This document shows positions 1-64,000 of a stretch of 64,000 nt of DNA, piece after piece; the first letter of the stretch is position 1; each line of letters opens with the position of its first letter. A model generated the notes under the pieces. It was not told the origin of the DNA. It was given only the letters and a program-made list of their open reading frames with translations, and ran no database searches. The stretch lies in assembly GCF_000769405.2 (NCBI RefSeq), contig NZ_CP053439.1:2232001-2296000 (forward strand), in the 5' to 3' direction. A program made the position numbers and the translations under genes. Source of the stretch: Rhizobium brockwellii. Its GTDB lineage: Bacteria; Pseudomonadota; Alphaproteobacteria; Rhizobiales; Rhizobiaceae.

Positions 1-144
1 GAAACCGACATGGGAATGCGGCTCGAGATCGTTCGCCTGGCGGCGGACGGAGCATGGCTTGCCCATGTTCTGAGGCCTGACGACCATGCCGGTTCGGACG
101 ACGCGGCGCTGTTGCACGAATTGATCGAACTCACCGAAAGGTGA
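1..144 (+). CDS. C-terminal end of an unidentified protein (partial)
   Basis: An open frame runs from the window edge to a TGA at 142-144, giving 47 residues. The tail is acidic and ends in LIELTER. No domain can be recognised from so short a piece, and no function is proposed. The composition fits coding DNA of this genome. It converges on the oxidase gene on the other strand, with about 60 bp between the two stops. Confidence 0.5.
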   Translation, partial: ETDMGMRLEIVRLAADGAWLAHVLRPDDHAGSDDAALLHELIELTER

Positions 145-203
145 CAAGCGATTGGCGCCTCATCCCGCGCCCGAGTATATCACCCGAGCGCGGGATGGTC
201 GGG

Positions 204-1643
204 CTAGGCAGCGCGCACAGCCGCCATCGGTTTGACGTTCTGATTCATCCGGAACAGATTGTTCGGATCGTAGCGCCGCTTGATCTCGGCAAGGCGAGCG
301 TAGTTGGCGCCGTAGGCAGTCTCGACGCGGTCGCCTTCGTCTTCGGGCATAAAGTTGATGTAGGCGGTGCCGACCGCATGCGGCTTGGTTGCCTCGAACA
401 GCTCCCGCGCCCAACCAATGCAGCTTCCATCCATCCCGGCTTCCCGCCAGCGCGCATGCACATTCATGACGAAATGCGAGCTGCGCTGCGGAAATGCAGT
501 TGCTTCAGTGGGCACGCGGCCAGCGGCACCACCGACATGGCCGATGAATATCTCGCATTCCGGTCCGGGCAGCTTGCGCACGGCCTTGAGCAGCACGTCG
601 ATCGCAGCATCAGAGAGGGAGGCGAAATCCTGGCTCTTCCAATAATTGCGCGCCCCTGGCGTGAGCAACGGGTCGAATGCCTGTTGCCAACCGGTGAACG
701 GCACCGGGCCGACGACGTCGGCAATCGGATTTCCGATCGCGCGCAATCTGGCCGCGGCCTTTTCGCCGGCGGCGATTTCTCCGCAATAGCACATGGCGAG
801 CACCACGATCTCCTTGCCGTGCCATTCGGCAGGAAGGAACGGCAGCGGCGGCGCCTGGCGCATCACCACCCAGCAGGTCAGTTCGTCAGGCGCTGCTTCC
901 AGCGCCTGTCGGTACTCCTTGAGCACCTTTTCCGCATCGGCAAAGGGGTGTACGACCAGCCCGGCCAGAACCTCTGTGTTGAGAGGGTTGAGCTGGAATT
1001 CGAAGGAAGTGACAACGCCGAAATTGCCGCCGCCGCCGCGCAACGCCCAGAAGAGGTCCGGCCTTTCCGTCTCACTCGCCTTGACCAGCCCGCCATCGGC
1101 CGTCACCACATCAACCGAAAGCAGATTATCGAGCGTCAGCCCGAATTTGCGGGTCAGCCAGCCGAAACCGCCGCCGAGCGTAAGCCCGGCGATGCCGGTG
1201 GTGGAATTGATGCCGGTCGGCAGCACCAGCCCGAAGGCCAGCGTTTCCTTGTCGACGTCGGCAAGTGTTGCGCCGGGCTCGATCCTGGCGCGCTTGGTCT
1301 GCGGATCCACCCGCACCGATTTCATCGCCGACAGGTCGATGACGATACCGCCCTCGCAGACGGCGTTGCCGGCAATACCGTGCCCACCGCCACGCACCGA
1401 AACGAGCAGATTATTGTCGCGTGCAAACCGCACCGCCCGCACGACATCGGCAGCACCGGCGCAACGCGCGATAAGCCCGGGCCGGCGGTCGATCATCGCA
1501 TTCCAGATCGTCCGCGCTTCGTTGTAATCCATGTCTTTACTGGTTAGGAGACTGCCGCGAAATCCGGCGGCAAAAGCATCGATGGCCACGTCATTGACCA
1601 TCGTCTGGCCCCTTTGCAGGGTCGTGAGGTTCAAATTGTCCAT
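204..1643 (-). CDS. FAD-linked oxidase, berberine-bridge/PCMH type
   Basis: A 479-residue flavoprotein oxidase. The N-terminal half is a PCMH-type FAD-binding domain (roughly residues 40-190) with the glycine-rich VRGGGHGIAGNA stretch, whose His is the usual flavin attachment residue in this family. The C-terminal end carries the BBE motif RYDPNNLFRMNQN. Relatives oxidise sugars, alkaloids or other alcohols and pass electrons to oxygen; the substrate here is unknown. The ATG at 1643 is chosen because GGAGGAA lies just upstream; the frame stays open further, to 1724. No signal peptide is obvious, so it is probably cytoplasmic. It is divergent from the malic enzyme gene. Confidence 0.85.
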   Translation of the reverse strand: MDNLNLTTLQRGQTMVNDVAIDAFAAGFRGSLLTSKDMDYNEARTIWNAMIDRRPGLIARCAGAADVVRAVRFARDNNLLVSVRGGGHGIAGNAVCEGGIVIDLSAMKSVRVDPQTKRARIEPGATLADVDKETLAFGLVLPTGINSTTGIAGLTLGGGFGWLTRKFGLTLDNLLSVDVVTADGGLVKASETERPDLFWALRGGGGNFGVVTSFEFQLNPLNTEVLAGLVVHPFADAEKVLKEYRQALEAAPDELTCWVVMRQAPPLPFLPAEWHGKEIVVLAMCYCGEIAAGEKAAARLRAIGNPIADVVGPVPFTGWQQAFDPLLTPGARNYWKSQDFASLSDAAIDVLLKAVRKLPGPECEIFIGHVGGAAGRVPTEATAFPQRSSHFVMNVHARWREAGMDGSCIGWARELFEATKPHAVGTAYINFMPEDEGDRVETAYGANYARLAEIKRRYDPNNLFRMNQNVKPMAAVRAA

Positions 1644-1892
1644 GATTTCCTCCATGCGACCGGCGCCCCGCACCGTCGCGGCCGGCATCCTGCGCCTGTT
1701 GAGGTCGTCAAACAAGTTTTCCAAAAGGATTAGCTAACCGGGGCAACCATATCGACCGCCTGGCATCAAGGCCGAATAGTCGTGCCGTGGGCACCCACCA
1801 CGAAAACTTCTCCCACCACCCATTTCCATACTGTCCCCCTCACCCGATTGATGTATGGAGAAAGTTCAAAAAAGACGTGCACGGAGGCGGCG

Positions 1893-4205
1893 ATGGATCA
1901 CCCGGAAAAATCGAAGACGGAAAAGAACCTGACAAGCGGCGATCTCGACGAACAGGCGCTTTTCTTCCACCGCTATCCCCGCCCCGGCAAGCTTGAGATC
2001 CAGGCGACCAAGCCGCTCGGCAACCAGCGCGACCTGGCGCTCGCCTATTCGCCCGGCGTTGCCGCCCCTTGCCTTGCCATCCGCGACAATCCCGAAATGG
2101 CGGCCGAATATACCTCGCGCGCCAATCTCGTCGCCGTCATTTCCAACGGCACCGCCGTGCTTGGCCTCGGCAATATCGGCCCACTTGCCTCCAAACCGGT
2201 CATGGAGGGCAAGGCCGTGCTCTTCAAGAAATTCGCCGGCATCGACGTCTTCGATATCGAGATCGATGCCCCAGGCGTCGACCAGATGGTCTCGACCATC
2301 GCCTCGCTGGAGCCGACCTTCGGCGGTATCAACCTCGAAGACATCAAGGCGCCGGAATGTTTCGAGGTCGAGCGGCGCCTGCGCGAGAAGATGAAGATCC
2401 CCGTCTTCCACGACGATCAGCACGGCACGGCGATCATCGTCGCCGCCGCGATCCTGAACGGGCTGGAACTTGCCGGCAAGAAGATCGAGGACATCAAGAT
2501 CGTCGCCTCCGGCGCCGGTGCTGCCGCCCTTGCCTGCCTCAACCTGCTGGTGATCCTGGGTGCCAAGCGCGAAAACATCTGGGTCCACGATCTCGAAGGC
2601 CTGGTGTATGAGGGCCGGATCGAGCTGATGGACGAATGGAAATCCATCTATGCCCAGAAGAGCGAAACGCGCACGCTGGCCGAAAATATCGGCGGCGCCG
2701 ACGTCTTCCTCGGCCTTTCGGCCGCCGGCGTGCTGAAGCCGGAACTGCTGGCGCAGATGGCAAAAAAGCCGCTGATCATGGCACTTGCCAATCCGACGCC
2801 GGAGATCATGCCGGATCTCGCCCGCGCCGCCCGGCCCGACGCGATGATCTGCACCGGCCGCTCGGATTTCGCCAACCAGGTCAACAACGTCCTCTGCTTT
2901 CCCTATATCTTCCGCGGCGCGCTCGATTGCGGCGCCGAGACGATCAATGAGGAAATGAAGATGGCCGCCGTGCGTGCCATCGCCGCCCTTGCTCGCGAAG
3001 AACCGTCCGACGTCGCCGCCCGCGCCTATTCCGGCGAGACCCCGGTCTTCGGCCCCGATTATCTGATCCCCTCGCCCTTCGATCCGCGCCTGATCCTGCG
3101 CATCGCGCCTGCTGTCGCCAGGGCTGCCGAACAGAGCGGCGTCGCCCGCCGCCCGATCCAGGATTTCGACGCCTATCTCGACCAGTTGAACCGCTTCGTC
3201 TTCCGCTCCGGCTTCGTCATGAAGCCGATCTTCACCGCCGCCAAGGCCGCCGAGCGCAAGCGCGTCATCTTTTCCGAGGGCGAGGACGAGCGCGTGCTGC
3301 GTGCCGCCCAAGTGCTGCTCGAGGAAGGCCTTGCCGAACCGATCCTGATCGGCCGCCCGCAAGTCATCGAGACGCGCCTCAAGCGCTACGGCCTGCGCAT
3401 CCGGCCGCTGCAGGATTTCGAGGTCATCAACCCGGAAGACGATCCGCGCTTCCGCGAATATGTCGATCTCTATTTCTCCCTCGTCGGCCGCCGCGGCGTC
3501 ATCCCGGAAGCTGCCCGCACCATCGTTCGCACCAACACGACAGTCATCGGCGCACTGGCGCTGAGGCGCGGCGAGGCCGATGCGCTGATCTGCGGCCTCG
3601 AAGGCCGCTATGAGAAGCATCTGCGCGATGTCCGCCTGATCATCGGCAAGCGCAAGGATGTCCGTGATTTCTCGGCCCTCAGCCTGATGATCTCGCAGCG
3701 CGGCGCCACCTTCTTCACCGACACCTACGTCACCTTCAATCCGACTGCCGAGGAAGTCGCCGAGGCGACGGTTCTGGCCGCCGAGGAAATCCGCCGTTTC
3801 GGCCTCACCCCGCGCGCCGCCCTGGTCTCGCATTCCAATTTCGGCTCGCGTGAATCCGAAAGCGCCACGAAGATGCGCAACGCCCTGCAGCTCGTGCGCG
3901 AAGCCGCGCCCGATCTCGAGGTCGATGGCGAGATGCACGGCGAAAGCGCCATCACCGAGGCACTGCGCAAGCGCGTCATGCCGGACACGACGCTGCACGA
4001 CGAGGCGAACCTCCTAGTCTTCCCGAACCTCGATGCCGCCAACATCACGCTCGGTGTGGTGAAGTCGATGACGGACGGCCTGCATGTCGGCCCGATCCTG
4101 CTCGGCACCGCCCTGCCCGCCCACATCCTCGCCCCCTCGGTTACCTCCCGCGGCGTCGTCAACATGGCAGCACTCGCCGTCGTCGAGGCATCGCAGCCGG
4201 CGTGA
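1893..4205 (+). CDS. dme: Malic enzyme with C-terminal phosphotransacetylase-like domain
   Basis: Oxidative decarboxylation of malate to pyruvate. The 770-residue length is that of the large rhizobial and enteric malic enzymes. Residues about 20-430 form the malic enzyme part, with [19 protein letters not shown] and the dinucleotide-binding [10 protein letters not shown]. Residues about 440-770 are a phosphotransacetylase-like domain starting near [13 protein letters not shown], which in relatives is regulatory (acetyl-CoA) rather than catalytic. Start chosen at the ATG preceded by GGAGG (1884-1888). Rhizobia have an NAD enzyme (dme, needed for nitrogen fixation on C4-dicarboxylates in S. meliloti) and an NADP enzyme (tme). 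The length and the nearby gor/fumC synteny, as I recall it, favour dme; cofactor choice is not proven by sequence. Confidence 0.9.
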
Positions 4206-4266
4206 GCCGGTTGCTCCACGCATCAAAGAGTGAATAGTAGCTCATCGGTCCAACCGGGGAGCTATT

Positions 4267-4944
4267 ATGGATTTCATGCGGCTGCTGAAGTCGTTCGAGG
4301 AGTTTCTGTATGAGATTGCCTCGTGGATCGTGTTCTATCCGATAACGATGTGGCGAACGCTACGCCACCCCTCTCAGATGATGCGCTATGCGGATGCCGA
4401 ATTGCTCGATAATGAGGCCGATCAATACACCGACACGCTGAGCCCTCCGCTCTTTCTGCTGGTGACCCTGTTGATCGCGCACGGCATCGAGTTGAGCTTT
4501 TCGCGCCAGGACTCATCCGTCGCTCTGTCCTTTCTCTCCACCGATGCCAACCTGCTGATGTTTCGCGCCATCTCATACAGCATCTTTCCCTTGCTCATGG
4601 CTTTGAAATTGTTGCGTAAATCCAAGACCCCAATAGATAGAAAAACGCTTCGGCCGCCATTCTACAGCCAGTGCTATCTGGCGGCACCCTTCGCGCTCGG
4701 AATCGGTATCGCGACGATCCTGATACGAACAGGCACGGACATTCCGAGGCTGGCGGGACTTGCGGTTCTCCTGTTGGCGCTCGCCTGGTACCTGACGATA
4801 GAGACGCGGTGGTTTCGCGCTGACCTCGGCATCTCGACAATAAGGGCCGCTTTGGCAGTGGTCGTGACCGTCTGCGAAGCAACGGCCGTTGTCATCCTCT
4901 GCGGGGTGTTCGTCGTCTACGGTATGCCCGGCAAGACTGGTTAG
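4267..4944 (+). CDS. Polytopic inner-membrane protein, Yip1/permease-like
   Basis: 225 residues with about five hydrophobic segments (near residues 60-75, 95-115, 135-155, 160-178 and 190-215). The N-terminal part is amphipathic (VFYPITMWRTLRHP), followed by an acidic loop. The layout resembles small Yip1-domain or 'permease' proteins of Rhizobiales, but no catalytic motif is visible. It starts 61 bp after the malic enzyme stop, with GGGGAGCTATT ahead of the ATG, so it could be read through from that gene. GC content is a little below its neighbours. Function unknown. Confidence 0.7.
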   Translation: MDFMRLLKSFEEFLYEIASWIVFYPITMWRTLRHPSQMMRYADAELLDNEADQYTDTLSPPLFLLVTLLIAHGIELSFSRQDSSVALSFLSTDANLLMFRAISYSIFPLLMALKLLRKSKTPIDRKTLRPPFYSQCYLAAPFALGIGIATILIRTGTDIPRLAGLAVLLLALAWYLTIETRWFRADLGISTIRAALAVVVTVCEATAVVILCGVFVVYGMPGKTG

Positions 4945-4971
4945 TTGCCGTCGCGATAGCGCGCGCACATA

Positions 4972-5505
4972 TCAAGTGTTCAATATCGACAGCCGTCCTC
5001 TATCCGCAAGCTCATCCGCGCGTTCATTGCCGGCAATGCCGGAATGGCCCTTGCACCAGGCAACTGATATCAGCCGGTTCTGCGAGAGCTGAAGATCGAC
5101 CGCTTTCCAGAGTTCCGCATTGGCGATCGTTCGGCTTCGGCCATTCCCGTTCGGGCTGCGTTTCTTCCAGCCGTTGTTCTTCCAGATATGTCGCCTGATG
5201 TTGCAGCCTGTGACGGCGTAGATGGAATCGGACCAGATGACCGCATGTTCGCCAGCGGCCTCGCTGTTGATCCAGATTGCCGCCCTGAGGACGGCGGTCA
5301 ATTCCATCGAATTATTAGCGGAATCTTCGACCCCACCGAAGCCGGACGCGATTTCCGCGGCATCGCGATAGACGACGAATGCCCAGCCTCCGTGCCCAGA
5401 ACCGGGTTCATAACAACCGTCCACGAAGACGTGGAAGCCGTGTTGGGTTTCCGGCAGCCCGACTGTCGTTGCGGGGGAGCTGAGTTCGTTGGCAATACCT
5501 GTCAT
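4972..5505 (-). CDS. rnhA: RNase HI family protein
   Basis: 177 residues. Degrades the RNA strand of RNA-DNA hybrids. The four acidic catalytic positions are in place: FVDGCYEPG (Asp), NSMELTAVLRA (Glu), WSDSIYAVTG (Asp) and GNERADELAD (Asp), with the CKGHSG segment supplying the conserved His. The N-terminal 20 residues are extra to the core fold. It is convergent with the membrane protein gene. Base use is less GC-rich than in core genes, and the copy may be an accessory paralogue rather than the housekeeping RNase HI. Confidence 0.85.
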   Translation of the reverse strand: MTGIANELSSPATTVGLPETQHGFHVFVDGCYEPGSGHGGWAFVVYRDAAEIASGFGGVEDSANNSMELTAVLRAAIWINSEAAGEHAVIWSDSIYAVTGCNIRRHIWKNNGWKKRSPNGNGRSRTIANAELWKAVDLQLSQNRLISVAWCKGHSGIAGNERADELADRGRLSILNT

Positions 5506-5755
5506 TTTCGACGTCCGGATATGAGTACGTTCCCCAAGCGACTGAGGAGATTGGAGTGGAGCACTTAGCCTCGTTGATTATCACCGGCAGCATCTTCATA
5601 GTCGAATACTGGGTCTCTGGCTGTCCGCTGGATAAAATCGCGAAAATACGCTAAGTATTTATTCCAGCTTATTAAGAGAAATACCCTAAGAGAAACCCGC
5701 GGCGATCAACGCCGCAATCGACCGATCGATTCTTTGCTCATTCCGGGACGACGCC

Positions 5756-6850
5756 GTGAAACGCCGAAACCTGTCTCTTGCCCTTCTCCTTGCCCTTGCG
5801 GCGCCTGCCGCCGCGCAAAGCAGCGCCGTCTGTGAGGACCTGCGCGGCCGCCTTGCCGACCTGCCGCGATCGATCGGCAATGGCAACGGCCCGGTGGCGC
5901 GCCAATATTCCAGCGCCATGGCCGAACAGAACCTTGAGCTGCGCAAGGTTCGCAACGAGCTGCGCAGCAATGACTGCACCTCGGGTAGCATGGTCGTGAT
6001 CGGCGGCGAGAATGCCGATTATTGCGCCGAACTCTCGCAGTCCGAAGCCCGCATGATCGACAATATCCGCTATCTCCAGGACCGCCGCAACGAACTGGCC
6101 GGCCAGAACGGCGCCGATGACGGCGCACGCCGCGAACTGGTCGCGGCTCTCGACCGCAATGGCTGCAGCAGCGAAAACTTCTATGCCCCGAGCGATCGCA
6201 GCGCCAACGAACCGGCTCCGAGCGTCGAAGAACAGGCGATGCGCACCGATACCTTCATTCCGCTCGGCGGCGGTGAAGAGGTCGATCCGCGCTACGGCGT
6301 GCCGCGGGCCGAGATGCTCTCACCGGTCAGCACCATGTGCGTGCGCAGCTGCGACGGCGGCTTCTTCCCGATCAGCTCGAACGCCACGTCGGTCGATTTC
6401 GGCCGCGACGCCCAGACCTGCGCCAAGATGTGCCCGGGCATCGAGACCGAACTGTTCTATCGTGACGTGACGAGCACCGAAGCCTCGAACATGATCTCGG
6501 TTGCAACGGGTACGCCCTACAGCGCCATGAAAAATGCCTTTGCCTACAAGAACCGCACGCCCGGGGAAAAGTCCACCTGCGCCTGCAATCTCACCGCCTA
6601 CTACGAGGAGATGCGCGGCAAGCAGGCGGTAAGCGAACCGCCGCAACTGGGCTCGATCACCACCATCCGCACCAATCCCCCGAAAGATGCCGCAGCCGCC
6701 GCGCCGCAACCATCCGTTCCCGAGCGCCCCTACGATCCGACGCAGAACCGCGTCCGTCAGGTCGGCCCGCAGTTTCTGGCCGGCGATCAGGGCTCGATCG
6801 ACCTCGCCAATCCGGCAACGTCAGGTCCGCAGCCGCAACAGCAGCAGTGA
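5756..6850 (+). CDS. Secreted DUF2865 family protein
   Basis: 364 residues starting at GTG. An N-terminal signal peptide is clear: a basic start, then a run of Leu/Ala ending in APAAAQ. The mature part has a coiled stretch (about 60-125) and a conserved cysteine-bearing core near residues 195-285 (CVRSCDGGFFPIS, CAKMCPG, CACNL) typical of DUF2865 proteins of Rhizobiales. The C-terminal 70 residues are Pro/Gln-rich, ending in a Gln run. The family has no assigned function. The paired cysteines suggest an oxidised, periplasmic or surface location. No strong ribosome-binding site precedes the GTG, so the start is moderately certain. Confidence 0.75.
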   Translation: MKRRNLSLALLLALAAPAAAQSSAVCEDLRGRLADLPRSIGNGNGPVARQYSSAMAEQNLELRKVRNELRSNDCTSGSMVVIGGENADYCAELSQSEARMIDNIRYLQDRRNELAGQNGADDGARRELVAALDRNGCSSENFYAPSDRSANEPAPSVEEQAMRTDTFIPLGGGEEVDPRYGVPRAEMLSPVSTMCVRSCDGGFFPISSNATSVDFGRDAQTCAKMCPGIETELFYRDVTSTEASNMISVATGTPYSAMKNAFAYKNRTPGEKSTCACNLTAYYEEMRGKQAVSEPPQLGSITTIRTNPPKDAAAAAPQPSVPERPYDPTQNRVRQVGPQFLAGDQGSIDLANPATSGPQPQQQQ

Positions 6851-6967
6851 TCGAACAGCTGGCACGGCGGTGGCCGAGCCATAGCGGCGTCCTCCCAGGG
6901 TGGATGAGATGACGGCGATGTCACGTGAACGTGCGGCGGGATGTGAATGCGGATCGCTTGAGCATGG

Positions 6968-7714
6968 TCAGTAGGTCGTACGACCGCCGCTCAGGTCGAA
7001 CGCCGATGCGGTCGTGAAGGAGTTCTCCTCGGAGAGCAGCCAGACGACCATCGAAGCGATCTCATGAAGTTCAACAAAACGGTCACGCGGAATGCGGACG
7101 CGCATATATTCGATAAACTCGGATGTCAGCCCGTCCAATATAGGTGTCTTTGCTGTGGTCGGCGTTACCGCGTTCACCGCGATTCCCGTCTTTGCGAGTT
7201 CCTTGCCAAGCGACTTGGTGAAGCCCAGCACACCAGCTTTCGCTGCGCTGTAGGCGGCGATGTTCGGATTTCCTTCCTTGCCCGCAACCGAGGAGATGTT
7301 CACGATCCGCCCGTAGTCGCGCTTTAACATGACCGGAACGACGTGCCGGCAACAATTGAAGGTTCCGGTGAGGCAGACATCGACGACGTCTTTCCACTCA
7401 CCGAAGTCGTATTCGATCGTGGGCTTTACCGGGCCGGTAATCCCGGCGGAATTGACGAGGCCGTCGATACGGCCAAAAATCTCCTCGGTCGTCGCCGCCG
7501 CGTTTTTCACTGATACAGGATCTGCGACGTTGACGCTGAAAGCGACCGTGCCAGATCCGAGAGCGGAAGCGCTGTCCTTCGCCATGTTTTCGTTCAGGTC
7601 CCAGATGGCCACCTTGCCACCAGACTGGATGACGCGCTCTGCGATGGCGTAGCCGATGCCGCGCGCACCGCCTGTGATCACGATGATCCGTTCCTTCAAG
7701 TCGATCATGTTCAT
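6968..7714 (-). CDS. Short-chain dehydrogenase/reductase (FabG-like)
   Basis: 248-residue classical SDR. TGGARGIG (about residues 14-21) binds NAD(P), VNSAG stabilises the core, and the catalytic Ser and Tyr-x-x-x-Lys lie in NISSVAG and YSAAK. The C-terminus ends FDLSGGRTTY, in line with the usual DxxGG close of the family. The start ATG is preceded by GGAGG. Substrate unknown; the general fold matches 3-oxoacyl reductases and polyol dehydrogenases. It diverges from the PhzF-like gene, and the inverted-repeat cassette starts about 90 bp upstream of its start codon. Confidence 0.85.
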   Translation of the reverse strand: MNMIDLKERIIVITGGARGIGYAIAERVIQSGGKVAIWDLNENMAKDSASALGSGTVAFSVNVADPVSVKNAAATTEEIFGRIDGLVNSAGITGPVKPTIEYDFGEWKDVVDVCLTGTFNCCRHVVPVMLKRDYGRIVNISSVAGKEGNPNIAAYSAAKAGVLGFTKSLGKELAKTGIAVNAVTPTTAKTPILDGLTSEFIEYMRVRIPRDRFVELHEIASMVVWLLSEENSFTTASAFDLSGGRTTY

Positions 7715-8028
7715 TGGGCCGTTATCCTCCGATTGAGCCGCCGATAGCCGAATATCTATTGGAAATTCCGGGATTTCTCCTTCAGCGTATCGATGTGAAG
7801 GTCAGGAATTTATCCCGAGTCCGAAACTATGCCGAGCCCATTCCCTAAAGCCCGAGATTTCCGGTAATCAAGGATTTAAAAGCTCGGCGTAATTTGAACG
7901 CTTTGGAAGACCGGGTATGGCCCGAAGCGAAAATCTTTGTCTGCATCCGTTACTCCGAAAGGCATTCTGCAGCCCCTTGTGTATAGACATTGCCGCACGC
8001 CATTAGCGAACGAACAGTAGGAGATGCT
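7715..8028. other. Intergenic region between SDR and PhzF-like genes
   Basis: 314 bp without a gene. It holds the left inverted-repeat arm (7804-7840) and a more AT-rich stretch leading to the PhzF-like start. The composition drops inside the arm. No riboswitch or convincing promoter was identified. Confidence 0.6.
7804..7840. repeat. Left arm of 33-bp inverted repeat bracketing the phzF-like gene
   Basis: Bases 7808-7840 are the exact reverse complement of 8944-8976. Allowing one mismatch, the match extends outward to 7804 and 8980. The arm contains TATGCCGA (7829-7836). Such long perfect arms around a single gene are typical of a transposable cassette or recombinase target, not of a terminator. 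Confidence 0.85.
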
Positions 8029-8871
8029 ATGAACAGCAATCTTAAAGAGCTATCGTTTCAACAGGTTGATGTTTTTTCCTCGGAGCGAATGGGTGGAAAT
8101 CCACTTGCGGTGGTAGTGGATGCGGACGATCTTGATACATCAACGATGGCCAAGTTTGCCAACTGGACCAATCTAAGCGAGACGACCTTCCTCCTAAAGC
8201 CGACGGTCCCGGATGCTGATTATCGCGTCAGAATTTTCACGCCACATCAGGAGCTACCCTTTGCCGGACACCCGACTTTGGGTAGCTGCCACGCATGGCT
8301 GACCTTGGGCGGAAAGCCAAAGCAGCCAGTTGTCATCCAGGAATGTGAGGCGGGTTTGATCCGGATCAGAAGAGACGACGATATCCTCTCATTTCTGGCT
8401 CCAGATTTGATCAAGACTGGACATATCGATAACGATCTAATGAAACGAGTTATGAGCGGTCTAAGTCTGTCACCTGAGATGATAGTCGATGCGAGTTGGG
8501 TAGACAACGGTCCCGGTTGGATGGCCTTGCTCCTGAAAAGCAGAGACGATGTCCTACGTGTCCGTCCGAACTACAAGAGTATTTCCGGACTAAGGGTAGG
8601 CCTGATTGCACCATGTTTGGGGGACGTCGATGGCGTGGATTTCGAGGTCCGCGCCTTCACCGCCGCTGGTTACGAAGACCCAGTCACTGGTAGCCTAAAT
8701 GCGGGTTTGGCAAAATGGCTCATTTCCGCAAATCTCGCTCCGCCTTCATACATCGCTGCGCAAGGGACGGTCTTGGGCAGGTCAGGGCGGGTACATGTCC
8801 GGCTCGAATCCGAAGATGTTTGGGTTGGCGGCAATGTCGTTACCTGCATAAACGGAAAAGCTATCCTCTAA
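8029..8871 (+). CDS. PhzF family isomerase-like protein
   Basis: 280 residues with the two-lobed PhzF/diaminopimelate-epimerase fold. Visible hallmarks are DVFSSERMGGNPLAVV at the N-terminus, the SETTFLL segment with the catalytic-type Glu, PFAGHPTLGS (first lobe loop) and EDPVTGSLNAGLA (second lobe loop). PhzF isomerises a phenazine precursor, but most family members have unknown substrates, and no other phenazine genes are present here. The ATG at 8029 follows AGGAG; the frame extends upstream only to a weak TTG. Codon use is clearly more AT-rich than in the flanking genes, and the gene lies inside a 33-bp inverted repeat, pointing to acquisition by transfer. Confidence 0.85.
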   Translation: MNSNLKELSFQQVDVFSSERMGGNPLAVVVDADDLDTSTMAKFANWTNLSETTFLLKPTVPDADYRVRIFTPHQELPFAGHPTLGSCHAWLTLGGKPKQPVVIQECEAGLIRIRRDDDILSFLAPDLIKTGHIDNDLMKRVMSGLSLSPEMIVDASWVDNGPGWMALLLKSRDDVLRVRPNYKSISGLRVGLIAPCLGDVDGVDFEVRAFTAAGYEDPVTGSLNAGLAKWLISANLAPPSYIAAQGTVLGRSGRVHVRLESEDVWVGGNVVTCINGKAIL

Positions 8872-8873
8872 GA

Positions 8874-8900
8874 CAGTCATCGGCCTGAGGCCGATGACTG
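8874..8900 (+). terminator. Hairpin after the phzF-like gene
   Basis: A perfect 12-bp stem, CAGTCATCGGCC and its complement, with a 3-nt TGA loop, starts 3 bases after the stop codon. It is not followed by a T run, so it may stop transcription weakly or protect the 3' end of the message. Confidence 0.55.
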
Positions 8901-8943
8901 CAATTGGCGCTTTCCTGCCTACTGAAAGTTCCTCGATAATTGG

Positions 8944-9002
8944 TGGGCTCGGCATAGTTTCGGACTCGGGATAAATCCCTTATGCCGAGTTCGGCATAAG
9001 GG
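8944..9002. repeat. Right inverted-repeat arm plus adjoining 12-bp palindrome
   Basis: 8944-8976 is the perfect reverse complement of 7808-7840. Directly next to it, 8977-8988 and 8991-9002 form another perfect 12-bp inverted repeat (CCCTTATGCCGA) with a 2-nt centre. TCGGCATA occurs at 8949 and 8991, and its complement at 8981, giving an array of short inverted sites like those bound by site-specific recombinases. Confidence 0.8.
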
Positions 9003-9011
9003 AACAAAGAT

Positions 9012-9110
9012 ATCTCGGCCTCGCACGGCGTCGACGATACCGACATCGGTTTGCTCACCTTGACTGTCAATGGCGTGACTGTGCGATTGAGGCCATGCTC
9101 AACCGCACTG
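9012..9110 (+). pseudogene. Remnant of a VCBS/cadherin-like repeat protein
   Basis: One frame reads HGVDDTDIGLLTLTVNGV before hitting a stop at 9108-9110. This matches the end of a VCBS-type domain, and it resembles the GGTDLGVLTLAIDGV segment of the intact protein encoded at 37993-38826. No start codon or upstream domain remains; the segment begins just outside the palindrome at the right edge of the inverted-repeat cassette. It is probably the tail of a gene destroyed by insertion or deletion. The call rests on a short match. Confidence 0.4.
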
Positions 9111-9112
9111 CC

Positions 9113-9847
<735 letters not shown>

Positions 9848-9850
9848 CTA

Positions 9851-10011
9851 TCTAGCCAGGCCGGTCTTCTGACTCGGCGTCATCCGTCTGCCGCAGCCTT
9901 CCCGGCAAGAAGCCAGTGGCGTGATGAAGCGGCAAGCGTCGGCCTTACAGCGTTGGGCACGTTCCGGCCTTGCACCGGATTCCCGATTCTCCCGCCTGGA
10001 CGGCGGGCACC
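9851..10011 (-). promoter_or_regulatory. Cobalamin (B12) riboswitch upstream of bluB
   Basis: Read on the minus strand, the element starts GGTGCCCGCC, followed by GGGAATCCGGTGCAA, CGCTGTAAG, the B12 box core GCCACTGG, GGGAAGGC, and ends AGTCAGAAGACCGGCC. These blocks come in the canonical order of the cobalamin riboswitch. Its 3' end lies about 45 nt upstream of the bluB start codon, leaving room for a structure that hides the ribosome-binding site. Adenosylcobalamin binding should repress bluB. Confidence 0.92.
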
Positions 10012-10178
10012 TGACGGCGCATCTATTTCAGGAAAGCGCGGCGGCGGCAAGCCGGCCCTCATGCCGCCGACACGCTGCATGCGACATCGATTTCATGGAC
10101 AGAGGCGCATCGCTGCCTTAGAAACAAACCGATCCTGACCGACGCCCATGGCGCCGCACTTTTCTCTTTGCATTTTGG

Positions 10179-11609
10179 TTGCCCGTGCCCCGCCTCACGC
10201 CCATGATCCTTGCGGTCGCCCTGTTCATGGAACAGATGGATTCGACCGTGATCGCCACCAGCCTGCCGGCGATCGCCGCCGATATCGGCACCTCGCCGAT
10301 CGCGCTGAAGCTCGCCGTCACCAGCTATCTCGTGGCGCTGGCGATCTTCATTCCGATCAGCGGCTGGATGTCCGATCGGTTCGGCGCGCGTAACATTTTC
10401 CGCATGGCGATCGTCGTTTTCATGATCGGCTCGATCGCCTGCGCCTTTTCCAACTCGATCACGGCCTTCGTCATCTCACGCCTGATCCAGGGCGCTGGCG
10501 GCTCGATGATGACGCCGGTCAGCCGCTTGCTGCTGGTCCGGGGAACGCCGCGTCACGAACTCGTCGATGCCATGGCCTGGCTTACCATTCCAGCTTTGAT
10601 CGGTCCGATCATGGGTCCGCCGATCGGCGGCTTCCTCACCACCTACCTCACCTGGCACTGGATCTTCTGGATCAACGTCCCGATCGGCGTGCTCGGTATC
10701 ATCCTCGTCACCCGTTTCCTGCCGGCGGTCGAGCCGCGCAGCCCGCGGCCGATGGATTTCCCCGGCTTCTTCCTTTGCGGCATCGGCTTCTCCGGCTTCG
10801 TCTTCGGCCTGTCGGTGATCAGCCTGCCGGCCGTGCCCGTTATCTACGGTTATGTCACGGTTACGATCGGCGTCCTTGCCGGCCTCCTCTACCTCCTGCA
10901 TGCCCGCCGCGTGCCCTATCCGCTTCTCGATCCGAAGATGTTCCGTTACCCGATGTTCCGGGCGGCAATCCTCGGCGCCTCGAATTTCCGCATGGGACTT
11001 GGCGCCCTGCCTTTCCTGATGCCGCTGATGCTCCAGCTCGGCTTCGGCCTGACGCCGCTGCAATCGGGCTCGGTCACCTTCGTCAGCGCGCTCGGCTCCA
11101 TGGGCTCGAAATTCGCCGCCTCGCGCACATTCAATGCTTTCGGCTTCCGCACGGTGATCTCGCTCACCACCTTGCTGGCGGCGATCTTCCTCGGCATCAA
11201 CGGCCTGTTCACCGCCGAAACGCCGCTGTTCCTGATCATGGCCTGCCTGCTGATCGGCGGTCTGTTCCGCTCCATGGCTTTCTCGGGCGTCAACGCCATG
11301 GCCTTCGGCGACGTCGATGATGCCGACAGCAGCCAGGCAACCGCGATCAATGCCGTTGCCCAGCGTATCTCCATGGCGATGGGTGTGGCGATCGCCGGCG
11401 GCATCCTCGAAATTTCCAGTAGCTTCCACGACGGCAAGCTGCTGGTCTCGGATTTCCACATCGCCTTCTTCAGCGTCTCGGCGATTTCGGCGCTGGCCTG
11501 CATCACCTTCCTGCGCCTGCCGCACGATGCCGGCGCGGAACTGACGGCGCGCGGCCGCAAGCGCCGGCACGCCGAGCCCGAAGAGGCCGTGGCGGAAAAT
11601 AGCTCCTAG
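10179..11609 (+). CDS. MFS drug-exporter family protein (DHA2, EmrB/QacA type)
   Basis: 476 residues with about 14 hydrophobic segments, consistent with the 14-TM DHA2 group. Typical motifs are MEQMDSTVIATSLPAIA in TM1, GWMSDRFGARNIF (motif A between TM2 and TM3) and GGFLTTYLTWHWIFWIN. It probably exports a small hydrophobic compound by proton antiport. The start is uncertain: a TTG at 10179 opens the frame, with a GTG at 10185 and an ATG at 10203 as alternatives. It is divergent from bluB, and the B12 riboswitch leader lies between them. No regulator is adjacent. The C-terminus is a basic cytoplasmic tail. Confidence 0.85.
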   Translation: MPVPRLTPMILAVALFMEQMDSTVIATSLPAIAADIGTSPIALKLAVTSYLVALAIFIPISGWMSDRFGARNIFRMAIVVFMIGSIACAFSNSITAFVISRLIQGAGGSMMTPVSRLLLVRGTPRHELVDAMAWLTIPALIGPIMGPPIGGFLTTYLTWHWIFWINVPIGVLGIILVTRFLPAVEPRSPRPMDFPGFFLCGIGFSGFVFGLSVISLPAVPVIYGYVTVTIGVLAGLLYLLHARRVPYPLLDPKMFRYPMFRAAILGASNFRMGLGALPFLMPLMLQLGFGLTPLQSGSVTFVSALGSMGSKFAASRTFNAFGFRTVISLTTLLAAIFLGINGLFTAETPLFLIMACLLIGGLFRSMAFSGVNAMAFGDVDDADSSQATAINAVAQRISMAMGVAIAGGILEISSSFHDGKLLVSDFHIAFFSVSAISALACITFLRLPHDAGAELTARGRKRRHAEPEEAVAENSS

Positions 11610-11830
11610 ATTACTTGTGGCGGGAATGCGCCTCGCGATGAGCGAGGTGAGATCGTCCAATTCTACTTTATGATTTATTCACACATAAAATACACACTGC
11701 GTTTGCGCGTTTTGGGTTGCAGCGAGAGCATGGGCATGAGCGTCCATGATGCGACCGCCAGCGTGATGCCCGTATTGATACGCCGGTCGAAAACATATCC
11801 GACTGAGCCGCATTTCGAGGCCCCCGCGGA

Positions 11831-13717
11831 ATGTTCCATTTTTTGAAGACGCTGCCTCTGACAGCCAAGCTGGCGGCCATCATCGTTGCCGTCAATCTCT
11901 GCGGCATTTCCGCTTTAGCCACCTATACGTGGATGTATGAAACGCGCGCGTTAATCGATGGCGCCAAGGCGAACTGGTCCAAGGATGCCGAGCAGTTTGC
12001 ATCCGTGGCCGCTGGCGGCGTGAAATGGGGCAAGGCGAACGCCGTTCGCGAAGCTTATTCGCTCTACCGCGACGACCCCTCGCTCGACCTCGTCCAATTT
12101 GCCGCATTCAATGCGGACCTCGCCGCCGTCGACACCTGGGCGCGCGATGGCATCAGCGGTCTGCCCGCCGCAGCCGATCTAGCGAAGAGCCTAAGTGCGA
12201 AGCCGGAAAAAACGACCGTCGACGACAGTGGAATATCTGTCGGCGTGGTGACGATCATCGCGCCGCTGCCGCTGGATAAAGCGGGAAAGATCACCGGTTA
12301 CGTCGTCACCAACTGGTCCGTCGAGAAAATCGCCGCCGAAGTCAAGCACAAGGTGCTGATTTCGCTGCTGACCCAGTCCGCAATCACCGCCATCGCCGTT
12401 GCCGCATTCCTTCTCGCCATGCGCAGCCTGGTCGGCCGGCCGATCCGGATCATCAGCGAACGGATCAGCGCGCTGCAGAAGGGCGATCTGGTCTCTCCCG
12501 TTACCTACAAGGAAAACGGCGATGAAATCGGCTTTCTCGCACGTGCCCTGGAAGTTTTCCGTCACGAGGCGATCGCCAAGGTCGAAAGAGAGCAAGCAGC
12601 TGCCGAGCAGAGTGCCTCGCTCGACGCCGAGCGGGCGCGCAACACATTGTTGACCGAAGAAGCCAGCAACACGCAACGGCTGGTCATGAACGCCCTCGAA
12701 AATGCCCTTGAACAGCTCGCCGCCGGCGACTTTTCCATACATCTGGCCGATGTCGGTCCCGAATTCGATAAATTGCGGCAGGATTTCAACAACATGGTCG
12801 ATGCGGTCGCGGCCGCCCTGACCGAGATCAAGACCGCTTCCGTGGCGGTTGAAACCGGTTCGAGCGAGCTGGCGACCTCCGCGGATCAACTCGCCAGGCG
12901 CACCGAGCAGCAGGCAGCCGCATTGGAAGAGACGGCCGCCGCGCTGGATGAAGTGACCACGACGGTCAGAACATCCTCGCAACGCGCCGAAGATGCCGGG
13001 CAGTTGGTCGAGGAGACGAAGCGGAGCGCGCATGTCTCTGCAACGGTTGTGCGTGATGCGATCGGGGCGATGGACCGGATCCAAACCTCGTCTAGCCAGA
13101 TCGGCCGCATCATCGGCGTGATCGACGAAATCGCGTTCCAGACAAACCTGCTGGCGCTGAACGCCGGCGTCGAAGCCGCACGCGCCGGCGAGGCCGGCAA
13201 GGGTTTTGCTGTTGTCGCCCAGGAAGTGCGTGAACTCGCCCAGCGCTCTGCCAATGCAGCCAAGGAAATCAAGAACCTCATCAACGTTTCCAGTCAGGAG
13301 GTCTCTGTCGGCGTCGGGCTGGTGAATCAGACCGGCGATGCCCTCCTGAAGATCGAGGAACAGATCAATCGCATCAGCGACAGCATCGCTTCCATTGTTC
13401 ACTCCTATCGCGAACAGGCGACGGGTCTGCAGGAAATCAATGGTGCGATCAACCAGATGGACCAGACGACACAGCAGAATGCGGCAATGGTCGAGGAAAC
13501 GAACGCCGCCTGCCACGAGCTACTGTCGCAGGGACGCCTGCTGCAGGACTCAGCCGGCCGGTTCACCGTCGCCGCATCTGCGATGAGCCAGCCCAAACCC
13601 GCTCAACCCGCTCGTCAACCCCGCGCCGAGCACCGCCCCGAGCAAAGAACTTTCCTGCAGCGCCGTGCAGGAAATACCGCCGTAGCCGCTTCTCCCGATG
13701 CATGGGAGGAGTTCTGA
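11831..13717 (+). CDS. Methyl-accepting chemotaxis protein
   Basis: 628 residues. TM1 at about 13-35, a periplasmic sensing part of about 140 residues, TM2 near 185-205, then HAMP (about 205-260) and a second HAMP-like segment before the signalling domain. The hairpin tip motif DEIAFQTNLLALNAGVEAA (near 435) is intact, followed by EAGKGFAVVAQEVRELA. It has no C-terminal CheR-docking pentapeptide; it ends PDAWEEF. Senses an unknown ligand and controls CheA. The gene overlaps the upstream open frame of the secreted Cache-like gene, so the two are likely co-transcribed. Confidence 0.93.
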   Translation: MFHFLKTLPLTAKLAAIIVAVNLCGISALATYTWMYETRALIDGAKANWSKDAEQFASVAAGGVKWGKANAVREAYSLYRDDPSLDLVQFAAFNADLAAVDTWARDGISGLPAAADLAKSLSAKPEKTTVDDSGISVGVVTIIAPLPLDKAGKITGYVVTNWSVEKIAAEVKHKVLISLLTQSAITAIAVAAFLLAMRSLVGRPIRIISERISALQKGDLVSPVTYKENGDEIGFLARALEVFRHEAIAKVEREQAAAEQSASLDAERARNTLLTEEASNTQRLVMNALENALEQLAAGDFSIHLADVGPEFDKLRQDFNNMVDAVAAALTEIKTASVAVETGSSELATSADQLARRTEQQAAALEETAAALDEVTTTVRTSSQRAEDAGQLVEETKRSAHVSATVVRDAIGAMDRIQTSSSQIGRIIGVIDEIAFQTNLLALNAGVEAARAGEAGKGFAVVAQEVRELAQRSANAAKEIKNLINVSSQEVSVGVGLVNQTGDALLKIEEQINRISDSIASIVHSYREQATGLQEINGAINQMDQTTQQNAAMVEETNAACHELLSQGRLLQDSAGRFTVAASAMSQPKPAQPARQPRAEHRPEQRTFLQRRAGNTAVAASPDAWEEF

Positions 13718-13776
13718 AGCCAAGCCCATCCGATAAGCCGCATTCCTCAGCAACCGATAATCAGGAAACGAACAAT

Positions 13777-14358
13777 ATGAAGAAAGTTGTGACCGCATTT
13801 CTTTTTGCCTGCACCGCATCTGCCGTGCCCATGGGCGCATCCATGGCACAGGATGCCAAGCTTGCCCCGATCTCCGACTACGTGACGAGCGACGTCAAGC
13901 CCTGGCTCAACGACCCCGCCATCGTCGAGGCCGTAAAGGCGCAGAACGCTGCCAACGCCAATCTCAGCGCAGCCGACGTCGACGCCCTCGACAAGAAGTG
14001 GCGTGCCGAAGTCGATGGCTCCGACCACTCGATGATCGACGGCGTGCTCAACAATGCACTGTCGAAATTCCTTCAGGGAAAGAAGGAAGCTTCCGGCGGC
14101 AAGATCACGGAAATCTTCGTCATGGATGCAAAGGGCCTGAATGTCGGTCAAAGCGACACCACGTCGGACTACTGGCAGGGCGACGAAGCAAAGTTCCAGA
14201 AGTCCTTCGGCGCCGGCAAGGACGCCGTCTTCGTCGATGAGATCGAAAAGGACGAATCGACCCAGACGCTGCAGTCGCAGGCAAGCGTCACGATATCCGA
14301 CGACAAAGGCACGCCGATCGGCGCCATCACCGTCGGTGTCAACGTCGACGCCCTCTGA
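13777..14358 (+). CDS. Secreted single-Cache (PDC-like) protein next to chemoreceptor
   Basis: 193 residues. A signal peptide MKKVVTAFLFACTASA... with an ASMAQ cleavage site is followed by a soluble domain. Segments EIFVMDAKGLNVGQS, TSDYWQGDEAKF and GTPIGAITVGVNV are the signature of PDC/Cache sensor folds normally found inside chemoreceptors and kinases. No TM helix follows, so the protein should be free in the periplasm. The ATG at 13777 with AGGAAA upstream is chosen; it is 60 bp after the chemoreceptor stop. It may bind the ligand and present it to the receptor. Confidence 0.75.
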   Translation: MKKVVTAFLFACTASAVPMGASMAQDAKLAPISDYVTSDVKPWLNDPAIVEAVKAQNAANANLSAADVDALDKKWRAEVDGSDHSMIDGVLNNALSKFLQGKKEASGGKITEIFVMDAKGLNVGQSDTTSDYWQGDEAKFQKSFGAGKDAVFVDEIEKDESTQTLQSQASVTISDDKGTPIGAITVGVNVDAL

Positions 14359-14442
14359 TATCCGGAACCGTGCTTAGTTCGTAAAGCAGTGCAAATGCAT
14401 AGCGCCCAAAAGCATAGGCGATATGCATAAACAACGACTTGG

Positions 14443-14478
14443 AGCACGTCGCATAAGAGAGATCGAATGCGACGTGCT
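14443..14478. repeat. 12-bp perfect hairpin in intergenic DNA
   Basis: AGCACGTCGCAT at 14443-14454 pairs perfectly with 14467-14478 around a 12-nt loop. It sits after the Cache-like gene, about 95 bp before the aroG leader peptide. Without a T tract it is unlikely to be a simple terminator on either strand. The sequence just upstream (14393-14440) loosely resembles the 49-bp repeat family seen at 29120 and 61519. Confidence 0.5.
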
Positions 14479-14573
14479 TTGTGGGTCCCCGGGTGTATCT
14501 TCCACAAGAGTGCCCGATTTTCAGACAGAAAATTCCGCGTGACAACGCCTGGGCGTGACGTTACATACGCGCC

Positions 14574-14648
14574 ATGTCGATCACATCAATCAACGCCTCG
14601 CGATTTTATTGGTACCGCTGCTCACAGCGGATGCGGGTCCATGCGTAA
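14574..14648 (+). CDS. Aromatic-rich leader peptide of the aroG attenuator
   Basis: A 24-codon reading frame starting at ATG 14574 and stopping at TAA 14646-14648. Codons 11-14 (14604-14615) are Phe-Tyr-Trp-Tyr in a row, so all three aromatic amino acids produced by the pathway are sampled at one point. The frame is directly followed by RNA hairpins and a terminator ahead of the DAHP synthase gene. That is the arrangement of transcription attenuators in aromatic amino acid operons. The ribosome-binding site is weak, and translation has not been shown. Confidence 0.75.
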   Translation: MSITSINASRFYWYRCSQRMRVHA

Positions 14649-14704
14649 CTGAATTCGACGCGACGACAACCCGAACAGCCGCTAGTCTACCTGGCGGCTT
14701 TTTT
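14615..14704 (+). terminator. Attenuator hairpins (1:2, 2:3, 3:4) before aroG
   Basis: Region 1 (14615-14620, CCGCTG) pairs with region 2 (14625-14630, CAGCGG), right after the aromatic codons. Region 3 (14677-14685, AGCCGCTAG) pairs with region 4 (14691-14699, CTGGCGGCT) in a 9-bp stem with one G-U pair and a 5-nt loop, followed by a T run at 14699-14704: an intrinsic terminator. Region 2 (AGCGG) can instead pair with CCGCT inside region 3, giving the antiterminator. Ribosome stalling at 14604-14615 would block region 1 and allow read-through. Confidence 0.8.
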
Positions 14705-14739
14705 GTTCCGCGCGGGTATGACCAAACAGGAGCCATACC

Positions 14740-15807
14740 GTGTCTGATACCATTGACGATCTGCGTATCGTCGAAATTACCCCCTTGACCAAGCCTGCCG
14801 ATATCATTGCGGAAATTCCCCGCAATGCTGATGTCAGCAAGACCGTGACCAGCAATCGCGATGCGATCCACCAAATTCTTCGGGGCGACGACGATCGCCT
14901 GATCGTCGTTATCGGCCCCTGCTCGATCCATGATCCCGTTGCCGCCAGGGACTATGCCGCTCGGCTCGCGGAACAGCGGCAGCGCTTCGCCGGCGATCTC
15001 GAGATCGTCATGCGCGTCTATTTCGAAAAGCCCCGTACCACCGTCGGCTGGAAGGGCCTGATGAACGACCCGCATCTCGACGGCAGCTACCGCATTGAGG
15101 AAGGCCTGCGCATCGCCCGGCGTCTGCTGCTCGACATCAATGCGATGGGCCTTCCGGCCGGCGTCGAATTCCTCGACACGATCACGCCGCAGTACATCGC
15201 CGACCTCGTCAGTTGGGGCGCGATCGGCGCGCGCACGACCGAAAGCCAGATCCATCGCCAGCTCGCCTCCGGCCTCTCCTGCCCGATCGGCTTCAAGAAC
15301 GGCACCGACGGCGGCGTCCGCGTTGCGCTGGATGCCATCCTCGCCGCCTCGCAACCGCATCACTTCCCGGCGGTAACGAAGGACGGCCAAGCGGCCATCG
15401 CCTCGACAACAGGCAATGACGATTGCCACATCATCCTGCGCGGCGGCAAGCGGCCGAACTATGAAGCTGCCGACGTCGAGGCTGTCACGAACGAAGCCGT
15501 CAAGCTCGCCGTCGCCCCCCGCATCCTCGTCGATGCCAGCCATGCCAACAGCGGTAAGGACCCGATGAACCAGCCGATTGTCGTCAAATCCGTCGCCGCG
15601 CAGATCGCCGCCGGGAACAACGACATCAAGGGCATGATGATCGAAAGCAACCTCGTCGCCGGCCGCCAGGATCTCATTCCCGGCAAGCCGCTGGTCTACG
15701 GCCAGTCCATCACCGACGGCTGCATCGATTGGGACATGTCGGTCGACGTGCTCGATAATCTGGCCCACGCCGTCCGCGATCGTCGCAAGGCCGCCGTCGC
15801 GGCCTGA
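14740..15807 (+). CDS. aroG: DAHP synthase, class I (AroG type)
   Basis: 3-deoxy-7-phosphoheptulonate synthase: condenses phosphoenolpyruvate and erythrose 4-phosphate, the first step to Phe, Tyr, Trp. 355 residues, the normal length for class I-alpha enzymes. Key stretches: VIGPCSIHDP (metal-binding Cys), RVYFEKPRTTVGWKG, GARTTESQ, FKNGTDG and DASHANSGKDP. The start is GTG at 14740 with AGGAG nearby. It sits 35 bp after the attenuator terminator, so supply of charged aromatic tRNAs probably sets its transcription. A second, unrelated class II DAHP synthase is encoded at 26135-27508. Confidence 0.93.
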   Translation: MSDTIDDLRIVEITPLTKPADIIAEIPRNADVSKTVTSNRDAIHQILRGDDDRLIVVIGPCSIHDPVAARDYAARLAEQRQRFAGDLEIVMRVYFEKPRTTVGWKGLMNDPHLDGSYRIEEGLRIARRLLLDINAMGLPAGVEFLDTITPQYIADLVSWGAIGARTTESQIHRQLASGLSCPIGFKNGTDGGVRVALDAILAASQPHHFPAVTKDGQAAIASTTGNDDCHIILRGGKRPNYEAADVEAVTNEAVKLAVAPRILVDASHANSGKDPMNQPIVVKSVAAQIAAGNNDIKGMMIESNLVAGRQDLIPGKPLVYGQSITDGCIDWDMSVDVLDNLAHAVRDRRKAAVAA

Positions 15808-15822
15808 GCGGCACTATCAAGC

Positions 15823-15845
15823 GCGGCGGGCAGATATCCCGCCGC
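15823..15845 (+). terminator. Probable terminator hairpin after aroG
   Basis: GCGGCGGG and its complement CCCGCCGC flank a 7-nt loop, starting 16 bases after the aroG stop. The stem is strong, but the T run is absent. Confidence 0.55.
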
Positions 15846-16043
15846 CCAACAGGGCGGTGGGGGCCAACCCCGGTTATCTCATGGGTACGTCTACCGGATA
15901 CGGCTTCATAACTCACGCCCGGATGATCGATCCAAGTTCCGATTTGAAAACTGGTACGAGCAACGTGGGGTTACCAACCAACCGCCCCGCCATCATGGGT
16001 GGAGCCCGAGGCCGGATCATCGGCACGCGGAATAGGAGCAGAT

Positions 16044-16568
16044 TCAATAGAGCAGCCGTGGATGCACTGAATCGGGCCCGTGTTCAGTCGCGACCCTGTA
16101 ATAAGTACGCATGTCGTCGCGCTCTTTTTCGTAAGTCCACTTCAAGCCCCATCTGCATTCTTCCGTCATGCAGTCACGGCTCTTCGATTCGAACATATCG
16201 AGTTGAAATGCCTCGCCATTGATTTCGCCGGTGATCGAGCCGGTTTTCCCCTTATCCTTCGATATGAGTTCAAACGCCCCTGCTCGACCATCCAGACAGT
16301 AGATCTTCCCGCGATAGGTTCGCTCGCCGGTCTCCAGCTTCCAGAAATTTGTCTTCACCTGCGACACGCTGTAGCGACCCTTGCATTGCTGCCTTTCGGC
16401 AGAGCCGATCTCAATCGTTCCACCCATCTCCTCACTCTCGTTCCTCGCAGTCACCTTTCCGACCACCGGAGTACCCGTTGCAAGGTAGCTTCCCTCGACA
16501 CCACGGACAAAAAGATATGAACATCCTGCGAGCGTGAAACCCATTGCCACCACGGAGCCGGCGATCAT
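16044..16568 (-). CDS. Lipoprotein of unknown function
   Basis: 174 residues from the chosen ATG. The N-terminus MIAGSVVAMGFTLAGC is a lipoprotein signal with lipobox LAGC, so the Cys at residue 16 would be lipidated. The mature part is mostly beta-type sequence with four further cysteines (near QQCKGRY, YCLDG, RDCMTEECRWG), probably disulfide-bonded. No domain is recognised. An upstream in-frame extension to 16850 looks non-coding. Base composition (about half GC) is lower than that of core genes, as in the neighbouring membrane protein, suggesting an accessory patch. Confidence 0.65.
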   Translation of the reverse strand: MIAGSVVAMGFTLAGCSYLFVRGVEGSYLATGTPVVGKVTARNESEEMGGTIEIGSAERQQCKGRYSVSQVKTNFWKLETGERTYRGKIYCLDGRAGAFELISKDKGKTGSITGEINGEAFQLDMFESKSRDCMTEECRWGLKWTYEKERDDMRTYYRVATEHGPDSVHPRLLY

Positions 16569-16962
16569 AAAACCACGTAGCGTCCACGCGCATCTCAAGA
16601 GAGCCAGCAAGTCTCCACCTCCAGTTTCATCTTCATGTTTGCGGATGCCAAAAGAGCGAGTTGGAGCAGTGGGCGACCAGTCGTTAACAGCCAGAATAGC
16701 ACTGATATTCAGGTCACGATATTTCCCCACAATTAAGAAGATGAATGAATGCCACAGCTCATCCTGAAATAGAATACCTCGTCCGCTTCGGCGAGGTGCA
16801 CGGAACCGGAGGCAGCAACTGCAATCAAACCTTGGCAGTCCCCCAATCACCCACCCCTCATAAGCGTTCGCATCAGCAATTCGGAGATGAGCCCAGGCGC
16901 GACGTTGTCACGCACACTGTAACGTGCAATCCTGCCGAATAAACTTTTTCGATAGCGGACGC

Positions 16963-17475
16963 ATGCCTGTAGAAACTCTTCCGTATCCACCTTGGTGGAG
17001 AATAGCGATTGCGTTGATCGTGGTTCCCTTAATCGCGTCCTTCGCATACGCTCTTTACAGCCCACTGTATCAGGGCCTGCCGGATATGACCGAGCGCGTT
17101 ATCCGAACAACTCAGGCCGTCGCGCTCATTGGTGCGTATCCGCCAACTGCTGTGTTGGGGATTCCATTGCTATTCTACTTCAGGCGACGTGTATGGCCGT
17201 CCCTTGCAAATTGCGCGATGGTTGGGGCCTTTGTTGCGACCTTCCCCTGGATGTGCCTAGTTGCATTTTTCGGCCCTGACGAGGCTTATACTGGTGACCA
17301 CATCACTTACCAAAACGGCATGATGACATGGTGGGGATTGCTGGAGACCCTCAAATTCCTCGCAGTGACAGCTGTATTCGGCTTTGCTGCTGGTGGACTG
17401 TTCTGGCTAATGGCCGCCGCTGGCGTTAAAAGACAGCCCGTTTCTGAAACGGTTCCCAGCAAAGTGTTCGAGTAG
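16963..17475 (+). CDS. Four-TM membrane protein of unknown function
   Basis: 170 residues. Hydrophobic segments lie near residues 12-32, 50-73, 80-102 and 125-148, with a periplasmic acidic loop (FFGPDEAYTGDH). No motif identifies a family. The ATG at 16963 is preferred over a GTG at 16924 because the membrane domain follows it directly; the ribosome-binding site is weak. It is divergent from the lipoprotein gene. GC content is low for this genome. Confidence 0.6.
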   Translation: MPVETLPYPPWWRIAIALIVVPLIASFAYALYSPLYQGLPDMTERVIRTTQAVALIGAYPPTAVLGIPLLFYFRRRVWPSLANCAMVGAFVATFPWMCLVAFFGPDEAYTGDHITYQNGMMTWWGLLETLKFLAVTAVFGFAAGGLFWLMAAAGVKRQPVSETVPSKVFE

Positions 17476-17535
17476 GTGGTCTCTCGATATCATCAGATAC
17501 CCACCACCCGATCACTAAATGGCCGTGCGTCGCTC

Positions 17536-18366
17536 TCAAAAGTTCACCGGGAAATACCGCACATAGGCAAACTCGTCACCGTCTGGTGACCAGCAGGGCA
17601 CGTTGATCGTGCCCTGCCCGCCGAACAGCTCGAACAACGTCTTCAGATTGCCGCCATCCATGTCCATCAGCCGCAGCCGTACGTCGAGGTCGCGCGGATG
17701 GTCGAATACCGACGGGTCGTAGGACAGGAGCAGGACCATGTCGTTGTTGGGCGACGGATGGGCGAACCAGTTGCCGTAATCGTCTGATGTCACCTGCTGG
17801 AGACCCGTGCCGTCGGGATGGACGCGCCAAATCTGCATCAGCCCGGTACGGCTGGAATTGAAATAGATCCACTGGCCGTCCGCAGACCAGTCCGGCCCGT
17901 CATTGCGCCCTTCGCCATGCGTCAGCCGCGTCTCGTCCCCGCCGTCGACGGAGATGGTGTAGATATCGAAGAGGTCGTCGCGGATGCCGCAATAGGCAAG
18001 CTGGCGCCCATCCGGCGACCAGCCATGCCAGTAGGACGGCAGGTTCTGAGTAACAAGCCGCGGCGTGCCGCCTTCGATCGGCAAGGTGTAGATCGCCGAC
18101 TTGCCGAATTCGGTCTTGTCGGAGATGACAATCTGTGTGCCATCGGGCGAAATGCCGTGGTCATTGTTGCAGTTGACGGCAAAGCCGGTATCGACCTTGA
18201 CCACCTCGCCGCCATCGAGCGCCAGGCGATAGAGCAGCCCGTCGCCATTCAGCAGCAGGTAGGAACCATCAGGCGAAAAGTTCGGGGCCTCCACCAGCCT
18301 GTCCGTCTGCCAGACCTCGCGAGCCCTGCCCGTCCTGACATTGTAGATCTCAACCGAGCTGCGCAT
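17536..18366 (-). CDS. TolB-like beta-propeller (PD40 repeat) protein
   Basis: 276 residues made of about six PD40/TolB repeats. The repeat core FSPDGSYLLL, ISPDGTQIVI, WSPDGRQLAY, WSADGQWIYF and WSPDGDEFAY recurs about every 45 residues. No signal peptide is seen, so unlike TolB it is probably cytoplasmic. Such proteins are often binding platforms, and some are oligogalacturonate-lyase-like; the role here is unknown. AGGAGG sits immediately upstream of the ATG. It lies 62 bp downstream of nadE on the same strand and may share its transcript. Confidence 0.82.
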   Translation of the reverse strand: MRSSVEIYNVRTGRAREVWQTDRLVEAPNFSPDGSYLLLNGDGLLYRLALDGGEVVKVDTGFAVNCNNDHGISPDGTQIVISDKTEFGKSAIYTLPIEGGTPRLVTQNLPSYWHGWSPDGRQLAYCGIRDDLFDIYTISVDGGDETRLTHGEGRNDGPDWSADGQWIYFNSSRTGLMQIWRVHPDGTGLQQVTSDDYGNWFAHPSPNNDMVLLLSYDPSVFDHPRDLDVRLRLMDMDGGNLKTLFELFGGQGTINVPCWSPDGDEFAYVRYFPVNF

Positions 18367-18390
18367 GTTTCCTCCTGAAAGTCCTGATGC

Positions 18391-18436
18391 CGTCAGCGAT
18401 CTCGATTGCGTCAGCGATCTCGATTGCGTCAGCGAT
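18391..18436. repeat. 18-bp tandem repeat at the 3' end of nadE
   Basis: The unit CGTCAGCGATCTCGATTG occurs twice exactly (18391-18408, 18409-18426) and a third time for its first 10 bases (18427-18436). The partial third copy overlaps the last codons and stop of nadE, so the array looks like slippage duplication of the gene end. Confidence 0.85.
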
Positions 18437-20108
18437 CCCTGAAGCGATTGGTGATCGGATAACGTCGGTCGCGGCCGAAATTCTTCTTGGTGATCTTCAC
18501 GCCCGGCGCCGATTGCCGGCGCTTGTATTCGGCGAGATAGAGGAGATGCTCGACCCGGTGAACGGTCGCAACATCATGGCCGCGTGCGACGATCTCCTCG
18601 ACCGCCATCTCCTTCTCCACCAGGCATTCAAGGATATCGTCGAGCACGGGATAGGGCGGCAGCGAATCCTGGTCCTTCTGGTCGGGACGAAGCTCGGCCG
18701 AAGGCGCCTTGTCGATGATATTCTGCGGGATCACCTCGCCCGACGGCCCCAGCGCACCCGGCGGCACGTTTTCGTTACGCCAGCGGGAAATCGCATAGAC
18801 CTGCATCTTGTAGAGGTCCTTGATCGGATTGAATCCGCCGTTCATGTCGCCGTAGAGCGTGGCGTAGCCGACCGACATTTCCGACTTATTACCAGTAGTC
18901 ACCACCATCGAGCCGAATTTGTTGGAGATCGCCATCAGGATGACGCCGCGCGCCCGGCTCTGCAGGTTCTCTTCGGTGATGCCGCTATCCGTGCCTTCGA
19001 AAAGGCTGGCGAGAGCGCTGCTGAAACCCGTCACCGGCTGTTCGATCGGCACGATGTCGTAGCGGCAGCCGAGCGCCTTGGCGCAATCGGCCGCATCCTT
19101 CAGCGAATCCTCGGAGGTGTATCGATAGGGCAGCATGACGGTGCGCACCCGCTCTTCGCCCAGCGCATCGACCGCGATTGCCGCGCAGATCGCCGAATCG
19201 ATACCGCCGGAAAGGCCGAGCACCACGGTCTTGAAGCCGTTCTTGTTGACGTAGTCGCGAAAACCCAGCAGGCAGGCACGGTAATCGGCCTCCTCGCTTT
19301 CAGGGATATGCGCCATCGGCCCTTCGGCGCAATGCCAGCCGCTGTCGCCGCGCGTCCACGTCGTCACCGCCAGCGCCGTTTCGAATTGGCTCATCTGGAA
19401 GGCGAGCGACCTGTCGGCATTGAAAGCGAAACTCGCTCCGTCGAAGACGAGTTCGTCCTGGCCGCCGAGCTGGGCGGCATAGATCAGCGGCAGGCCGGTC
19501 TCGATCACCTGCTTCAGCACCACCTGATGACGGATGTCGACCTTGCCGCGATAATAGGGCGAACCATTCGGCGACAGCAGGATCTCGGCCCCGCTTTCGG
19601 CCAGCGTCTCGCAGACGCCGAGATCGCCCCAGATATCCTCGCAGATCGGAATGCCGATGCGTACGCCGCGGAAATTCACCGGCCCTGGCATGGCGCCCTG
19701 GTCGAAGACGCGCTTCTCGTCGAACTCGCCGTAGTTCGGCAGGTCGATCTTGTCGCGCACCGCGATCACTTTGCCGCCGTCGAGCACGGCGACCGAATTG
19801 TAGCGCCCGGTCTCGTCCTGCCGGGGAAAGCCGATGATGACGCCCGGCCCGCCATCGGCGGTATCGGCCGCCAGGCTCTCGACCGCTTTCCAGCAGGCGC
19901 GGATGAAGGCGGGCTTCAGTACCAGATCCTCAGGCGGATAGCCGGAGATGAAAAGCTCGGTCAGGACAAGCAGGTGCGCACCCTCGCGGCCGGCATCAAC
20001 GCGCGCCTCGCGCGCTTTGGCGAGATTACCGACGACATCGCCAACCGTCGGGTTGAGCTGGCCGATGGCGATGCGGAAGATATTCGAAAGAGCGTTTTCC
20101 TGTGTCAT
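18429..20108 (-). CDS. nadE: Glutamine-dependent NAD+ synthetase
   Basis: Last step of NAD biosynthesis: amidates nicotinate adenine dinucleotide using ammonia from glutamine. 559 residues, the two-domain form. The N-terminal nitrilase-type glutaminase (about 10-270) shows IPICEDIWGD with the nucleophile Cys and the downstream catalytic-type Glu and Lys regions (LTELFISGYPPEDL, RDKIDLPNYGEF). The C-terminal synthetase has the ATP pyrophosphatase P-loop LGLSGGIDSA and TTGNKSEMSVGY. Start chosen at MTQEN; an ATG three codons upstream is also possible. It is transcribed away from the DUF1003 gene. Confidence 0.95.
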   Translation of the reverse strand: MTQENALSNIFRIAIGQLNPTVGDVVGNLAKAREARVDAGREGAHLLVLTELFISGYPPEDLVLKPAFIRACWKAVESLAADTADGGPGVIIGFPRQDETGRYNSVAVLDGGKVIAVRDKIDLPNYGEFDEKRVFDQGAMPGPVNFRGVRIGIPICEDIWGDLGVCETLAESGAEILLSPNGSPYYRGKVDIRHQVVLKQVIETGLPLIYAAQLGGQDELVFDGASFAFNADRSLAFQMSQFETALAVTTWTRGDSGWHCAEGPMAHIPESEEADYRACLLGFRDYVNKNGFKTVVLGLSGGIDSAICAAIAVDALGEERVRTVMLPYRYTSEDSLKDAADCAKALGCRYDIVPIEQPVTGFSSALASLFEGTDSGITEENLQSRARGVILMAISNKFGSMVVTTGNKSEMSVGYATLYGDMNGGFNPIKDLYKMQVYAISRWRNENVPPGALGPSGEVIPQNIIDKAPSAELRPDQKDQDSLPPYPVLDDILECLVEKEMAVEEIVARGHDVATVHRVEHLLYLAEYKRRQSAPGVKITKKNFGRDRRYPITNRFRDR

Positions 20109-20302
20109 GTCATCCATTTAGCGCGCGCCTCCGGCTATCGCAACACGTTCGGGCCAAAAGCCGCTATCGGCCGCGCCGAAATTTTTGTGACCAGCTTGCA
20201 CGCATCCACGCCGGGCAAGACATTGCAGCACCGATACGCATTGCAATTTGGCGGCGGAGCAGAATACTGGCGCGCCAGAGCGTCGAGCATCAGGAACATG
20301 CC

Positions 20303-20833
20303 ATGTATAATCTTCCGAACTTCGTGCACCTTCATTTCGGCAAACCCGCTGACGAACTCGGCGATATCGAAAAACGCGTTCTGGCCAAGGCGCATGAACG
20401 CAAGATCATCTCGACCGACGTCAATGCGGTGTTGTCCGCCGAAGCCTCCTTCGGCGAACGTATCGCCGATGGCATCGCCCGCGTCGGCGGCTCCTGGTCC
20501 TTCATACTCGCCTTCCTCGCCTTTCTCGTCGTCTGGACACTGCTGAACACCATTGGTCTGGTGGCGCATCCCTTCGACCCATACCCCTTCATTTTTCTGA
20601 ATCTGATCCTGTCGATGATCGCCGCCATCCAGGCGCCGATCATCATGATGTCCCAGAACCGCCAGGCCGAGCGCGACCGTTTCGAGGCCGCAAAGGATTA
20701 CGAGGTCAATCTCAAGGCCGAGCTCGAAGTGCTCTCGCTGCACCAAAAGATCGATATGAGCGTGCTGACCGAGCTGACGGCGCTGCGCGAGGATGTGGCC
20801 CGCCTCACAGCTGCGCTTGCCGCCAAGGGCTAA
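20303..20833 (+). CDS. DUF1003 membrane protein
   Basis: 176 residues. The core FGERIADGIARVGGSWSFI, then two TM helices (about 70-90 and 105-125) separated by a short loop with PFDPYPFIFLN, and QAPIIMMSQNRQ, are the DUF1003 signature. A C-terminal coiled coil follows (about 130-172). Function of the family is unknown. AGGAA precedes the ATG at 20303. Its TAA (20831-20833) overlaps the stop codon of the convergent GFA gene. Confidence 0.85.
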   Translation: MYNLPNFVHLHFGKPADELGDIEKRVLAKAHERKIISTDVNAVLSAEASFGERIADGIARVGGSWSFILAFLAFLVVWTLLNTIGLVAHPFDPYPFIFLNLILSMIAAIQAPIIMMSQNRQAERDRFEAAKDYEVNLKAELEVLSLHQKIDMSVLTELTALREDVARLTAALAAKG

Positions 20834-21228
20834 ACCGGAGTCACCTGATATTGCGGCAGGTTGTCCGTTATCTCGTAGAAATCGCCCTTGTCGGCGCAGT
20901 AGATGTGATGGCCGAAGGCAAGGCCGCTCGGCTCGTCGAAGGCGCCGGCCATGATCGAAATCTCCGCCGATCCATCCGACTGCCAGAACAGCGCGGAGCC
21001 GCAATTCGAGCAAAAGCCGCGCTGCGCCTCCTCGCTCGACCGGTACCAACGGACCGCCTCGGCGCCATCGACCGAAAGAGCCGCGCGGGCCACGTTGACC
21101 GCGGCATAATAAAACCCCGTCTGCCGGCGGCATTGCGAGCAATGGCAGCCGATAACAGGTCCTGGCTTCGCCATCGTTGAAAATCGCACGGCGCCGCAAA
21201 GGCAGCCGCCTGTATGTCGCTCGGCCAT
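20830..21228 (-). CDS. GFA family zinc protein (S-glutathione adduct-type)
   Basis: 132 residues. The zinc-binding cysteine pattern of the GFA family is complete: GGCLCGAVRF (Cys 9 and 11), GCHCSQCRRQTG (Cys 28, 30, 33) and GFCSNCGSALFW. Family members were first described as glutathione-dependent formaldehyde activating, but most have no proven substrate. The gene is convergent with DUF1003, with stop codons overlapping by two bases. Confidence 0.88.
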   Translation of the reverse strand: MAERHTGGCLCGAVRFSTMAKPGPVIGCHCSQCRRQTGFYYAAVNVARAALSVDGAEAVRWYRSSEEAQRGFCSNCGSALFWQSDGSAEISIMAGAFDEPSGLAFGHHIYCADKGDFYEITDNLPQYQVTPV

Positions 21229-21594
21229 GGTCGGTCCCTGTTCCTGAAAGGAACGTTGCCGCCGATCGTCTCCGCCGTCAAATCCATTTCTCTGAACGAG
21301 CCATCAGGAATGTTGAAGGCCGCAGATCTTGTGCGTATCACAGCGAAACATCGGCGCATTGAGAGAGACAAAATCTCCTTATGCGTGCAGCTCTCCTACG
21401 AACTACAGAAACTACCACAGATTGCATCCGAGAGAAAACTCCGCGGAAAGATTATGATTTTGCGATAGAAATACGTATTTCATAACATTCACATACATCC
21501 ATTACGTTTATTAGATAATCCAAAATTAATATCTTTTGATCTACAATCGCAACCGCTGATCGATGTCCAGCGCGGTCAGCCTGCGAGGTGAAAG
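21229..21594. other. Gene-free AT-rich region before tadE
   Basis: 366 bp separating the GFA gene from tadE. The right half is notably AT-rich and holds a perfect 14-bp palindrome GAAATACGTATTTC at 21468-21481, a possible operator. It probably carries the promoter of the TadE-TadG pair. No RNA gene is evident. Confidence 0.55.
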
Positions 21595-22017
21595 ATGAGA
21601 ATTCTCCACCACTTCCCTTCGAACAACCGCGGCGCTGCGGCGATCGAATTCGCGATCGTCGCGCCACTCTTCCTCCTAATCGTCCTGACAATGATTGCTT
21701 ACGGCATCTATCTGAGCGCTTCCCACGCGGTGCAACAGCTGACCGCTGATGCCGCGCGCACCGCCGTTGCTGGCATGACCAGCCAGGAGCGATCGCAGCT
21801 GGTAGATGATTTTATCAGCCGCTCGACCATCGACCATCCGCTGCTCGATAAGACCAAATTGCACGTCACCGTCACCACCGACCCCGGCAATGCCAACCAG
21901 TTCACCGTGACGGCGGAATACGACGCCAACAACCTGCCGATCTGGAACCTCTACACTTTTCCTCTGCCCGACCACATGATCCGACGCTTCGCGACCATCC
22001 GGATGGGAGGGCTTTGA
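21595..22017 (+). CDS. TadE-like pseudopilin family protein
   Basis: 140 residues. NRGAAAIEFAIVAPLFLLIV near residues 10-30 is the TadE class III signal: a Gly/Ala-rich entry with conserved Glu 18, cut by a prepilin peptidase before the hydrophobic helix. A small soluble C-terminal part follows. Such minor pseudopilins support Flp/Tad pili or are secreted by that machinery. GGTGAAAG precedes the ATG. Its stop is one base before the ATG of the TadG-like gene, indicating translational coupling. Confidence 0.85.
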   Translation: MRILHHFPSNNRGAAAIEFAIVAPLFLLIVLTMIAYGIYLSASHAVQQLTADAARTAVAGMTSQERSQLVDDFISRSTIDHPLLDKTKLHVTVTTDPGNANQFTVTAEYDANNLPIWNLYTFPLPDHMIRRFATIRMGGL

Positions 22018-22018
22018 G

Positions 22019-23755
22019 ATGCGTAGCTTCAAGACCCGCCTGCGCTACCTCGCCACCAATGCGTCAGGCAATATCGCCATCATGGCAGCGCTCTCAGCTC
22101 CCCTGATCCTCTATTCGCTCGGTCTCGGCGTTGACTATGGCATGATGACGCTGCAGCAGCGGCGCCTGCAGCAGCTGAGCGATATCGGCGCCATCGTCGC
22201 CGCCGCCGACATCAACCACGCCGCCGATAACCTCGTCGCCAATTTCGACCAGAACGGCCTCAACATCGCCGTCCGCACCGACACGGCTTATGCGACGAAG
22301 AAGGGCGCGCTGCCGCTGACATCTGACCTGACGCAATTCGACGCCGTCGCCGACTTCACTCCCGGCACCTATCTCGCCGATGCCTCAGTGCCGCTCGGCA
22401 GCCGTTTTGCCGCCGGCGCCCAGCCCTACGACGCGGTGAAGGTCGGCATCAACCAGAAGGCGGAGCTGATCTTCGCCACCGCCTTTGCCGCCGCTCCCAA
22501 TCTCAGGGCAGTCGGCACCGCCTCGGCCTCCAAGCTTGCCGCCTTCTCAATCGGCTCGCGGCTGGCAAGCCTCAATGGCGGCGTCCTGAACTCGCTGCTC
22601 GGCAGCCTGCTCGGCACCAGCCTCTCGCTGAAGGTCGCCGACTACGAGGCGCTCACATCAGCCGATATCAAGTTGCTCCCCTTCCTCGACATGCTGGCGA
22701 CCGATCTCAACCTTACCGCCGGCACCTATGACGAGCTGCTGGCGACCGACATCTCTTATCCCAGACTCTTGAAGACGCTCGGCAAGACAGGCGGCCTCAC
22801 GCCCACCGTCACCAATGCGCTCAATACGATTGAAAAGGCGCTCGGCACGACGCAGGTCAAGATCAAGCTTGAGGATCTCTTCGACCTCGGCTCGACCGGT
22901 GAGCGCATGATCGGCAGCGGCTCACACCTCTCGGCCGAGGCGAGCGTGATGGATATCGTCTCGGCGGCAGCCGTTGCCGCAAACCAGAAGAAGCAGGTCG
23001 CCGCCAATCTGGGCGCCTCCGTGCCCGGGCTTGCCACGGTCAAACTGACGCTTGCGATCGGCGAGATGCCGAAGGGTGCTGCCTCGAACGGGATCGGCGC
23101 CGTTGGCGCCACCGTCCGCACCGCGCAGGTGCGCCTGGCGCTCGAAGTGTCAGTGCTCGGCGCCAATTCCCTCGCCGGGCTGAAGGTACGCGTGCCCCTT
23201 TATCTCGAAGTCGCTCATGCCGAGGCCAGGCTCGCGAGCATTTCCTGTCTCGGCGGCGGCGCCAAAAATGCCAGTGTCGGCGTCGAGGTCGTGCCAGGCG
23301 TTGCGGAACTGTCGCTCGGCGACGTCGATCCGAACGCCTTCGTCAATTTCGGCAGCGCGCCACGCGTCACCCGCGCCACGCTGATCGACGCGACGCTGCT
23401 CAGCGTATCCGGCCTTGCCCATGTCAACGTGACCAATCTCAGCAAGACCAAGCTGACCTTCCAGCCGGCCGACATCGCTGCCAACACCATCAAGAACGTC
23501 TCGACCAAGGATACGCTGACCTCGGCCATGGCGTCGCTGGTCAAGGAGACCGATATCCAGGTCTCCATTCTCGGCCTCGGCATCGGCCTGTCGAAGACCG
23601 TGGTGCAGAGCGCCGTCGCCGATACGCTCTCCGGCCTGACCAAGCCGCTCGACGAGCTGCTCTTCAACCTCCTGACGCTGCTCGGCGTCAAGATCGGCGA
23701 AGCCGACGTGCGTGTCACCGATGTACGCTGCCAGCAATCGGTGCTGGTACAATGA
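22019..23755 (+). CDS. TadG-like pilus assembly protein
   Basis: 578 residues. The N-terminus NASGNIAIMAALSAPLILY near residue 15 is the TadG/Flp-type membrane anchor, followed by GVDYGMMTLQQRRLQQLSDIGAIVAA, the segment shared by Tad_N proteins. The remainder is a long Ala/Leu/Ser-rich soluble part with few charged stretches, ending in DVRCQQSVLVQ; no vWA metal site is seen. It is coupled to tadE. The rest of the tad cluster is absent from this window. Confidence 0.8.
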   Translation: MRSFKTRLRYLATNASGNIAIMAALSAPLILYSLGLGVDYGMMTLQQRRLQQLSDIGAIVAAADINHAADNLVANFDQNGLNIAVRTDTAYATKKGALPLTSDLTQFDAVADFTPGTYLADASVPLGSRFAAGAQPYDAVKVGINQKAELIFATAFAAAPNLRAVGTASASKLAAFSIGSRLASLNGGVLNSLLGSLLGTSLSLKVADYEALTSADIKLLPFLDMLATDLNLTAGTYDELLATDISYPRLLKTLGKTGGLTPTVTNALNTIEKALGTTQVKIKLEDLFDLGSTGERMIGSGSHLSAEASVMDIVSAAAVAANQKKQVAANLGASVPGLATVKLTLAIGEMPKGAASNGIGAVGATVRTAQVRLALEVSVLGANSLAGLKVRVPLYLEVAHAEARLASISCLGGGAKNASVGVEVVPGVAELSLGDVDPNAFVNFGSAPRVTRATLIDATLLSVSGLAHVNVTNLSKTKLTFQPADIAANTIKNVSTKDTLTSAMASLVKETDIQVSILGLGIGLSKTVVQSAVADTLSGLTKPLDELLFNLLTLLGVKIGEADVRVTDVRCQQSVLVQ

Positions 23756-23959
23756 GGCCAAGCATCGCCCCTGCTTAGTCCGAATTGGGCTTCGAACCTG
23801 TTGCTCGTCGACAACACCCGGCCGCCTCATCCCGTCGACGCATTGAATCATGCGCGGTTGTCGGCGATACTAAGAGCTCAATTCATCCACGGGAGACTGA
23901 CATGAGAGCGACCCTGTCCAAACAGAAAGGAACATACCCCCACAAGGACATTCAGCTTC

Positions 23960-25798
23960 ATGAACATTCCGTTCTCCCGCGCGAGGAAAAGCTCGCGACG
24001 CCATAACCTCTTCCTGAACTTCTTCCGCGACGACCCGAATACCGCCGACCGCGACCGGGGTAGGCCGCGCATGCTCAAATTCCTCTCCTATTATCGGCCG
24101 CATCTGCCTTTGCTGCTGGCGGATCTGCTATGCGCCATCCTCGTCGCCGGCACGGCGGTCGCCCTGCCGCTCTGCGCCAACGTCGTCACCAGCCGCCTTC
24201 TGGCCCTGCCCGACGCCCCGCAGGCCTTCGCACAGATCCTGGCGATGGGCGGCGTCATGCTTGCCGTTCTCGCGGTCCAGATCGTTGCGATCTTTTTCGT
24301 CGATTATCGCGGCCATGTGATGGGCGCCCGGATCGAAGCGACGGTCCGTCAGGAACTGTTCGAGCATTGTCAGAAGCTCTCCTTCAGCTTCTACGACCGC
24401 CAGCGCACCGGGCAGCTGATGAGCCGCATCACCAATGACAGCCTGTGGCTGGGTGAACTCTTTCACCATGGCCCCGAGGATCTCGCCATCGGCGTGCTCA
24501 AATATAGCGGCGCCATGCTGGTGCTGTTCTTCATCGATCCGCCGCTGGCGGGCCTCATCCTTCTGCTCACGCCGGTGGCGGTGGTCTATGCGCTGCATTT
24601 CAATCGGCGCATGAACCGGGCGCTCGAAGCCAGCAAGCGGCAGATCGCCGCCGTCAACGAGCGGGTGGAGGATGCTCTGGCCGGCATCCGCGTCGTCCAG
24701 TCCTTCGCCAACGAAGCGCTGGAGCGGGAGCGCTTCGCCGAGCAGAACCGGCGCTTCCTGCACAGCCGCGCCGAGGGTTATCGCAGCGAGGCCTGGTTCT
24801 CGGTCGGCACCGAAACCTTCGCCCAGCTCATCACCATACTGGTCATCATCGTCGGCGGCCTGCGCATCCTGGCAGCGGAGCTGACCGTGCCTGACATGCT
24901 GACCTTCCTGCTTTGCGTCGCCGTGCTTGTTGATCCCGTGCAGCGGCTCGCCAATTTCGTGCGCCTCTGGCAGGAAGGCTACACCGGCTTCATCAGGGCG
25001 ATGGAAATCCTGGAGATCGCTCCCGATATCACCGACGGACCGGCCGCCCGTCCGATACCGGCCCCCAAGGGCGAGATCAGTTTCACCGATGTCGCCTTCG
25101 GCTACGAGGCCGATGGCCCGCGCGTGCTCGAACGGCTGTCGCTGACCATCACACCCGGCGAGTTCGTGGCCCTGGTCGGCCCGTCAGGCGTCGGCAAGAG
25201 CACCTTGTGCGCGCTGATACCGCGCTTCTACGATGTGCAGGCCGGGACGATCCGCATCGATGGCACCGATATACGCGAGGTGACGCTTGCCTCGCTCCGG
25301 CGCCATGTCGGGGTGGTGCAGCAGGATGTCTACCTCTTTGCCGGCACCGTGGCGGAAAACCTGCGCTACGGCCGGCCAGATGCCACGGACGCCGAGCTGG
25401 AAGCCGCGGCACGCGCCGCCAATGCGCACGACTTCATCATGGCTCTGCCACATGGCTACGACACCGATATCGGCCAACGCGGCGTCAAACTGTCAGGCGG
25501 CCAGCGCCAACGCATCACCATCGCCCGCGCCTTCCTCAAGAACCCTGAGATCCTGATCTTCGATGAGGCGACCAGCGCGCTCGACAACGAGAGTGAACGG
25601 GCGGTGCAGCAGGCGCTGCTCAGCCTGGCAAATGGCCGAACCACCCTGGTCATCGCCCACCGTCTGTCGACCGTCCGCCATGCCGACCGCATCCTGGTCC
25701 TGACGGCTGATGGCATCGTCGAACAGGGCACACATGACGAGCTCATGGCGCAAGACGGCGTCTACGCCAATCTGCACAGCGTCCAGGCGAGTATATGA
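23960..25798 (+). CDS. ABC exporter, fused permease-ATPase (MsbA/LmrA type)
   Basis: 612 residues: six TM helices (about 40-330) fused to an ATPase. Walker A GPSGVGKST, Q-loop VVQQDVYLFAGTV, signature LSGGQRQRITIA, Walker B ILIFDEATSAL and H-loop AHRLSTV are complete, so it should be active as a homodimer. The substrate may be a lipid or hydrophobic compound. The start is uncertain: the first 37 residues are basic and polar, and ATG 24071 (MLKFLSYYRPHL) is a plausible alternative. A 35-codon frame at 23899-24006 with a good ribosome-binding site overlaps the start and could couple translation. Confidence 0.9.
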   Translation: MNIPFSRARKSSRRHNLFLNFFRDDPNTADRDRGRPRMLKFLSYYRPHLPLLLADLLCAILVAGTAVALPLCANVVTSRLLALPDAPQAFAQILAMGGVMLAVLAVQIVAIFFVDYRGHVMGARIEATVRQELFEHCQKLSFSFYDRQRTGQLMSRITNDSLWLGELFHHGPEDLAIGVLKYSGAMLVLFFIDPPLAGLILLLTPVAVVYALHFNRRMNRALEASKRQIAAVNERVEDALAGIRVVQSFANEALERERFAEQNRRFLHSRAEGYRSEAWFSVGTETFAQLITILVIIVGGLRILAAELTVPDMLTFLLCVAVLVDPVQRLANFVRLWQEGYTGFIRAMEILEIAPDITDGPAARPIPAPKGEISFTDVAFGYEADGPRVLERLSLTITPGEFVALVGPSGVGKSTLCALIPRFYDVQAGTIRIDGTDIREVTLASLRRHVGVVQQDVYLFAGTVAENLRYGRPDATDAELEAAARAANAHDFIMALPHGYDTDIGQRGVKLSGGQRQRITIARAFLKNPEILIFDEATSALDNESERAVQQALLSLANGRTTLVIAHRLSTVRHADRILVLTADGIVEQGTHDELMAQDGVYANLHSVQASI

Positions 25799-25856
25799 GG
25801 AGGCTGGTTCGCGTGCACGGCAACAAAAAACCCGGCGGTTCGCCGGGCTGCTTGAA

Positions 25857-25966
25857 CAGGATGATTTTAGGCCGGGTCGGCCTAAAATCTGAATCCTGTT
25901 CTAAATTAAGTAGTTAGAGCATGATGTCGCCAGAAAACCACTCAGACTTTTCGGCATCATGCTCTA
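25857..25966. repeat. RIME-like palindromic element, copy 1
   Basis: A 110-bp element with two palindromes: GATTTTAG with its complement CTAAAATC around 25863-25889, and AGCATGATGTCG with CATCATGCT at 25918-25963. It matches 31092-31200 over its whole length. Size and two-palindrome design fit the Rhizobium-specific intergenic mosaic element RIME1 (about 108 bp in the literature, from memory). Confidence 0.8.
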
Positions 25967-25972
25967 ACAAGT

Positions 25973-26070
25973 CGGCCAACTCCTCTTTCGTCATGCTCGG
26001 GCTTGTCCCGAGCATCTACATCCGGCGGAGCAGATCCTCGGCACAAGGCCGAGGATGACGTTGAGCAAAG
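25973..26070. repeat. 98-bp palindromic repeat, copy 1
   Basis: Starts CGGCCAACTCCTCTTTCG. It contains TGCTCGGG/CCCGAGCA and CCTCGGC/GCCGAGG hairpins, and its ends are partly complementary (CGTCATGCTCGG and GCCGAGGATGACG). A near-identical copy lies at 42375-42472. It abuts RIME copy 1. Confidence 0.8.
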
Positions 26071-26090
26071 AGCGAGGCCTCTCAATAAAA

Positions 26091-26110
26091 AAGCCCGGCG
26101 AACCGGGCTT
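26091..26110. terminator. Bidirectional terminator after the class II DAHP synthase
   Basis: AAGCCCGG and CCGGGCTT form a perfect 8-bp stem with a 4-nt loop, with A residues on one side and T residues on the other, so it can act on both strands. It lies 25 bp past the stop of the minus-strand DAHP synthase gene. Confidence 0.75.
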
Positions 26111-26134
26111 TTCGTCATCCGTTTCAGGCTGATC

Positions 26135-27508
26135 TCAGCCGTTGGCGACCATCCGCTTTTCGTCGCGGCCGCCCTTCATGCGCTCGGCAAGCAGGAAGGC
26201 GAGTTCGAGCGCCTGGTCGGCGTTAAGGCGCGGATCGCAATGGGTGTGATAGCGATCCTGCAGGTCTTCTGCGGAGACCGCGCGGGCGCCGCCGGTGCAC
26301 TCGGTCACGTCCTTGCCGGTCATCTCGATATGGATGCCACCCGGATGCGAACCTTCGGCGCGGTGGATCTGGAAGAAGCTTTCGACTTCCGACAGGATCC
26401 GCTCGAAGGGACGGGTCTTGTAGTTGTTGAGCGTGATCGTGTTGCCGTGCATCGGGTCGCAAGACCAGACGACCTTGCGGCCCTCGCGCTCGACGGCGCG
26501 AATGAGCTTCGGCAGGCTGTCGGCGACCTTCTCATGGCCGAATCGGCAGATCAGCGTCAGGCGCCCTGCCTCGTTGGCAGGATTCAGGATGTCGATCAGT
26601 TGCAGCAGGTCGTCGGCCTGCAGCGAGGGGCCGCATTTAAGGCCGATCGGGTTCTTGATGCCGCGGCAATATTCGACATGCGCATGGTCGGCTTGGCGCG
26701 TACGGTCGCCGATCCAGATCATATGGCCCGACGTTGCATACCAGTCGCCCGACGTGGAATCCACGCGCGTCAGCGCTTCCTCGTAGCCGAGCAGCAGCGC
26801 CTCGTGGCTGGTGAAGAAATCGGTCTCGCGCAGCGCCGGCTGGTTTTCCGAGGTGATACCGATCGCCTTCATGAAATCCATGGTTTCGCTGATGCGGTCG
26901 GCAAGCTTGCGGTAGCGCTCGCCCTGCGGGCTGTCCTTGACGAAGCCGAGCATCCACTGATGCACGTTTTCGAGATTGGCGTAACCGCCCATCGCAAAGG
27001 CGCGCAGAAGGTTCAGCGTCGCAGCCGACTGGCGGTAGGCCATGGCCTGGCGTTCCGGGTTCGGAATGCGCGACTCCTCGGTAAACTCGATGCCGTTGAT
27101 GATGTCGCCGCGATAGGCCGGCAGCGTCACGTCGCCCTGCTTCTCGACATTTGACGACCGCGGCTTGGCGAACTGGCCGGCGATGCGGCCGACCTTGACG
27201 ACCGGCAGCTGCGCGCCGAAGGTCAGCACGACAGCCATCTGCAGGAATGCGCGGAAGAAGTCGCGGATATTGTCGGCGCCGTGCTCGGCGAAGCTCTCGG
27301 CGCAGTCGCCGCCCTGCAGCAGGAAACCGTTGCCTTCGGCGACATTGGCGAGATGCTTCTTCAGGCGGCGCGCTTCGCCTGCAAAGACAAGCGGCGGATA
27401 GCTGGCGAGCGTGGCTTCCGTTGCCGCCAAAGCGGCTGCGTCGGGATATTCGGGAACCTGCAGGATCGGTTTTTGCCGCCAGCTGCTCGGGGTCCAATTG
27501 TCTGCCAT
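26135..27508 (-). CDS. aroF: DAHP synthase, class II (plant/AroH type)
   Basis: 457 residues, the type II DAHP synthase found in plants, actinobacteria and many alphaproteobacteria; unrelated in sequence to the class I enzyme at 14740. Landmarks: [11 protein letters not shown] (metal-binding Cys), [50 protein letters not shown] (with conserved Asp/His) and [15 protein letters not shown]. The ATG follows AGGTGAG; a GTG three codons upstream is in frame. It supplies the shikimate pathway and probably serves as the housekeeping enzyme. No leader peptide with aromatic codons was seen upstream of it. Confidence 0.95.
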
Positions 27509-27727
27509 CTCACTCACCTGTTCTCACATCCATACCTCAGGATGCCCTCAATATGCGGCGGCTTATAGACCTTTAGGTCAGGCTTGCAAAGACCATTCGC
27601 CGACAGTTGTCGCCTCACCGCCGCCGCCCGCCCTGCTCTAGTTAAACCAGCGTATACCATGTCGATTTTCCCATACTTTAGACTTTCAATGTAGAACCGG
27701 AGAGAGTTTCAACTACGGGGACATGGC

Positions 27728-29017
27728 ATGGCGATCCTTCCGCCCGGTTTCATATCGGACCGCTCGGGCAATTTCGGCATCATGACGGCACTGCTGGTGG
27801 TGCCGCTCTTCGGTGCGGCCGGCATGGCGGTAGATTTCGCTCACGCGCTCAGCCTGAGGACGCAGCTCTACGCCGCTGCCGATGCCGCTGCCGTCGGTTC
27901 GATCGCGGAGAAATCCGGCGCCGTCGCAGCCGCCATGACCATGAGCGGCAACGGCACGATCTCGCTCGGCAAGGACGACGCCCGCAGCATCTTCATGTCT
28001 CAAATATCCGGGGAGCTGACCGACGTTCATGTCGATCTCGGAATCGATGTCACCAAGACCGCCAACAAGCTGAATTCGCAGGTTTCCTTCAGCGCGACCG
28101 TGCCCACCACCTTCATGCGTGTGCTCGGCCGGGATTCGATCACGATCTCTGGTACAGCGACGGCCGAATACCAGACCGCGTCTTTTATGGATTTCTACAT
28201 CCTGCTCGACAACACCCCTTCGATGGGCGTTGGCGCCACCGCGACAGACGTCTCGACGATGGAAAAGAACACCAGCGATACCTGCGCTTTCGCGTGCCAT
28301 GAAACGCAGAACAACAACAATTATTACAATCTCGCCAAGAAGCTCGGCGTCAGCATGCGCATCGACGTCGTGCGCCAGGCGACCAAGGAACTGACGGTGA
28401 CCGCCAAGTCCACGCGTGTTTCCAGCAATCAGTTCCGCATGGGCGTCTATACGTTCGGCACCAAGGCCGAGGATGCCAAGCTGACCACCATATCCGACCC
28501 GACGGACGATCTCGACAAGGTGCGCAGCTATACCGACGCCGTCGACCTGATGACCATTCCGTATCAGGGCTATAACAACGACCAGCAGACGAGCTTCGAC
28601 AGCGCGCTGACGCAGATGAAAACCATTATCACCACCCCCGGCGACGGCAGCACCGCCACGACACCGCAGAAGATTCTGTTCTTCGTCTCGGACGGCGTCG
28701 GCGACAGCGAAAAACCGAAAGGCTGCACCAAAAAACTCACCGGCAACCGCTGCCAGGAGCCGATCGACACGTCCTTCTGTCAGCCACTGAAGGACAAGGG
28801 TATCAGGATCGCGGTGCTCTACACCACCTATCTGCCGCTGCCGAAAAACAGCTGGTACAATACGTGGATCAAGCCTTTCCAGGGCGAGATCCCGACGAAG
28901 ATGCAGGCATGCGCCTCGCCCGGCCTCTATTTCGAGGTGACGCCGACCGAAGGTATCACCGATGCGATGAAGGCGCTTTTCCTCAAGGTCATCCGGGCGC
29001 CGCGCATCACCAGCTAG
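27728..29017 (+). CDS. TadG-like protein with vWA domain
   Basis: 429 residues. SDRSGNFGIMTALLVVPLFG at the N-terminus is the TadG membrane anchor, followed by a Tad_N segment (VDFAHALSLRTQLYAAADAAA). A von Willebrand A domain starts near residue 153 with FYILLDNTPSMG: the metal site reads Asp-x-Thr-x-Ser instead of Asp-x-Ser-x-Ser. FFVSDGVGD supplies the later Asp. Several cysteines (CAFACHE, GCTKKL, CQ) suggest periplasmic disulfides. Probably a pilus or envelope-associated adhesin component. It stands alone, with promoter DNA upstream. Confidence 0.82.
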   Translation: MAILPPGFISDRSGNFGIMTALLVVPLFGAAGMAVDFAHALSLRTQLYAAADAAAVGSIAEKSGAVAAAMTMSGNGTISLGKDDARSIFMSQISGELTDVHVDLGIDVTKTANKLNSQVSFSATVPTTFMRVLGRDSITISGTATAEYQTASFMDFYILLDNTPSMGVGATATDVSTMEKNTSDTCAFACHETQNNNNYYNLAKKLGVSMRIDVVRQATKELTVTAKSTRVSSNQFRMGVYTFGTKAEDAKLTTISDPTDDLDKVRSYTDAVDLMTIPYQGYNNDQQTSFDSALTQMKTIITTPGDGSTATTPQKILFFVSDGVGDSEKPKGCTKKLTGNRCQEPIDTSFCQPLKDKGIRIAVLYTTYLPLPKNSWYNTWIKPFQGEIPTKMQACASPGLYFEVTPTEGITDAMKALFLKVIRAPRITS

Positions 29018-29025
29018 CGCATCTG

Positions 29026-29184
29026 CCCGAAAATCGGAATCGATTTTCGGAAAGCACGATGCGTAGATTCAAGGTGTTAGAGCGTCGTTTGTGCGTCCGA
29101 AAGGACGCACGGGGCTCTAATGCATGTCGCCTGGAAGTGTGCAGCGGTTCCGGGTCAACGACATGCATAAAACAAAGAGCTAAA
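29026..29184. repeat. Intergenic mosaic of short palindromes
   Basis: It contains CCGAAAATC/GATTTTCGG near 29027-29051; a perfect 8-bp GTGCGTCC hairpin with a GAAA loop near 29092-29111; and 29120-29168, whose ends ATGCATGTCG and CGACATGCAT are perfect inverted repeats. The last block recurs, diverged, at 61519-61567. The mosaic separates the vWA gene from the convergent gor gene. Confidence 0.65.
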
Positions 29185-29196
29185 GCCCGTCGCGGC

Positions 29197-30582
29197 TCAA
29201 AGCCGTTTGCCGTCGCGGATCCGATAGCTCGGCGCATACATGGTCACGAGCTCTTCGGCCGCTGTTGGATGAAGCGCCATCGTCCGGTCGAAATCGTCCT
29301 TGGTGCAGCCGGCCTTCAGTGTGATGCCGAGCAACTGCGCCATTTCGCCGGCATCGTGGCCGAGGATGTGGGCGCCCACTACCTTGCGGCTCGCCGCATC
29401 GACGATCAGCTTCATGATCATCCGCTCGGCCCGGCCGGAAAGCGTGGCCTTCAGCGGCCGGAACTGGGCGCGATAAACCTCGAGTTCGCCGTAACGTTTG
29501 CCGGCATCCTCTTCCGAGAGGCCGACAGTACCGATCTCCGGCTGTGAGAACACGGCGGTCGGGATCAGCTCGTAGTCCGGCCGGGTCGGATTGTTCTTGT
29601 ATTCGGTCTCGATGAAACACATCGCCTCGTGGATCGCCACCGGAGTCAGCTGTACCCGGTTGGTGACATCGCCGAGAGCGTAGATGTTTTCGACATTGGT
29701 GCGGGAATATTCATCGACGATAACGGCGCCGCGCTCGTCGATCGCGACGCCGGCCGCCTCAAGGCCGAGGCCTTCGGTGTTCGGATCGCGTCCGAGCGCC
29801 AGCATGACGACGCCGGCTTGCAGCGTGCCGTTGTTCAGCGTCTCCAGAATGAGCCCGTCCGCACCCTTCGAAACCTTCTGCAGCGTATCGTGGCACAGGA
29901 TGCGAATACCCTTGGCGACCATCGCCTCGTGCAGCCCGCGCCTCAGGTCTTCGTCGAAGCGCGACAGGATCTCGGCGCCGCGATAGATCAACGTCGTCTC
30001 GACGCCGAGGCCATGGAAGATATTGGCGAACTCGACGGCGATATAGCCGCCGCCTGATATCACGATCGATTTCGGCAGCTCTTCGAGATGAAAGGCCTCG
30101 TTGGAGGAGATGCAGAGTTCGTGACCGGGAAGGGCTGCATGCGGGTTCGGCCGTCCGCCGGTGGCGATGACGATCGTCTTTGCCGTCACCGTTTGCCCAG
30201 TCTTCAGCAGCCGGACCGTATGGGCATCGACGAGTTCGGCGCGCGTTTCAAGGATTTCGGCATTGGCGCCGGCGAGCCCCTTCTTGTAGAGACCTTCGAG
30301 TCGAGCGATTTCGGCATCCTTGGCCGCCACCAGCTTCTTCCAGTCGAAGTTGCTTTCGCCGACGGTCCAGCCGAAGCCCGCCGCATCCTCGAAATGCTCA
30401 TGGAACTGCGAGGCGTAGACGAAGAGCTTTTTTGGCACGCAGCCGCGGATGACGCAGGTGCCGCCATAGCGATACTCCTCGGCGATCGCCACTTTCTTGC
30501 CGAGCGAGGCGGCGACACGGGCGCCGCGCACGCCTCCGGAACCGCCACCGATGACGAAGAGGTCGTAGTCGTAGGAAGACAT
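29197..30582 (-). CDS. gor: Glutathione reductase
   Basis: 461 residues, NADPH-dependent reduction of glutathione disulfide in the cytoplasm. FAD-binding GGGSGGVRGAR at the N-terminus; the redox-active disulfide is in GGTCVIRGCVPKKL (Cys 43 and 48); the NADPH site is near IVISGGGYIAVEFANI; the C-terminal dimer domain carries the active-site HPTAAEE. Together these separate it from lipoamide and mercuric reductases. The ATG is preceded by GGAG. The upstream region holds a threefold 22-bp repeat at 30709-30774. Confidence 0.93.
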   Translation of the reverse strand: MSSYDYDLFVIGGGSGGVRGARVAASLGKKVAIAEEYRYGGTCVIRGCVPKKLFVYASQFHEHFEDAAGFGWTVGESNFDWKKLVAAKDAEIARLEGLYKKGLAGANAEILETRAELVDAHTVRLLKTGQTVTAKTIVIATGGRPNPHAALPGHELCISSNEAFHLEELPKSIVISGGGYIAVEFANIFHGLGVETTLIYRGAEILSRFDEDLRRGLHEAMVAKGIRILCHDTLQKVSKGADGLILETLNNGTLQAGVVMLALGRDPNTEGLGLEAAGVAIDERGAVIVDEYSRTNVENIYALGDVTNRVQLTPVAIHEAMCFIETEYKNNPTRPDYELIPTAVFSQPEIGTVGLSEEDAGKRYGELEVYRAQFRPLKATLSGRAERMIMKLIVDAASRKVVGAHILGHDAGEMAQLLGITLKAGCTKDDFDRTMALHPTAAEELVTMYAPSYRIRDGKRL

Positions 30583-30708
30583 GAGGAGCTCCGGAAGGGA
30601 ATCGCAGAAAGAATGTTCCTGATATAGGGGCGATCGTTATGAAAACAAAAGCCCGCTCCCGCGTCATCCGGTTCCCATCGCCGAATCTTCATTGTAAAGG
30701 GCTGATCC

Positions 30709-30774
30709 CAGTCACCGTCTACGGTTGACCCGGTCACCGTCTTCGGTTGACCCGGTTACCGTTTACGGTTGACC
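30709..30774. repeat. Three 22-bp direct repeats upstream of gor
   Basis: Units at 30709-30730, 30731-30752 and 30753-30774 differ at one to four positions and each includes the small palindrome ACCGTCTACGGT or a variant, ending GGTTGACC. A partial fourth unit starts at 30775. They sit in the divergent region between gor and a small gene. They could be regulator sites or the remains of an insertion-sequence end. Confidence 0.85.
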
Positions 30775-30831
30775 CGGTCGGCCGAGGCTGGCAGGCAATC
30801 CATGGGATGGAAAAGAATGGCGGAGCAAAAG

Positions 30832-31044
30832 ATGGATCAAACTCTCTTCAGCAACCTGTGCAAGGCTGGCAAATTCAAGGAAGCGCTCGGCCTCGCCATT
30901 CAGGGCCATGAGGACGAAAAATACACGCCGAGCCGTTTCTCAATCGACAAGAAGACGAGACTGCCAATCTTCTATCGCGGCAACAAGCGCGTGGAGCCGG
31001 ATGAGGAGGGTGTGTGGCAACTTGCAAAGAACCCGAACCCATAG
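30832..31044 (+). CDS. Small hypothetical protein
   Basis: 70 residues from ATG 30832, which follows GGAG at a good distance; in-frame ATGs at 30802 and 30817 are alternatives. The sequence is hydrophilic, with helical KAGKFKEALGLAIQGHEDEK and a later KKTRLPIFYRGNKRVEPDEEG. No TM segment, no signal and no family recognised. Divergent from gor. Confidence 0.5.
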   Translation: MDQTLFSNLCKAGKFKEALGLAIQGHEDEKYTPSRFSIDKKTRLPIFYRGNKRVEPDEEGVWQLAKNPNP

Positions 31045-31091
31045 GGGCTGAGTTGCCGCGCACATGCGATGCCAATTGCATCTGCCTATAT

Positions 31092-31200
31092 CAGGATGAT
31101 TTTAGACCCGATCGGACTAAAATCTGAATCCTGATCTAAATCAAAGAAGTAGACCATGATGTCGTTCGAAAACCGCTCACACTTTTCGGGATCATGCTCT
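31092..31200. repeat. RIME-like palindromic element, copy 2
   Basis: 109-bp match to the element at 25857-25966, with GATTTTAG/CTAAAATC and CATGATGTCG/ATCATG palindromes. It fills the gap between the small hypothetical gene and acyP. Confidence 0.8.
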
Positions 31201-31214
31201 GGTGATTGATGCTG

Positions 31215-31499
31215 TCAGCGGGTAATGCGGAAATCCGTCGAGCTCTTCTCAAGCTGGGTTGCTTCCGTCTCGACGCTCGAAACCGACGCCCCCGAAGGCC
31301 CGCGCCTGAAACGCTCGATCATCGTCGAGATGGCGCTGTCGGGTCCTGCGATCACAGCGACGACGGCCCCGTCCTCTTCATTGCGAACCCACCCCGTCAA
31401 ACCGAGCCGTACCGCCTCATCGCGCGTCCAATAGCGAAAACCGACACCCTGGACCTTTCCGGATATCCGCACTCGGACAGCCTTATCATGAGCGAACAT
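31215..31499 (-). CDS. acyP: Acylphosphatase
   Basis: 94 residues from the chosen ATG, the usual size of the family. Hydrolyses acyl phosphates. The catalytic signature [14 protein letters not shown] supplies the phosphate-binding Arg, and GWVRNEEDG the conserved Asn. The ATG at 31499 has AGGTGA upstream; the frame is open to 31544, but this would add 15 residues unlike the family. Downstream of DUF2059 and rpiA on the same strand, but a terminator separates it from DUF2059. Confidence 0.9.
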
Positions 31500-31550
31500 G
31501 TCTGCGGTCACCTGAAGCCTCGCCGGCGGCATTTGCCGTATCATAGCAAA

Positions 31551-31574
31551 AAAGCCCGGACGATGCCGGGCTTT
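31551..31574 (-). terminator. Intrinsic terminator after the DUF2059 gene
   Basis: A perfect 9-bp stem (AAAGCCCGG/CCGGGCTTT) with a 6-nt loop is followed on the minus strand by a run of T residues. It lies 23 bp beyond the DUF2059 stop. Confidence 0.8.
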
Positions 31575-31596
31575 CGCAAATTTGATGGGACAGGCC

Positions 31597-32160
31597 TTAC
31601 TGCTGGGCAGCCGGTGCCGGAGCGGGAGCGGTCGGGCTGTCGGTTGCCGGCGGCGGTGCCTTGATGACCTTGGAAAGCTCGACGTTGCTCTGTTTTTCCA
31701 GGTCGCGGGAAATGCCCTGCGCCCAGATGTCGGCAGCCTTCGCCGTCTCGCGCGAGGCGACCGGGCCGTCGCGCAGCAGCTTCTTGCCGACGTCGGAATT
31801 ATAGAAGTCGGCGATCGCCTTCAGCTCGTCGACGGTGAAGGTCTTGGCATAGGTGAGTGCCGCCTCCTTCTCCAGATCGCCGCGGCGCGGCGCCAGCGCC
31901 AGCGCCTGCGCGTCGACCGTCGACGAAATGATGTCCTGGTAGTTCGGCGAATCCTGGATCAGCCCGGCCTTCAGGCGCTCGGCGAGACCAGGCAGGATGT
32001 TGTCGAACTGGGCAGTGGCGCCAATGGCGTCGATCGCCGCGCGAGACGCCTTCAGCTGCTCCTCGGAGACCTCCTGCGCCTTGACGGCGGAGCCGAAGGC
32101 AAGCCCGGAAAGTACGACGGTCGCAGCGGCGAGACGGCCAAAACCTGCAATGTTCATCAT
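31597..32160 (-). CDS. Secreted DUF2059 protein
   Basis: 187 residues. Signal peptide to about residue 28 (ending AVKAQ). The DUF2059 core (about 85-150) shows [28 protein letters not shown], here split across the conserved helix pair. The C-terminus is a Pro/Ala-rich tail. The family is periplasmic and of unknown function. AGGAG precedes the first ATG. It follows rpiA by 15 bp on the same strand and ends at a strong terminator, so rpiA and this gene probably form an operon. Confidence 0.85.
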
Positions 32161-32175
32161 GAGTATATGCTCCTG

Positions 32176-32874
32176 TTATCTGTTTGCCTGCAGCGTGCGC
32201 GCACCCGCAGGACCGGCAATGATCGCAAGTGCCGCCATATTGATAAAGAGCCCGTGTTCGACGACGCCGGGTATGGAATTCAGCTCGCTCGAAAGCGCCT
32301 CTGCATCAGGAATGCGGCCAAAAGATGCATCGATGATGTGATGGCCGCCATCCGTGGTAAACTCTCCGTCACCCGACTGGCGCAGAGCGAGTTCACCCGA
32401 GAGGCCGAGCCGGGCCGCGACCTTTTCGATCGCGATCCGCGTCGAGACGAGCCCGAACGGATTGACCTCGATCGGCAGCGCGAAGGCGCCGAGCGTATCG
32501 ACCAGCTTGCTCTCGTCGGCGATGACGATCATTCGCTCTGAGGCGGCCGCGACGATCTTTTCGCGCAGCAGCGCACCGCCGCCGCCCTTGATCAGCCTGA
32601 GCGCTTGATCGACCTCGTCGGCGCCATCGATCGTCAGGTCGAGTGCCGGCAGTTCGTCGAGCGACTTCAGCGGCACGCCGAGTTCGACGCAGAGCCGCGC
32701 GGTTCGTTCGGACGTCGGAACGCCTTCGACCCTGAAGCCGCCCGCGACCTTCTCTGCCAGCAGGCGAACGAATTCTTCCGCCGTGCTGCCGGTGCCGATC
32801 CCTAGACGCATCCCGCTTTCGACATGGGCGAGTGCGGCCTCGGCGGCCTTGATCTTCATTTCGCGGGCATCCAT
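32176..32874 (-). CDS. rpiA: Ribose-5-phosphate isomerase A
   Basis: 232 residues; interconverts ribose 5-phosphate and ribulose 5-phosphate in the pentose phosphate pathway. Motifs: [12 protein letters not shown] (phosphate loop), TIDGADEV with the catalytic Asp, and [12 protein letters not shown]. Start chosen at [12 protein letters not shown] (AGGAG upstream); the frame is open 19 codons further. Divergent from gph and upstream of DUF2059. Confidence 0.95.
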
Positions 32875-33099
32875 GCGCCGCCAGCTCCTGATATTGCGTT
32901 GGATGTGCTGTTTACACGGCTCGCCTGGCAAACGAAAGTCAAAATCATCACGGAAAATGAAAAGCCGAAACAGAGGCCTGCGGCCTTTCCGGCCATCGCC
33001 GGACGTTGCTTTCCGCCGCGTGATCGCCTACCTCAGGGACGATCCATCGTTCCCTTGGACGATCCATCGCTCCTCAAGACGACCCTCGCTCAAAGAGAC

Positions 33100-33816
33100 A
33101 TGCCCTTGACCCCTGCCCCCACTCGCCCGGCGCTCGTCGTCTTCGATCTCGACGGCACCCTTCTCGATACGCATGTGGATCTGGTCGAGAGCCTGAACCA
33201 CACGATCGCGGCCCTTGACCTCGAGCCGGTCAGCTACGACGACCTCACCCATCTCGTCGGCCAGGGCGCGCGCGTAATGGTCGAGCGCGCCTGCCGGCTG
33301 CGCGGCCATCCGCTCGAAGGCGACGCCCTGCCGCCGCTGGTCGAGCGTTTCGTTGCCCACTATGCCGGCAACATGCCCGGCCGGACCGAACCTTATCCCG
33401 GCCTGGTCGCCGCCATGGACCGGCTGAAATCTCAGGGTTACCGCCTCGCCGTCTGCACCAACAAGATGGAAAGCCTGGCAGTCGGCCTGCTCGACAAGCT
33501 CGACCTCACCCGATATTTCGACACCATCACCGGCGGCGACAGCTTCGAATACCGCAAGCCCGACGCCCGCCACCTCACCGGCACCATCGAACGCGCTGGC
33601 GGCGACATCGCCCGCACGGTGATGATCGGCGACAGCGTCAACGACATCGCCGTGGCAAGAAACGCCGGGGTACCGTCGATCGCCGTGCCTTTCGGCTATT
33701 CCGACGTGCCGGTGAACACACTTAACCCCGACCGCATCATCACCCATTTCGATGAGTTGACGCCGGAGTTGGTGGAAACGCTGTTGCGGGAATATGCGGA
33801 GAAGGTTTCCGTCTGA
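33100..33816 (+). CDS. gph: Phosphoglycolate phosphatase, HAD family
   Basis: 238 residues. HAD motif I FDLDGTLLDT near residue 15 (nucleophile Asp), motif II CTNKM, motif III region YRKPDARH, and motif IV GDSVNDIAVARNAG. It removes 2-phosphoglycolate formed in DNA repair or photorespiration-like metabolism; other HAD substrates cannot be excluded. The start at MPLTPAPTRP matches family length; the open frame upstream overlaps the rpiA coding strand and is rejected. Confidence 0.9.
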   Translation: MPLTPAPTRPALVVFDLDGTLLDTHVDLVESLNHTIAALDLEPVSYDDLTHLVGQGARVMVERACRLRGHPLEGDALPPLVERFVAHYAGNMPGRTEPYPGLVAAMDRLKSQGYRLAVCTNKMESLAVGLLDKLDLTRYFDTITGGDSFEYRKPDARHLTGTIERAGGDIARTVMIGDSVNDIAVARNAGVPSIAVPFGYSDVPVNTLNPDRIITHFDELTPELVETLLREYAEKVSV

Positions 33817-33854
33817 GACGGAGCCGTCCCTCTTTCTGCTGGCGAGCGGTGTGG

Positions 33855-34028
33855 CCCCCCCTCTGCCCTGCCGGGCATCTCTTCCACAGGTGGGGAGATT
33901 GGATAGGCGCGCCGGCTTTCCCCAAACAATCATAGTCGCCGCCGGCAAAGCGGAAGATGGGCCGGAAGGTCGTGCCACTTGCCGATCTCCCCACTTGTGG
34001 GGGAGATGCCCGGCAGAGCAGAGGGGGG
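33855..34028. repeat. Long imperfect inverted repeat (MITE-like)
   Basis: Left arm 33855-33902 and right arm 33982-34028 are imperfect reverse complements over about 48 bp, each containing CTGCCGGGCATCTC-type sequence and a CCCC-ACA-GGGG hairpin. No gene lies between the arms. It belongs to the same broad type as the repeat at 47580-47743. Confidence 0.75.
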
Positions 34029-34089
34029 TACCACGCGGCAAGCCCTCTCCACTTTATTCCCATTCCGTGGGCGCGGTAAAAAACAAAAA

Positions 34090-34111
34090 CGGGCAGCCAA
34101 AAGACTGCCCG
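34090..34111 (-). terminator. Terminator after the L,D-transpeptidase gene
   Basis: CGGGCAG and CTGCCCG form a 7-bp stem. Read on the minus strand it is followed by T-rich sequence. It lies 27 bp past the gene's stop. Confidence 0.7.
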
Positions 34112-34137
34112 CCGGCACCACTAATCAGGGCTGATTA

Positions 34138-36051
34138 TCAGATCTGCGCCCCACGCGCCTTGGTCGTCGCGTCGAAGGCCTTGTCGACATAAGCGTCGCG
34201 GCCATAGACGTCGTCGAAATATTCCACCACGCCGTCCTTGTTCGGCCAGGCGGTGAAGTAGGAGACGTAGACCGGGATCTTCTGTGGCACGCGCACCGCG
34301 TGGTTCTGGCCGCTGGCGATCTGCTTGGCGACGTCGTCGACCGTCGTGCCGAGCACGGCGGCCGCCATTGCGCGCGGATCAGCAAGGCGTACGCAACCGT
34401 GGCTCAGCGCCCGCATGTCGCGTTTGAAGAAGCTCTTCGACGGCGTGTCATGCATATAGATCGCGTGGCTGTTCGGGAACAGGATCTTCAGTTCACCGAG
34501 CGCATTGTCGCTGCTCGGCGGCTGGCGCACCGAAACATTATTGGTCGAGCCGTACCAGTCGACGCTCGACGAGGCGACAGCGTGGCCGTTCACCTCGACC
34601 TCATAACCGAGCTGGTCGAGATAGTTCGGATCCGAGCGCAGTTTCGGTAGCATCTCGTTGATGATGATCGACTGCGGCACGCCCCAGAAAGGGTTGAACT
34701 CGACCGTCTCGATTTCGTCGTCGAAGAAATAGGTCTGATTGTTCTTGCCGCCGACCACCACGCGCATCGACAGCTGTTCCTTGCCGTCATTGTGGTAGTA
34801 GACCATGTAGGCAGGCTGGTTGATCATGACATAACGGGAGCCGAGATCTTCCGGCAGCCAGCGCGCCTGCTCCATGGCGACGACGAGCTTGTCGATCTTC
34901 GAGGCATTGGTGTCGCCGCCGGTCATGGCGCGTACGGTCGCCTGGCCGATGACGCCATCGGCCTTCAGCCCACGCTCCTTCTGGAAGTCCTCGACCAGCG
35001 AAACGATGTCAGGCGAATAGTCGATGCTGCCGGCGTAAGCAGCAAGCGTTGCCGCATGATCGGTCCTCAGCGTTTCGGAACCGTGCTTGCCGATCGCCTT
35101 GACGATATTGGCGATCTCCGGCGAGCTGTCGCCAGGCCTCAACAGCCTGTCGAGCGAAACGACGATTCGCTCCTCGTTGCCGCCGTCGGCGGCGCGAAGC
35201 TTGGCAAGCTCCGCCTTCAGCGCCTGGAATTGCGGACTATCAGGCGAGCGGCTGCCTATATAGGCGCCGACATCGGGGCTCAGGCGGGCAAGCTTCAGCA
35301 CCGGGGCCAGGTTAACCAGCTTGCGCTGGAAGTCGTGATAGCCGGAGATCTTGTTCGGATCGATGCGGCCACGCACCGTGTCCTGCACGAAGGCGAGCAC
35401 CTTGGCGGAGAGATCGAGTTCGAACTGTGTCAGCGCCCGATCGCGGAAGGCGGGATCGGGATTGGCCGGGTCGATATCAGGGGTCTGGACGGCGTAATCC
35501 GCCGGGTCGAGGCCAACGAAGGATGCATCGGCAAGTACCAGCATCGCGGACTTGGCGCGGTCGTTGATCTGGTTGCCCTCGACCCAGACGAGCGGATTGC
35601 GGCTGTCGCCGTAATAGGCTTCGAGCGCCTTCGCGACGTCGGCATTGGCGCGCACCTTGGCCTGCGCCAGGAAACGGCGCTGCACGGCCGGCTCGGCGTT
35701 GGCATCACCGCTGCCCGAAACATCGGCGACCGCGCCGGTGACGACGGGATCGGAGAACTTGCCGGTATCGACGAACTGCAGCGTCTCGGTTTTGTAGGTA
35801 TAATAACGCGGACCGCTCACCTTCGGCAGCGGCGCTTCCGGATCGAGCCCGCCGAGAGATCCGCCGACGCCGTCGCGCGGGCCCACACGGCCAGGCGGCA
35901 TCTGGTCCATGAAGATAGTGCTCTGGCTCCGCTGCCTGTCGCCGCGCAGCATGTCCATCAATGTATAAGCATGCGCGGGTGCGGCACTCATCACCGCCAC
36001 GCCGCAGGAAATTGCCAATGCGGATGCCGCGCTTTTCAAAACGAACGTCAT
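34138..36051 (-). CDS. L,D-transpeptidase (YcbB-like) with peptidoglycan-binding domain
   Basis: 637 residues. Signal peptide to about 28 (ending APAHA). A scaffold region follows; a peptidoglycan-binding helix bundle lies near residues 355-395 (VEDFQKERGLKADGVIGQA), then the YkuD catalytic domain (about 405-580) with the nucleophile in ALSHGCVRLADP. It forms 3-3 crosslinks or attaches proteins to peptidoglycan in the periplasm. Large YcbB-type enzymes are typical of Rhizobiales, which grow from the pole and use L,D-crosslinks heavily. Convergent with gph, with the MITE-like repeat between. Confidence 0.92.
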   Translation of the reverse strand: MTFVLKSAASALAISCGVAVMSAAPAHAYTLMDMLRGDRQRSQSTIFMDQMPPGRVGPRDGVGGSLGGLDPEAPLPKVSGPRYYTYKTETLQFVDTGKFSDPVVTGAVADVSGSGDANAEPAVQRRFLAQAKVRANADVAKALEAYYGDSRNPLVWVEGNQINDRAKSAMLVLADASFVGLDPADYAVQTPDIDPANPDPAFRDRALTQFELDLSAKVLAFVQDTVRGRIDPNKISGYHDFQRKLVNLAPVLKLARLSPDVGAYIGSRSPDSPQFQALKAELAKLRAADGGNEERIVVSLDRLLRPGDSSPEIANIVKAIGKHGSETLRTDHAATLAAYAGSIDYSPDIVSLVEDFQKERGLKADGVIGQATVRAMTGGDTNASKIDKLVVAMEQARWLPEDLGSRYVMINQPAYMVYYHNDGKEQLSMRVVVGGKNNQTYFFDDEIETVEFNPFWGVPQSIIINEMLPKLRSDPNYLDQLGYEVEVNGHAVASSSVDWYGSTNNVSVRQPPSSDNALGELKILFPNSHAIYMHDTPSKSFFKRDMRALSHGCVRLADPRAMAAAVLGTTVDDVAKQIASGQNHAVRVPQKIPVYVSYFTAWPNKDGVVEYFDDVYGRDAYVDKAFDATTKARGAQI

Positions 36052-36473
36052 ATATCTTCCAGTCCCGGTGTCATGCTGTTCTTGTCACGAGCGCAAGGCT
36101 CAAGCTCAAATCCCGCGAAACTCAAGCAGCGTAAGGCCTCATTGATCAGAAACCGGCCTGCGCCGCCAGCGCCGGCGGGCTCAATTTTGTGTGACGGAGA
36201 TCCTGCACGGCGCCGCCCAGCAGTTCACACAAAATTATGAAATTATTGGTTAATTTTTTACCGAATTTTCGCCGCCAGACCAGTGCGGCGAAAACGCCCG
36301 GATGCATAAAATTTCCAAAGTGGCTTAAAAGGCACGCCGGAAAGCCTGCGCAAACATGACTTCCGGTTTCAATATTTCGCACGGCGTCCAGTTTTCTTGT
36401 CGGACTTTCCAACCTATAAGACCTCATCTTTCGAAAATGCCCGAAAACAGCATGTAAAGGGAAGGCAAGGCTG
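36052..36473. other. Divergent promoter region between L,D-transpeptidase gene and fumC
   Basis: 422 bp with no supported gene. It holds a perfect 11-bp inverted repeat ATTTTGTGTGA (36184-36194) and TCACACAAAAT (36225-36235) separated by 30 bp, followed by an AT-rich patch (36231-36262). This may be a hairpin leader, a small RNA end or a protein-binding site. Promoters of both flanking genes must lie here. Confidence 0.55.
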
Positions 36474-37865
36474 ATGACCGCAACCCGCACCGAAACCGAT
36501 ACTTTTGGCCCGATCGACGTCGCCGCCGACCGATATTGGGGCGCCCAGGCCGAGCGTTCGCTCGGCAATTTCAAGATCGGCTGGGAAAAGCAGCCGCTGT
36601 CGATCGTGCGCGCACTCGGCATCGTCAAGCAGGCCGCCGCCCGCGCCAACATGTCGCTCGACCAACTCGATCCTGACCTCGGCAAAGCGATCGTCGAGGC
36701 CGCCCAGGAGGTGATCGAGGGCAAGCTGAACGACCACTTTCCGCTGGTGGTCTGGCAGACCGGCTCAGGCACGCAGTCCAATATGAATGCAAACGAAGTG
36801 ATCTCCAATCGTGCGATAGAAATGCTCGGCGGTGTCATGGGTTCCAAAAAACCTGTACATCCGAACGATCACGTCAATATGAGCCAGTCGTCGAACGACA
36901 CCTATCCGACGGCCATGCACATCGCCTGCGCCGAGCAGATCGCCCATCACCTGCTGCCGGCCCTGAAGCACCTACATGCCGCCCTCGACATGAAGGTCAC
37001 CGAATTTAGCCACATCATCAAGATCGGCCGCACCCACACCCAGGATGCGACGCCGCTGACGCTCGGCCAGGAATTCTCAGGTTATGCCGCCCAGGTCGGC
37101 TCCGCCATCAAGCGCATCGAGATGACCCTGCCCGGCCTTTGCGAACTTGCCCAGGGCGGCACCGCCGTCGGCACCGGCCTCAACGCGCCGGTGGGCTTTG
37201 CCGAAAAGGTCGCCGAGGAGATCGCCGCCATCACAGGCATGCCTTTCGTCACCGCGCCGAACAAGTTCGAGGCGCTCGCCTCGCATGACAGCATGGTCTT
37301 TTCCCATGGCGCCATCAATGCGGCAGCCGCCGCCCTCTTCAAGATCGCCAACGATATCCGCTTGCTCGGTTCCGGCCCGCGCGCCGGCCTTGGCGAGTTG
37401 GCGTTGCCGGAAAACGAGCCCGGCTCCTCGATCATGCCCGGCAAGGTCAATCCGACCCAGTGCGAGGCGCTGACCCAGGTCTGCATCCATATCTTCGGCA
37501 ACAACGCGGCTCTGACCTTCGCCGACAGCCAGGGCCATTTCGAACTCAACGTCTACAATCCGATGATGGCCTATAACTTCCTGCAGTCGGTGCAGCTGCT
37601 CGCCGACGCAGCGGTCTCCTTCACCGACAATTGCGTCGTCGGCATCGAGGCGCGCGAGGACAATATCAAGGCAGGCCTCGAACGCTCGCTGATGCTGGTA
37701 ACCGCACTCGCCCCGAAGATCGGCTACGACGCAGCCGCCAAGATCGCTAAAACAGCGCACAAGAACGGCACGACGCTGAAGGAAGAGGCCCTCGCCAGCG
37801 GCCTGGTGACATCGGAAGAGTACGACGAGATCGTGCGCCCGGAAACGATGATCGGGCCGAAGTAG
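36474..37865 (+). CDS. fumC: Fumarate hydratase, class II
   Basis: 463 residues, oxygen-stable iron-independent fumarase of the TCA cycle. Motifs: [33 protein letters not shown], the HTQDATP block, and the signature [15 protein letters not shown] with the catalytic Ser. The first ATG is preceded by GGAAGGCAAGG. A class I fumarase (fumA) follows 1.2 kb downstream, so the cell can use either an iron-sulfur or an iron-free enzyme. Confidence 0.96.
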
Positions 37866-37992
37866 GAAGGTCGCATAGGCCACAGCCCCTGATCCGGCTG
37901 CCGCCACCAACTGGGGTCGAGCCACAGGTCTCGACCCGTCCTTCGGACCCCCGCTCGCGGGGAGAAGGGGATATGCCGCAACTCCCTCAAGC

Positions 37993-38826
37993 CTATAGCA
38001 AGGCAAACAGCGAAAAATTGTCCATCACGACGGAATTGCCCATGAAGTCGAAACGGATTTCTTCGATGTCTTCGAGATTGACCTCGAGAGTGGGGCCGGT
38101 GACCTCGAACTCCTGCTGATAGACGATCTGGCCGTCGTTCAGCGCGGTGAGCGTCAGGTGAAAGGGCGCTGCCGACAATTCGGCAATCGAAACGCTCTGA
38201 AAGGTGAATTCCCCGCCATCGAGCATTTTCAAGCTTACGGGCGCAGAACCCGGCGATAGAACGGTATCGCTGAAACCGTCCTCGGTGATGGCATCGACAC
38301 CCGGGATGGTATCATAGACATACCCGTTCAGAAGCGTCACCTCGTGGCTTCCATTCACCGAGAGCGCAAAGTTGCGATAATCAGGCAGAGAGAAATTATC
38401 GGCCCTCGATGTGACGCCCAAATCGTCGAAATCCAGGTTTTCATGGTATTTGTCGCCTTCGTTGACGCCGTCGATCGCGAGCGTCAACACGCCGAGGTCC
38501 GTGCCTCCCGAGCCATCGGACATCTTGAAGCTCAGCGTCTCGATGAGCTGATCGTATTTTGTTAAATTTTTCACGACGTCGAGCGTGTAGTCCAGCTCGT
38601 ACTCGAAGTGACCGTCAGGTTTCAGTCTGAAGGTCCCGTATTCGCCCCTTATGATCGTTTCGTGGTCAGGTCCATGTTTGGCGTCGATACGAACGCCATT
38701 GACGAAGCGAACATACATGTCCGCTCCCTCGGGATCGCTGGAGAGGCGCAGCAGATTCCCGCGGATCCAATTGTCTTCGAAAAAAACGAGAAGGTCGTCG
38801 ACAGCAGTTGGCTTTGCATTTGTCAT
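37993..38826 (-). CDS. VCBS/cadherin-like domain protein
   Basis: 277 residues without a signal peptide. The N-terminal third is a VCBS-type repeat: AVDDLLVFFEDN, YGTFRLKPDGHFEYELD and SDGSGGTDLGVLTLAIDGVN. The C-terminal half is beta-rich and ends in NSVVMDNFSLFAL, a DNF motif seen in secreted proteins of rhizobia. Such proteins usually leave by type I secretion, but no typical Gly/Asp nonapeptides are present. Function unknown, possibly surface or matrix related. The remnant at 9012-9110 resembles its VCBS end. Confidence 0.7.
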   Translation of the reverse strand: MTNAKPTAVDDLLVFFEDNWIRGNLLRLSSDPEGADMYVRFVNGVRIDAKHGPDHETIIRGEYGTFRLKPDGHFEYELDYTLDVVKNLTKYDQLIETLSFKMSDGSGGTDLGVLTLAIDGVNEGDKYHENLDFDDLGVTSRADNFSLPDYRNFALSVNGSHEVTLLNGYVYDTIPGVDAITEDGFSDTVLSPGSAPVSLKMLDGGEFTFQSVSIAELSAAPFHLTLTALNDGQIVYQQEFEVTGPTLEVNLEDIEEIRFDFMGNSVVMDNFSLFALL

Positions 38827-39057
38827 TGGAAGCCCCGGCAGGTTAACGCTGCCGGGAATATGAACTGGCCGCGGACCGAAGGCAACCTGGAGTCGTCTTT
38901 GTCGAGGCGATTACGCTAGCCTCACCCAATGCGCGTGATGCAGCACGCGCGACCATGGCTTAACCTGCCAGACTCCGGCGCATCCTGATTGCTTTTGCCC
39001 CACGGCAGATTTAGACCGCTTCCAATCTAGCGACGCCCTACCAGAAAGGTCACTTCG

Positions 39058-40665
39058 ATGGCTGACGATCTCTTTCCCCTCGGCAAGGATGCCACCCCCT
39101 ATCGCAAGCTCAGCGGCGACCATGTGTCGGTCGACACGTTCAAGGGCCAGGAGATCCTGACCGTCGAGCCGGAGGGGATCCGCCTGCTGGCCGAAACCGC
39201 CTTTGCCGACATCAACCACCTGCTGCGTCCCGGCCACCTGAAACAGCTCGCCTCGATCCTCGACGATCCCGAAGCGACCGACAATGACCGTTTCGTCGCC
39301 TACGATCTCTTGAAGAACGCCAATATATCAGCCGGCGGCGTGCTGCCCATGTGCCAGGACACCGGCACGGCGATCATCATGGGCAAGAAAGGCCGGAGGG
39401 TCTGGACCGAGGGCGAGGATACGGCAGCGCTCGCCCGCGGCGTCATGGACGCCTACGAGAAGAAGAACCTGCGTTACTCGCAGCTCGCGCCGGTCAAAAT
39501 GTTCGAGGAGAAGAATACCAGGAACAACCTGCCGGCCCAGATCGACATCTACGAGGAAGGCACCGACGCCTACGAATTCCTGTTCGTCGCCAAGGGCGGC
39601 GGCTCGGCCAACAAGACCTTCCTTTACCAGGGCACGCCCTCGCTCCTGACCCATGACCGGATGATCGACTTCCTTAAGGAGAAGATCCTGACTTTAGGGA
39701 CGGCAGCCTGTCCTCCCTACCATCTGGCGATCGTCATCGGCGGCACCTCGGCCGAGATGAACCTGAAGACTGTCAAGCTCGCCTCCACCCGCTATCTCGA
39801 CGAGCTGCCGACCGAAGGTTCCGAGAGCGGCCACGCCTTCCGCGACATCGAGATGGAGAAGGAAATCCACAGGCTGACCCAGCAGATGGGCGTCGGCGCC
39901 CAGTTCGGCGGCAAGTATTTCTGTCATGACGTGCGTGTCATCCGCCTGCCCCGCCACGGCGCCTCGCTGCCGATCGGCCTCGGCGTCTCCTGTTCCGCCG
40001 ACCGTCAGGCCAAGGGCCGCATCACCCGCGATGGCATCTTCGTCGAGCAGCTCGAAACCGATCCGTCGAAATACATGCCGGAAATCGACGAGGCGAAACT
40101 GTCGGAATCGACGGTGCGCATCGATCTCAATCGGCCGATGGCCGAGGTGCTTGCCGAACTTTCCAGGCACCCCGTTAAGACGCGCCTATCGCTGTCGGGC
40201 ACCATCATCGTCGCCCGCGACCTCGCCCATGCCAAGATCCGCGAACGGCTGGAAAAGGGCGAAGGCATGCCCGATTACCTGAAAAACCACCCGGTCTATT
40301 ATGCCGGCCCGGCCAAGACACCGGTCGGCTACGCCTCCGGTTCCTTCGGCCCGACGACGGCCGGCCGCATGGACAGTTACGTCGATCAGTTCCAGTCCTT
40401 CGGCGGCTCGATGGTGATGCTCGCCAAGGGCAACCGCTCGCGCGCCGTGCGCGAGGCCTGCAAGAAACACGGCGGCTTTTACTTGGGCTCCATCGGCGGC
40501 CCCGCCGCCCGTCTTGCCCGGGACTGTATCCGCAAGGTCGAAGTCTTCGAATATCCCGAACTCGGCATGGAAGCGGTCTGGAAGATCGAAGTCGAAGACT
40601 TCCCTGCCTTCATCGTCATCGACGACAAGGGCAATGATTTCTTCCAGGAGCTGAATTTGGGGTGA
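39058..40665 (+). CDS. fumA: Fumarate hydratase, class I (iron-sulfur)
   Basis: 535 residues, the single-chain class I fumarase with an oxygen-sensitive [4Fe-4S] cluster. [15 protein letters not shown] supplies the first cluster Cys; further Cys lie in [14 protein letters not shown] and [12 protein letters not shown]. The C-terminal beta domain holds [16 protein letters not shown]. Related enzymes (tartrate dehydratase) share the fold, but full length and context support fumarase. The ATG is preceded by AGAAAGGTC. Confidence 0.95.
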
Positions 40666-40690
40666 TGGGCAGGCTGCGTTGCCGCCCGTT

Positions 40691-40897
40691 CTACCGGACC
40701 GACGCCTTGTCCGACGCACTGATGTTCCGCGCCGTCACCGCCTCGCCCACGCTCACCACATCCCCGGCATCGACCCTTGCCAGGATCTCCGTTCGGAAAG
40801 CACCGGCGAAGAAACCGGTGTGCTCCAGCAGCAAGGCGCTGGCGGCAAGGACGGTGAAGGTCAGGATGGCGAAAGAAATATGACGGGAGGTTTGCAT
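40691..40897 (-). CDS. Small secreted or membrane-anchored protein
   Basis: 68 residues from an ATG with AGGG upstream. Residues 9-25 (FAILTFTVLAASALLLE) are hydrophobic, forming a signal anchor; the rest is a short polar tail. No family recognised. Convergent with fumA, with 25 bp between the stops. Confidence 0.55.
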   Translation of the reverse strand: MQTSRHISFAILTFTVLAASALLLEHTGFFAGAFRTEILARVDAGDVVSVGEAVTARNISASDKASVR

Positions 40898-41244
40898 GAT
40901 TTCACGCCCTGATTTGTGGGCTAAGATCGGGTTCGTTGCAGAAAATACGATCCCAAAAGTGTCGAGACTGCAATACGAAACGGCCAAAACCAGCTGTCGA
41001 CAAGATGAATACGGTCTCCAGCAGAGAAGAACTGTAAGTCTTTTAGACGCTGTACCCGCTCAGCGAGTATGCACTGTCTCACTAAACATACGTTTTTCCA
41101 TGGAGAATCATAGGCCTGATCGAAGTATTATCCCGTGGGGCATTTGTCGCATGTAATCTTTGGTATATATCGCTTTAATCTTTTCCCAAGAAATTTAAGC
41201 TAACAAATAGAATATTGCCTTTGAATATATGAGGAGTTCGCCGG
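40898..41244. other. Gene-free region before the GGDEF gene
   Basis: 347 bp, increasingly AT-rich to the right (41145-41230). It probably carries the promoter of the diguanylate cyclase gene, with GAGGAG just before its start. No structured RNA or repeat was recognised. Confidence 0.5.
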
Positions 41245-42312
41245 ATGAATACGGCTGTCGCGCCCAAGGTGCCAGTTCCCGACGTTGCGGGTCAGATCAC
41301 CTATGCCATGCGCTCCATGGGCGTCGCGCCGATACCGCGCAATTACCAACTCTTCTACGAGGCCTATATCGGCTCCAATCCAGCCCTCACCCGCGACCTT
41401 GCGGCCCTCGGCGGCCAGGTGACCCAGGCCGAACTCGATGCGCTCGGCGCGCAGCACTTCACCCACAGCCCGGCCCGTGTCTTCGACGATGCCCATACGC
41501 GCATATCAGGCGAACTCGATGGCCTGCTGCGCATTCTCAGGCAGGAGCAGAGTTCGCTCGAGAGCTACACCAGACTGCTCGGCGAGACCCACAAGCGCAT
41601 CACCTCCAAGAGCAACGCCAGCGTCGAACTGATCGAAAACGCCATCGATCTCCTGAGCCAGGCGACCGGCGACACCATGGCGCATGGCGAACGCACGGTC
41701 GAGGACGTCGTCCAGCGCTCGCACGAGATGGATCAGGTCCGCAAGGAACTCGACGAATACAAGCGCATCGCCAACACCGACTCGCTGACTCGCCTTTCCA
41801 ACCGCCGCGCCTTCGACGACCGCCTCGCCGCCATCTTCGACAATTCGAGCATGCGGCCGGTGACGGCGCTGCTGCTCTGCGACATCGACAATTTCAAGAA
41901 GATCAACGACACCTACGGCCATCCGGTCGGCGACAAGGTGCTCGCCACCGTCGCTTCCGTCATCCGCAGCAATGTCCGCCGTGACATCTTCGTTGCCCGC
42001 ACCGGCGGCGAGGAGTTCGCCCTCATCGTCGACGGCAACACGCCCGAGGAAGTGACCGCGATCGCCGAGCGCATTCGTCGCACGCTGGAGACGACGCCCT
42101 TCAAAAACTCCCGTACGCGGGTGAATTACGGTCCGGTCACCGTCTCGATCGGCATCTGCATGGCCTCCAGCGCCGGGGATGCCGGCGAACTCTATAGCAA
42201 GACCGACATCGCCCTTTACGGCGCCAAAAATGCCGGCCGCAACTGCACCATCCTCTATCAGGACGGCATGCAAAAGGATTTCACCAAGAGTTGGCTGATT
42301 TATAAGACGTAA
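41245..42312 (+). CDS. GGDEF-domain diguanylate cyclase
   Basis: 355 residues, no TM segments. The N-terminal 175 residues are helical, with a coiled coil (about 145-175), and probably carry the sensing function. The GGDEF domain (about 180-345) shows NTDSLTRLSNRRAFD, CDIDNFKKINDTYGH and GGEEF at residues 254-258, so it should make cyclic di-GMP. The inhibitory RxxD site is not present: the residues four to six before the GG read VRRDIFVA. GAGGAG precedes the ATG. The 98-bp repeat copy 2 follows the gene. Confidence 0.92.
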   Translation: MNTAVAPKVPVPDVAGQITYAMRSMGVAPIPRNYQLFYEAYIGSNPALTRDLAALGGQVTQAELDALGAQHFTHSPARVFDDAHTRISGELDGLLRILRQEQSSLESYTRLLGETHKRITSKSNASVELIENAIDLLSQATGDTMAHGERTVEDVVQRSHEMDQVRKELDEYKRIANTDSLTRLSNRRAFDDRLAAIFDNSSMRPVTALLLCDIDNFKKINDTYGHPVGDKVLATVASVIRSNVRRDIFVARTGGEEFALIVDGNTPEEVTAIAERIRRTLETTPFKNSRTRVNYGPVTVSIGICMASSAGDAGELYSKTDIALYGAKNAGRNCTILYQDGMQKDFTKSWLIYKT

Positions 42313-42374
42313 CGGCCTCCCACGCCACACGCACGCTGTCACCGACAGGTGACGGCGACAAGCTGCTGACACTC

Positions 42375-42472
42375 CGGCCAACTCCTCTTTCGTCATGCTC
42401 GGGCTTGTCCCGAGCATCTGCAACCGGTGCAGCAGATCCTCGGCACAAGGCCGAGGATGACGTCGAGTAAAG
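42375..42472. repeat. 98-bp palindromic repeat, copy 2
   Basis: Near-identical to 25973-26070, with differences mainly in the centre (CTGCAACCGGTGCA instead of CTACATCCGGCGGA). It lies between two convergent genes, where palindromic repeats commonly settle. Confidence 0.8.
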
Positions 42473-42520
42473 GCCGAGGTTTGTCAAAAAACTGAGCCGT
42501 CACAACAAGATGACGGCGTT

Positions 42521-43132
42521 TTACCACATCGTCTTCGCCGCCCGCCCCGGCCATTCCCGATCGTAGGTTTCCTGGTCGAAATCGCCGGTTGCGGCCTTCA
42601 GCATCTGCCCTGGCGTCGGCAGCTTCGCCGGATCGGCGAAGTGTTCTTCATTCCAGAGTTCGGCCCGCATCACGGCGCGCGCGCATTGGAAATAGACCTC
42701 GTCGATCGAAATGACGACGACGGTGCGGGGATGTTTGCCGTCCATCTCGAAGCTCGAAAGCAGCGCCTCGTCATCGGAGACGACGCCGCGGCCGTTGATG
42801 CGCATCGTCGTGTTCGAACCCGGGATCAGGAACATCAGCGCCAAGCGCGGATCGCGCACGATGTTGGAGAGCGAATCGACGCGGTTGTTGCCGCGCCAAT
42901 CCGGCAGATGCAGCGTCTCGTCGTCGGCGACGCGCACCACGCCGCCAAGATCACCGCGCGGCGAGCAGTCGAGACCCTCCGGCCCGACGGTCGCAAGCGC
43001 CGCAAACGGCGAAATCTCGATCATCTCCCGATAGAGGGGGGTCAATTGCTTCGTCACCTTGGTGACGGAGGCCGGCGACAGGCCGGCGCCATAAATCGTA
43101 TTGAGCTCTTCGATGCTGCTGATGATTTTCAT
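42521..43132 (-). CDS. Pyridoxamine 5'-phosphate oxidase-like FMN protein
   Basis: 203 residues with a split-barrel FMN-binding fold. Segments SPFAALATVGPEGLDCSPRGD, DDETLHLPDWRGNNRVDSL and RDPRLALMFLIPG match the MSMEG_1061-type subgroup of this superfamily, which is not true PdxH. It probably uses FMN or F420 to reduce or oxidise an unknown compound. The start at MKIISSIEEL is chosen; the open frame upstream runs into the hydrolase gene. Confidence 0.82.
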   Translation of the reverse strand: MKIISSIEELNTIYGAGLSPASVTKVTKQLTPLYREMIEISPFAALATVGPEGLDCSPRGDLGGVVRVADDETLHLPDWRGNNRVDSLSNIVRDPRLALMFLIPGSNTTMRINGRGVVSDDEALLSSFEMDGKHPRTVVVISIDEVYFQCARAVMRAELWNEEHFADPAKLPTPGQMLKAATGDFDQETYDREWPGRAAKTMW

Positions 43133-43169
43133 GAGGCGTCCCGCCGCGGCTTGATCTTCGCGACGGACG

Positions 43170-44150
43170 CTACAATGCCGCGCGCCTTGCCGGAAGCTCA
43201 AAAAACGGAATGATCTCCGCATCTTTTTTGATGCTTTCATCGGGCACTTCACCCACGCCCCGATCGCCGTCGAGAAACGCCGCTATCGCGGCAAGAACCG
43301 CTTCGGCGCCGATGATCCGCCGGTGGCCGAAACCGTTCGCCCAGAGGAGCCGAACGCTCTCGCCCGCCGCGCCATAGCGCCTGGCATGGAGAGGCGACAC
43401 TTCCTTATCGTCCTCAGCATGGATGACGAGCACCGGCCGGCCGATGCCGCCCGCAGCCCCGCCGACGTCGAAATCCTCAAGTCTCCGTCCGGTGACGCGA
43501 TGGACCTCATTCTCCAGTGCCGCTTGCGCCGCAGGGCGAAGACCGACCATCCGACCGAAATCGGTAAACAGCCAGGCCATTTCGCTCGGCGCGCCGATCA
43601 GCGCCAGTCTCTCCGCGGTGACGGGTGCCACACCGGGCAACAGGCCCACGGCCGAAACCATCAGTGCCGCACCGCCGAAGGAATGGCCAATCACCGCGTC
43701 GAAGGCGCCGAAGCGCGTCTGCGCCGCCGCGATCGTTTCCACCGCCAGCCCCATATGCAGGAAGCGTCCGCCGGAACGACCGTGGCCGGGAAAATCGAGC
43801 GCCACGACCTCCGCTCCCGTTGCTGAAAGCATCGAGACGAGCTCGGCCATATATGCGGCGCTGGAGCCCCAACCATGCGTCACCAGGTAGCGCTTGCGTT
43901 TGCCCCTCGCCCCGCCGTTCAGCCGACAGGCATGCGCTTGGAGCCCGCCGCCAAGCCTGAGGGTGAAGCGTTCGGCGCTGGCAAGCAGGGCCGCACCTGC
44001 CGCATGCGCCGCCTTCGCCTTGGCTCCACTTGGCCGCGGCGACGGTGTCCGGCAGAACAGCTGGAACGCCGCTCTGCCTGCCAGATCAGGCGAAACTGCC
44101 TGTAGAGCCGAAAACCCGAGGCGGGTGACGTCAAGCGCAAAGTTTGCCAT
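43170..44150 (-). CDS. Alpha/beta hydrolase
   Basis: 326 residues. Catalytic triad visible: Ser in the elbow GHSFGGAAL, Asp in HAEDDKEVS and His in GFGHRRI. The oxyanion region is HGWGSSAAY. A hydrophobic or basic N-terminal extension of about 80 residues is unusual but may hold a membrane-associated helix (AAHAAGAALLASA). Esterase or lipase activity is likely; substrate unknown. Divergent from a MarR regulator 47 bp away, which probably controls it. Confidence 0.87.
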   Translation of the reverse strand: MANFALDVTRLGFSALQAVSPDLAGRAAFQLFCRTPSPRPSGAKAKAAHAAGAALLASAERFTLRLGGGLQAHACRLNGGARGKRKRYLVTHGWGSSAAYMAELVSMLSATGAEVVALDFPGHGRSGGRFLHMGLAVETIAAAQTRFGAFDAVIGHSFGGAALMVSAVGLLPGVAPVTAERLALIGAPSEMAWLFTDFGRMVGLRPAAQAALENEVHRVTGRRLEDFDVGGAAGGIGRPVLVIHAEDDKEVSPLHARRYGAAGESVRLLWANGFGHRRIIGAEAVLAAIAAFLDGDRGVGEVPDESIKKDAEIIPFFELPARRAAL

Positions 44151-44169
44151 AGTGGGATTCCAAAAGACT

Positions 44170-44183
44170 GTTCAACACTGAAC
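44170..44183. promoter_or_regulatory. Candidate MarR operator
   Basis: GTTCAACACTGAAC is an inverted repeat (GTTCA / TGAAC around ACAC) in the 47-bp gap between the hydrolase and MarR genes. A related half site, GATGAAC, overlaps the MarR start at 44196. MarR proteins typically bind such palindromes to repress themselves and a divergent neighbour. Confidence 0.55.
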
Positions 44184-44197
44184 AATAAAGTACAACG

Positions 44198-44665
44198 ATG
44201 AACAAAAATCAATCCCTTCCCTGGGATCATCCGCGTTTTCGCAGCTGGATCGCGGTGGCTCGCGCCTGCCAGCTGATGCAACAATCCCTGGCCCGCTCGC
44301 TTGCCGATCTCGACATCAAGCCGCCGCACCTCGATATCCTGGTCAATCTCTACCGTTTCGAAGGAATCTCGCAGCAGGAGCTGGCGCGCAAGCTGCTGGT
44401 CGGCCGCTCCAATATGAGCATGCTCTTGCCGCACATGGAGAAGCGCGGTCTGATCCTTCGCCGCGATGACGAGCGCGACAAGCGCGTGCTGCGCCTCTAT
44501 TTGACGCCAGAAGGTCGGAAGCTAAGTGAGGAAGCCATGGCCATCCAGACCGGCCTCATCGACCGCGTGCTGTCGGATGAGCCGATAGAGCAATGCATGG
44601 CGACTGCCGATTCGATGGAGCGGATCATCACTGTGCTGCTGAAAGATCTGCGCGACGAAGACTGA
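44198..44665 (+). CDS. MarR family transcriptional regulator
   Basis: 155 residues. The winged-helix core lies at about residues 40-115: ISQQELARKLLVGRSNMSMLLPHMEKRGLI is split by the recognition helix, and RRDDERDKRVLRLYLTPEG is the typical wing. It should be a dimeric repressor released by a small ligand. The divergent hydrolase gene and the shared palindrome suggest both are its targets. Confidence 0.9.
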   Translation: MNKNQSLPWDHPRFRSWIAVARACQLMQQSLARSLADLDIKPPHLDILVNLYRFEGISQQELARKLLVGRSNMSMLLPHMEKRGLILRRDDERDKRVLRLYLTPEGRKLSEEAMAIQTGLIDRVLSDEPIEQCMATADSMERIITVLLKDLRDED

Positions 44666-44668
44666 TGT

Positions 44669-45859
44669 TCAATGCAGCGTCGGCGCTGCCTCCGTGCCCG
44701 TCAGGGAGCGATATTCCCAGGCGGCGACGACGATCAGCACCAGCGTCGCCAGAATGCCCATCAGATAGACCTCGATGAAGGGCGCGACAAAGGCAAGCAG
44801 GATCAAAAGCACCAGGCCGGCGAGATGCGAGAGCGGCATTCGCCCGCTGGTCGCGCCCTTGAACCAGAGATTGCCGATCAGGAACAGGCCGGAGCCGCCG
44901 AGCACAGCTGCGGCGATGCCGAGATCACCGGTTTCGTGCGGATGCGAGAACATGAACTCGACCGCCACCGCATGGACGATGATGCCGGCGAGGATAGGGA
45001 TATGCCCATAGGTGAAGGCCTGCCGCGCCAAGCTTCCCGGCGTCTCTTCATGCTCGATACGGTGGGCAGCGCGCCCGTGGCCGAAGCGGAAGTAGAGCCA
45101 CCACATGGCGACCGTGCCGATGAAACCGGTGACGAAGACGGCGCTGGTCAGTCCTGAGAACGGCAGCTCCGCAAAGGTGCGGCCGGACACCAGGATCGCT
45201 TCGCCGAGGCAGATGATCACGAAGAGTGCGCAGCGCTCCGCCATGTGCGCGCCAGAAACATCCCAGTCCCGCGCCGTCGAGCGGCCGAGCCCCGGCACGG
45301 CAAAGCCCGCGGCCGGCCCGGCATATTCGATCGCAAGCGCTATCACCCAGGCGATCAGCCGGGCTTCATGCTCGAGCAGCCCGCCGGCGATCCAGAAGAC
45401 GCCTGCTGCCACGAGCCAGGCGGTGATGCGGACGAAATTCAGCGTATTGGCGCGGTCGACGCGCGTCATCGCATAGGTCGTAAACAACGAGCGCCCGACC
45501 TGCATCGCCACATAGGCGCCGGCAAACAGCAGGCCCTTGTCGCCGAAGGCCTCGGGAATGGAGGCAGACAGCAGCAGCCCGAGCATCATCAGCGCCACCA
45601 GCATGCCGCGCACCGGCATCTTGTCCGGATCGAGCCAGTTCGTCACCCAGGCGGTGAAAATCCACACCCACCAGACGGCGAAGGTCATCAGCGCCGCTTC
45701 GGCGGCACCGAGCGGCGTGTAGTGGGCGGCGAGCGCATGCGAGAGCTGCGAGATCGAAAAGACGAAGACCAGGTCGAAGAACAGTTCGAGGAAGGTCACC
45801 TTGTTGCCGCTGGCGCTGCCCTTGGCGCGCAGCCAGTTCTTTCCGTTCGTTTTCGCCAT
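44669..45859 (-). CDS. Low-temperature-requirement A (LtrA) family membrane protein
   Basis: 396 residues, about ten TM helices. The family signature is visible: TFLELFFDLVFVFSISQLSHAL at the N-terminus, split across TM1, then VWWVWIFTAWVTNWLDPD and ERCALFVIICLGEAI. Biochemical role unknown; named after a Listeria gene needed for growth at low temperature. It converges on the MarR gene with 3 bp between stops. Confidence 0.9.
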   Translation of the reverse strand: MAKTNGKNWLRAKGSASGNKVTFLELFFDLVFVFSISQLSHALAAHYTPLGAAEAALMTFAVWWVWIFTAWVTNWLDPDKMPVRGMLVALMMLGLLLSASIPEAFGDKGLLFAGAYVAMQVGRSLFTTYAMTRVDRANTLNFVRITAWLVAAGVFWIAGGLLEHEARLIAWVIALAIEYAGPAAGFAVPGLGRSTARDWDVSGAHMAERCALFVIICLGEAILVSGRTFAELPFSGLTSAVFVTGFIGTVAMWWLYFRFGHGRAAHRIEHEETPGSLARQAFTYGHIPILAGIIVHAVAVEFMFSHPHETGDLGIAAAVLGGSGLFLIGNLWFKGATSGRMPLSHLAGLVLLILLAFVAPFIEVYLMGILATLVLIVVAAWEYRSLTGTEAAPTLH

Positions 45860-45921
45860 ATGGCCCCCCGATGGCTGGAATTATGAGTCTGTTGAAGCTG
45901 ATAGCGGCGCGCTCGTGAGCG

Positions 45922-46299
45922 TCAGCGCGGCTTCTCCGCCGTGTCGCGGTTCATGCCCTTTTCGCTGAGCTCGTCCTCATAGGCCGAAAACAGTTCCGCG
46001 CCCCGTTCGCCGAGCTCGCGCAGATAGGTCCAGGTGTAGATGCCGGTATCGTGCATGTCGTCAAAGCCGATCCGGACTGCGTAATTGCCGGTCGGCATCA
46101 TCGAGATGATCGCAACATTGCGTTTGCCCGGCACCGTCACCTTCTGCCCCGGCCCATGGCCCTGCACCTCGGCCGAGGGCGACAGCACGCGCAAGAGTTC
46201 GGCTGACAGGTCGAAGCTCTGGCCGTCGTTGAAGGTCACCACCAGCCGCTGCCTGTCTTTCGAGACGCGAAGTTCGCTCGGCCAGATATCGCTCATCAT
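45922..46299 (-). CDS. DUF971 protein
   Basis: 125 residues. DUF971 (the N-terminal domain of gamma-butyrobetaine hydroxylases) occurs here alone: WPSELRVSKDRQRLVVTFNDG, LRVLSPSAEVQGHG and YAVRIGFDDMHDTGIYTWTYL. Standalone forms are often next to iron-sulfur or molybdenum cofactor genes, as here, divergent from moaA. Exact role unknown. Confidence 0.88.
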   Translation of the reverse strand: MMSDIWPSELRVSKDRQRLVVTFNDGQSFDLSAELLRVLSPSAEVQGHGPGQKVTVPGKRNVAIISMMPTGNYAVRIGFDDMHDTGIYTWTYLRELGERGAELFSAYEDELSEKGMNRDTAEKPR

Positions 46300-46432
46300 T
46301 TTGTCCTCTTCTCATGCGAGGAGTAGGCGCTGATCTTTTTCAGCGCAAGCTGAAATTGGCATGCTCGCGCGGGCTGTTTCCCTTGACGCGACAACAGCAT
46401 ATGCCCACATTGAAGAGAGTACGGAGATACAG

Positions 46433-47479
46433 GTGAACACCAGAGTCGGAACGATAGGCGATGCATTGCCGCTGGTAGCGGATGCACATCCGATGATCGA
46501 CCCCTTCGGGCGGGCGGTCACCTATCTCCGCGTCTCCGTCACCGACCGCTGCGATTTCCGCTGCACCTATTGCATGGCGGAGAATATGACCTTCCTGCCC
46601 AAGAAGGATCTCTTGACGCTGGAAGAGCTCGACCGGCTCTGTTCCGCCTTCATCGCCAAGGGTGTCGGCAAGATCAGGCTGACCGGCGGCGAGCCCCTGG
46701 TGCGCAAGAACATCATGTATCTGGTTCGCCAGCTCGGCCAGAAGATCGGCTCCGGCCTCGACGAATTGACGCTGACCACCAACGGCTCGCAGCTTTCGCG
46801 CCATGCCGAGGAGCTCTATGATTGCGGCGTGCGCCGGATCAACGTCTCGCTGGATACGCTCGACCCCGACAAGTTCCGCAAGATCACCCGCTGGGGCGAT
46901 TTCGCCAAGGTCATGGAAGGCATCGACGCAGCTCAAAAGGCAGGGTTGAAGATCAAGCTCAACGCCGTGGCGCTGAAGGATTTCAACGATGCCGAGATGC
47001 CGGAGCTGCTGCGCTTCGCCCATGGCCGCGGCATGGATCTCACCGTCATCGAAACCATGCCGATGGGTGAGATCGAAGAAGACCGCACCGACCAGTACCT
47101 GCCGCTTTCGAAACTGCGCGCTGATCTCGAAGACCAGTTCACCCTTGCTGACATCGATTACCAGACCGGCGGCCCGGCGCGTTACGTCAGGGTCGAGGAA
47201 ACCGGTGGCCGCCTCGGCTTCATCACGCCGATGACCCATAATTTCTGCGAGAGCTGCAACCGCGTCCGCCTCACCTGCACCGGCACGCTCTACATGTGCC
47301 TCGGCCAGAACGACGCCGCCGATCTCCGCGCGAGCCTCCGCGCCACCGAAGACGACGCCCTCCTCCACGCCGCCATCGACGAGGCCATCACCCGCAAGCC
47401 GAAGGGCCACGACTTCATCATCGACCGCACGCATAATCGCCCAGCAGTCGCGCGGCATATGAGTGTCACCGGAGGGTAA
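46433..47479 (+). CDS. moaA: GTP 3',8-cyclase MoaA
   Basis: 348 residues, radical SAM enzyme that starts molybdenum cofactor synthesis. The N-terminal cluster is in CDFRCTYC (CxxxCxxC), with GGEPL following; the C-terminal second cluster uses [18 protein letters not shown]; the very C-terminus normally carries a GG pair and here ends VTGG, as expected. The GTG start with GGAG upstream gives the usual family length; the longer ATG frame at 46361 would add 24 residues unlike MoaA. Confidence 0.95.
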
Positions 47480-47579
47480 GGCGCGGTCCCGCAAAGCGGG
47501 AGCGATCGATCCAGTGAATCGATCGCAGCGCCGAACGCCCTGAGCTCAAGCGAAGGGCCGGGATACGGTGCGGCAATTT

Positions 47580-47743
47580 CCCTCTTCTCCCCAGCGGGGA
47601 GAAGGTGGCCCGCAGGGTCGGATGAGGGGGCCGCACGGCACAACCTTCATTGCCCTGCGCTTGCGCTCAGCGCATTCGCGGCTTCGCCGCTCACCCCCTC
47701 ATCTGCCCTGACGGGCATCTTCTCCCCGTCGGGGAGAAGAGGG
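47580..47743. repeat. Inverted repeat with 50-bp arms (MITE-like)
   Basis: Arms 47580-47630 and 47694-47743 are imperfect reverse complements with about 80-90 percent identity by eye. Each contains CTTCTCCCC-GGGGAGAAG, which forms its own hairpin. It lies between moaA and the convergent methyltransferase gene. Confidence 0.75.
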
Positions 47744-47756
47744 AGCCGGATCCCCA

Positions 47757-48551
47757 TCACCCAGGCTTACGCGCACAAATCGCAAACCGCTCCTGCACCA
47801 TCCGCTCCAGCCCGCGCAAAAACGGCATCTTGCGCGCCTGCGCCCAATGAATATCGCTGAGCTTGCGGTCGACGACAATATCCGTAAATCCGGCTTGGCG
47901 CAGAAGATCGACGACTGCTTCGGCCGGCATCTGGCTGGAGAAATGCACGCGTGAGCGGATCTTCTGGTGCCGGGCCATCATCTCCGGCGTCATGTGGCTT
48001 GCCGCCGGCTTGCCGGTCACCTTCGTCCAGAGCTTCTGCAACCCCTTCACCCAGGTTTCCTTGCCCATATTGCCGTCGAGGATCAGCACCTTGCCGCCCG
48101 GCTTCAGCACCGCGAACCATTCCTTGAAGGCGGAAGCTGGGTCCACCAGCGTCCAGACGAGATGCCGGTTGGTAATGACGTCGTAGCTTTCCCGTGGCTC
48201 CATCGTGTTTTCGGCGTCGCCGGACACGAAGCGGATATCGGTGCCACGCTTCTTCGCCTTGGCGCGCGCCTGTGCCAGCATCGCATCCGACCAGTCGAGG
48301 CCGGTGACCGCAAAGCCGGCGCCGTGCATCAGATGCGAGATGACGGCGGTGCCGCAGGCAAGATCGAGCGCCGCTCGCCCTTGCCCCTCGCCGAGATGTT
48401 TTCTGATCAGCCGCTGCCAGCCTTTGCGCTCCGCTTCCGAAAAGATTTCATGACCGACGCTCTGGTCGAAGGTCGCCGCCCGTTCCGACCAGAAATCGCG
48501 GATTTCATCGCGGATGGAGTAGTTCGTATTCATGGAATTCATGTGAGGCAC
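47757..48551 (-). CDS. Class I SAM-dependent methyltransferase
   Basis: 264 residues. SAM-binding motif I ALDLACGTAVISHLM near residue 62, then the GLDWSDAMLAQA acidic loop, and the post-motif LKPGGKVLILDGN. Resembles small-molecule methyltransferases (UbiE-like). The first ATG is used; the Met codons at residues 4 and 7 are alternatives. It is divergent from the iron-type ABC operon, sharing about 105 bp of upstream DNA with an IRO-like box, so it may be iron-regulated and modify a chelator. That link is inference. Confidence 0.85.
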   Translation of the reverse strand: MPHMNSMNTNYSIRDEIRDFWSERAATFDQSVGHEIFSEAERKGWQRLIRKHLGEGQGRAALDLACGTAVISHLMHGAGFAVTGLDWSDAMLAQARAKAKKRGTDIRFVSGDAENTMEPRESYDVITNRHLVWTLVDPASAFKEWFAVLKPGGKVLILDGNMGKETWVKGLQKLWTKVTGKPAASHMTPEMMARHQKIRSRVHFSSQMPAEAVVDLLRQAGFTDIVVDRKLSDIHWAQARKMPFLRGLERMVQERFAICARKPG

Positions 48552-48594
48552 CCCGGCATCGGATCAGTTTGGAAACGCTCTAAAACATAGAACT

Positions 48595-48609
48595 TGATTC
48601 ATAAAGTCA
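48595..48609. promoter_or_regulatory. IRO-box-like site (TGA-N9-TCA)
   Basis: TGATTCATAAAGTCA fits the TGA-N9-TCA consensus bound by RirA, the iron-responsive repressor of rhizobia. It lies about 50 bp upstream of the substrate-binding protein gene and about 45 bp upstream of the methyltransferase on the other strand. The consensus is short, so chance matches occur. Confidence 0.55.
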
Positions 48610-48657
48610 TATTTCTTATGCCTGCGGACATTATTCAGACCTCGGGGGAATTTCCAG

Positions 48658-49794
48658 ATGAATTTCGTGAAAATACTCGCAGTCTCCGCAGCGGCGATTG
48701 CGAGCCTATTGCCGCTTTCGGCTTGGGCGCAGTCCTTCACCGTCAAGGATGTGGCCGACCGTGAAGTGACCTTCGACAAGCCGGTCGAGCGTGTGATCCT
48801 TGGGGAAGGCCGCATGCTCTACGCCGTCGCGCCGATCGAGAAGGAAGATCCCTTCGCCAAGATCGTCGGCTGGCGCAACGATCTCTGGACCACCGATAAG
48901 GACGGCTTCAACGCCTATGTCGAGAAGTTTCCGAAGGGCAAGGACCTGCCCTTTCTGGGCAACCTGACCGACGGAACGCTGCAGACCGAGACGGTCGTCA
49001 AGCTTCATCCCGATGTGCTGCTGCTGCCGATCGGCAACAAAGCGGCCGCCGACGAGGTGAAGCTCGAAGACATGCTGAACGGAATCGGCGTGAAGATCGT
49101 CTACATCGATTTCCGCGAGCACATTCTCGCCAACACCGAGCCGAGCCTGAAGATCCTCGGCCAGATCTTCGGCCATGAAGACCGCGCCGAAGCCGTCGCC
49201 AGCTTCTGGAAAGAGCAGATGGCCCGCGTCACCGACAGACTGAAGGCCGCCAATCCTCCGAAGCCGAATGTCTTCATGTACCGCGCCGCAGGCCTGGTCG
49301 AATGCTGCGGCACCTTCGGCCCCGACAATTTCGGCCTGATGGTCGATTGGGCCGGCGGCCACAATCTCGGCTCCGATTTCCTGCCGGGCTATACCGGCTC
49401 GATCAATGCCGAGCAGGTCGTCGCCTCCAATCCTGACGTCATCGTCGTCACCGGCTCCAACTGGAGCCAGACCAAGAATGCCAAAGATTTTGTGAATGTC
49501 GGCCCGAATGCGGCAGCCACCTTCGACGACGGCCGCAAGGCGCTGAACACGCTGATGGAAAACCCTGCCTTCACCGGCTCCAGGGCGGTTGCCGGCGGCA
49601 ATGTCCATGCGATCTGGCACCAGTTCTATACCAGCCCCTACCAGTTCGTCGCCGTGCAGCAGCTGGCCAAGTGGTTCCATCCGAACCTCTTTGCCGATCT
49701 CGATCCCGATGCCACCTTCAAGGAATTCCACGAAAAATTCCTGCCGGTCGCCTATCAGCCAGGTTACTGGGTCGACGCCAAGGCGGGTCAGTAA
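48658..49794 (+). CDS. Iron/siderophore-type ABC substrate-binding protein
   Basis: 378 residues, TroA/FepB-like fold. Signal peptide to about residue 24 (ending SAWAQ). FTVKDVADREVTFDKPVERV is the usual N-terminal strand pair of FecB-type proteins; LHPDVLLLPIG and SNPDVIVVTG are the lobe connectors. Binds a ferric chelate or similar in the periplasm. First gene of a three-gene operon: the permease starts 6 bp after its stop. Confidence 0.88.
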   Translation: MNFVKILAVSAAAIASLLPLSAWAQSFTVKDVADREVTFDKPVERVILGEGRMLYAVAPIEKEDPFAKIVGWRNDLWTTDKDGFNAYVEKFPKGKDLPFLGNLTDGTLQTETVVKLHPDVLLLPIGNKAAADEVKLEDMLNGIGVKIVYIDFREHILANTEPSLKILGQIFGHEDRAEAVASFWKEQMARVTDRLKAANPPKPNVFMYRAAGLVECCGTFGPDNFGLMVDWAGGHNLGSDFLPGYTGSINAEQVVASNPDVIVVTGSNWSQTKNAKDFVNVGPNAAATFDDGRKALNTLMENPAFTGSRAVAGGNVHAIWHQFYTSPYQFVAVQQLAKWFHPNLFADLDPDATFKEFHEKFLPVAYQPGYWVDAKAGQ

Positions 49795-49800
49795 TCCGAC

Positions 49801-50871
49801 ATGGCCGAGATCGCCGCCATATCGATAGAAGCCGAAGCCGGGAGGGAGCGCTACCGCGCCCTCGCCCGGCGCAAGCTTCTGATCCTTTTTGCCATGACGG
49901 CAGTGCTTTGTCTGTCCTTCGCGGTCGATCTCGCCTGGGGGCCGGCCCGCTATAGTCTCGGCGAGGTCGTCTCCGCCCTCTTCGACCCTTCCTCCGTTTC
50001 GGATCAGATCCGCGCCGTCGTCTGGGACATCCGGATGCCGGTTGCCGTGATGGCGATCGTCGTCGGCGCCTCGCTCTCCGTCGCCGGCGCGCAGATGCAG
50101 ACGATCCTCGCAAATCCGCTCGCCAGCCCGTTCACACTCGGCATTTCAGCGGCGGCAAGCTTCGGTGCCGCCCTGGCGATCGTCACCAGCGTTCCGCTTC
50201 TGCCTGTAGCAGCCGGGCTACTGGTGCCGGTCAATGCCTTCATCATGGCGCTGATCGCCACGCTCTTCATCCATTTCGTCTCGCAGGCCCGCGGCGTCTC
50301 GGTGCAGACGGTGGTGTTGCTCGGCATCGCGCTGGTCTTCACCTTCAATGCAGCTCTCGCCTTCCTGCAATATCTCGCCTCCGAACAGGCGCTGTCGGCT
50401 GTCGTCTTCTGGACAATGGGCAGCCTCACCAAGGCCACCTGGCCGAAGATCTGGGTGACGCTCGCCGTCCTGCTGATGGCGCTGCCGCTCTTTGCCCGCA
50501 ATGCCTGGGCGCTGACCGCCATCCGCCTTGGCGAGGACAAGGCCGCGAGCTTCGGCGTCAATGTCCGCCGCATCCGGCTGGAAACCATGCTTGTGGTCTC
50601 GTTGCTTGCCGCAATACCCGTCAGCTTCGTCGGCACGATCGGTTTCGTCGGCCTCGTCGGGCCGCATATATCACGCATGATCCTCGGCGAGGACCAGCGT
50701 TTCTTCCTGCCGGGCTCGATCCTGTCGGGCGCGCTGCTCCTCTCGCTGACCTCGATCGTCTCGAAGTCGATCATCCCAGGTGTCGTCTTCCCGATCGGCA
50801 TCATTACCGCCCTGGTCGGCGTGCCCTTCTTCTTTTCGCTCATCCTCTCGAACAGGAGCCGGTCGTGGTAG
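49801..50871 (+). CDS. FecCD-family ABC permease
   Basis: 356 residues, about ten TM helices. RMPVAVMAIVVGASLSVAGAQMQTILANPLASP (partly shown) marks TM2 of FecCD/BtuC permeases; GFVGLVGPHISRMILGEDQRF is the conserved C-terminal block. Acts as a homodimer with the adjacent ATPase. Its stop overlaps the GTG of the ATPase gene by several bases, indicating coupled translation. Confidence 0.92.
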   Translation: MAEIAAISIEAEAGRERYRALARRKLLILFAMTAVLCLSFAVDLAWGPARYSLGEVVSALFDPSSVSDQIRAVVWDIRMPVAVMAIVVGASLSVAGAQMQTILANPLASPFTLGISAAASFGAALAIVTSVPLLPVAAGLLVPVNAFIMALIATLFIHFVSQARGVSVQTVVLLGIALVFTFNAALAFLQYLASEQALSAVVFWTMGSLTKATWPKIWVTLAVLLMALPLFARNAWALTAIRLGEDKAASFGVNVRRIRLETMLVVSLLAAIPVSFVGTIGFVGLVGPHISRMILGEDQRFFLPGSILSGALLLSLTSIVSKSIIPGVVFPIGIITALVGVPFFFSLILSNRSRSW

Positions 50872-51617
50872 CGCTTCAGTTGCAGTCCGTCGGCGCCTAT
50901 CACGGGCGCAAGCTCTTCGTCGAAGACGTGACGACGCCGGTGATGACATCGGGCGAGGTCGTCGCAGTGATCGGCCCGAATGCCGCCGGCAAGTCGACGC
51001 TTTTCAAGCGCATCACCGGCCTGCTCAAGGGGCCGGGCCATGTCGTCGTTGAAGGGTCGAAGACAAAAAACGCCATCAGCTACATGCCTCAGGATACCTC
51101 GGCAAACGCGGTGCTGACGGTCTACGAATCTATCCTGCTTGCCCGCAAGCAGGGCCAATCCTGGGCCGTCAGTGACAGTGACCTGCGCTTCATCGACGAG
51201 ATCATGAAGGCGCTCGATATGTCAGCCATCGCCTTCCGCGATCTCGGCGCGCTTTCCGGCGGCCAGCGCCAACTCGTCTCCATCGCCCAGGCCCTGGTCC
51301 GCGAACCGGAGATCATGCTGATGGACGAGCCAACCAGCGCGCTCGATCTTCACCGCCAGGTCGAGGTCCTCGATTTCATGCGCCGCCAGGCCCGCACCAA
51401 GGGCATGATCGTGCTGATCGCCATTCACGACCTCAACCAGGCGCTCCGCTTCGCCGACAAAGTCCTCGTCATCGCCAACGGCCGCATGCACGCCTGCGGC
51501 ACCCCCCGCGACGTCGTCACCGCCGAGATGCTGCGGGAGATCTACAGGGTCGAGGCCCGGGTGGAGAAATGCTCGCTTGACCACGACCACGTGATCGTCG
51601 ATGGGACAGCGCATTGA
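50865..51617 (+). CDS. ABC ATPase for iron/siderophore uptake
   Basis: 250 residues. Walker A GPNAAGKST, signature LSGGQRQLVSIAQ, Walker B IMLMDEPTSALD and the switch His (AIHDLNQAL) are intact. The start is GTG at 50865, with AGGAGCC upstream. Forms the importer with the two genes before it. Overlaps the permease gene. The next gene is convergent and belongs to the sugar island. Confidence 0.93.
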   Translation: MVALQLQSVGAYHGRKLFVEDVTTPVMTSGEVVAVIGPNAAGKSTLFKRITGLLKGPGHVVVEGSKTKNAISYMPQDTSANAVLTVYESILLARKQGQSWAVSDSDLRFIDEIMKALDMSAIAFRDLGALSGGQRQLVSIAQALVREPEIMLMDEPTSALDLHRQVEVLDFMRRQARTKGMIVLIAIHDLNQALRFADKVLVIANGRMHACGTPRDVVTAEMLREIYRVEARVEKCSLDHDHVIVDGTAH

Positions 51618-51642
51618 GGCTGCCAAAAATCAGTCTGCCCCG

Positions 51643-52593
51643 TCAGTCGATCAATCGCTGCGCGGTAAACTTGTCCGTAACAAGCATGTCGATCACCCCC
51701 ACGCGCAGCGCGCCTGCGATAGCCTCGATCTTTTTGGACCCGCCAGCAAGAGCAATGACCCGGTCCACCCGTTCGAGATCCTCAAGTGGAAGGCCTATGA
51801 CCCGGTCGTCCAGGGGTGTCTTGACCGGCTTGCCGTTTTTATCGAAGAAGCGAAGTGAGATATCGCCGACGGCTCCCGCTTCCGCGAGATCAGAGAGTTC
51901 GCGAGACGAAAAGATGTTGCCGGACCGTGCGAGAAGTTCGGACGGCTCGACTGCTCCGATTCCGACGATCGCAAGCGTTATGCTGCCGAACAAGTCCATC
52001 GTCTCCCGAACGTATGGATCGGCCTGCATAAGAAATTTTGCCTCTCTGGACGTCGTAACGCCTTGCACAGCGAGCAGTTTTGGCTCAGCGCCGGTCAGCC
52101 GAGCAAGCCGCGTGGTAAGCTGCGTCGCATGCGTCTGCACTGAAGGATCGCCCATGCCTCCAAGGGTTTGGACGACGTATTTCGCCTGAGCGCTCTTCAG
52201 GGGATGAATGTTCTCGACCATCTTGGAGATGGTCTGGCTCCAACTCGAAACGCCGATGATCTCCCCTGGCGCAAGCGTCACTTCCAAGAGATGAGCCGCT
52301 GCCTCTCCGATACGGGCCATGATGGCTCCGTCCCGATCTTCCGTACACTCAACGACGATCGCCTCCGGCAAATCATATTTCTCGCGAAGTGCGCTCTCAA
52401 GCTCGCTGTAGGTGCCAACGGGAGGGGTCACGCTGGTTCGCACAATATCTTCGGCCTCGGCACGCTTGAGCATGCGCGACACCGTCGCCTGCGACAGACG
52501 AAGGTGCTGTGCGATCTCCGCCTGTCGCCGTCCCTCCAAGTGGTACATCTGGGCGACCCTTGAGATGAGGCGGAGTTCATTGAGGCGAGTCAT
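51643..52593 (-). CDS. SorC/DeoR-type sugar-responsive regulator
   Basis: 316 residues. The N-terminal helix-turn-helix (about 20-45: GRRQAEIAQHLRLSQATVSRML split by the turn) joins a large SorC sugar-binding domain (about 58-315) related to phosphosugar isomerases. Such regulators respond to a phosphorylated sugar from their own pathway; EryD for erythritol belongs to this type. The promoter region carries TGAATTTTTATTCA at 52608, also found in the divergent region of the island. It is the last gene of the leftward group after the kinase. Confidence 0.9.
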   Translation of the reverse strand: MTRLNELRLISRVAQMYHLEGRRQAEIAQHLRLSQATVSRMLKRAEAEDIVRTSVTPPVGTYSELESALREKYDLPEAIVVECTEDRDGAIMARIGEAAAHLLEVTLAPGEIIGVSSWSQTISKMVENIHPLKSAQAKYVVQTLGGMGDPSVQTHATQLTTRLARLTGAEPKLLAVQGVTTSREAKFLMQADPYVRETMDLFGSITLAIVGIGAVEPSELLARSGNIFSSRELSDLAEAGAVGDISLRFFDKNGKPVKTPLDDRVIGLPLEDLERVDRVIALAGGSKKIEAIAGALRVGVIDMLVTDKFTAQRLID

Positions 52594-52607
52594 CGCTAAT
52601 CCTAGGG

Positions 52608-52621
52608 TGAATTTTTATTCA
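52608..52621. promoter_or_regulatory. Candidate SorC operator 1
   Basis: TGAATTTTTATTCA, a perfect TGAAT-N4-ATTCA palindrome, 15 bp upstream of the regulator start and overlapping the kinase stop codon. Bound regulator could block read-through from the kinase or its own promoter. Confidence 0.65.
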
Positions 52622-54081
52622 TCATTAGCCGTTGTTTCGCGTGCCGTCGAGCGGGCAAGTGCATCATTCCAGGTATTCAGAAGCACCGCTCGATCCACGG
52701 GTTCCGGGTCAATAATATGCGAGCTCCGGGGCAGCTCTGCGATAACCTGGAGATCGCTCCACAGGCCAAGTGAAAGACCCGCGAGATATGCGGCCCCCAA
52801 AGCCGAGGCCTCGGGTGCTTCGCATTGGATCACGGGATGTTCGATGAGGTTCGAGACACACTGCATCAGGAAGCGGTTCTGGCTCGGTCCGCCGTCCACA
52901 TAGAGCGCCCCGAGCTCGCCGCCGCTTTGTACTCGCATGGCGGCGATCACGTCGTGCACCTGGAAGGCGATCGAGTCGGTTACCGACCGCGCCATTTGCG
53001 CACGTGTCGTATTGAAGTTGATCTGGGAGAACAGGGCACGGGCGTCGGAGTTCCAATAGGGTGCGCCCAGTCCCACGAATGCTGGCACGAAGCCCGGTCC
53101 GCCTAGTTCGGCGCTCGCCGCAAGTTCGACAAGGGCCGCCACGTCCGAAAGGCCGAGAATGCCTGCCATCCAGGGGAGACTGGCGGCGCAAACCAAAATA
53201 TTGCCTTCGAAAGCGAAAGTCGGCTTTCCATTGAGACGCCATGCGACGGTCGTTGTGACGCCGTTGCGTGGAGGAATAAATCGCGGAAGCGTCGTCATCA
53301 CCGATGAGCCGGTTCCGAAGGTTACCTTGCCATCACCCGGCTTGAATGCTCCATGACCGAACAGCGCAGCATGACTGTCTCCGATCACGGCCATGATCGG
53401 AGTTCCATCCGGCACGCCTGGCAACCCTTGCGTCCTGCCGAAGTCGGCAGAGCTGTCGAGTACCTCGGGGAGGAGCGCGATATCCACGCCGAAAATCTCG
53501 CCAAGTTCCTCGCTCCAGCTCTGCTCCTGGAGATCGAACAACTGGCTCCTGGCGGCATTCGAAGCATCGCAAACATGCCGGCGCCCGCCCGTCAGGCAGT
53601 GGACGAGCCAACTGTCGACCGTTCCCAGCCGCACCGATCGCCCGGCCGGAATACGGTCGAGCAGCCATCGGAATTTCGAACCCGGGAACATCGGATCCAG
53701 CGGCAGTCCTGTGAGCGCCTGCACGCGGTCAAGGCGGCCTTCAGCAATGAGACGTTCGCAATCCTGTGCCGTTCGACGGCACTGCCAGCTCACCACCGGT
53801 CCAAGTGCCTCTCCCGTTTCGGCGTCCCAGGCAGTGACTGACTCGCGCTGATTGGAAATCGCCACGGCCTCGACAGCCACGTCGGGGGCGGCCTTCAGGC
53901 AGGCGTCGATCGCCTCGCAGACGGATGCGTAGAGCCGGCGTGGGTCTTGTTCGACCCAGCCTGGTTTCGGATAGGTGATGCCGACCGGAGCCGAACCCCT
54001 GCCAACAATTTCTCCCTTTTCGGAAACCAGAACTGCTTTTGAATTGGTCGTGCCCTGGTCAATGGCCAGAATTGCCCGCAT
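52615..54081 (-). CDS. FGGY-family carbohydrate kinase
   Basis: 488 residues, related to xylulokinase, glycerol kinase and erythritol kinase. The ATP-binding first motif AIDQGTTNSKAVLV, GDSHAALFGHGAF in the middle, and the FGGY signature region ALYVDGGPSQNRFLMQ are intact. Start at MRAILAIDQG with GGGAGG upstream. In this setting it most likely phosphorylates a ketopentose or a polyol. Located between the regulator and the transketolase pair, all on the minus strand. Confidence 0.9.
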   Translation of the reverse strand: MRAILAIDQGTTNSKAVLVSEKGEIVGRGSAPVGITYPKPGWVEQDPRRLYASVCEAIDACLKAAPDVAVEAVAISNQRESVTAWDAETGEALGPVVSWQCRRTAQDCERLIAEGRLDRVQALTGLPLDPMFPGSKFRWLLDRIPAGRSVRLGTVDSWLVHCLTGGRRHVCDASNAARSQLFDLQEQSWSEELGEIFGVDIALLPEVLDSSADFGRTQGLPGVPDGTPIMAVIGDSHAALFGHGAFKPGDGKVTFGTGSSVMTTLPRFIPPRNGVTTTVAWRLNGKPTFAFEGNILVCAASLPWMAGILGLSDVAALVELAASAELGGPGFVPAFVGLGAPYWNSDARALFSQINFNTTRAQMARSVTDSIAFQVHDVIAAMRVQSGGELGALYVDGGPSQNRFLMQCVSNLIEHPVIQCEAPEASALGAAYLAGLSLGLWSDLQVIAELPRSSHIIDPEPVDRAVLLNTWNDALARSTARETTANDE

Positions 54082-54148
54082 TCTATCCTCCCAGATCAGA
54101 CGGCAGCCGGGACGACAGAAAGCGTCCGGGCTGATCACGTGATCCCAG

Positions 54149-55105
54149 TTACTTGCGCCTGATCAGCGACTGCGCCGCGTCGGCGATTGCGGACGGCGCC
54201 ATCCCGAATTCGTCGAGCAGGAATTCTGCAGAACCGGTCGGAGCGTAGACGCCGGGAACTCCGAGACGTTTCATCGGGACCGGAGCATTGTCGACCACCA
54301 CTTCGGCTACCGCGGAACCGAGCCCGCCAAAAATCGAATGCTCTTCGGCTGTGACGATCGCTCCGGTTTCCTTCGCCGCGGCGATGATGGCGTCCTCGTC
54401 GATCGGACGAACCGTTGCAAGGTTGAGCACTCTGGCGTTGATGCCGCGTTCTGCGAGAATCTCGGCAGCCTTTAGGATTCGATGAGTCAAAGTGCCGTTT
54501 GCAATAAGGGTGAGGTCGGAACCCTGGCGAAGGAGGTTTGCCTTGCCAAGTTCGAACTTGTGACCCTCCGGAAGGAGATCAGGCACACCGACGCGAGACA
54601 GCCGCAGGAAACAGGGGCCGTTATAGGCCGCGGCCCATTCAACCGCAGCAGCTGTTTCGATGCGGTCACAAGGCGCAATGACCGGAAGATTGGGCAGAAC
54701 CCGCGTCCAGGCGAAGTCCTCGATCGAGTGATGGGTCGGGCCGAGTTCGCCATACGCCATTCCAGAAGAAATGCCGACCAGCTTGACGTTGGCATTCGAA
54801 TACGAAATATCGGCCTTGATCTGCTCCAGCGACCGTCCCGTAAGAAACGGAGCGGCGGCGCACACGAACGGAAGGCGTCCGCCATTGGCGAGGCCTGCTC
54901 CAACCCCCACCATGTTCTGTTCGGCGATACCGACATTGACGAGGCGCTCTCCAAACTTCGCCTTGAAGCCGCCGAGCTTGGAGGAACCCACGGAGTCGTT
55001 GCAGACGGCAACGATCGTTTCGTTTTCGGCTGCCAGCCGCTCAAGCGTAGAGGCGAATGCGTCGCGGCAATCGTAGAGCTTGGGTGCGTTTATTGGCGCG
55101 TTCAT
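54149..55105 (-). CDS. Transketolase, C-terminal subunit
   Basis: 318 residues. The pyrimidine-binding domain of a split transketolase, with VGIAEQNMVGVGAGLA holding the catalytic Glu, then the transketolase C domain (RVLNLATVRPIDE, TAEEHSIFGGLG). Pairs with the N-terminal subunit encoded just upstream; the start ATG overlaps that gene's stop by one base (TAATG) with GGAGG ahead, favouring equal production. Transfers two-carbon units between sugar phosphates. Confidence 0.93.
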   Translation of the reverse strand: MNAPINAPKLYDCRDAFASTLERLAAENETIVAVCNDSVGSSKLGGFKAKFGERLVNVGIAEQNMVGVGAGLANGGRLPFVCAAAPFLTGRSLEQIKADISYSNANVKLVGISSGMAYGELGPTHHSIEDFAWTRVLPNLPVIAPCDRIETAAAVEWAAAYNGPCFLRLSRVGVPDLLPEGHKFELGKANLLRQGSDLTLIANGTLTHRILKAAEILAERGINARVLNLATVRPIDEDAIIAAAKETGAIVTAEEHSIFGGLGSAVAEVVVDNAPVPMKRLGVPGVYAPTGSAEFLLDEFGMAPSAIADAAQSLIRRK

Positions 55106-55914
55106 TACAGTGCCTCCGACAATTCTGCCAATGCGATTTCGTATTGTTCCTTGCTCGGTACCTTGTGGTGCCAGTCGACTCGGTCTTGCATGAACGAGAT
55201 TCCATGCCCCTTGTTGGTGTGGGCCACGATGCAATGCGGTCTCGATCCCCGGTGTTCGAGGGCTGAAACGACTTCGCTCATATTGTTCCCATTGATCTCG
55301 GTGACTTCCCAATCGAAAGCTTCAAGCTTCGGACGAAGCGGGGCGAGATCGTTGGTTTCCGCCAGGGCGGCGCCCTGCTGGAACCTGTTGTGGTCGATCA
55401 CCAGCGTCAGGTTATCGAGCTTGAACTGCGCGGCCGCCATGATCGCTTCCCAGTTTGAGCCCTCCTGCATCTCACCGTCGCCGGTGACGACATAGGTGTG
55501 ATATTTCGCGCCAGAGAGCTTGGCGGCTTTTGCCATTCCTATGGCGACTGGAAGACCGTGGCCGAGCGGCCCGGTATTCGTTTCGACGCCAGGAACCTTG
55601 TTGCAATTTGGATGCCCGTTCAGCCTCGAATGCGGCTGCAAGAAGGTGGAAATCTCTTCCTCCGGGATGAAGCCGCGTTTTGCGAGCGTCACATACAGAG
55701 CGCATGCAGTATGTCCCTTCGAAAGAACGAACCTGTCGCGGTCGGGGTGCTTCGGCTGATCGGGCCAAACATTCAGCACACGAAAATAGAGGGCAGTCAA
55801 AATGTCGATGACCGACATCTCCCCGCCAATATGGCCGGCGCCCGCTTCAAAGACCGCCTGGAGATCGCGCAATCGGATCTCGCGAGCGACCCGCTCGAGT
55901 TCTGTCGTATTCAT
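55105..55914 (-). CDS. Transketolase, N-terminal subunit
   Basis: 269 residues with the thiamine diphosphate domain. GDGEMQEGSNWEA is the metal and diphosphate motif; FVLSKGHTACALY and GPLGHGLPVAIGMA are standard. The two-gene form is common in sugar islands, distinct from the single-chain housekeeping enzyme. First gene of the leftward operon; candidate operators 2 and 3 lie before it. Confidence 0.93.
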   Translation of the reverse strand: MNTTELERVAREIRLRDLQAVFEAGAGHIGGEMSVIDILTALYFRVLNVWPDQPKHPDRDRFVLSKGHTACALYVTLAKRGFIPEEEISTFLQPHSRLNGHPNCNKVPGVETNTGPLGHGLPVAIGMAKAAKLSGAKYHTYVVTGDGEMQEGSNWEAIMAAAQFKLDNLTLVIDHNRFQQGAALAETNDLAPLRPKLEAFDWEVTEINGNNMSEVVSALEHRGSRPHCIVAHTNKGHGISFMQDRVDWHHKVPSKEQYEIALAELSEAL

Positions 55915-55926
55915 GGATTCCTCTCA

Positions 55927-55940
55927 TGCATAAATATTCA
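55927..55940. promoter_or_regulatory. Candidate SorC operator 2
   Basis: On the minus strand TGAATATTTATGCA, one base off the TGAAT-N4-ATTCA palindrome, 12 bp upstream of the transketolase N-subunit start. Confidence 0.5.
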
Positions 55941-56066
55941 GTTATCAATATTTTTGCACAAGACGCCGATTAGTCAAGCCCTTTAAGCAATGCGTCGGCA
56001 GTTGCAAGTCTATCAAATCCTATTGACAGCCCGGAGGCAACTTGTTAATGAATTTTCCAGCATTAG

Positions 56067-56080
56067 TGAATATTTATTCG
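56067..56080. promoter_or_regulatory. Candidate SorC operator 3
   Basis: TGAATATTTATTCG, one base off the palindrome, about 40 bp upstream of the permease gene. Further TGAAT half sites occur at 56048 and 56085. Confidence 0.6.
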
Positions 56081-56120
56081 TCTAGTGAATTAGCGAATAG
56101 CCTAGGCATAGGGAGGAACA

Positions 56121-57101
56121 ATGGTGGCGCTCGATATCAATGAACACGGGCTTTCGTCCAGCGCCTGGTTGAGCAAGCTCAAGGGCGCCACCGGCCCACT
56201 CGTGGGGCTGCTCGCGCTTTGCGTCTTTCTGAGCCTTAGCACCGACACGTTTCTTTCGGTTCGGAACGGCCTCAACATCCTCGATCAGATCACTGTCCTC
56301 GGCATCATGGCCGTCGGTATGACCTTTGTCATTCTGATCGGCGGCATCGATCTCTCCGTCGGCTCGGCACTCGCTCTTGCGATGATGGTCATGGGCTGGA
56401 CTGCGAATGTCGCCGGCCTACCACTGCCGGTCGGGATCGCTTTTGCTCTGGTCGCAGCGGGCGTTTCGGGGCTGATCGTCGGACTTCTGGTGACGCAGTT
56501 CAGGGTTCCAGCGTTTATTGCCACTCTTGCGATGATGTCCGCGGCACGCGGCGTCGCAAATATGATCACGGACGGCCAGCAGATCGTGGGATTCCCCGAC
56601 TGGTTCATGATGCTGGCAATCGATCGCCATTTCGGCGTGTTGACCGCCACTGTGTTTCTCATGCTTGCGGTTGTTCTTGCGGCCTGGCTTTTCCTGCACT
56701 TCCGGTCCGAAGGTCGCATGCTCTACGCGGTGGGAGGAAATCCGGAAGTCGCGCGCCTTGCGGGTATCAACGTCCCGCTCGTGACGATTGGCGTCTACGT
56801 CGCAAGTTCAGTCCTTGCGGGGCTCGCAGGCATCGTACTCGCCGCCAGGCTGGATTCCGTCCAGCCGTCCAGCGGTCTTGGCTATGAATTGGACACCATC
56901 GCAGCGGTCGTCATCGGCGGGACTTCGCTTTCGGGGGGCGCGGGCGGTATCGGAGGAACACTGATCGGCGTTCTTATCATCGGCGTCCTTCGCAACGGGC
57001 TCAATCTTCTCAACGTCTCGCCGTTCCTGCAGCAAGTGATCATCGGCATCGTCATCGTGCTCGCGGTCGGCGCGGAGACTATTCGTCGGCGTCGCGCCTG
57101 A
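56121..57101 (+). CDS. Ribose-type ABC permease (RbsC-like)
   Basis: 326 residues, 8-10 TM helices. GGIDLSVGSALAL and the C-terminal GGTSLSGGAGGIGGTLIG are hallmarks of the BPD_transp_2/RbsC family, which imports pentoses, polyols and related sugars. GGGAGGAACA precedes the ATG. First gene of the rightward operon; the permease-first order is less common than ATPase-first. Confidence 0.93.
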   Translation: MVALDINEHGLSSSAWLSKLKGATGPLVGLLALCVFLSLSTDTFLSVRNGLNILDQITVLGIMAVGMTFVILIGGIDLSVGSALALAMMVMGWTANVAGLPLPVGIAFALVAAGVSGLIVGLLVTQFRVPAFIATLAMMSAARGVANMITDGQQIVGFPDWFMMLAIDRHFGVLTATVFLMLAVVLAAWLFLHFRSEGRMLYAVGGNPEVARLAGINVPLVTIGVYVASSVLAGLAGIVLAARLDSVQPSSGLGYELDTIAAVVIGGTSLSGGAGGIGGTLIGVLIIGVLRNGLNLLNVSPFLQQVIIGIVIVLAVGAETIRRRRA

Positions 57102-57218
57102 CGAACGAGGTCCGCCGCGTCGGCGGACCAGGAATTCCGCTCCAAGGGTTTGGGGCGGATCAATACCCCGAGGGGGAGGACATACCCGAGGGTTCCATCA
57201 AACAACGGAGGAAATACA

Positions 57219-58148
57219 ATGAAAATAGCGCGCACCATGCTCGCATCTGCTGCCCTGCTCGGCCTCATGCTCGGCCCCGTACACGCGGCGGAACTGAAGA
57301 AGCTCGGCCTGGCCGTTGCCAACCTTCAGGCAAACTTCTTCAACCAGATCAAGCAATCGGTCGAGGCCGAAGCCAAGAAGCGCGGCATCGAAGTCATCAC
57401 GGTCGACGCAAAGGGCGACGGGCCGACGCAGGTCAACCAGATCCAGGACCTCCTGACCCAGAAGATCGACGCGCTGATCTACATTCCGGCCGGTGCGGCG
57501 GCTGCGACCGTTCCGGTCAAGCTCGCGAAGAGCGCTGGTATTCCGGTCGTGAACGTTGACCGCAACGCCGAGGGAGCACCCGGCGATACCTTCCTTGCAA
57601 CGGATTCCGTCGCGTCTGCCAAGGCCGTGTGCGACTACATTCTGAAGGAAGCCGGCGGCAAGGGGAAGATGGTCATCATCCACGGCCAGAAGGGCACGAC
57701 GCCGGAAGTCGATCGCTCGAAGGGCTGCGCTGAATCTCTCAAGGCATATCCGGATGTCAAGGTTGTCGCCGAGCAGTTCTCGAACATCTGGAGCCAGGAC
57801 GAAGGCTTCCAGATCATGCAGAATATGCTGCAGGCAAATCCGGACGTTTCGATCGTGTTCGCCCAAGCCGACGGCCTCGCCCTCGGCGCCGCGCAGGCGA
57901 TCAAGGTCGCCAATCCTTCCCAGAAGATCGTGGTTGGCGGCTTCGATGGTGACACCGCAGCTCTCGAAGCGCTCAGCAAGGGCGTCTTCAACGTAACGGC
58001 GACCCAGCAGACGCAGAAGATGGGCCGCGACGCGGTTGAAAACGCCGCCAAGCTTGTCGCCGGAGAAAAGGTGCCACCGGTCCAGCTCCTGGATGCCACG
58101 CTGACAACCAAGGAAAACGTCGCAGGCTTCATCGCCAACCATCCGTAA
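57219..58148 (+). CDS. Ribose-type periplasmic substrate-binding protein
   Basis: 309 residues. Signal peptide to about residue 23 (ending PVHAAE). Type 1 periplasmic fold: LGLAVANLQANFFNQIKQSV at the start, IDALIYIPAG, VNVDRNAEGAP, IVVGGFDGD in the second lobe. Start at the ATG with GGAGGAAA upstream. Ligand presumably a sugar or sugar alcohol; residues for specificity cannot be read off. It usually is the most highly expressed member of such operons. Confidence 0.93.
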   Translation: MKIARTMLASAALLGLMLGPVHAAELKKLGLAVANLQANFFNQIKQSVEAEAKKRGIEVITVDAKGDGPTQVNQIQDLLTQKIDALIYIPAGAAAATVPVKLAKSAGIPVVNVDRNAEGAPGDTFLATDSVASAKAVCDYILKEAGGKGKMVIIHGQKGTTPEVDRSKGCAESLKAYPDVKVVAEQFSNIWSQDEGFQIMQNMLQANPDVSIVFAQADGLALGAAQAIKVANPSQKIVVGGFDGDTAALEALSKGVFNVTATQQTQKMGRDAVENAAKLVAGEKVPPVQLLDATLTTKENVAGFIANHP

Positions 58149-58176
58149 TGAAGTCGAGGTCTTGAGGAGGTGTGCC

Positions 58177-59655
58177 GTGACTGATCCAGTTCTTTCCCTG
58201 AGGGGCATATCCAAATGGTATGGGCCGCTCCAGGTTCTGAAGAATGTCAGCTTGGACGTTTATCCCGGCGAAGTGGTTGCACTTCTCGGTGAAAACGGCG
58301 CAGGCAAGTCAACGCTATCGGGCATTATCGCCGGGTCACGCACGCCGTCCGAAGGATCAATGACATGGCTGGGGCAGCCTTATGCCCCGGCCACCCCAAG
58401 GGAAGCGATCGACAAGGGCGTTGTCCTGATCCATCAGGAGCTGCAGCTTCTGCCGCAGCTGTCGATCGCGGAAAACGTCTTCATCGGACGTTGGCCGATG
58501 AAGAACGGCGCCGTCGACCGCGCCCAGATGGTTCGCCGGGCCCAGGACCAGCTCGCTCGCTTGAACCTTCACATACCCGCAACGCGGAAGGTCGCGGGCC
58601 TTTCCACGGCAAATCAGCAACTTATCGAGATCGCCAAGGCGCTGGCTCTCAACGCAAACCTCCTGATCCTCGATGAGCCGACAGCCGCCCTTGGCGGCGC
58701 GGAAACGGAAGCTCTCTTCGAACAGGTTCGGAAGCTTCGCTCACAAGGCGTCGGCATCGTCTACATTTCCCACCGCATGGAAGAGATCAAGCGAATAACC
58801 GACCGGATCGTCGTTCTTCGCGATGGCGAGCGCGTGCAGGAATTCTCCGACAGCGCGACACCGGTGCGAACGATCGTCGAGAGCATGGTCGGACGCCAGC
58901 TTGACCGCTTGTTCCCTGCCCTGCCGGTTCCGACTGACCATCCAGTACTCCAGGTGTCGGGGCTGTGCTCGCCGGACAACTCGTTCCGTGACGTTACCTT
59001 CGATGTGCGCGCCGGGGAAATTCTCGGAATCGCCGGACTGGTCGGCGCCGGCCGCACCGAACTTGTCCGCGCCATTTCGGGCGCGGACCCAATCAGTGCA
59101 GGTTCGATCAAGCTGGAAGGCGAAGAACTCAGGCTGCGCGATCCGGCGGATGCGATCTCCAAGGGCATCGTGATGGTCCCGGAAGACCGCAAGGAGCAAG
59201 GCCTGGTTGTCGGGCACCGGATCGGCGAGAACATCATCTACGCCAATCTCGACAAGCTGGGCGGGCGTTGGATTACGCCGAGCGTCAAGCGCTCGTTTGC
59301 GGAGAAGGCAGTGGCCAAGTTCGGCGTGAAAGGCCGTGCGGAGCAATATGCCTCCGACCTGTCGGGCGGCAACCAGCAGAAGGTTGTCATCGCGAAATGG
59401 CTGATGCGCGATCCCAAGGTCGTCGTACTCGACGAACCGACGAGAGGGATCGACGTCGGCGCCAGAGCGGGCATCTACGACATCATCGTCAATCTTGCCA
59501 AACGGGGCGTGGCGGTCATCGTCGTAAGCTCGGACCTGGAGGAAGTTCTCGGAGTCTCCAATCGCATTCTCGTGCTTGCACAAGGCAAACAGGCAGGCAT
59601 TCTCAATCGTGACCAGGCAAATGACGTTTCGGTCATGGAGCTAGCCACCATCTAA
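58177..59655 (+). CDS. Ribose-type ABC ATPase with two nucleotide domains
   Basis: 492 residues, RbsA-like tandem ATPase. First domain: Walker A GENGAGKST, Walker B LLILDEPTAAL. Second domain: degenerate Walker A GLVGAGRTEL, signature LSGGNQQKVVIAK, Walker B VVVLDEPTRG. The asymmetry is normal for the family. GTG start with GAGGAGG upstream. 28 bp after the binding-protein gene. Confidence 0.95.
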   Translation: MTDPVLSLRGISKWYGPLQVLKNVSLDVYPGEVVALLGENGAGKSTLSGIIAGSRTPSEGSMTWLGQPYAPATPREAIDKGVVLIHQELQLLPQLSIAENVFIGRWPMKNGAVDRAQMVRRAQDQLARLNLHIPATRKVAGLSTANQQLIEIAKALALNANLLILDEPTAALGGAETEALFEQVRKLRSQGVGIVYISHRMEEIKRITDRIVVLRDGERVQEFSDSATPVRTIVESMVGRQLDRLFPALPVPTDHPVLQVSGLCSPDNSFRDVTFDVRAGEILGIAGLVGAGRTELVRAISGADPISAGSIKLEGEELRLRDPADAISKGIVMVPEDRKEQGLVVGHRIGENIIYANLDKLGGRWITPSVKRSFAEKAVAKFGVKGRAEQYASDLSGGNQQKVVIAKWLMRDPKVVVLDEPTRGIDVGARAGIYDIIVNLAKRGVAVIVVSSDLEEVLGVSNRILVLAQGKQAGILNRDQANDVSVMELATI

Positions 59656-59677
59656 ACAGACAGAGAAAGGAAGAGCG

Positions 59678-60466
59678 GTGTCCGACATCACTCTGAACGC
59701 CCCGAAGCTTTTCGATCTCGGCGGCCAGGTTGCCATCGTTACCGGAGCTGGAAGCGGCATTGGGCAGCGCATTGCCATTGGCCTTGCGCAATGCGGCGCC
59801 GACGTGGCGCTGCTCGACCGCCGAACGGACGACGGATTGGCCAAGACGGCTGAACATATTCGCGCCGCCGGCCGCCGCTCGATCCAGATCGCGGCGGATG
59901 TCACGAGCAAATCTTCCCTTGGAGAGGCAATAGCACGGACCGAGGCCGATCTCGGCCCATTGACACTTGCAGTCAACGCGGCGGGCATCGCTAACGCGAA
60001 CGCCGCGGAAGAGATGGAGGAGGACCAATATCAGACGTTGATGGATATCAACCTGAAGGGTGTCTTTCTTTCCTGCCAGGCCGAGGCTCGCGCCATGCTG
60101 AAGAATGGACGCGGCTCCATCGTCAATATCGCTTCCATGTCCGGCGTGATCGTAAACCGCGGGCTGAGCCAAGCGCACTATAACGCCTCCAAGGCAGGCG
60201 TCATCCATATGTCGAAGTCCATGGCGATGGAATGGGTCGACCGCGGCATTCGCGTCAACACCATCTCCCCCGGATACACGGCAACGCCTATGAACACCCG
60301 TCCCGAGATGGTTCATCAGACCAAGCTCTTCGAAGAGCAGACGCCAATGCAGCGAATGGCAGCGGTGGATGAGATGGTCGGTCCGGCGGTGTTCCTGCTG
60401 TCGAATGCGGCAAGTTTCGTGACCGGCGTCGATCTGCTCGTCGACGGCGGTTTCTGCTGCTGGTGA
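59678..60466 (+). CDS. SDR dehydrogenase, sugar-alcohol type
   Basis: 262 residues. NAD site TGAGSGIG, then NAAG, catalytic Ser in IASMSG, and YNASK. The C-terminus DLLVDGGFCCW is the usual SDR close. The first 13 residues (NAPKLFDLGG) resemble polyol dehydrogenases such as those acting on arabitol or xylitol. GTG start with AAAGGAAGAG upstream. Probably oxidises the imported polyol to a ketose; inferred from context. Confidence 0.88.
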   Translation: MSDITLNAPKLFDLGGQVAIVTGAGSGIGQRIAIGLAQCGADVALLDRRTDDGLAKTAEHIRAAGRRSIQIAADVTSKSSLGEAIARTEADLGPLTLAVNAAGIANANAAEEMEEDQYQTLMDINLKGVFLSCQAEARAMLKNGRGSIVNIASMSGVIVNRGLSQAHYNASKAGVIHMSKSMAMEWVDRGIRVNTISPGYTATPMNTRPEMVHQTKLFEEQTPMQRMAAVDEMVGPAVFLLSNAASFVTGVDLLVDGGFCCW

Positions 60467-60470
60467 TGCG

Positions 60471-60676
60471 ATGAGAAAGCTCATTGCCGCCGCTGGAAAA
60501 TGCACGGTCTCGCTTCCTCCCTGGCTGAGATCGAGGCGCTGAAGGGTAACGGGCATGACGGCGTGCGATATCGTCGTCTGCCCGCCCTTCACGCCGATCG
60601 AACGGACGGAGGGCTCGCGCGTCGTCGTCGGCGCTCAAGACTGCCTCAATTCGCGACAACCGGTTGAGCTCCAATA
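60471..60676 (+). pseudogene. tpiA: Decayed triose-phosphate isomerase gene
   Basis: It opens ATG with MRKLIAA, then after a one-base loss reads WKMHGLASSLAEIEALK in the next frame. After another shift it reads CDIVVCPPFTPIER and VVVGAQDCLNS before a TAA at 60674-60676. These are the order and motifs of the N-terminal third of TIM (xxGNWKMxG, VVxCPPF, GGQDC), but the barrel's remainder, with the catalytic His and Glu, is gone. A second tpi gene is a regular member of rhizobial erythritol loci, so this may record an earlier function of the island. Confidence 0.75.
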
Positions 60677-60736
60677 ATGATCGGATGGCAGGTCGCACCC
60701 AGATTTGCTGTTCATCGACGGACACAAGGAAAGAGC

Positions 60737-61519
60737 ATGAAACGCGTTGAGCAGAAGACTGTCGTTATTACCGGGGGTAGCCGCGGCATCGGAGCGGCAA
60801 TCGCCAAACGCTTTGCGAAAGAAGGCGCCAATCTCGTCGTCTCGGCCAATGAGGACCTGGTCCACGGCGTCGCCGAACAGATCCGGGCCGAAGGCGGTAA
60901 GGCGATCTCCTTCATCGGCGATGTCACCGACAAGGCAAGCGTCACCGCCCTCTACGATGCCGCCGAGAAGGAATTCGGCTCGGTCGACGTTTCGATCCAG
61001 AATGCCGGCGTCATCACAATCGCCCGCGTCGAGGACCTGACCGAAAACGAGTGGGACAAGGTCATGGCCGTCAACACCAAGGGCGTCTTCCTCTGCGCCC
61101 AGGAGGCGATATCGAGAATGCGCAAGCACAAGCGCGGCGGCCGCATCATCAACACCGCTTCCGGCCAGGCGCGCGACGGCTTCATCTACACCCCGCATTA
61201 TGCCGCCTCGAAAATGGGCGTCGTCGGCATCACCCAGAGCCTGGCCAAGGAAGTCGCGACAGAGAAGATCACCGTCAACGCCTTCTGCCCCGGCATCATC
61301 GAGACCGACATGTGGGCCTATAACGACCAGGCCTGGGGCAAGCTGCTCGGCAACTACGCCCCTGGCGAGCTGATGAAGGAATGGGTCGAGGGCATCCCGA
61401 TGAAACGGGCCGGCTCCGGCGAAGACGTCGCCGGCCTGGTCACCTTCCTCGCCAGCGATGACGCCGCCTATATCACCGGCCAGACGATCAATGTCGACGG
61501 CGGCCTGATCATGTCCTGA
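60737..61519 (+). CDS. SDR dehydrogenase, second of the sugar island
   Basis: 260 residues. TGGSRGIG, NAGV, NTASGQARDG with the catalytic Ser, YAASK, and GQTINVDGGLIMS at the end. Similar in outline to sorbitol, xylitol or butanediol dehydrogenases. AAGGAAAGAGC precedes the ATG. It is higher in GC than the first SDR. Together they suggest two oxidation steps, or two related substrates. Confidence 0.88.
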   Translation: MKRVEQKTVVITGGSRGIGAAIAKRFAKEGANLVVSANEDLVHGVAEQIRAEGGKAISFIGDVTDKASVTALYDAAEKEFGSVDVSIQNAGVITIARVEDLTENEWDKVMAVNTKGVFLCAQEAISRMRKHKRGGRIINTASGQARDGFIYTPHYAASKMGVVGITQSLAKEVATEKITVNAFCPGIIETDMWAYNDQAWGKLLGNYAPGELMKEWVEGIPMKRAGSGEDVAGLVTFLASDDAAYITGQTINVDGGLIMS

Positions 61520-61567
61520 TGCAGGTCGCCCAAAACTGCGCAGCGGTTTTAGGACAACGACATACAT
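61519..61567. repeat. 49-bp intergenic repeat, diverged copy
   Basis: ATGCAGGTCG at the start and CGACATACAT at the end are partly complementary, with GCAGCGGTTTTAGGACAACG in the middle region (split here). It matches 29120-29168 with scattered changes. The first base overlaps the SDR stop codon. Confidence 0.65.
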
Positions 61568-61715
61568 GGAAAGATCAAACAACCAACGAAGCGCGGAAGG
61601 CGACACGGTCGTCGCCTCCGTGTGAACAGTGTGTCCATCGGCGTTAGGGCAGCTTTGCATTTTTGCCCGGTCAAGTGACCTTGCCATCCGCCTGTATTTG
61701 ATCCTATCTTTGAAA

Positions 61716-61862
61716 CGTTCTCAGGGCGGGGTGTAATTCCCCACCGGCGGTATCAGGAGCAATCCTGGAGCCCGCGAGCGCTTCCGGCACCTCCTGTCGG
61801 AAGGTCAGCAGATCCGGTGAGATGCCGGAGCCGACGGTATAGTCCGGATGGAAGAGGACAAC
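61716..61862 (+). promoter_or_regulatory. FMN riboswitch (RFN element) before ribB
   Basis: CTCAGGGCGGGGTG, AATTCCCCACCGGCGGTA, GAGCCCGCGAGCG, GTCAGCAGATCCGGTG, GATGCCGGAGCCGACGGT and TCCGGATGGAAGAGGA appear in the right order for the six-helix FMN aptamer. It lies 127 nt upstream of the ribB start; flavin mononucleotide binding should lower expression. Confidence 0.96.
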
Positions 61863-61989
61863 ACGGGCAGTCGCACTCCATCCCGGAGTCGGCTGACGTT
61901 TGTTCGCCCAAGGGCAGAAGGCACGCTCACGGATTGAGCTGAGCAGACCATGTCAGCCCGCTGACATAACCCTTGAAAGGCCAGACAGC

Positions 61990-62625
61990 ATGACTATCGC
62001 AACAATCGAAGATGCCATATCAGCCGTTGCCAGCGGCAAGATGGTCGTCGTCGTCGACGACCAGAACCGGGAAAACGAAGGTGATATCGTGGTCGCGGCC
62101 GATGCCGTCACCCCGGAAACAATCGCCTTCATGATGACCCACGCCCGTGGACTCGTCTGCATCGCCATGCAATGCGAGCGCCTCGATGCACTCGATATTC
62201 CGCTGATGGTGCCCAACAACACGGAATCGCACAAAACTGCCTTCACGGTCTCGGTCGATTATCTCAAAGGCACGACGACGGGCATCTCGGCAGCCGATCG
62301 CGCCGCCACCGTCAGCGCCCTAGTCGACGATCGCGCAAAGCCCGCCGATTTCGCCCGCCCCGGCCACATCTTTCCGCTGCGCGCCAACCCCCGCGGCGTG
62401 CTCGGCCGCCCCGGCCACACCGAAGCCGCCGTCGATCTCGCCCGCCTCGCCGGAAGGATCCCAGCTGGCGTCATCTGCGAAGTCGCCAACGACGACGGAA
62501 CCATGTCCCGTCTGCCCGAACTCACCCTCTTCGCCGAACGCCACAACCTCCCCCTCGTCACTATCGAGGACCTGGTCGCCTATCTCGACCGCCAAGCGGC
62601 AAAAGACATACGCGAAGTCGCCTGA
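61990..62625 (+). CDS. ribB: 3,4-dihydroxy-2-butanone-4-phosphate synthase
   Basis: 211 residues, RibB without a GTP cyclohydrolase II domain. DDQNRENEGD holds the acidic active site with metal-binding Glu; HARGLVCIAM and GHTEAAVDLARLAG complete it. Converts ribulose 5-phosphate to the four-carbon riboflavin precursor. Start MTIATIED chosen by family length. FMN riboswitch upstream. Confidence 0.95.
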   Translation: MTIATIEDAISAVASGKMVVVVDDQNRENEGDIVVAADAVTPETIAFMMTHARGLVCIAMQCERLDALDIPLMVPNNTESHKTAFTVSVDYLKGTTTGISAADRAATVSALVDDRAKPADFARPGHIFPLRANPRGVLGRPGHTEAAVDLARLAGRIPAGVICEVANDDGTMSRLPELTLFAERHNLPLVTIEDLVAYLDRQAAKDIREVA

Positions 62626-62711
62626 TCGATGCCTTTTTTGCGGCGGCATAGCCCGCTGCGACAAAGAACGACCCGCAACTATGGCTCTGACGGCACCTTC
62701 CCTTGCCGGTC

Positions 62712-63479
62712 CTATGTCCGGCTGATCGAAACCCCACCATCTGCCAGCATCGCCGTGCCGGTCACGAAGCTCGACATGTCGGAGGCGAGGAAAAGCGCCG
62801 CATTGGCGATCTCTTCGGGTTGCGCCATGCGTTTCAGCGCATGCAATCCCTCCACGAAGGCGAGCACTTCCGGCGTGGCATCAGGTGCGTTGGTGATGCT
62901 GGCGGGCGTGTCGGTGCCGCCGGGAAGCAGTGCGTTGACGCGGATCTTCTGTGCTCCGAGTTCGGCGGCGAGCACCTGCACGAAGCCGATCAGCCCCGCC
63001 TTGCTCGCCGCATAGGCGGCCATGCCAGGCATGCCGACGGTGTGGCCGACGAAAGTCGAGGTGAAGATCAGCGACCCGCCGCCTTTTCCCATCGCCGCCG
63101 ACTGGTGCTTGGCGCCGAGGAAGGCGGCGGTGAGATTGGTCTCGATCGTCTCGCGCCAGCCCTCCACCGACAGCCCGGCGACCGGCCCCATCTCACCGAG
63201 GATGCCCGCATTGTTGAAGGCGATGTCGAGCCGGCCGAAACGCGAGACTGCCGTTTCGACGAGCCTTGCCTGCAGCGCCTCGTCCCTGACATCGCCTGAT
63301 ATGGCGACGGCCTGACCACTCTCCGCCTCGATTTCCGCAACAACGGCATCGAGCGCGTCCTGCCGCCGGCCGGTGACCACGAGCTTGGCGCCTTGCCGCG
63401 CAAAGAGTTTCGCCGCCGCGCGGCCGATGCCGGAGCTTGCGCCGGTGATGATTGCGATCTTGTCGTTGAGAAGTGTCAT
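62712..63479 (-). CDS. SDR family oxidoreductase
   Basis: 255 residues. TGASSGIG (NADP site), NNAGI, the catalytic Ser in FTSTFVG, YAASK, and a C-terminal GTAMLADGGVSI. Start chosen at the ATG with AAGGAGAG upstream; the frame extends 15 codons further. Typical of the FabG-like/glucose-dehydrogenase-like group; substrate unknown. Its codon use is that of core genes. Convergent with ribB. Confidence 0.88.
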   Translation of the reverse strand: MTLLNDKIAIITGASSGIGRAAAKLFARQGAKLVVTGRRQDALDAVVAEIEAESGQAVAISGDVRDEALQARLVETAVSRFGRLDIAFNNAGILGEMGPVAGLSVEGWRETIETNLTAAFLGAKHQSAAMGKGGGSLIFTSTFVGHTVGMPGMAAYAASKAGLIGFVQVLAAELGAQKIRVNALLPGGTDTPASITNAPDATPEVLAFVEGLHALKRMAQPEEIANAALFLASDMSSFVTGTAMLADGGVSISRT

Positions 63480-63808
63480 ATCGATCTCTCCTTCGTTGTT
63501 GCGAGATCTGAGATGCTCAAACATCAGGCGATGCAGCCACCCGTTTCCCGCGCAGGAAGAGAAAAACGCCTATGGCCCGAACCGGCAGCACGACGGCGCG
63601 TCCTCATCGACGCCTTGATCGCGGCGTCGGGAATGTCGGAATTCACTTTATAAAACGGGGATTTGTCGGGACTTCCACCCACACCCCTGCGTTGACGTCA
63701 GCGCCATTGTGCACCGCATCATCGATTTATGGCCGATGTGACATTCATCCGATTCCCTTCATGCATCTTCGCGACTAAAAGGGGCGCACAGGTAACGGGA
63801 ATCTCTTC
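63480..63808. other. Gene-free region between SDR and DMT transporter genes
   Basis: 329 bp. Short open frames exist (for example 63572-63778) but have no recognisable domain or good ribosome-binding site. Promoters for both divergent genes probably lie here. Confidence 0.45.
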
Positions 63809-64000
63809 ATGCCGCGGTCACGCAATACTGAGGGCGCCATCTATATGAGCATGGCGATGGCCGGCTTTTCTGCAAGCGACGCTCTATCCAAATCGGTGAT
63901 CGCCTATATGAACGCCGGCGAGATCATGTTCCTGCGCGGCCTCTTCACCAGCCTGCTTGTCTATCTGATCGCCCGGAAAATGGGAGCGCTGCGTTCCTGG
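63809..64000 (+). CDS. DMT/EamA family transporter (partial, runs off the window)
   Basis: First 64 codons of a protein beginning MPRSRNTEGAIYMSMAMAG, followed by FSASDALSKSVIAYM and IMFLRGLFTSLLVYLIARK. TM1 with polar residues, then a second helix with the FLRG motif, fits the first two helices of EamA-type drug/metabolite transporters. The 3' part is outside the window. Confidence 0.75.
   Translation, partial: MPRSRNTEGAIYMSMAMAGFSASDALSKSVIAYMNAGEIMFLRGLFTSLLVYLIARKMGALRSW

Follow-up and report, generated by a model that had tools for sequence, protein, structure and literature searches.

Does the short, aromatic-rich reading frame upstream of a class I DAHP synthase gene in Rhizobium brockwellii serve as the sensor of a transcription attenuator? 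A first-pass annotation of the window, the 64,000-nucleotide stretch of DNA that was analyzed, had read it as the leader peptide of a classical ribosome-stalling attenuator. The sequence, its comparison with relatives, and a model of ribosome stalling make it very probable that the aroG leader acts as a ribosome-mediated transcription attenuator, with charged aromatic tRNAs as its signal and the class I DAHP synthase as its target.

The class I DAHP synthase gene and its leader

The DAHP synthase gene (aroG/aroFGH type) occupies positions 14740–15807 of the forward strand. It begins with GTG, contains 355 codons, and is preceded by a Shine-Dalgarno-like AGGAG at 14728–14732. The AroG protein passes the TIGR00034 (aroFGH) model with 521.5 bits against a cut-off of 173.2, and with the narrower AroG model NF006723 it scores 524.3 bits, under the cut-off of 568. 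The closest solved sequence is 1gg1, which is Phe-regulated. AroG has one match in the 7.1-Mb genome, and the nearest named relatives among the matches listed are Rhizobium leguminosarum, R. pisi, and R. johnstonii, with AroG identities of 95–96%. The window also contains a class II DAHP synthase gene (26186–27496, reverse strand; TIGR01358, 708.2 bits) some 10 kb away from aroG, and both isozyme types are therefore represented in it. Inspection by eye of the ∼400 bases upstream of the class II gene revealed no leader like that of aroG.

The leader ORF, also on the forward strand, consists of 24 codons and a stop codon (14574–14648), encodes MSITSINASRFYWYRCSQRMRVHA, and is predicted to be leaderless. 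Codons 11–14 (TTT-TAT-TGG-TAC, 14604–14615) encode Phe-Tyr-Trp-Tyr and are the putative sensing codons. They run into region 1 (CCGCTG, 14615–14620), which can pair with region 2 (CAGCGG, 14625–14630). Region 3 (AGCCGCTAG, 14677–14685) is the 5′ arm of a terminator hairpin identified by sequence, folding, and a terminator scan; region 4 (CTGGCGGCT, 14691–14699) is its 3′ arm, and a run of six T (14699–14704), seen in the sequence and by the terminator scan, completes it. An intrinsic terminator is thus placed between the leader ORF and aroG, and the terminated RNA is predicted to be ∼131 nt long with its 3′ end near 14704. Region 2 has a second possible partner, because AGCGG (14626–14630) is complementary to CCGCT of region 3 (14679–14683), and pairing of region 2 with region 3 is exclusive of the terminator. 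Folding predicts two further helices within the antiterminator: a second helix formed by 14634–14638 with 14669–14673, and an innermost helix formed by 14642–14646, an arm that spans the end of the leader ORF, with 14658–14662. The leader coordinates, aromatic codons, stems 1:2 and 3:4, and T run given in the first-pass annotation all match the sequence exactly, as does the complementarity between regions 2 and 3 that it pointed out.

Chance expectation and conservation of the leader

The two strands of the window together contain 465 ATG ORFs of 15–34 codons, and this leader alone has four consecutive aromatic codons. When the 250 nt before aroG were dinucleotide-shuffled, such an ORF with at least four aromatics in five codons appeared in 24 of 20,000 shuffles. 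The same treatment of 129 upstream regions produced an ORF with at least four aromatics in five codons in 19 of 12,900 shuffles (0.15%), and 98 of the 129 real regions contain one. The terminator hairpin is the sole terminator-like site in 14400–16050. As shuffles of this region average 1.2 such sites, the hairpin by itself is weak evidence, and it is the conservation that carries weight.

Conservation was assessed in an even sample of 397 order-level genomes from a larger group. A class I AroG (E ≤ 1e-60) is encoded in 59 of them, and in all 59 the gene is preceded by an ATG leader with at least three aromatics in five codons and by a terminator. Among the best 80 of 368 named loci, the leader is present in 76 and the terminator in 77; those without a leader are L087 (Zwartia), L107 (which has 48 nt of upstream DNA), L109, and L110. 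The aromatic codons, whose conservation in relatives had been proposed as a check, are therefore retained. A search of the class found aroG in 14 of 385 genomes, 12 of them new, and the leader in 10 of these 12. One class-level genome (L142) has a leader-like ORF with Phe and Tyr codons only, and in another (L144) the contig starts 157 nt upstream of aroG, inside the terminator. Two class-level genomes (L150 and L153) each have one stop codon within the class I aroG frame. The leader is also found upstream of aroG in two Alcaligenaceae (L078 and L103), and its range therefore exceeds the Alphaproteobacteria. The leader counts below start from 139 loci; removal of 8 with duplicate upstream DNA left 131, and removal of the four loci without a leader by our rule (the same four named loci) left 127 leaders for analysis.

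A covariance model of the leader, R1, was built from 36 of these leaders, and for this reason it tests where else such leaders occur and not whether they are real. Against the 397 genomes of the order, R1 gave 60 matches of at least 83 bits, one at each of the 59 aroG loci and one at an additional copy; the next match is at 38 bits. At E ≤ 0.1, matches occur in 258 of the 397 genomes, and the weak ones mostly cover the terminator end of the model alone. A second leader copy (L162; G352:C48, 62504–62632; 90 bits) is situated on a different contig from the aroG gene of the same genome, and no aroG remnant was found beside it (best tblastn E 4.5).

A conserved promoter in front of the leader ATG

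A −35-like box (GTGACA, 14539–14544) and a −10-like box (TACATA, 14562–14567) precede the leader on the forward strand. The −10-like box begins 17 nt after the −35-like box and ends 6 nt before the leader ATG. One locus has too little upstream DNA, and the promoter counts are therefore given for 126 unique regions and not 127. TTGACA or GTGACA, with at most one mismatch and 33–38 nt upstream of the leader ATG, is present in 121 of the 126, and is found in 4.2% of mononucleotide shuffles. A −10-like hexamer is in the expected place in 114 (shuffles, 8.6%), and both boxes occur together in 109 (shuffles, 0.36%). The case for this promoter rests on conservation, since a generic promoter scan of 14400–16050 returned two other sites and did not include this pair of boxes.

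The position of the boxes would place the transcript start on or beside the A of the leader ATG (14574). A start downstream of 14574 had been named in the first-pass annotation as an argument against attenuation; the conserved promoter points instead to 14574 itself. A Shine-Dalgarno-like motif was found upstream of the leader ATG in none of the 126 regions, and one precedes aroG in 112 of 127. Given a conserved promoter that ends 6 nt before the ATG and the absence of a Shine-Dalgarno motif in 126 of 126 regions, the aroG leader is probably leaderless, like trpL of Sinorhizobium meliloti. The trpL leader ORF is leaderless, with a transcript that starts at its own ATG (PMC7298713, PMC10117765). 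As far as the available text of these reports goes, trpL/rnTrpL belongs to the same order and shares the leaderless layout predicted here, but it senses Trp only, encodes a peptide of 14 residues, and controls trpE(G). A leaderless small ORF is of a kind that annotation tends to miss.

Two leader layouts and the evidence for pairing

The 127 leaders are of two types. In the Rhizobium type (50 unique leaders, including those of Neorhizobium and Xaviernesmea), the CCGCTG...CAGCGG hairpin comes after the aromatic codons. The other type (77 unique leaders, including those of Bradyrhizobium, Devosia, Bosea, and Kaistia) has a region 2 of GGCGG or GGCAG 3′ of the aromatic codons, often within Leu-Ala codons, and in the folds inspected its partner is often 5′ of the aromatic codons. 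The position of region 1 in other Hyphomicrobiales thus differs from that in the Rhizobium type. One base of region 3 follows the type. It is T in the Rhizobium type, where it forms a T·G pair in the terminator in 50 of 50 leaders and faces A of region 2 in 49 of 50. The other type has C at this base, which forms a C-G pair in the terminator in 77 of 77 and faces G of region 2 in 76 of 76 (the region 2 pattern was not found in L078).

Alignment A1 of the Rhizobium type has 49 rows, leaving out L072, which is a repeat from the ATG to the gene start. Alignment A2 of the other type has 74 rows and leaves out L089, likewise an ATG-to-gene-start repeat, and the betaproteobacterial L078 and L103. 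In A1 the cells of helix 1:2 are 96.6% paired and those of 3:4 are 100% paired. Three pairs of 1:2 and 3:4 have changed on both sides, a number reached by none of 500 shuffles and resting on 4 cells; in 10 of 49 rows the bases beside the 1:2 loop do not pair. One terminator pair in A2 has changed from G-C to A-U in 5 rows. The three antiterminator helices in A1 are paired in 97.4% of cells (95.1% for the second helix and 97.6% for the innermost), but show no excess covariation, with 385 of 500 shuffles as high; for the second helix (14634–14638/14669–14673) taken separately, covariation is likewise not above shuffles. Compensatory changes, which the first-pass annotation had suggested looking for in the stems, thus exceed shuffles in 1:2 and 3:4, on those 4 cells, and do not exceed them in the antiterminator.

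The 2:3 duplex is better than synonymous recodings at the 5% level in 18 of 127 leaders, and for the strain studied here 32 of 200 recodings are as good. The spacer between regions 2 and 3 is weakly more stable than dinucleotide shuffles (mean z −0.84 for 50 leaders of the Rhizobium type and −0.86 for 76 of the other type). In these comparisons the terminator and 1:2 are well supported; the putative 2:3 pairing is conserved but varies little and has little independent support, as covariation is no higher than in shuffles and recodings are beaten in 18 of 127 leaders.

In loci that are not of the Rhizobium type (e.g. L017, L019, and L137), a GCCGCCGG-like stretch directly follows the T run and could pair with region 4, which might stabilize the read-through state there. 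This pairing is better than shuffles at the 5% level in 32 of 127 leaders. In the leader of this strain 109 of 200 shuffles are as good, and the pairing was therefore rejected here and left out of the model.

Modeled stall positions that favor the antiterminator

The proposed mechanism depends on where the ribosome stands. The transcript would begin on or beside the leader ATG, and a ribosome would load at its 5′ end. A shortage of Phe-, Tyr-, or Trp-tRNA would stall the ribosome at codons 11–14, where it would cover region 1; regions 2 and 3 could then pair and the polymerase would continue into aroG. With a good supply, the ribosome would reach the stop codon and cover region 2, allowing 3:4 to form and transcription to stop near 14704.

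This geometry was examined in a thermodynamic model, which is not a measurement. The ribosome was taken to cover the RNA up to 13 nt beyond the first A-site base. The RNA ahead of this edge, ending before region 4, was folded, and upstream pairing of region 3 was read out as a probability. For the 50 leaders of the Rhizobium type, with the four cluster codons successively in the A site, the mean probabilities are 0.87, 0.86, 0.82, and 0.80. A stall one codon before the cluster gives 0.52, and one codon after it 0.34. Elsewhere the values are 0.35–0.58 at earlier codons, 0.05–0.42 at later codons, and 0.38 at the stop codon, and without a ribosome the antiterminator probability is 0.21. The intermediate values at early codons and at the stop codon count against the attenuator reading. 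For L001, L058, and L076, 150 synonymous recodings apiece never reached the contrast between stall positions, and the height of the peak was reached by 0, 0, and 3 of them, respectively. Moving the ribosome edge to +10 or +16 shifts the antiterminator window by one codon. According to the model, a ribosome stalled on the sensing codons of the Rhizobium type leaves region 2 free to pair.

For the 77 leaders of the other type, the probability is 0.90 at the aromatic codons and 0.16 at the stop codon. Codons before the cluster (0.83–0.91) and the bare RNA (0.66) also favor the antiterminator. RNA of this type that is left untranslated would be expected to favor read-through, which departs from the classical scheme, and the model is less specific for this type than for the Rhizobium type.

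A conserved leader and terminator, with a modeled stall peak on the four aromatic codons, support the classical attenuator reading. The leader, its codons, the terminator, their conservation, and the promoter spacing come from sequence and comparison, and the stall geometry is modeled; the transcript start, translation of the leader, termination in the cell, and the relative weight of the amino acids are what we infer from them. If it holds, this scheme would supply a clear mechanism for an attenuator family that is widespread among soil- and plant-associated Alphaproteobacteria and apparently has no name. It would also account for the way in which an optional DAHP synthase of class I tracks the aromatic supply without a dedicated repressor.

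Amino acids probably sensed by the leader

Phe and Tyr codons are both present in the aromatic cluster of all 127 leaders. A Trp codon is found in 22 of 50 leaders of the Rhizobium type versus 75 of 77 of the other type. On a tree of the AroG proteins (126 rows, made by a quick method), the Trp label changes at least seven times, with three changes forced by starred branches, and the early branches of the Rhizobium type are without Trp. Judged from these counts and changes, the Trp codon is labile within the Rhizobium-type clade. The first-pass annotation had the leader sampling Phe, Tyr, and Trp together, which is true for this strain but holds for fewer than half of the leaders in its own clade.

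The same attenuator might therefore act in effect as a Phe/Tyr gauge, with the Trp codon inside the sensing window adding little. Its absence from 28 of 50 Rhizobium-type leaders and from 6 of 10 further class-level leaders is consistent with this, as are the repeated changes on the tree and the behavior of the Corynebacterium aroR leader (Phe-Tyr-Phe), which, according to the available portion of the report, answers Phe but not Tyr limitation (PMC11802643). On the other hand, Trp is nearly constant in the other type, and a stall at the Trp codon is predicted to give the antiterminator (0.82). We regard the lesser role of Trp as possible but the less likely case; it is compatible with the attenuator reading in every respect except the role of Trp. 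Because strains differ naturally in a single Trp codon of an otherwise constant sensor, natural variants offer a direct test of what a mixed leader responds to.

Other explanations for the locus

The leaderless layout and the predicted release of a short RNA also fit a product that acts in trans, as in the S. meliloti rnTrpL/peTrpL precedent (PMC7298713, in the part of the text available). The terminated RNA (∼14574–14704) and the aromatic peptide would then form a dual-function regulator whose targets include other aromatic or transport genes. Like rnTrpL it would be a hub, but one that serves Phe, Tyr, and Trp together and is kept beside aroG across the order. The peptide, however, differs between the two leader types, and we consider action in trans unlikely. 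A plain terminator for upstream transcription next to a chance ORF, with no translational regulation, gains something from the frequency of terminator-like sites in shuffles of the region, but it leaves the conserved aromatic leader, promoter, and spacing unexplained, and the promoter sits directly upstream of the leader; on these grounds it was rejected as very improbable. Direct binding of an amino acid or tRNA by a riboswitch or T-box would account for a terminator upstream of a biosynthetic gene. The constant feature, though, is the coded aromatic run, and no Rfam family matches at threshold, so that such an element was also rejected and is the least probable of these explanations. Attenuation by a stalled ribosome remains the preferred reading.

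Relation to known leaders

Rfam assigned no family to the leader at threshold, and at a lax threshold the only match in 14480–14800 was RNAI (E 4.3). Phe_leader (RF01859) had no match in this region of the window up to E 10. In a set of 13 relatives, the same family showed a weak likeness at the leader in two, with 35.4 bits in L080 (E 0.03) and 30.8 bits in L078 (E 0.32), where the threshold is 55 bits.

The nearest precedent is the aroR leader of Corynebacterium glutamicum, which encodes Phe-Tyr-Phe and likewise precedes a DAHP synthase gene, aroF, whose transcription is raised by Phe limitation (PMC4046766, PMC11802643). It differs in belonging to another phylum and in that Tyr availability is without effect, and no Trp codon is named in the available parts of these papers. 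In Acholeplasma, the uORFC-13-1 motif is a predicted upstream ORF with one or more Phe codons and a terminator before aroF (PMC8632094), again upstream of a DAHP synthase gene; from the available text, its consensus contains a ribosome-binding site, its structure is different, and it comprises 24 sequences from another phylum. According to the first-pass annotation, such a leader is not known to have been described for aroG in rhizobia. No description of it was found in the open-access PMC literature, outside of which most subscription papers lie, but leader-peptide control of aroF had already been reported in Corynebacterium. With DAHP synthase leaders known there and predicted in Acholeplasma, the aroG leader, having neither an Rfam match at threshold nor an open-access description, is apparently a new family of ribosome-mediated attenuators, with a leaderless start and a labile third amino acid as its special traits.

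Two riboswitches above the Rfam threshold are present elsewhere in the window, an FMN riboswitch (61713–61863, forward strand, 116.8 bits) and a cobalamin riboswitch (9842–10029, reverse strand, 116.2 bits).

Outside aroG, five of eight stretches taken from the weak R1 matches (L163, L164, L165, L167, and L168, order family f41) carry a leader of the form ...FVYFYYVT.IPAA and a terminator upstream of a tyrosyl-tRNA synthetase gene. The L163 gene matches TIGR00234 with 350.7 bits, and the genes of the other four were judged by eye. These leaders likely represent a tyrS attenuator.
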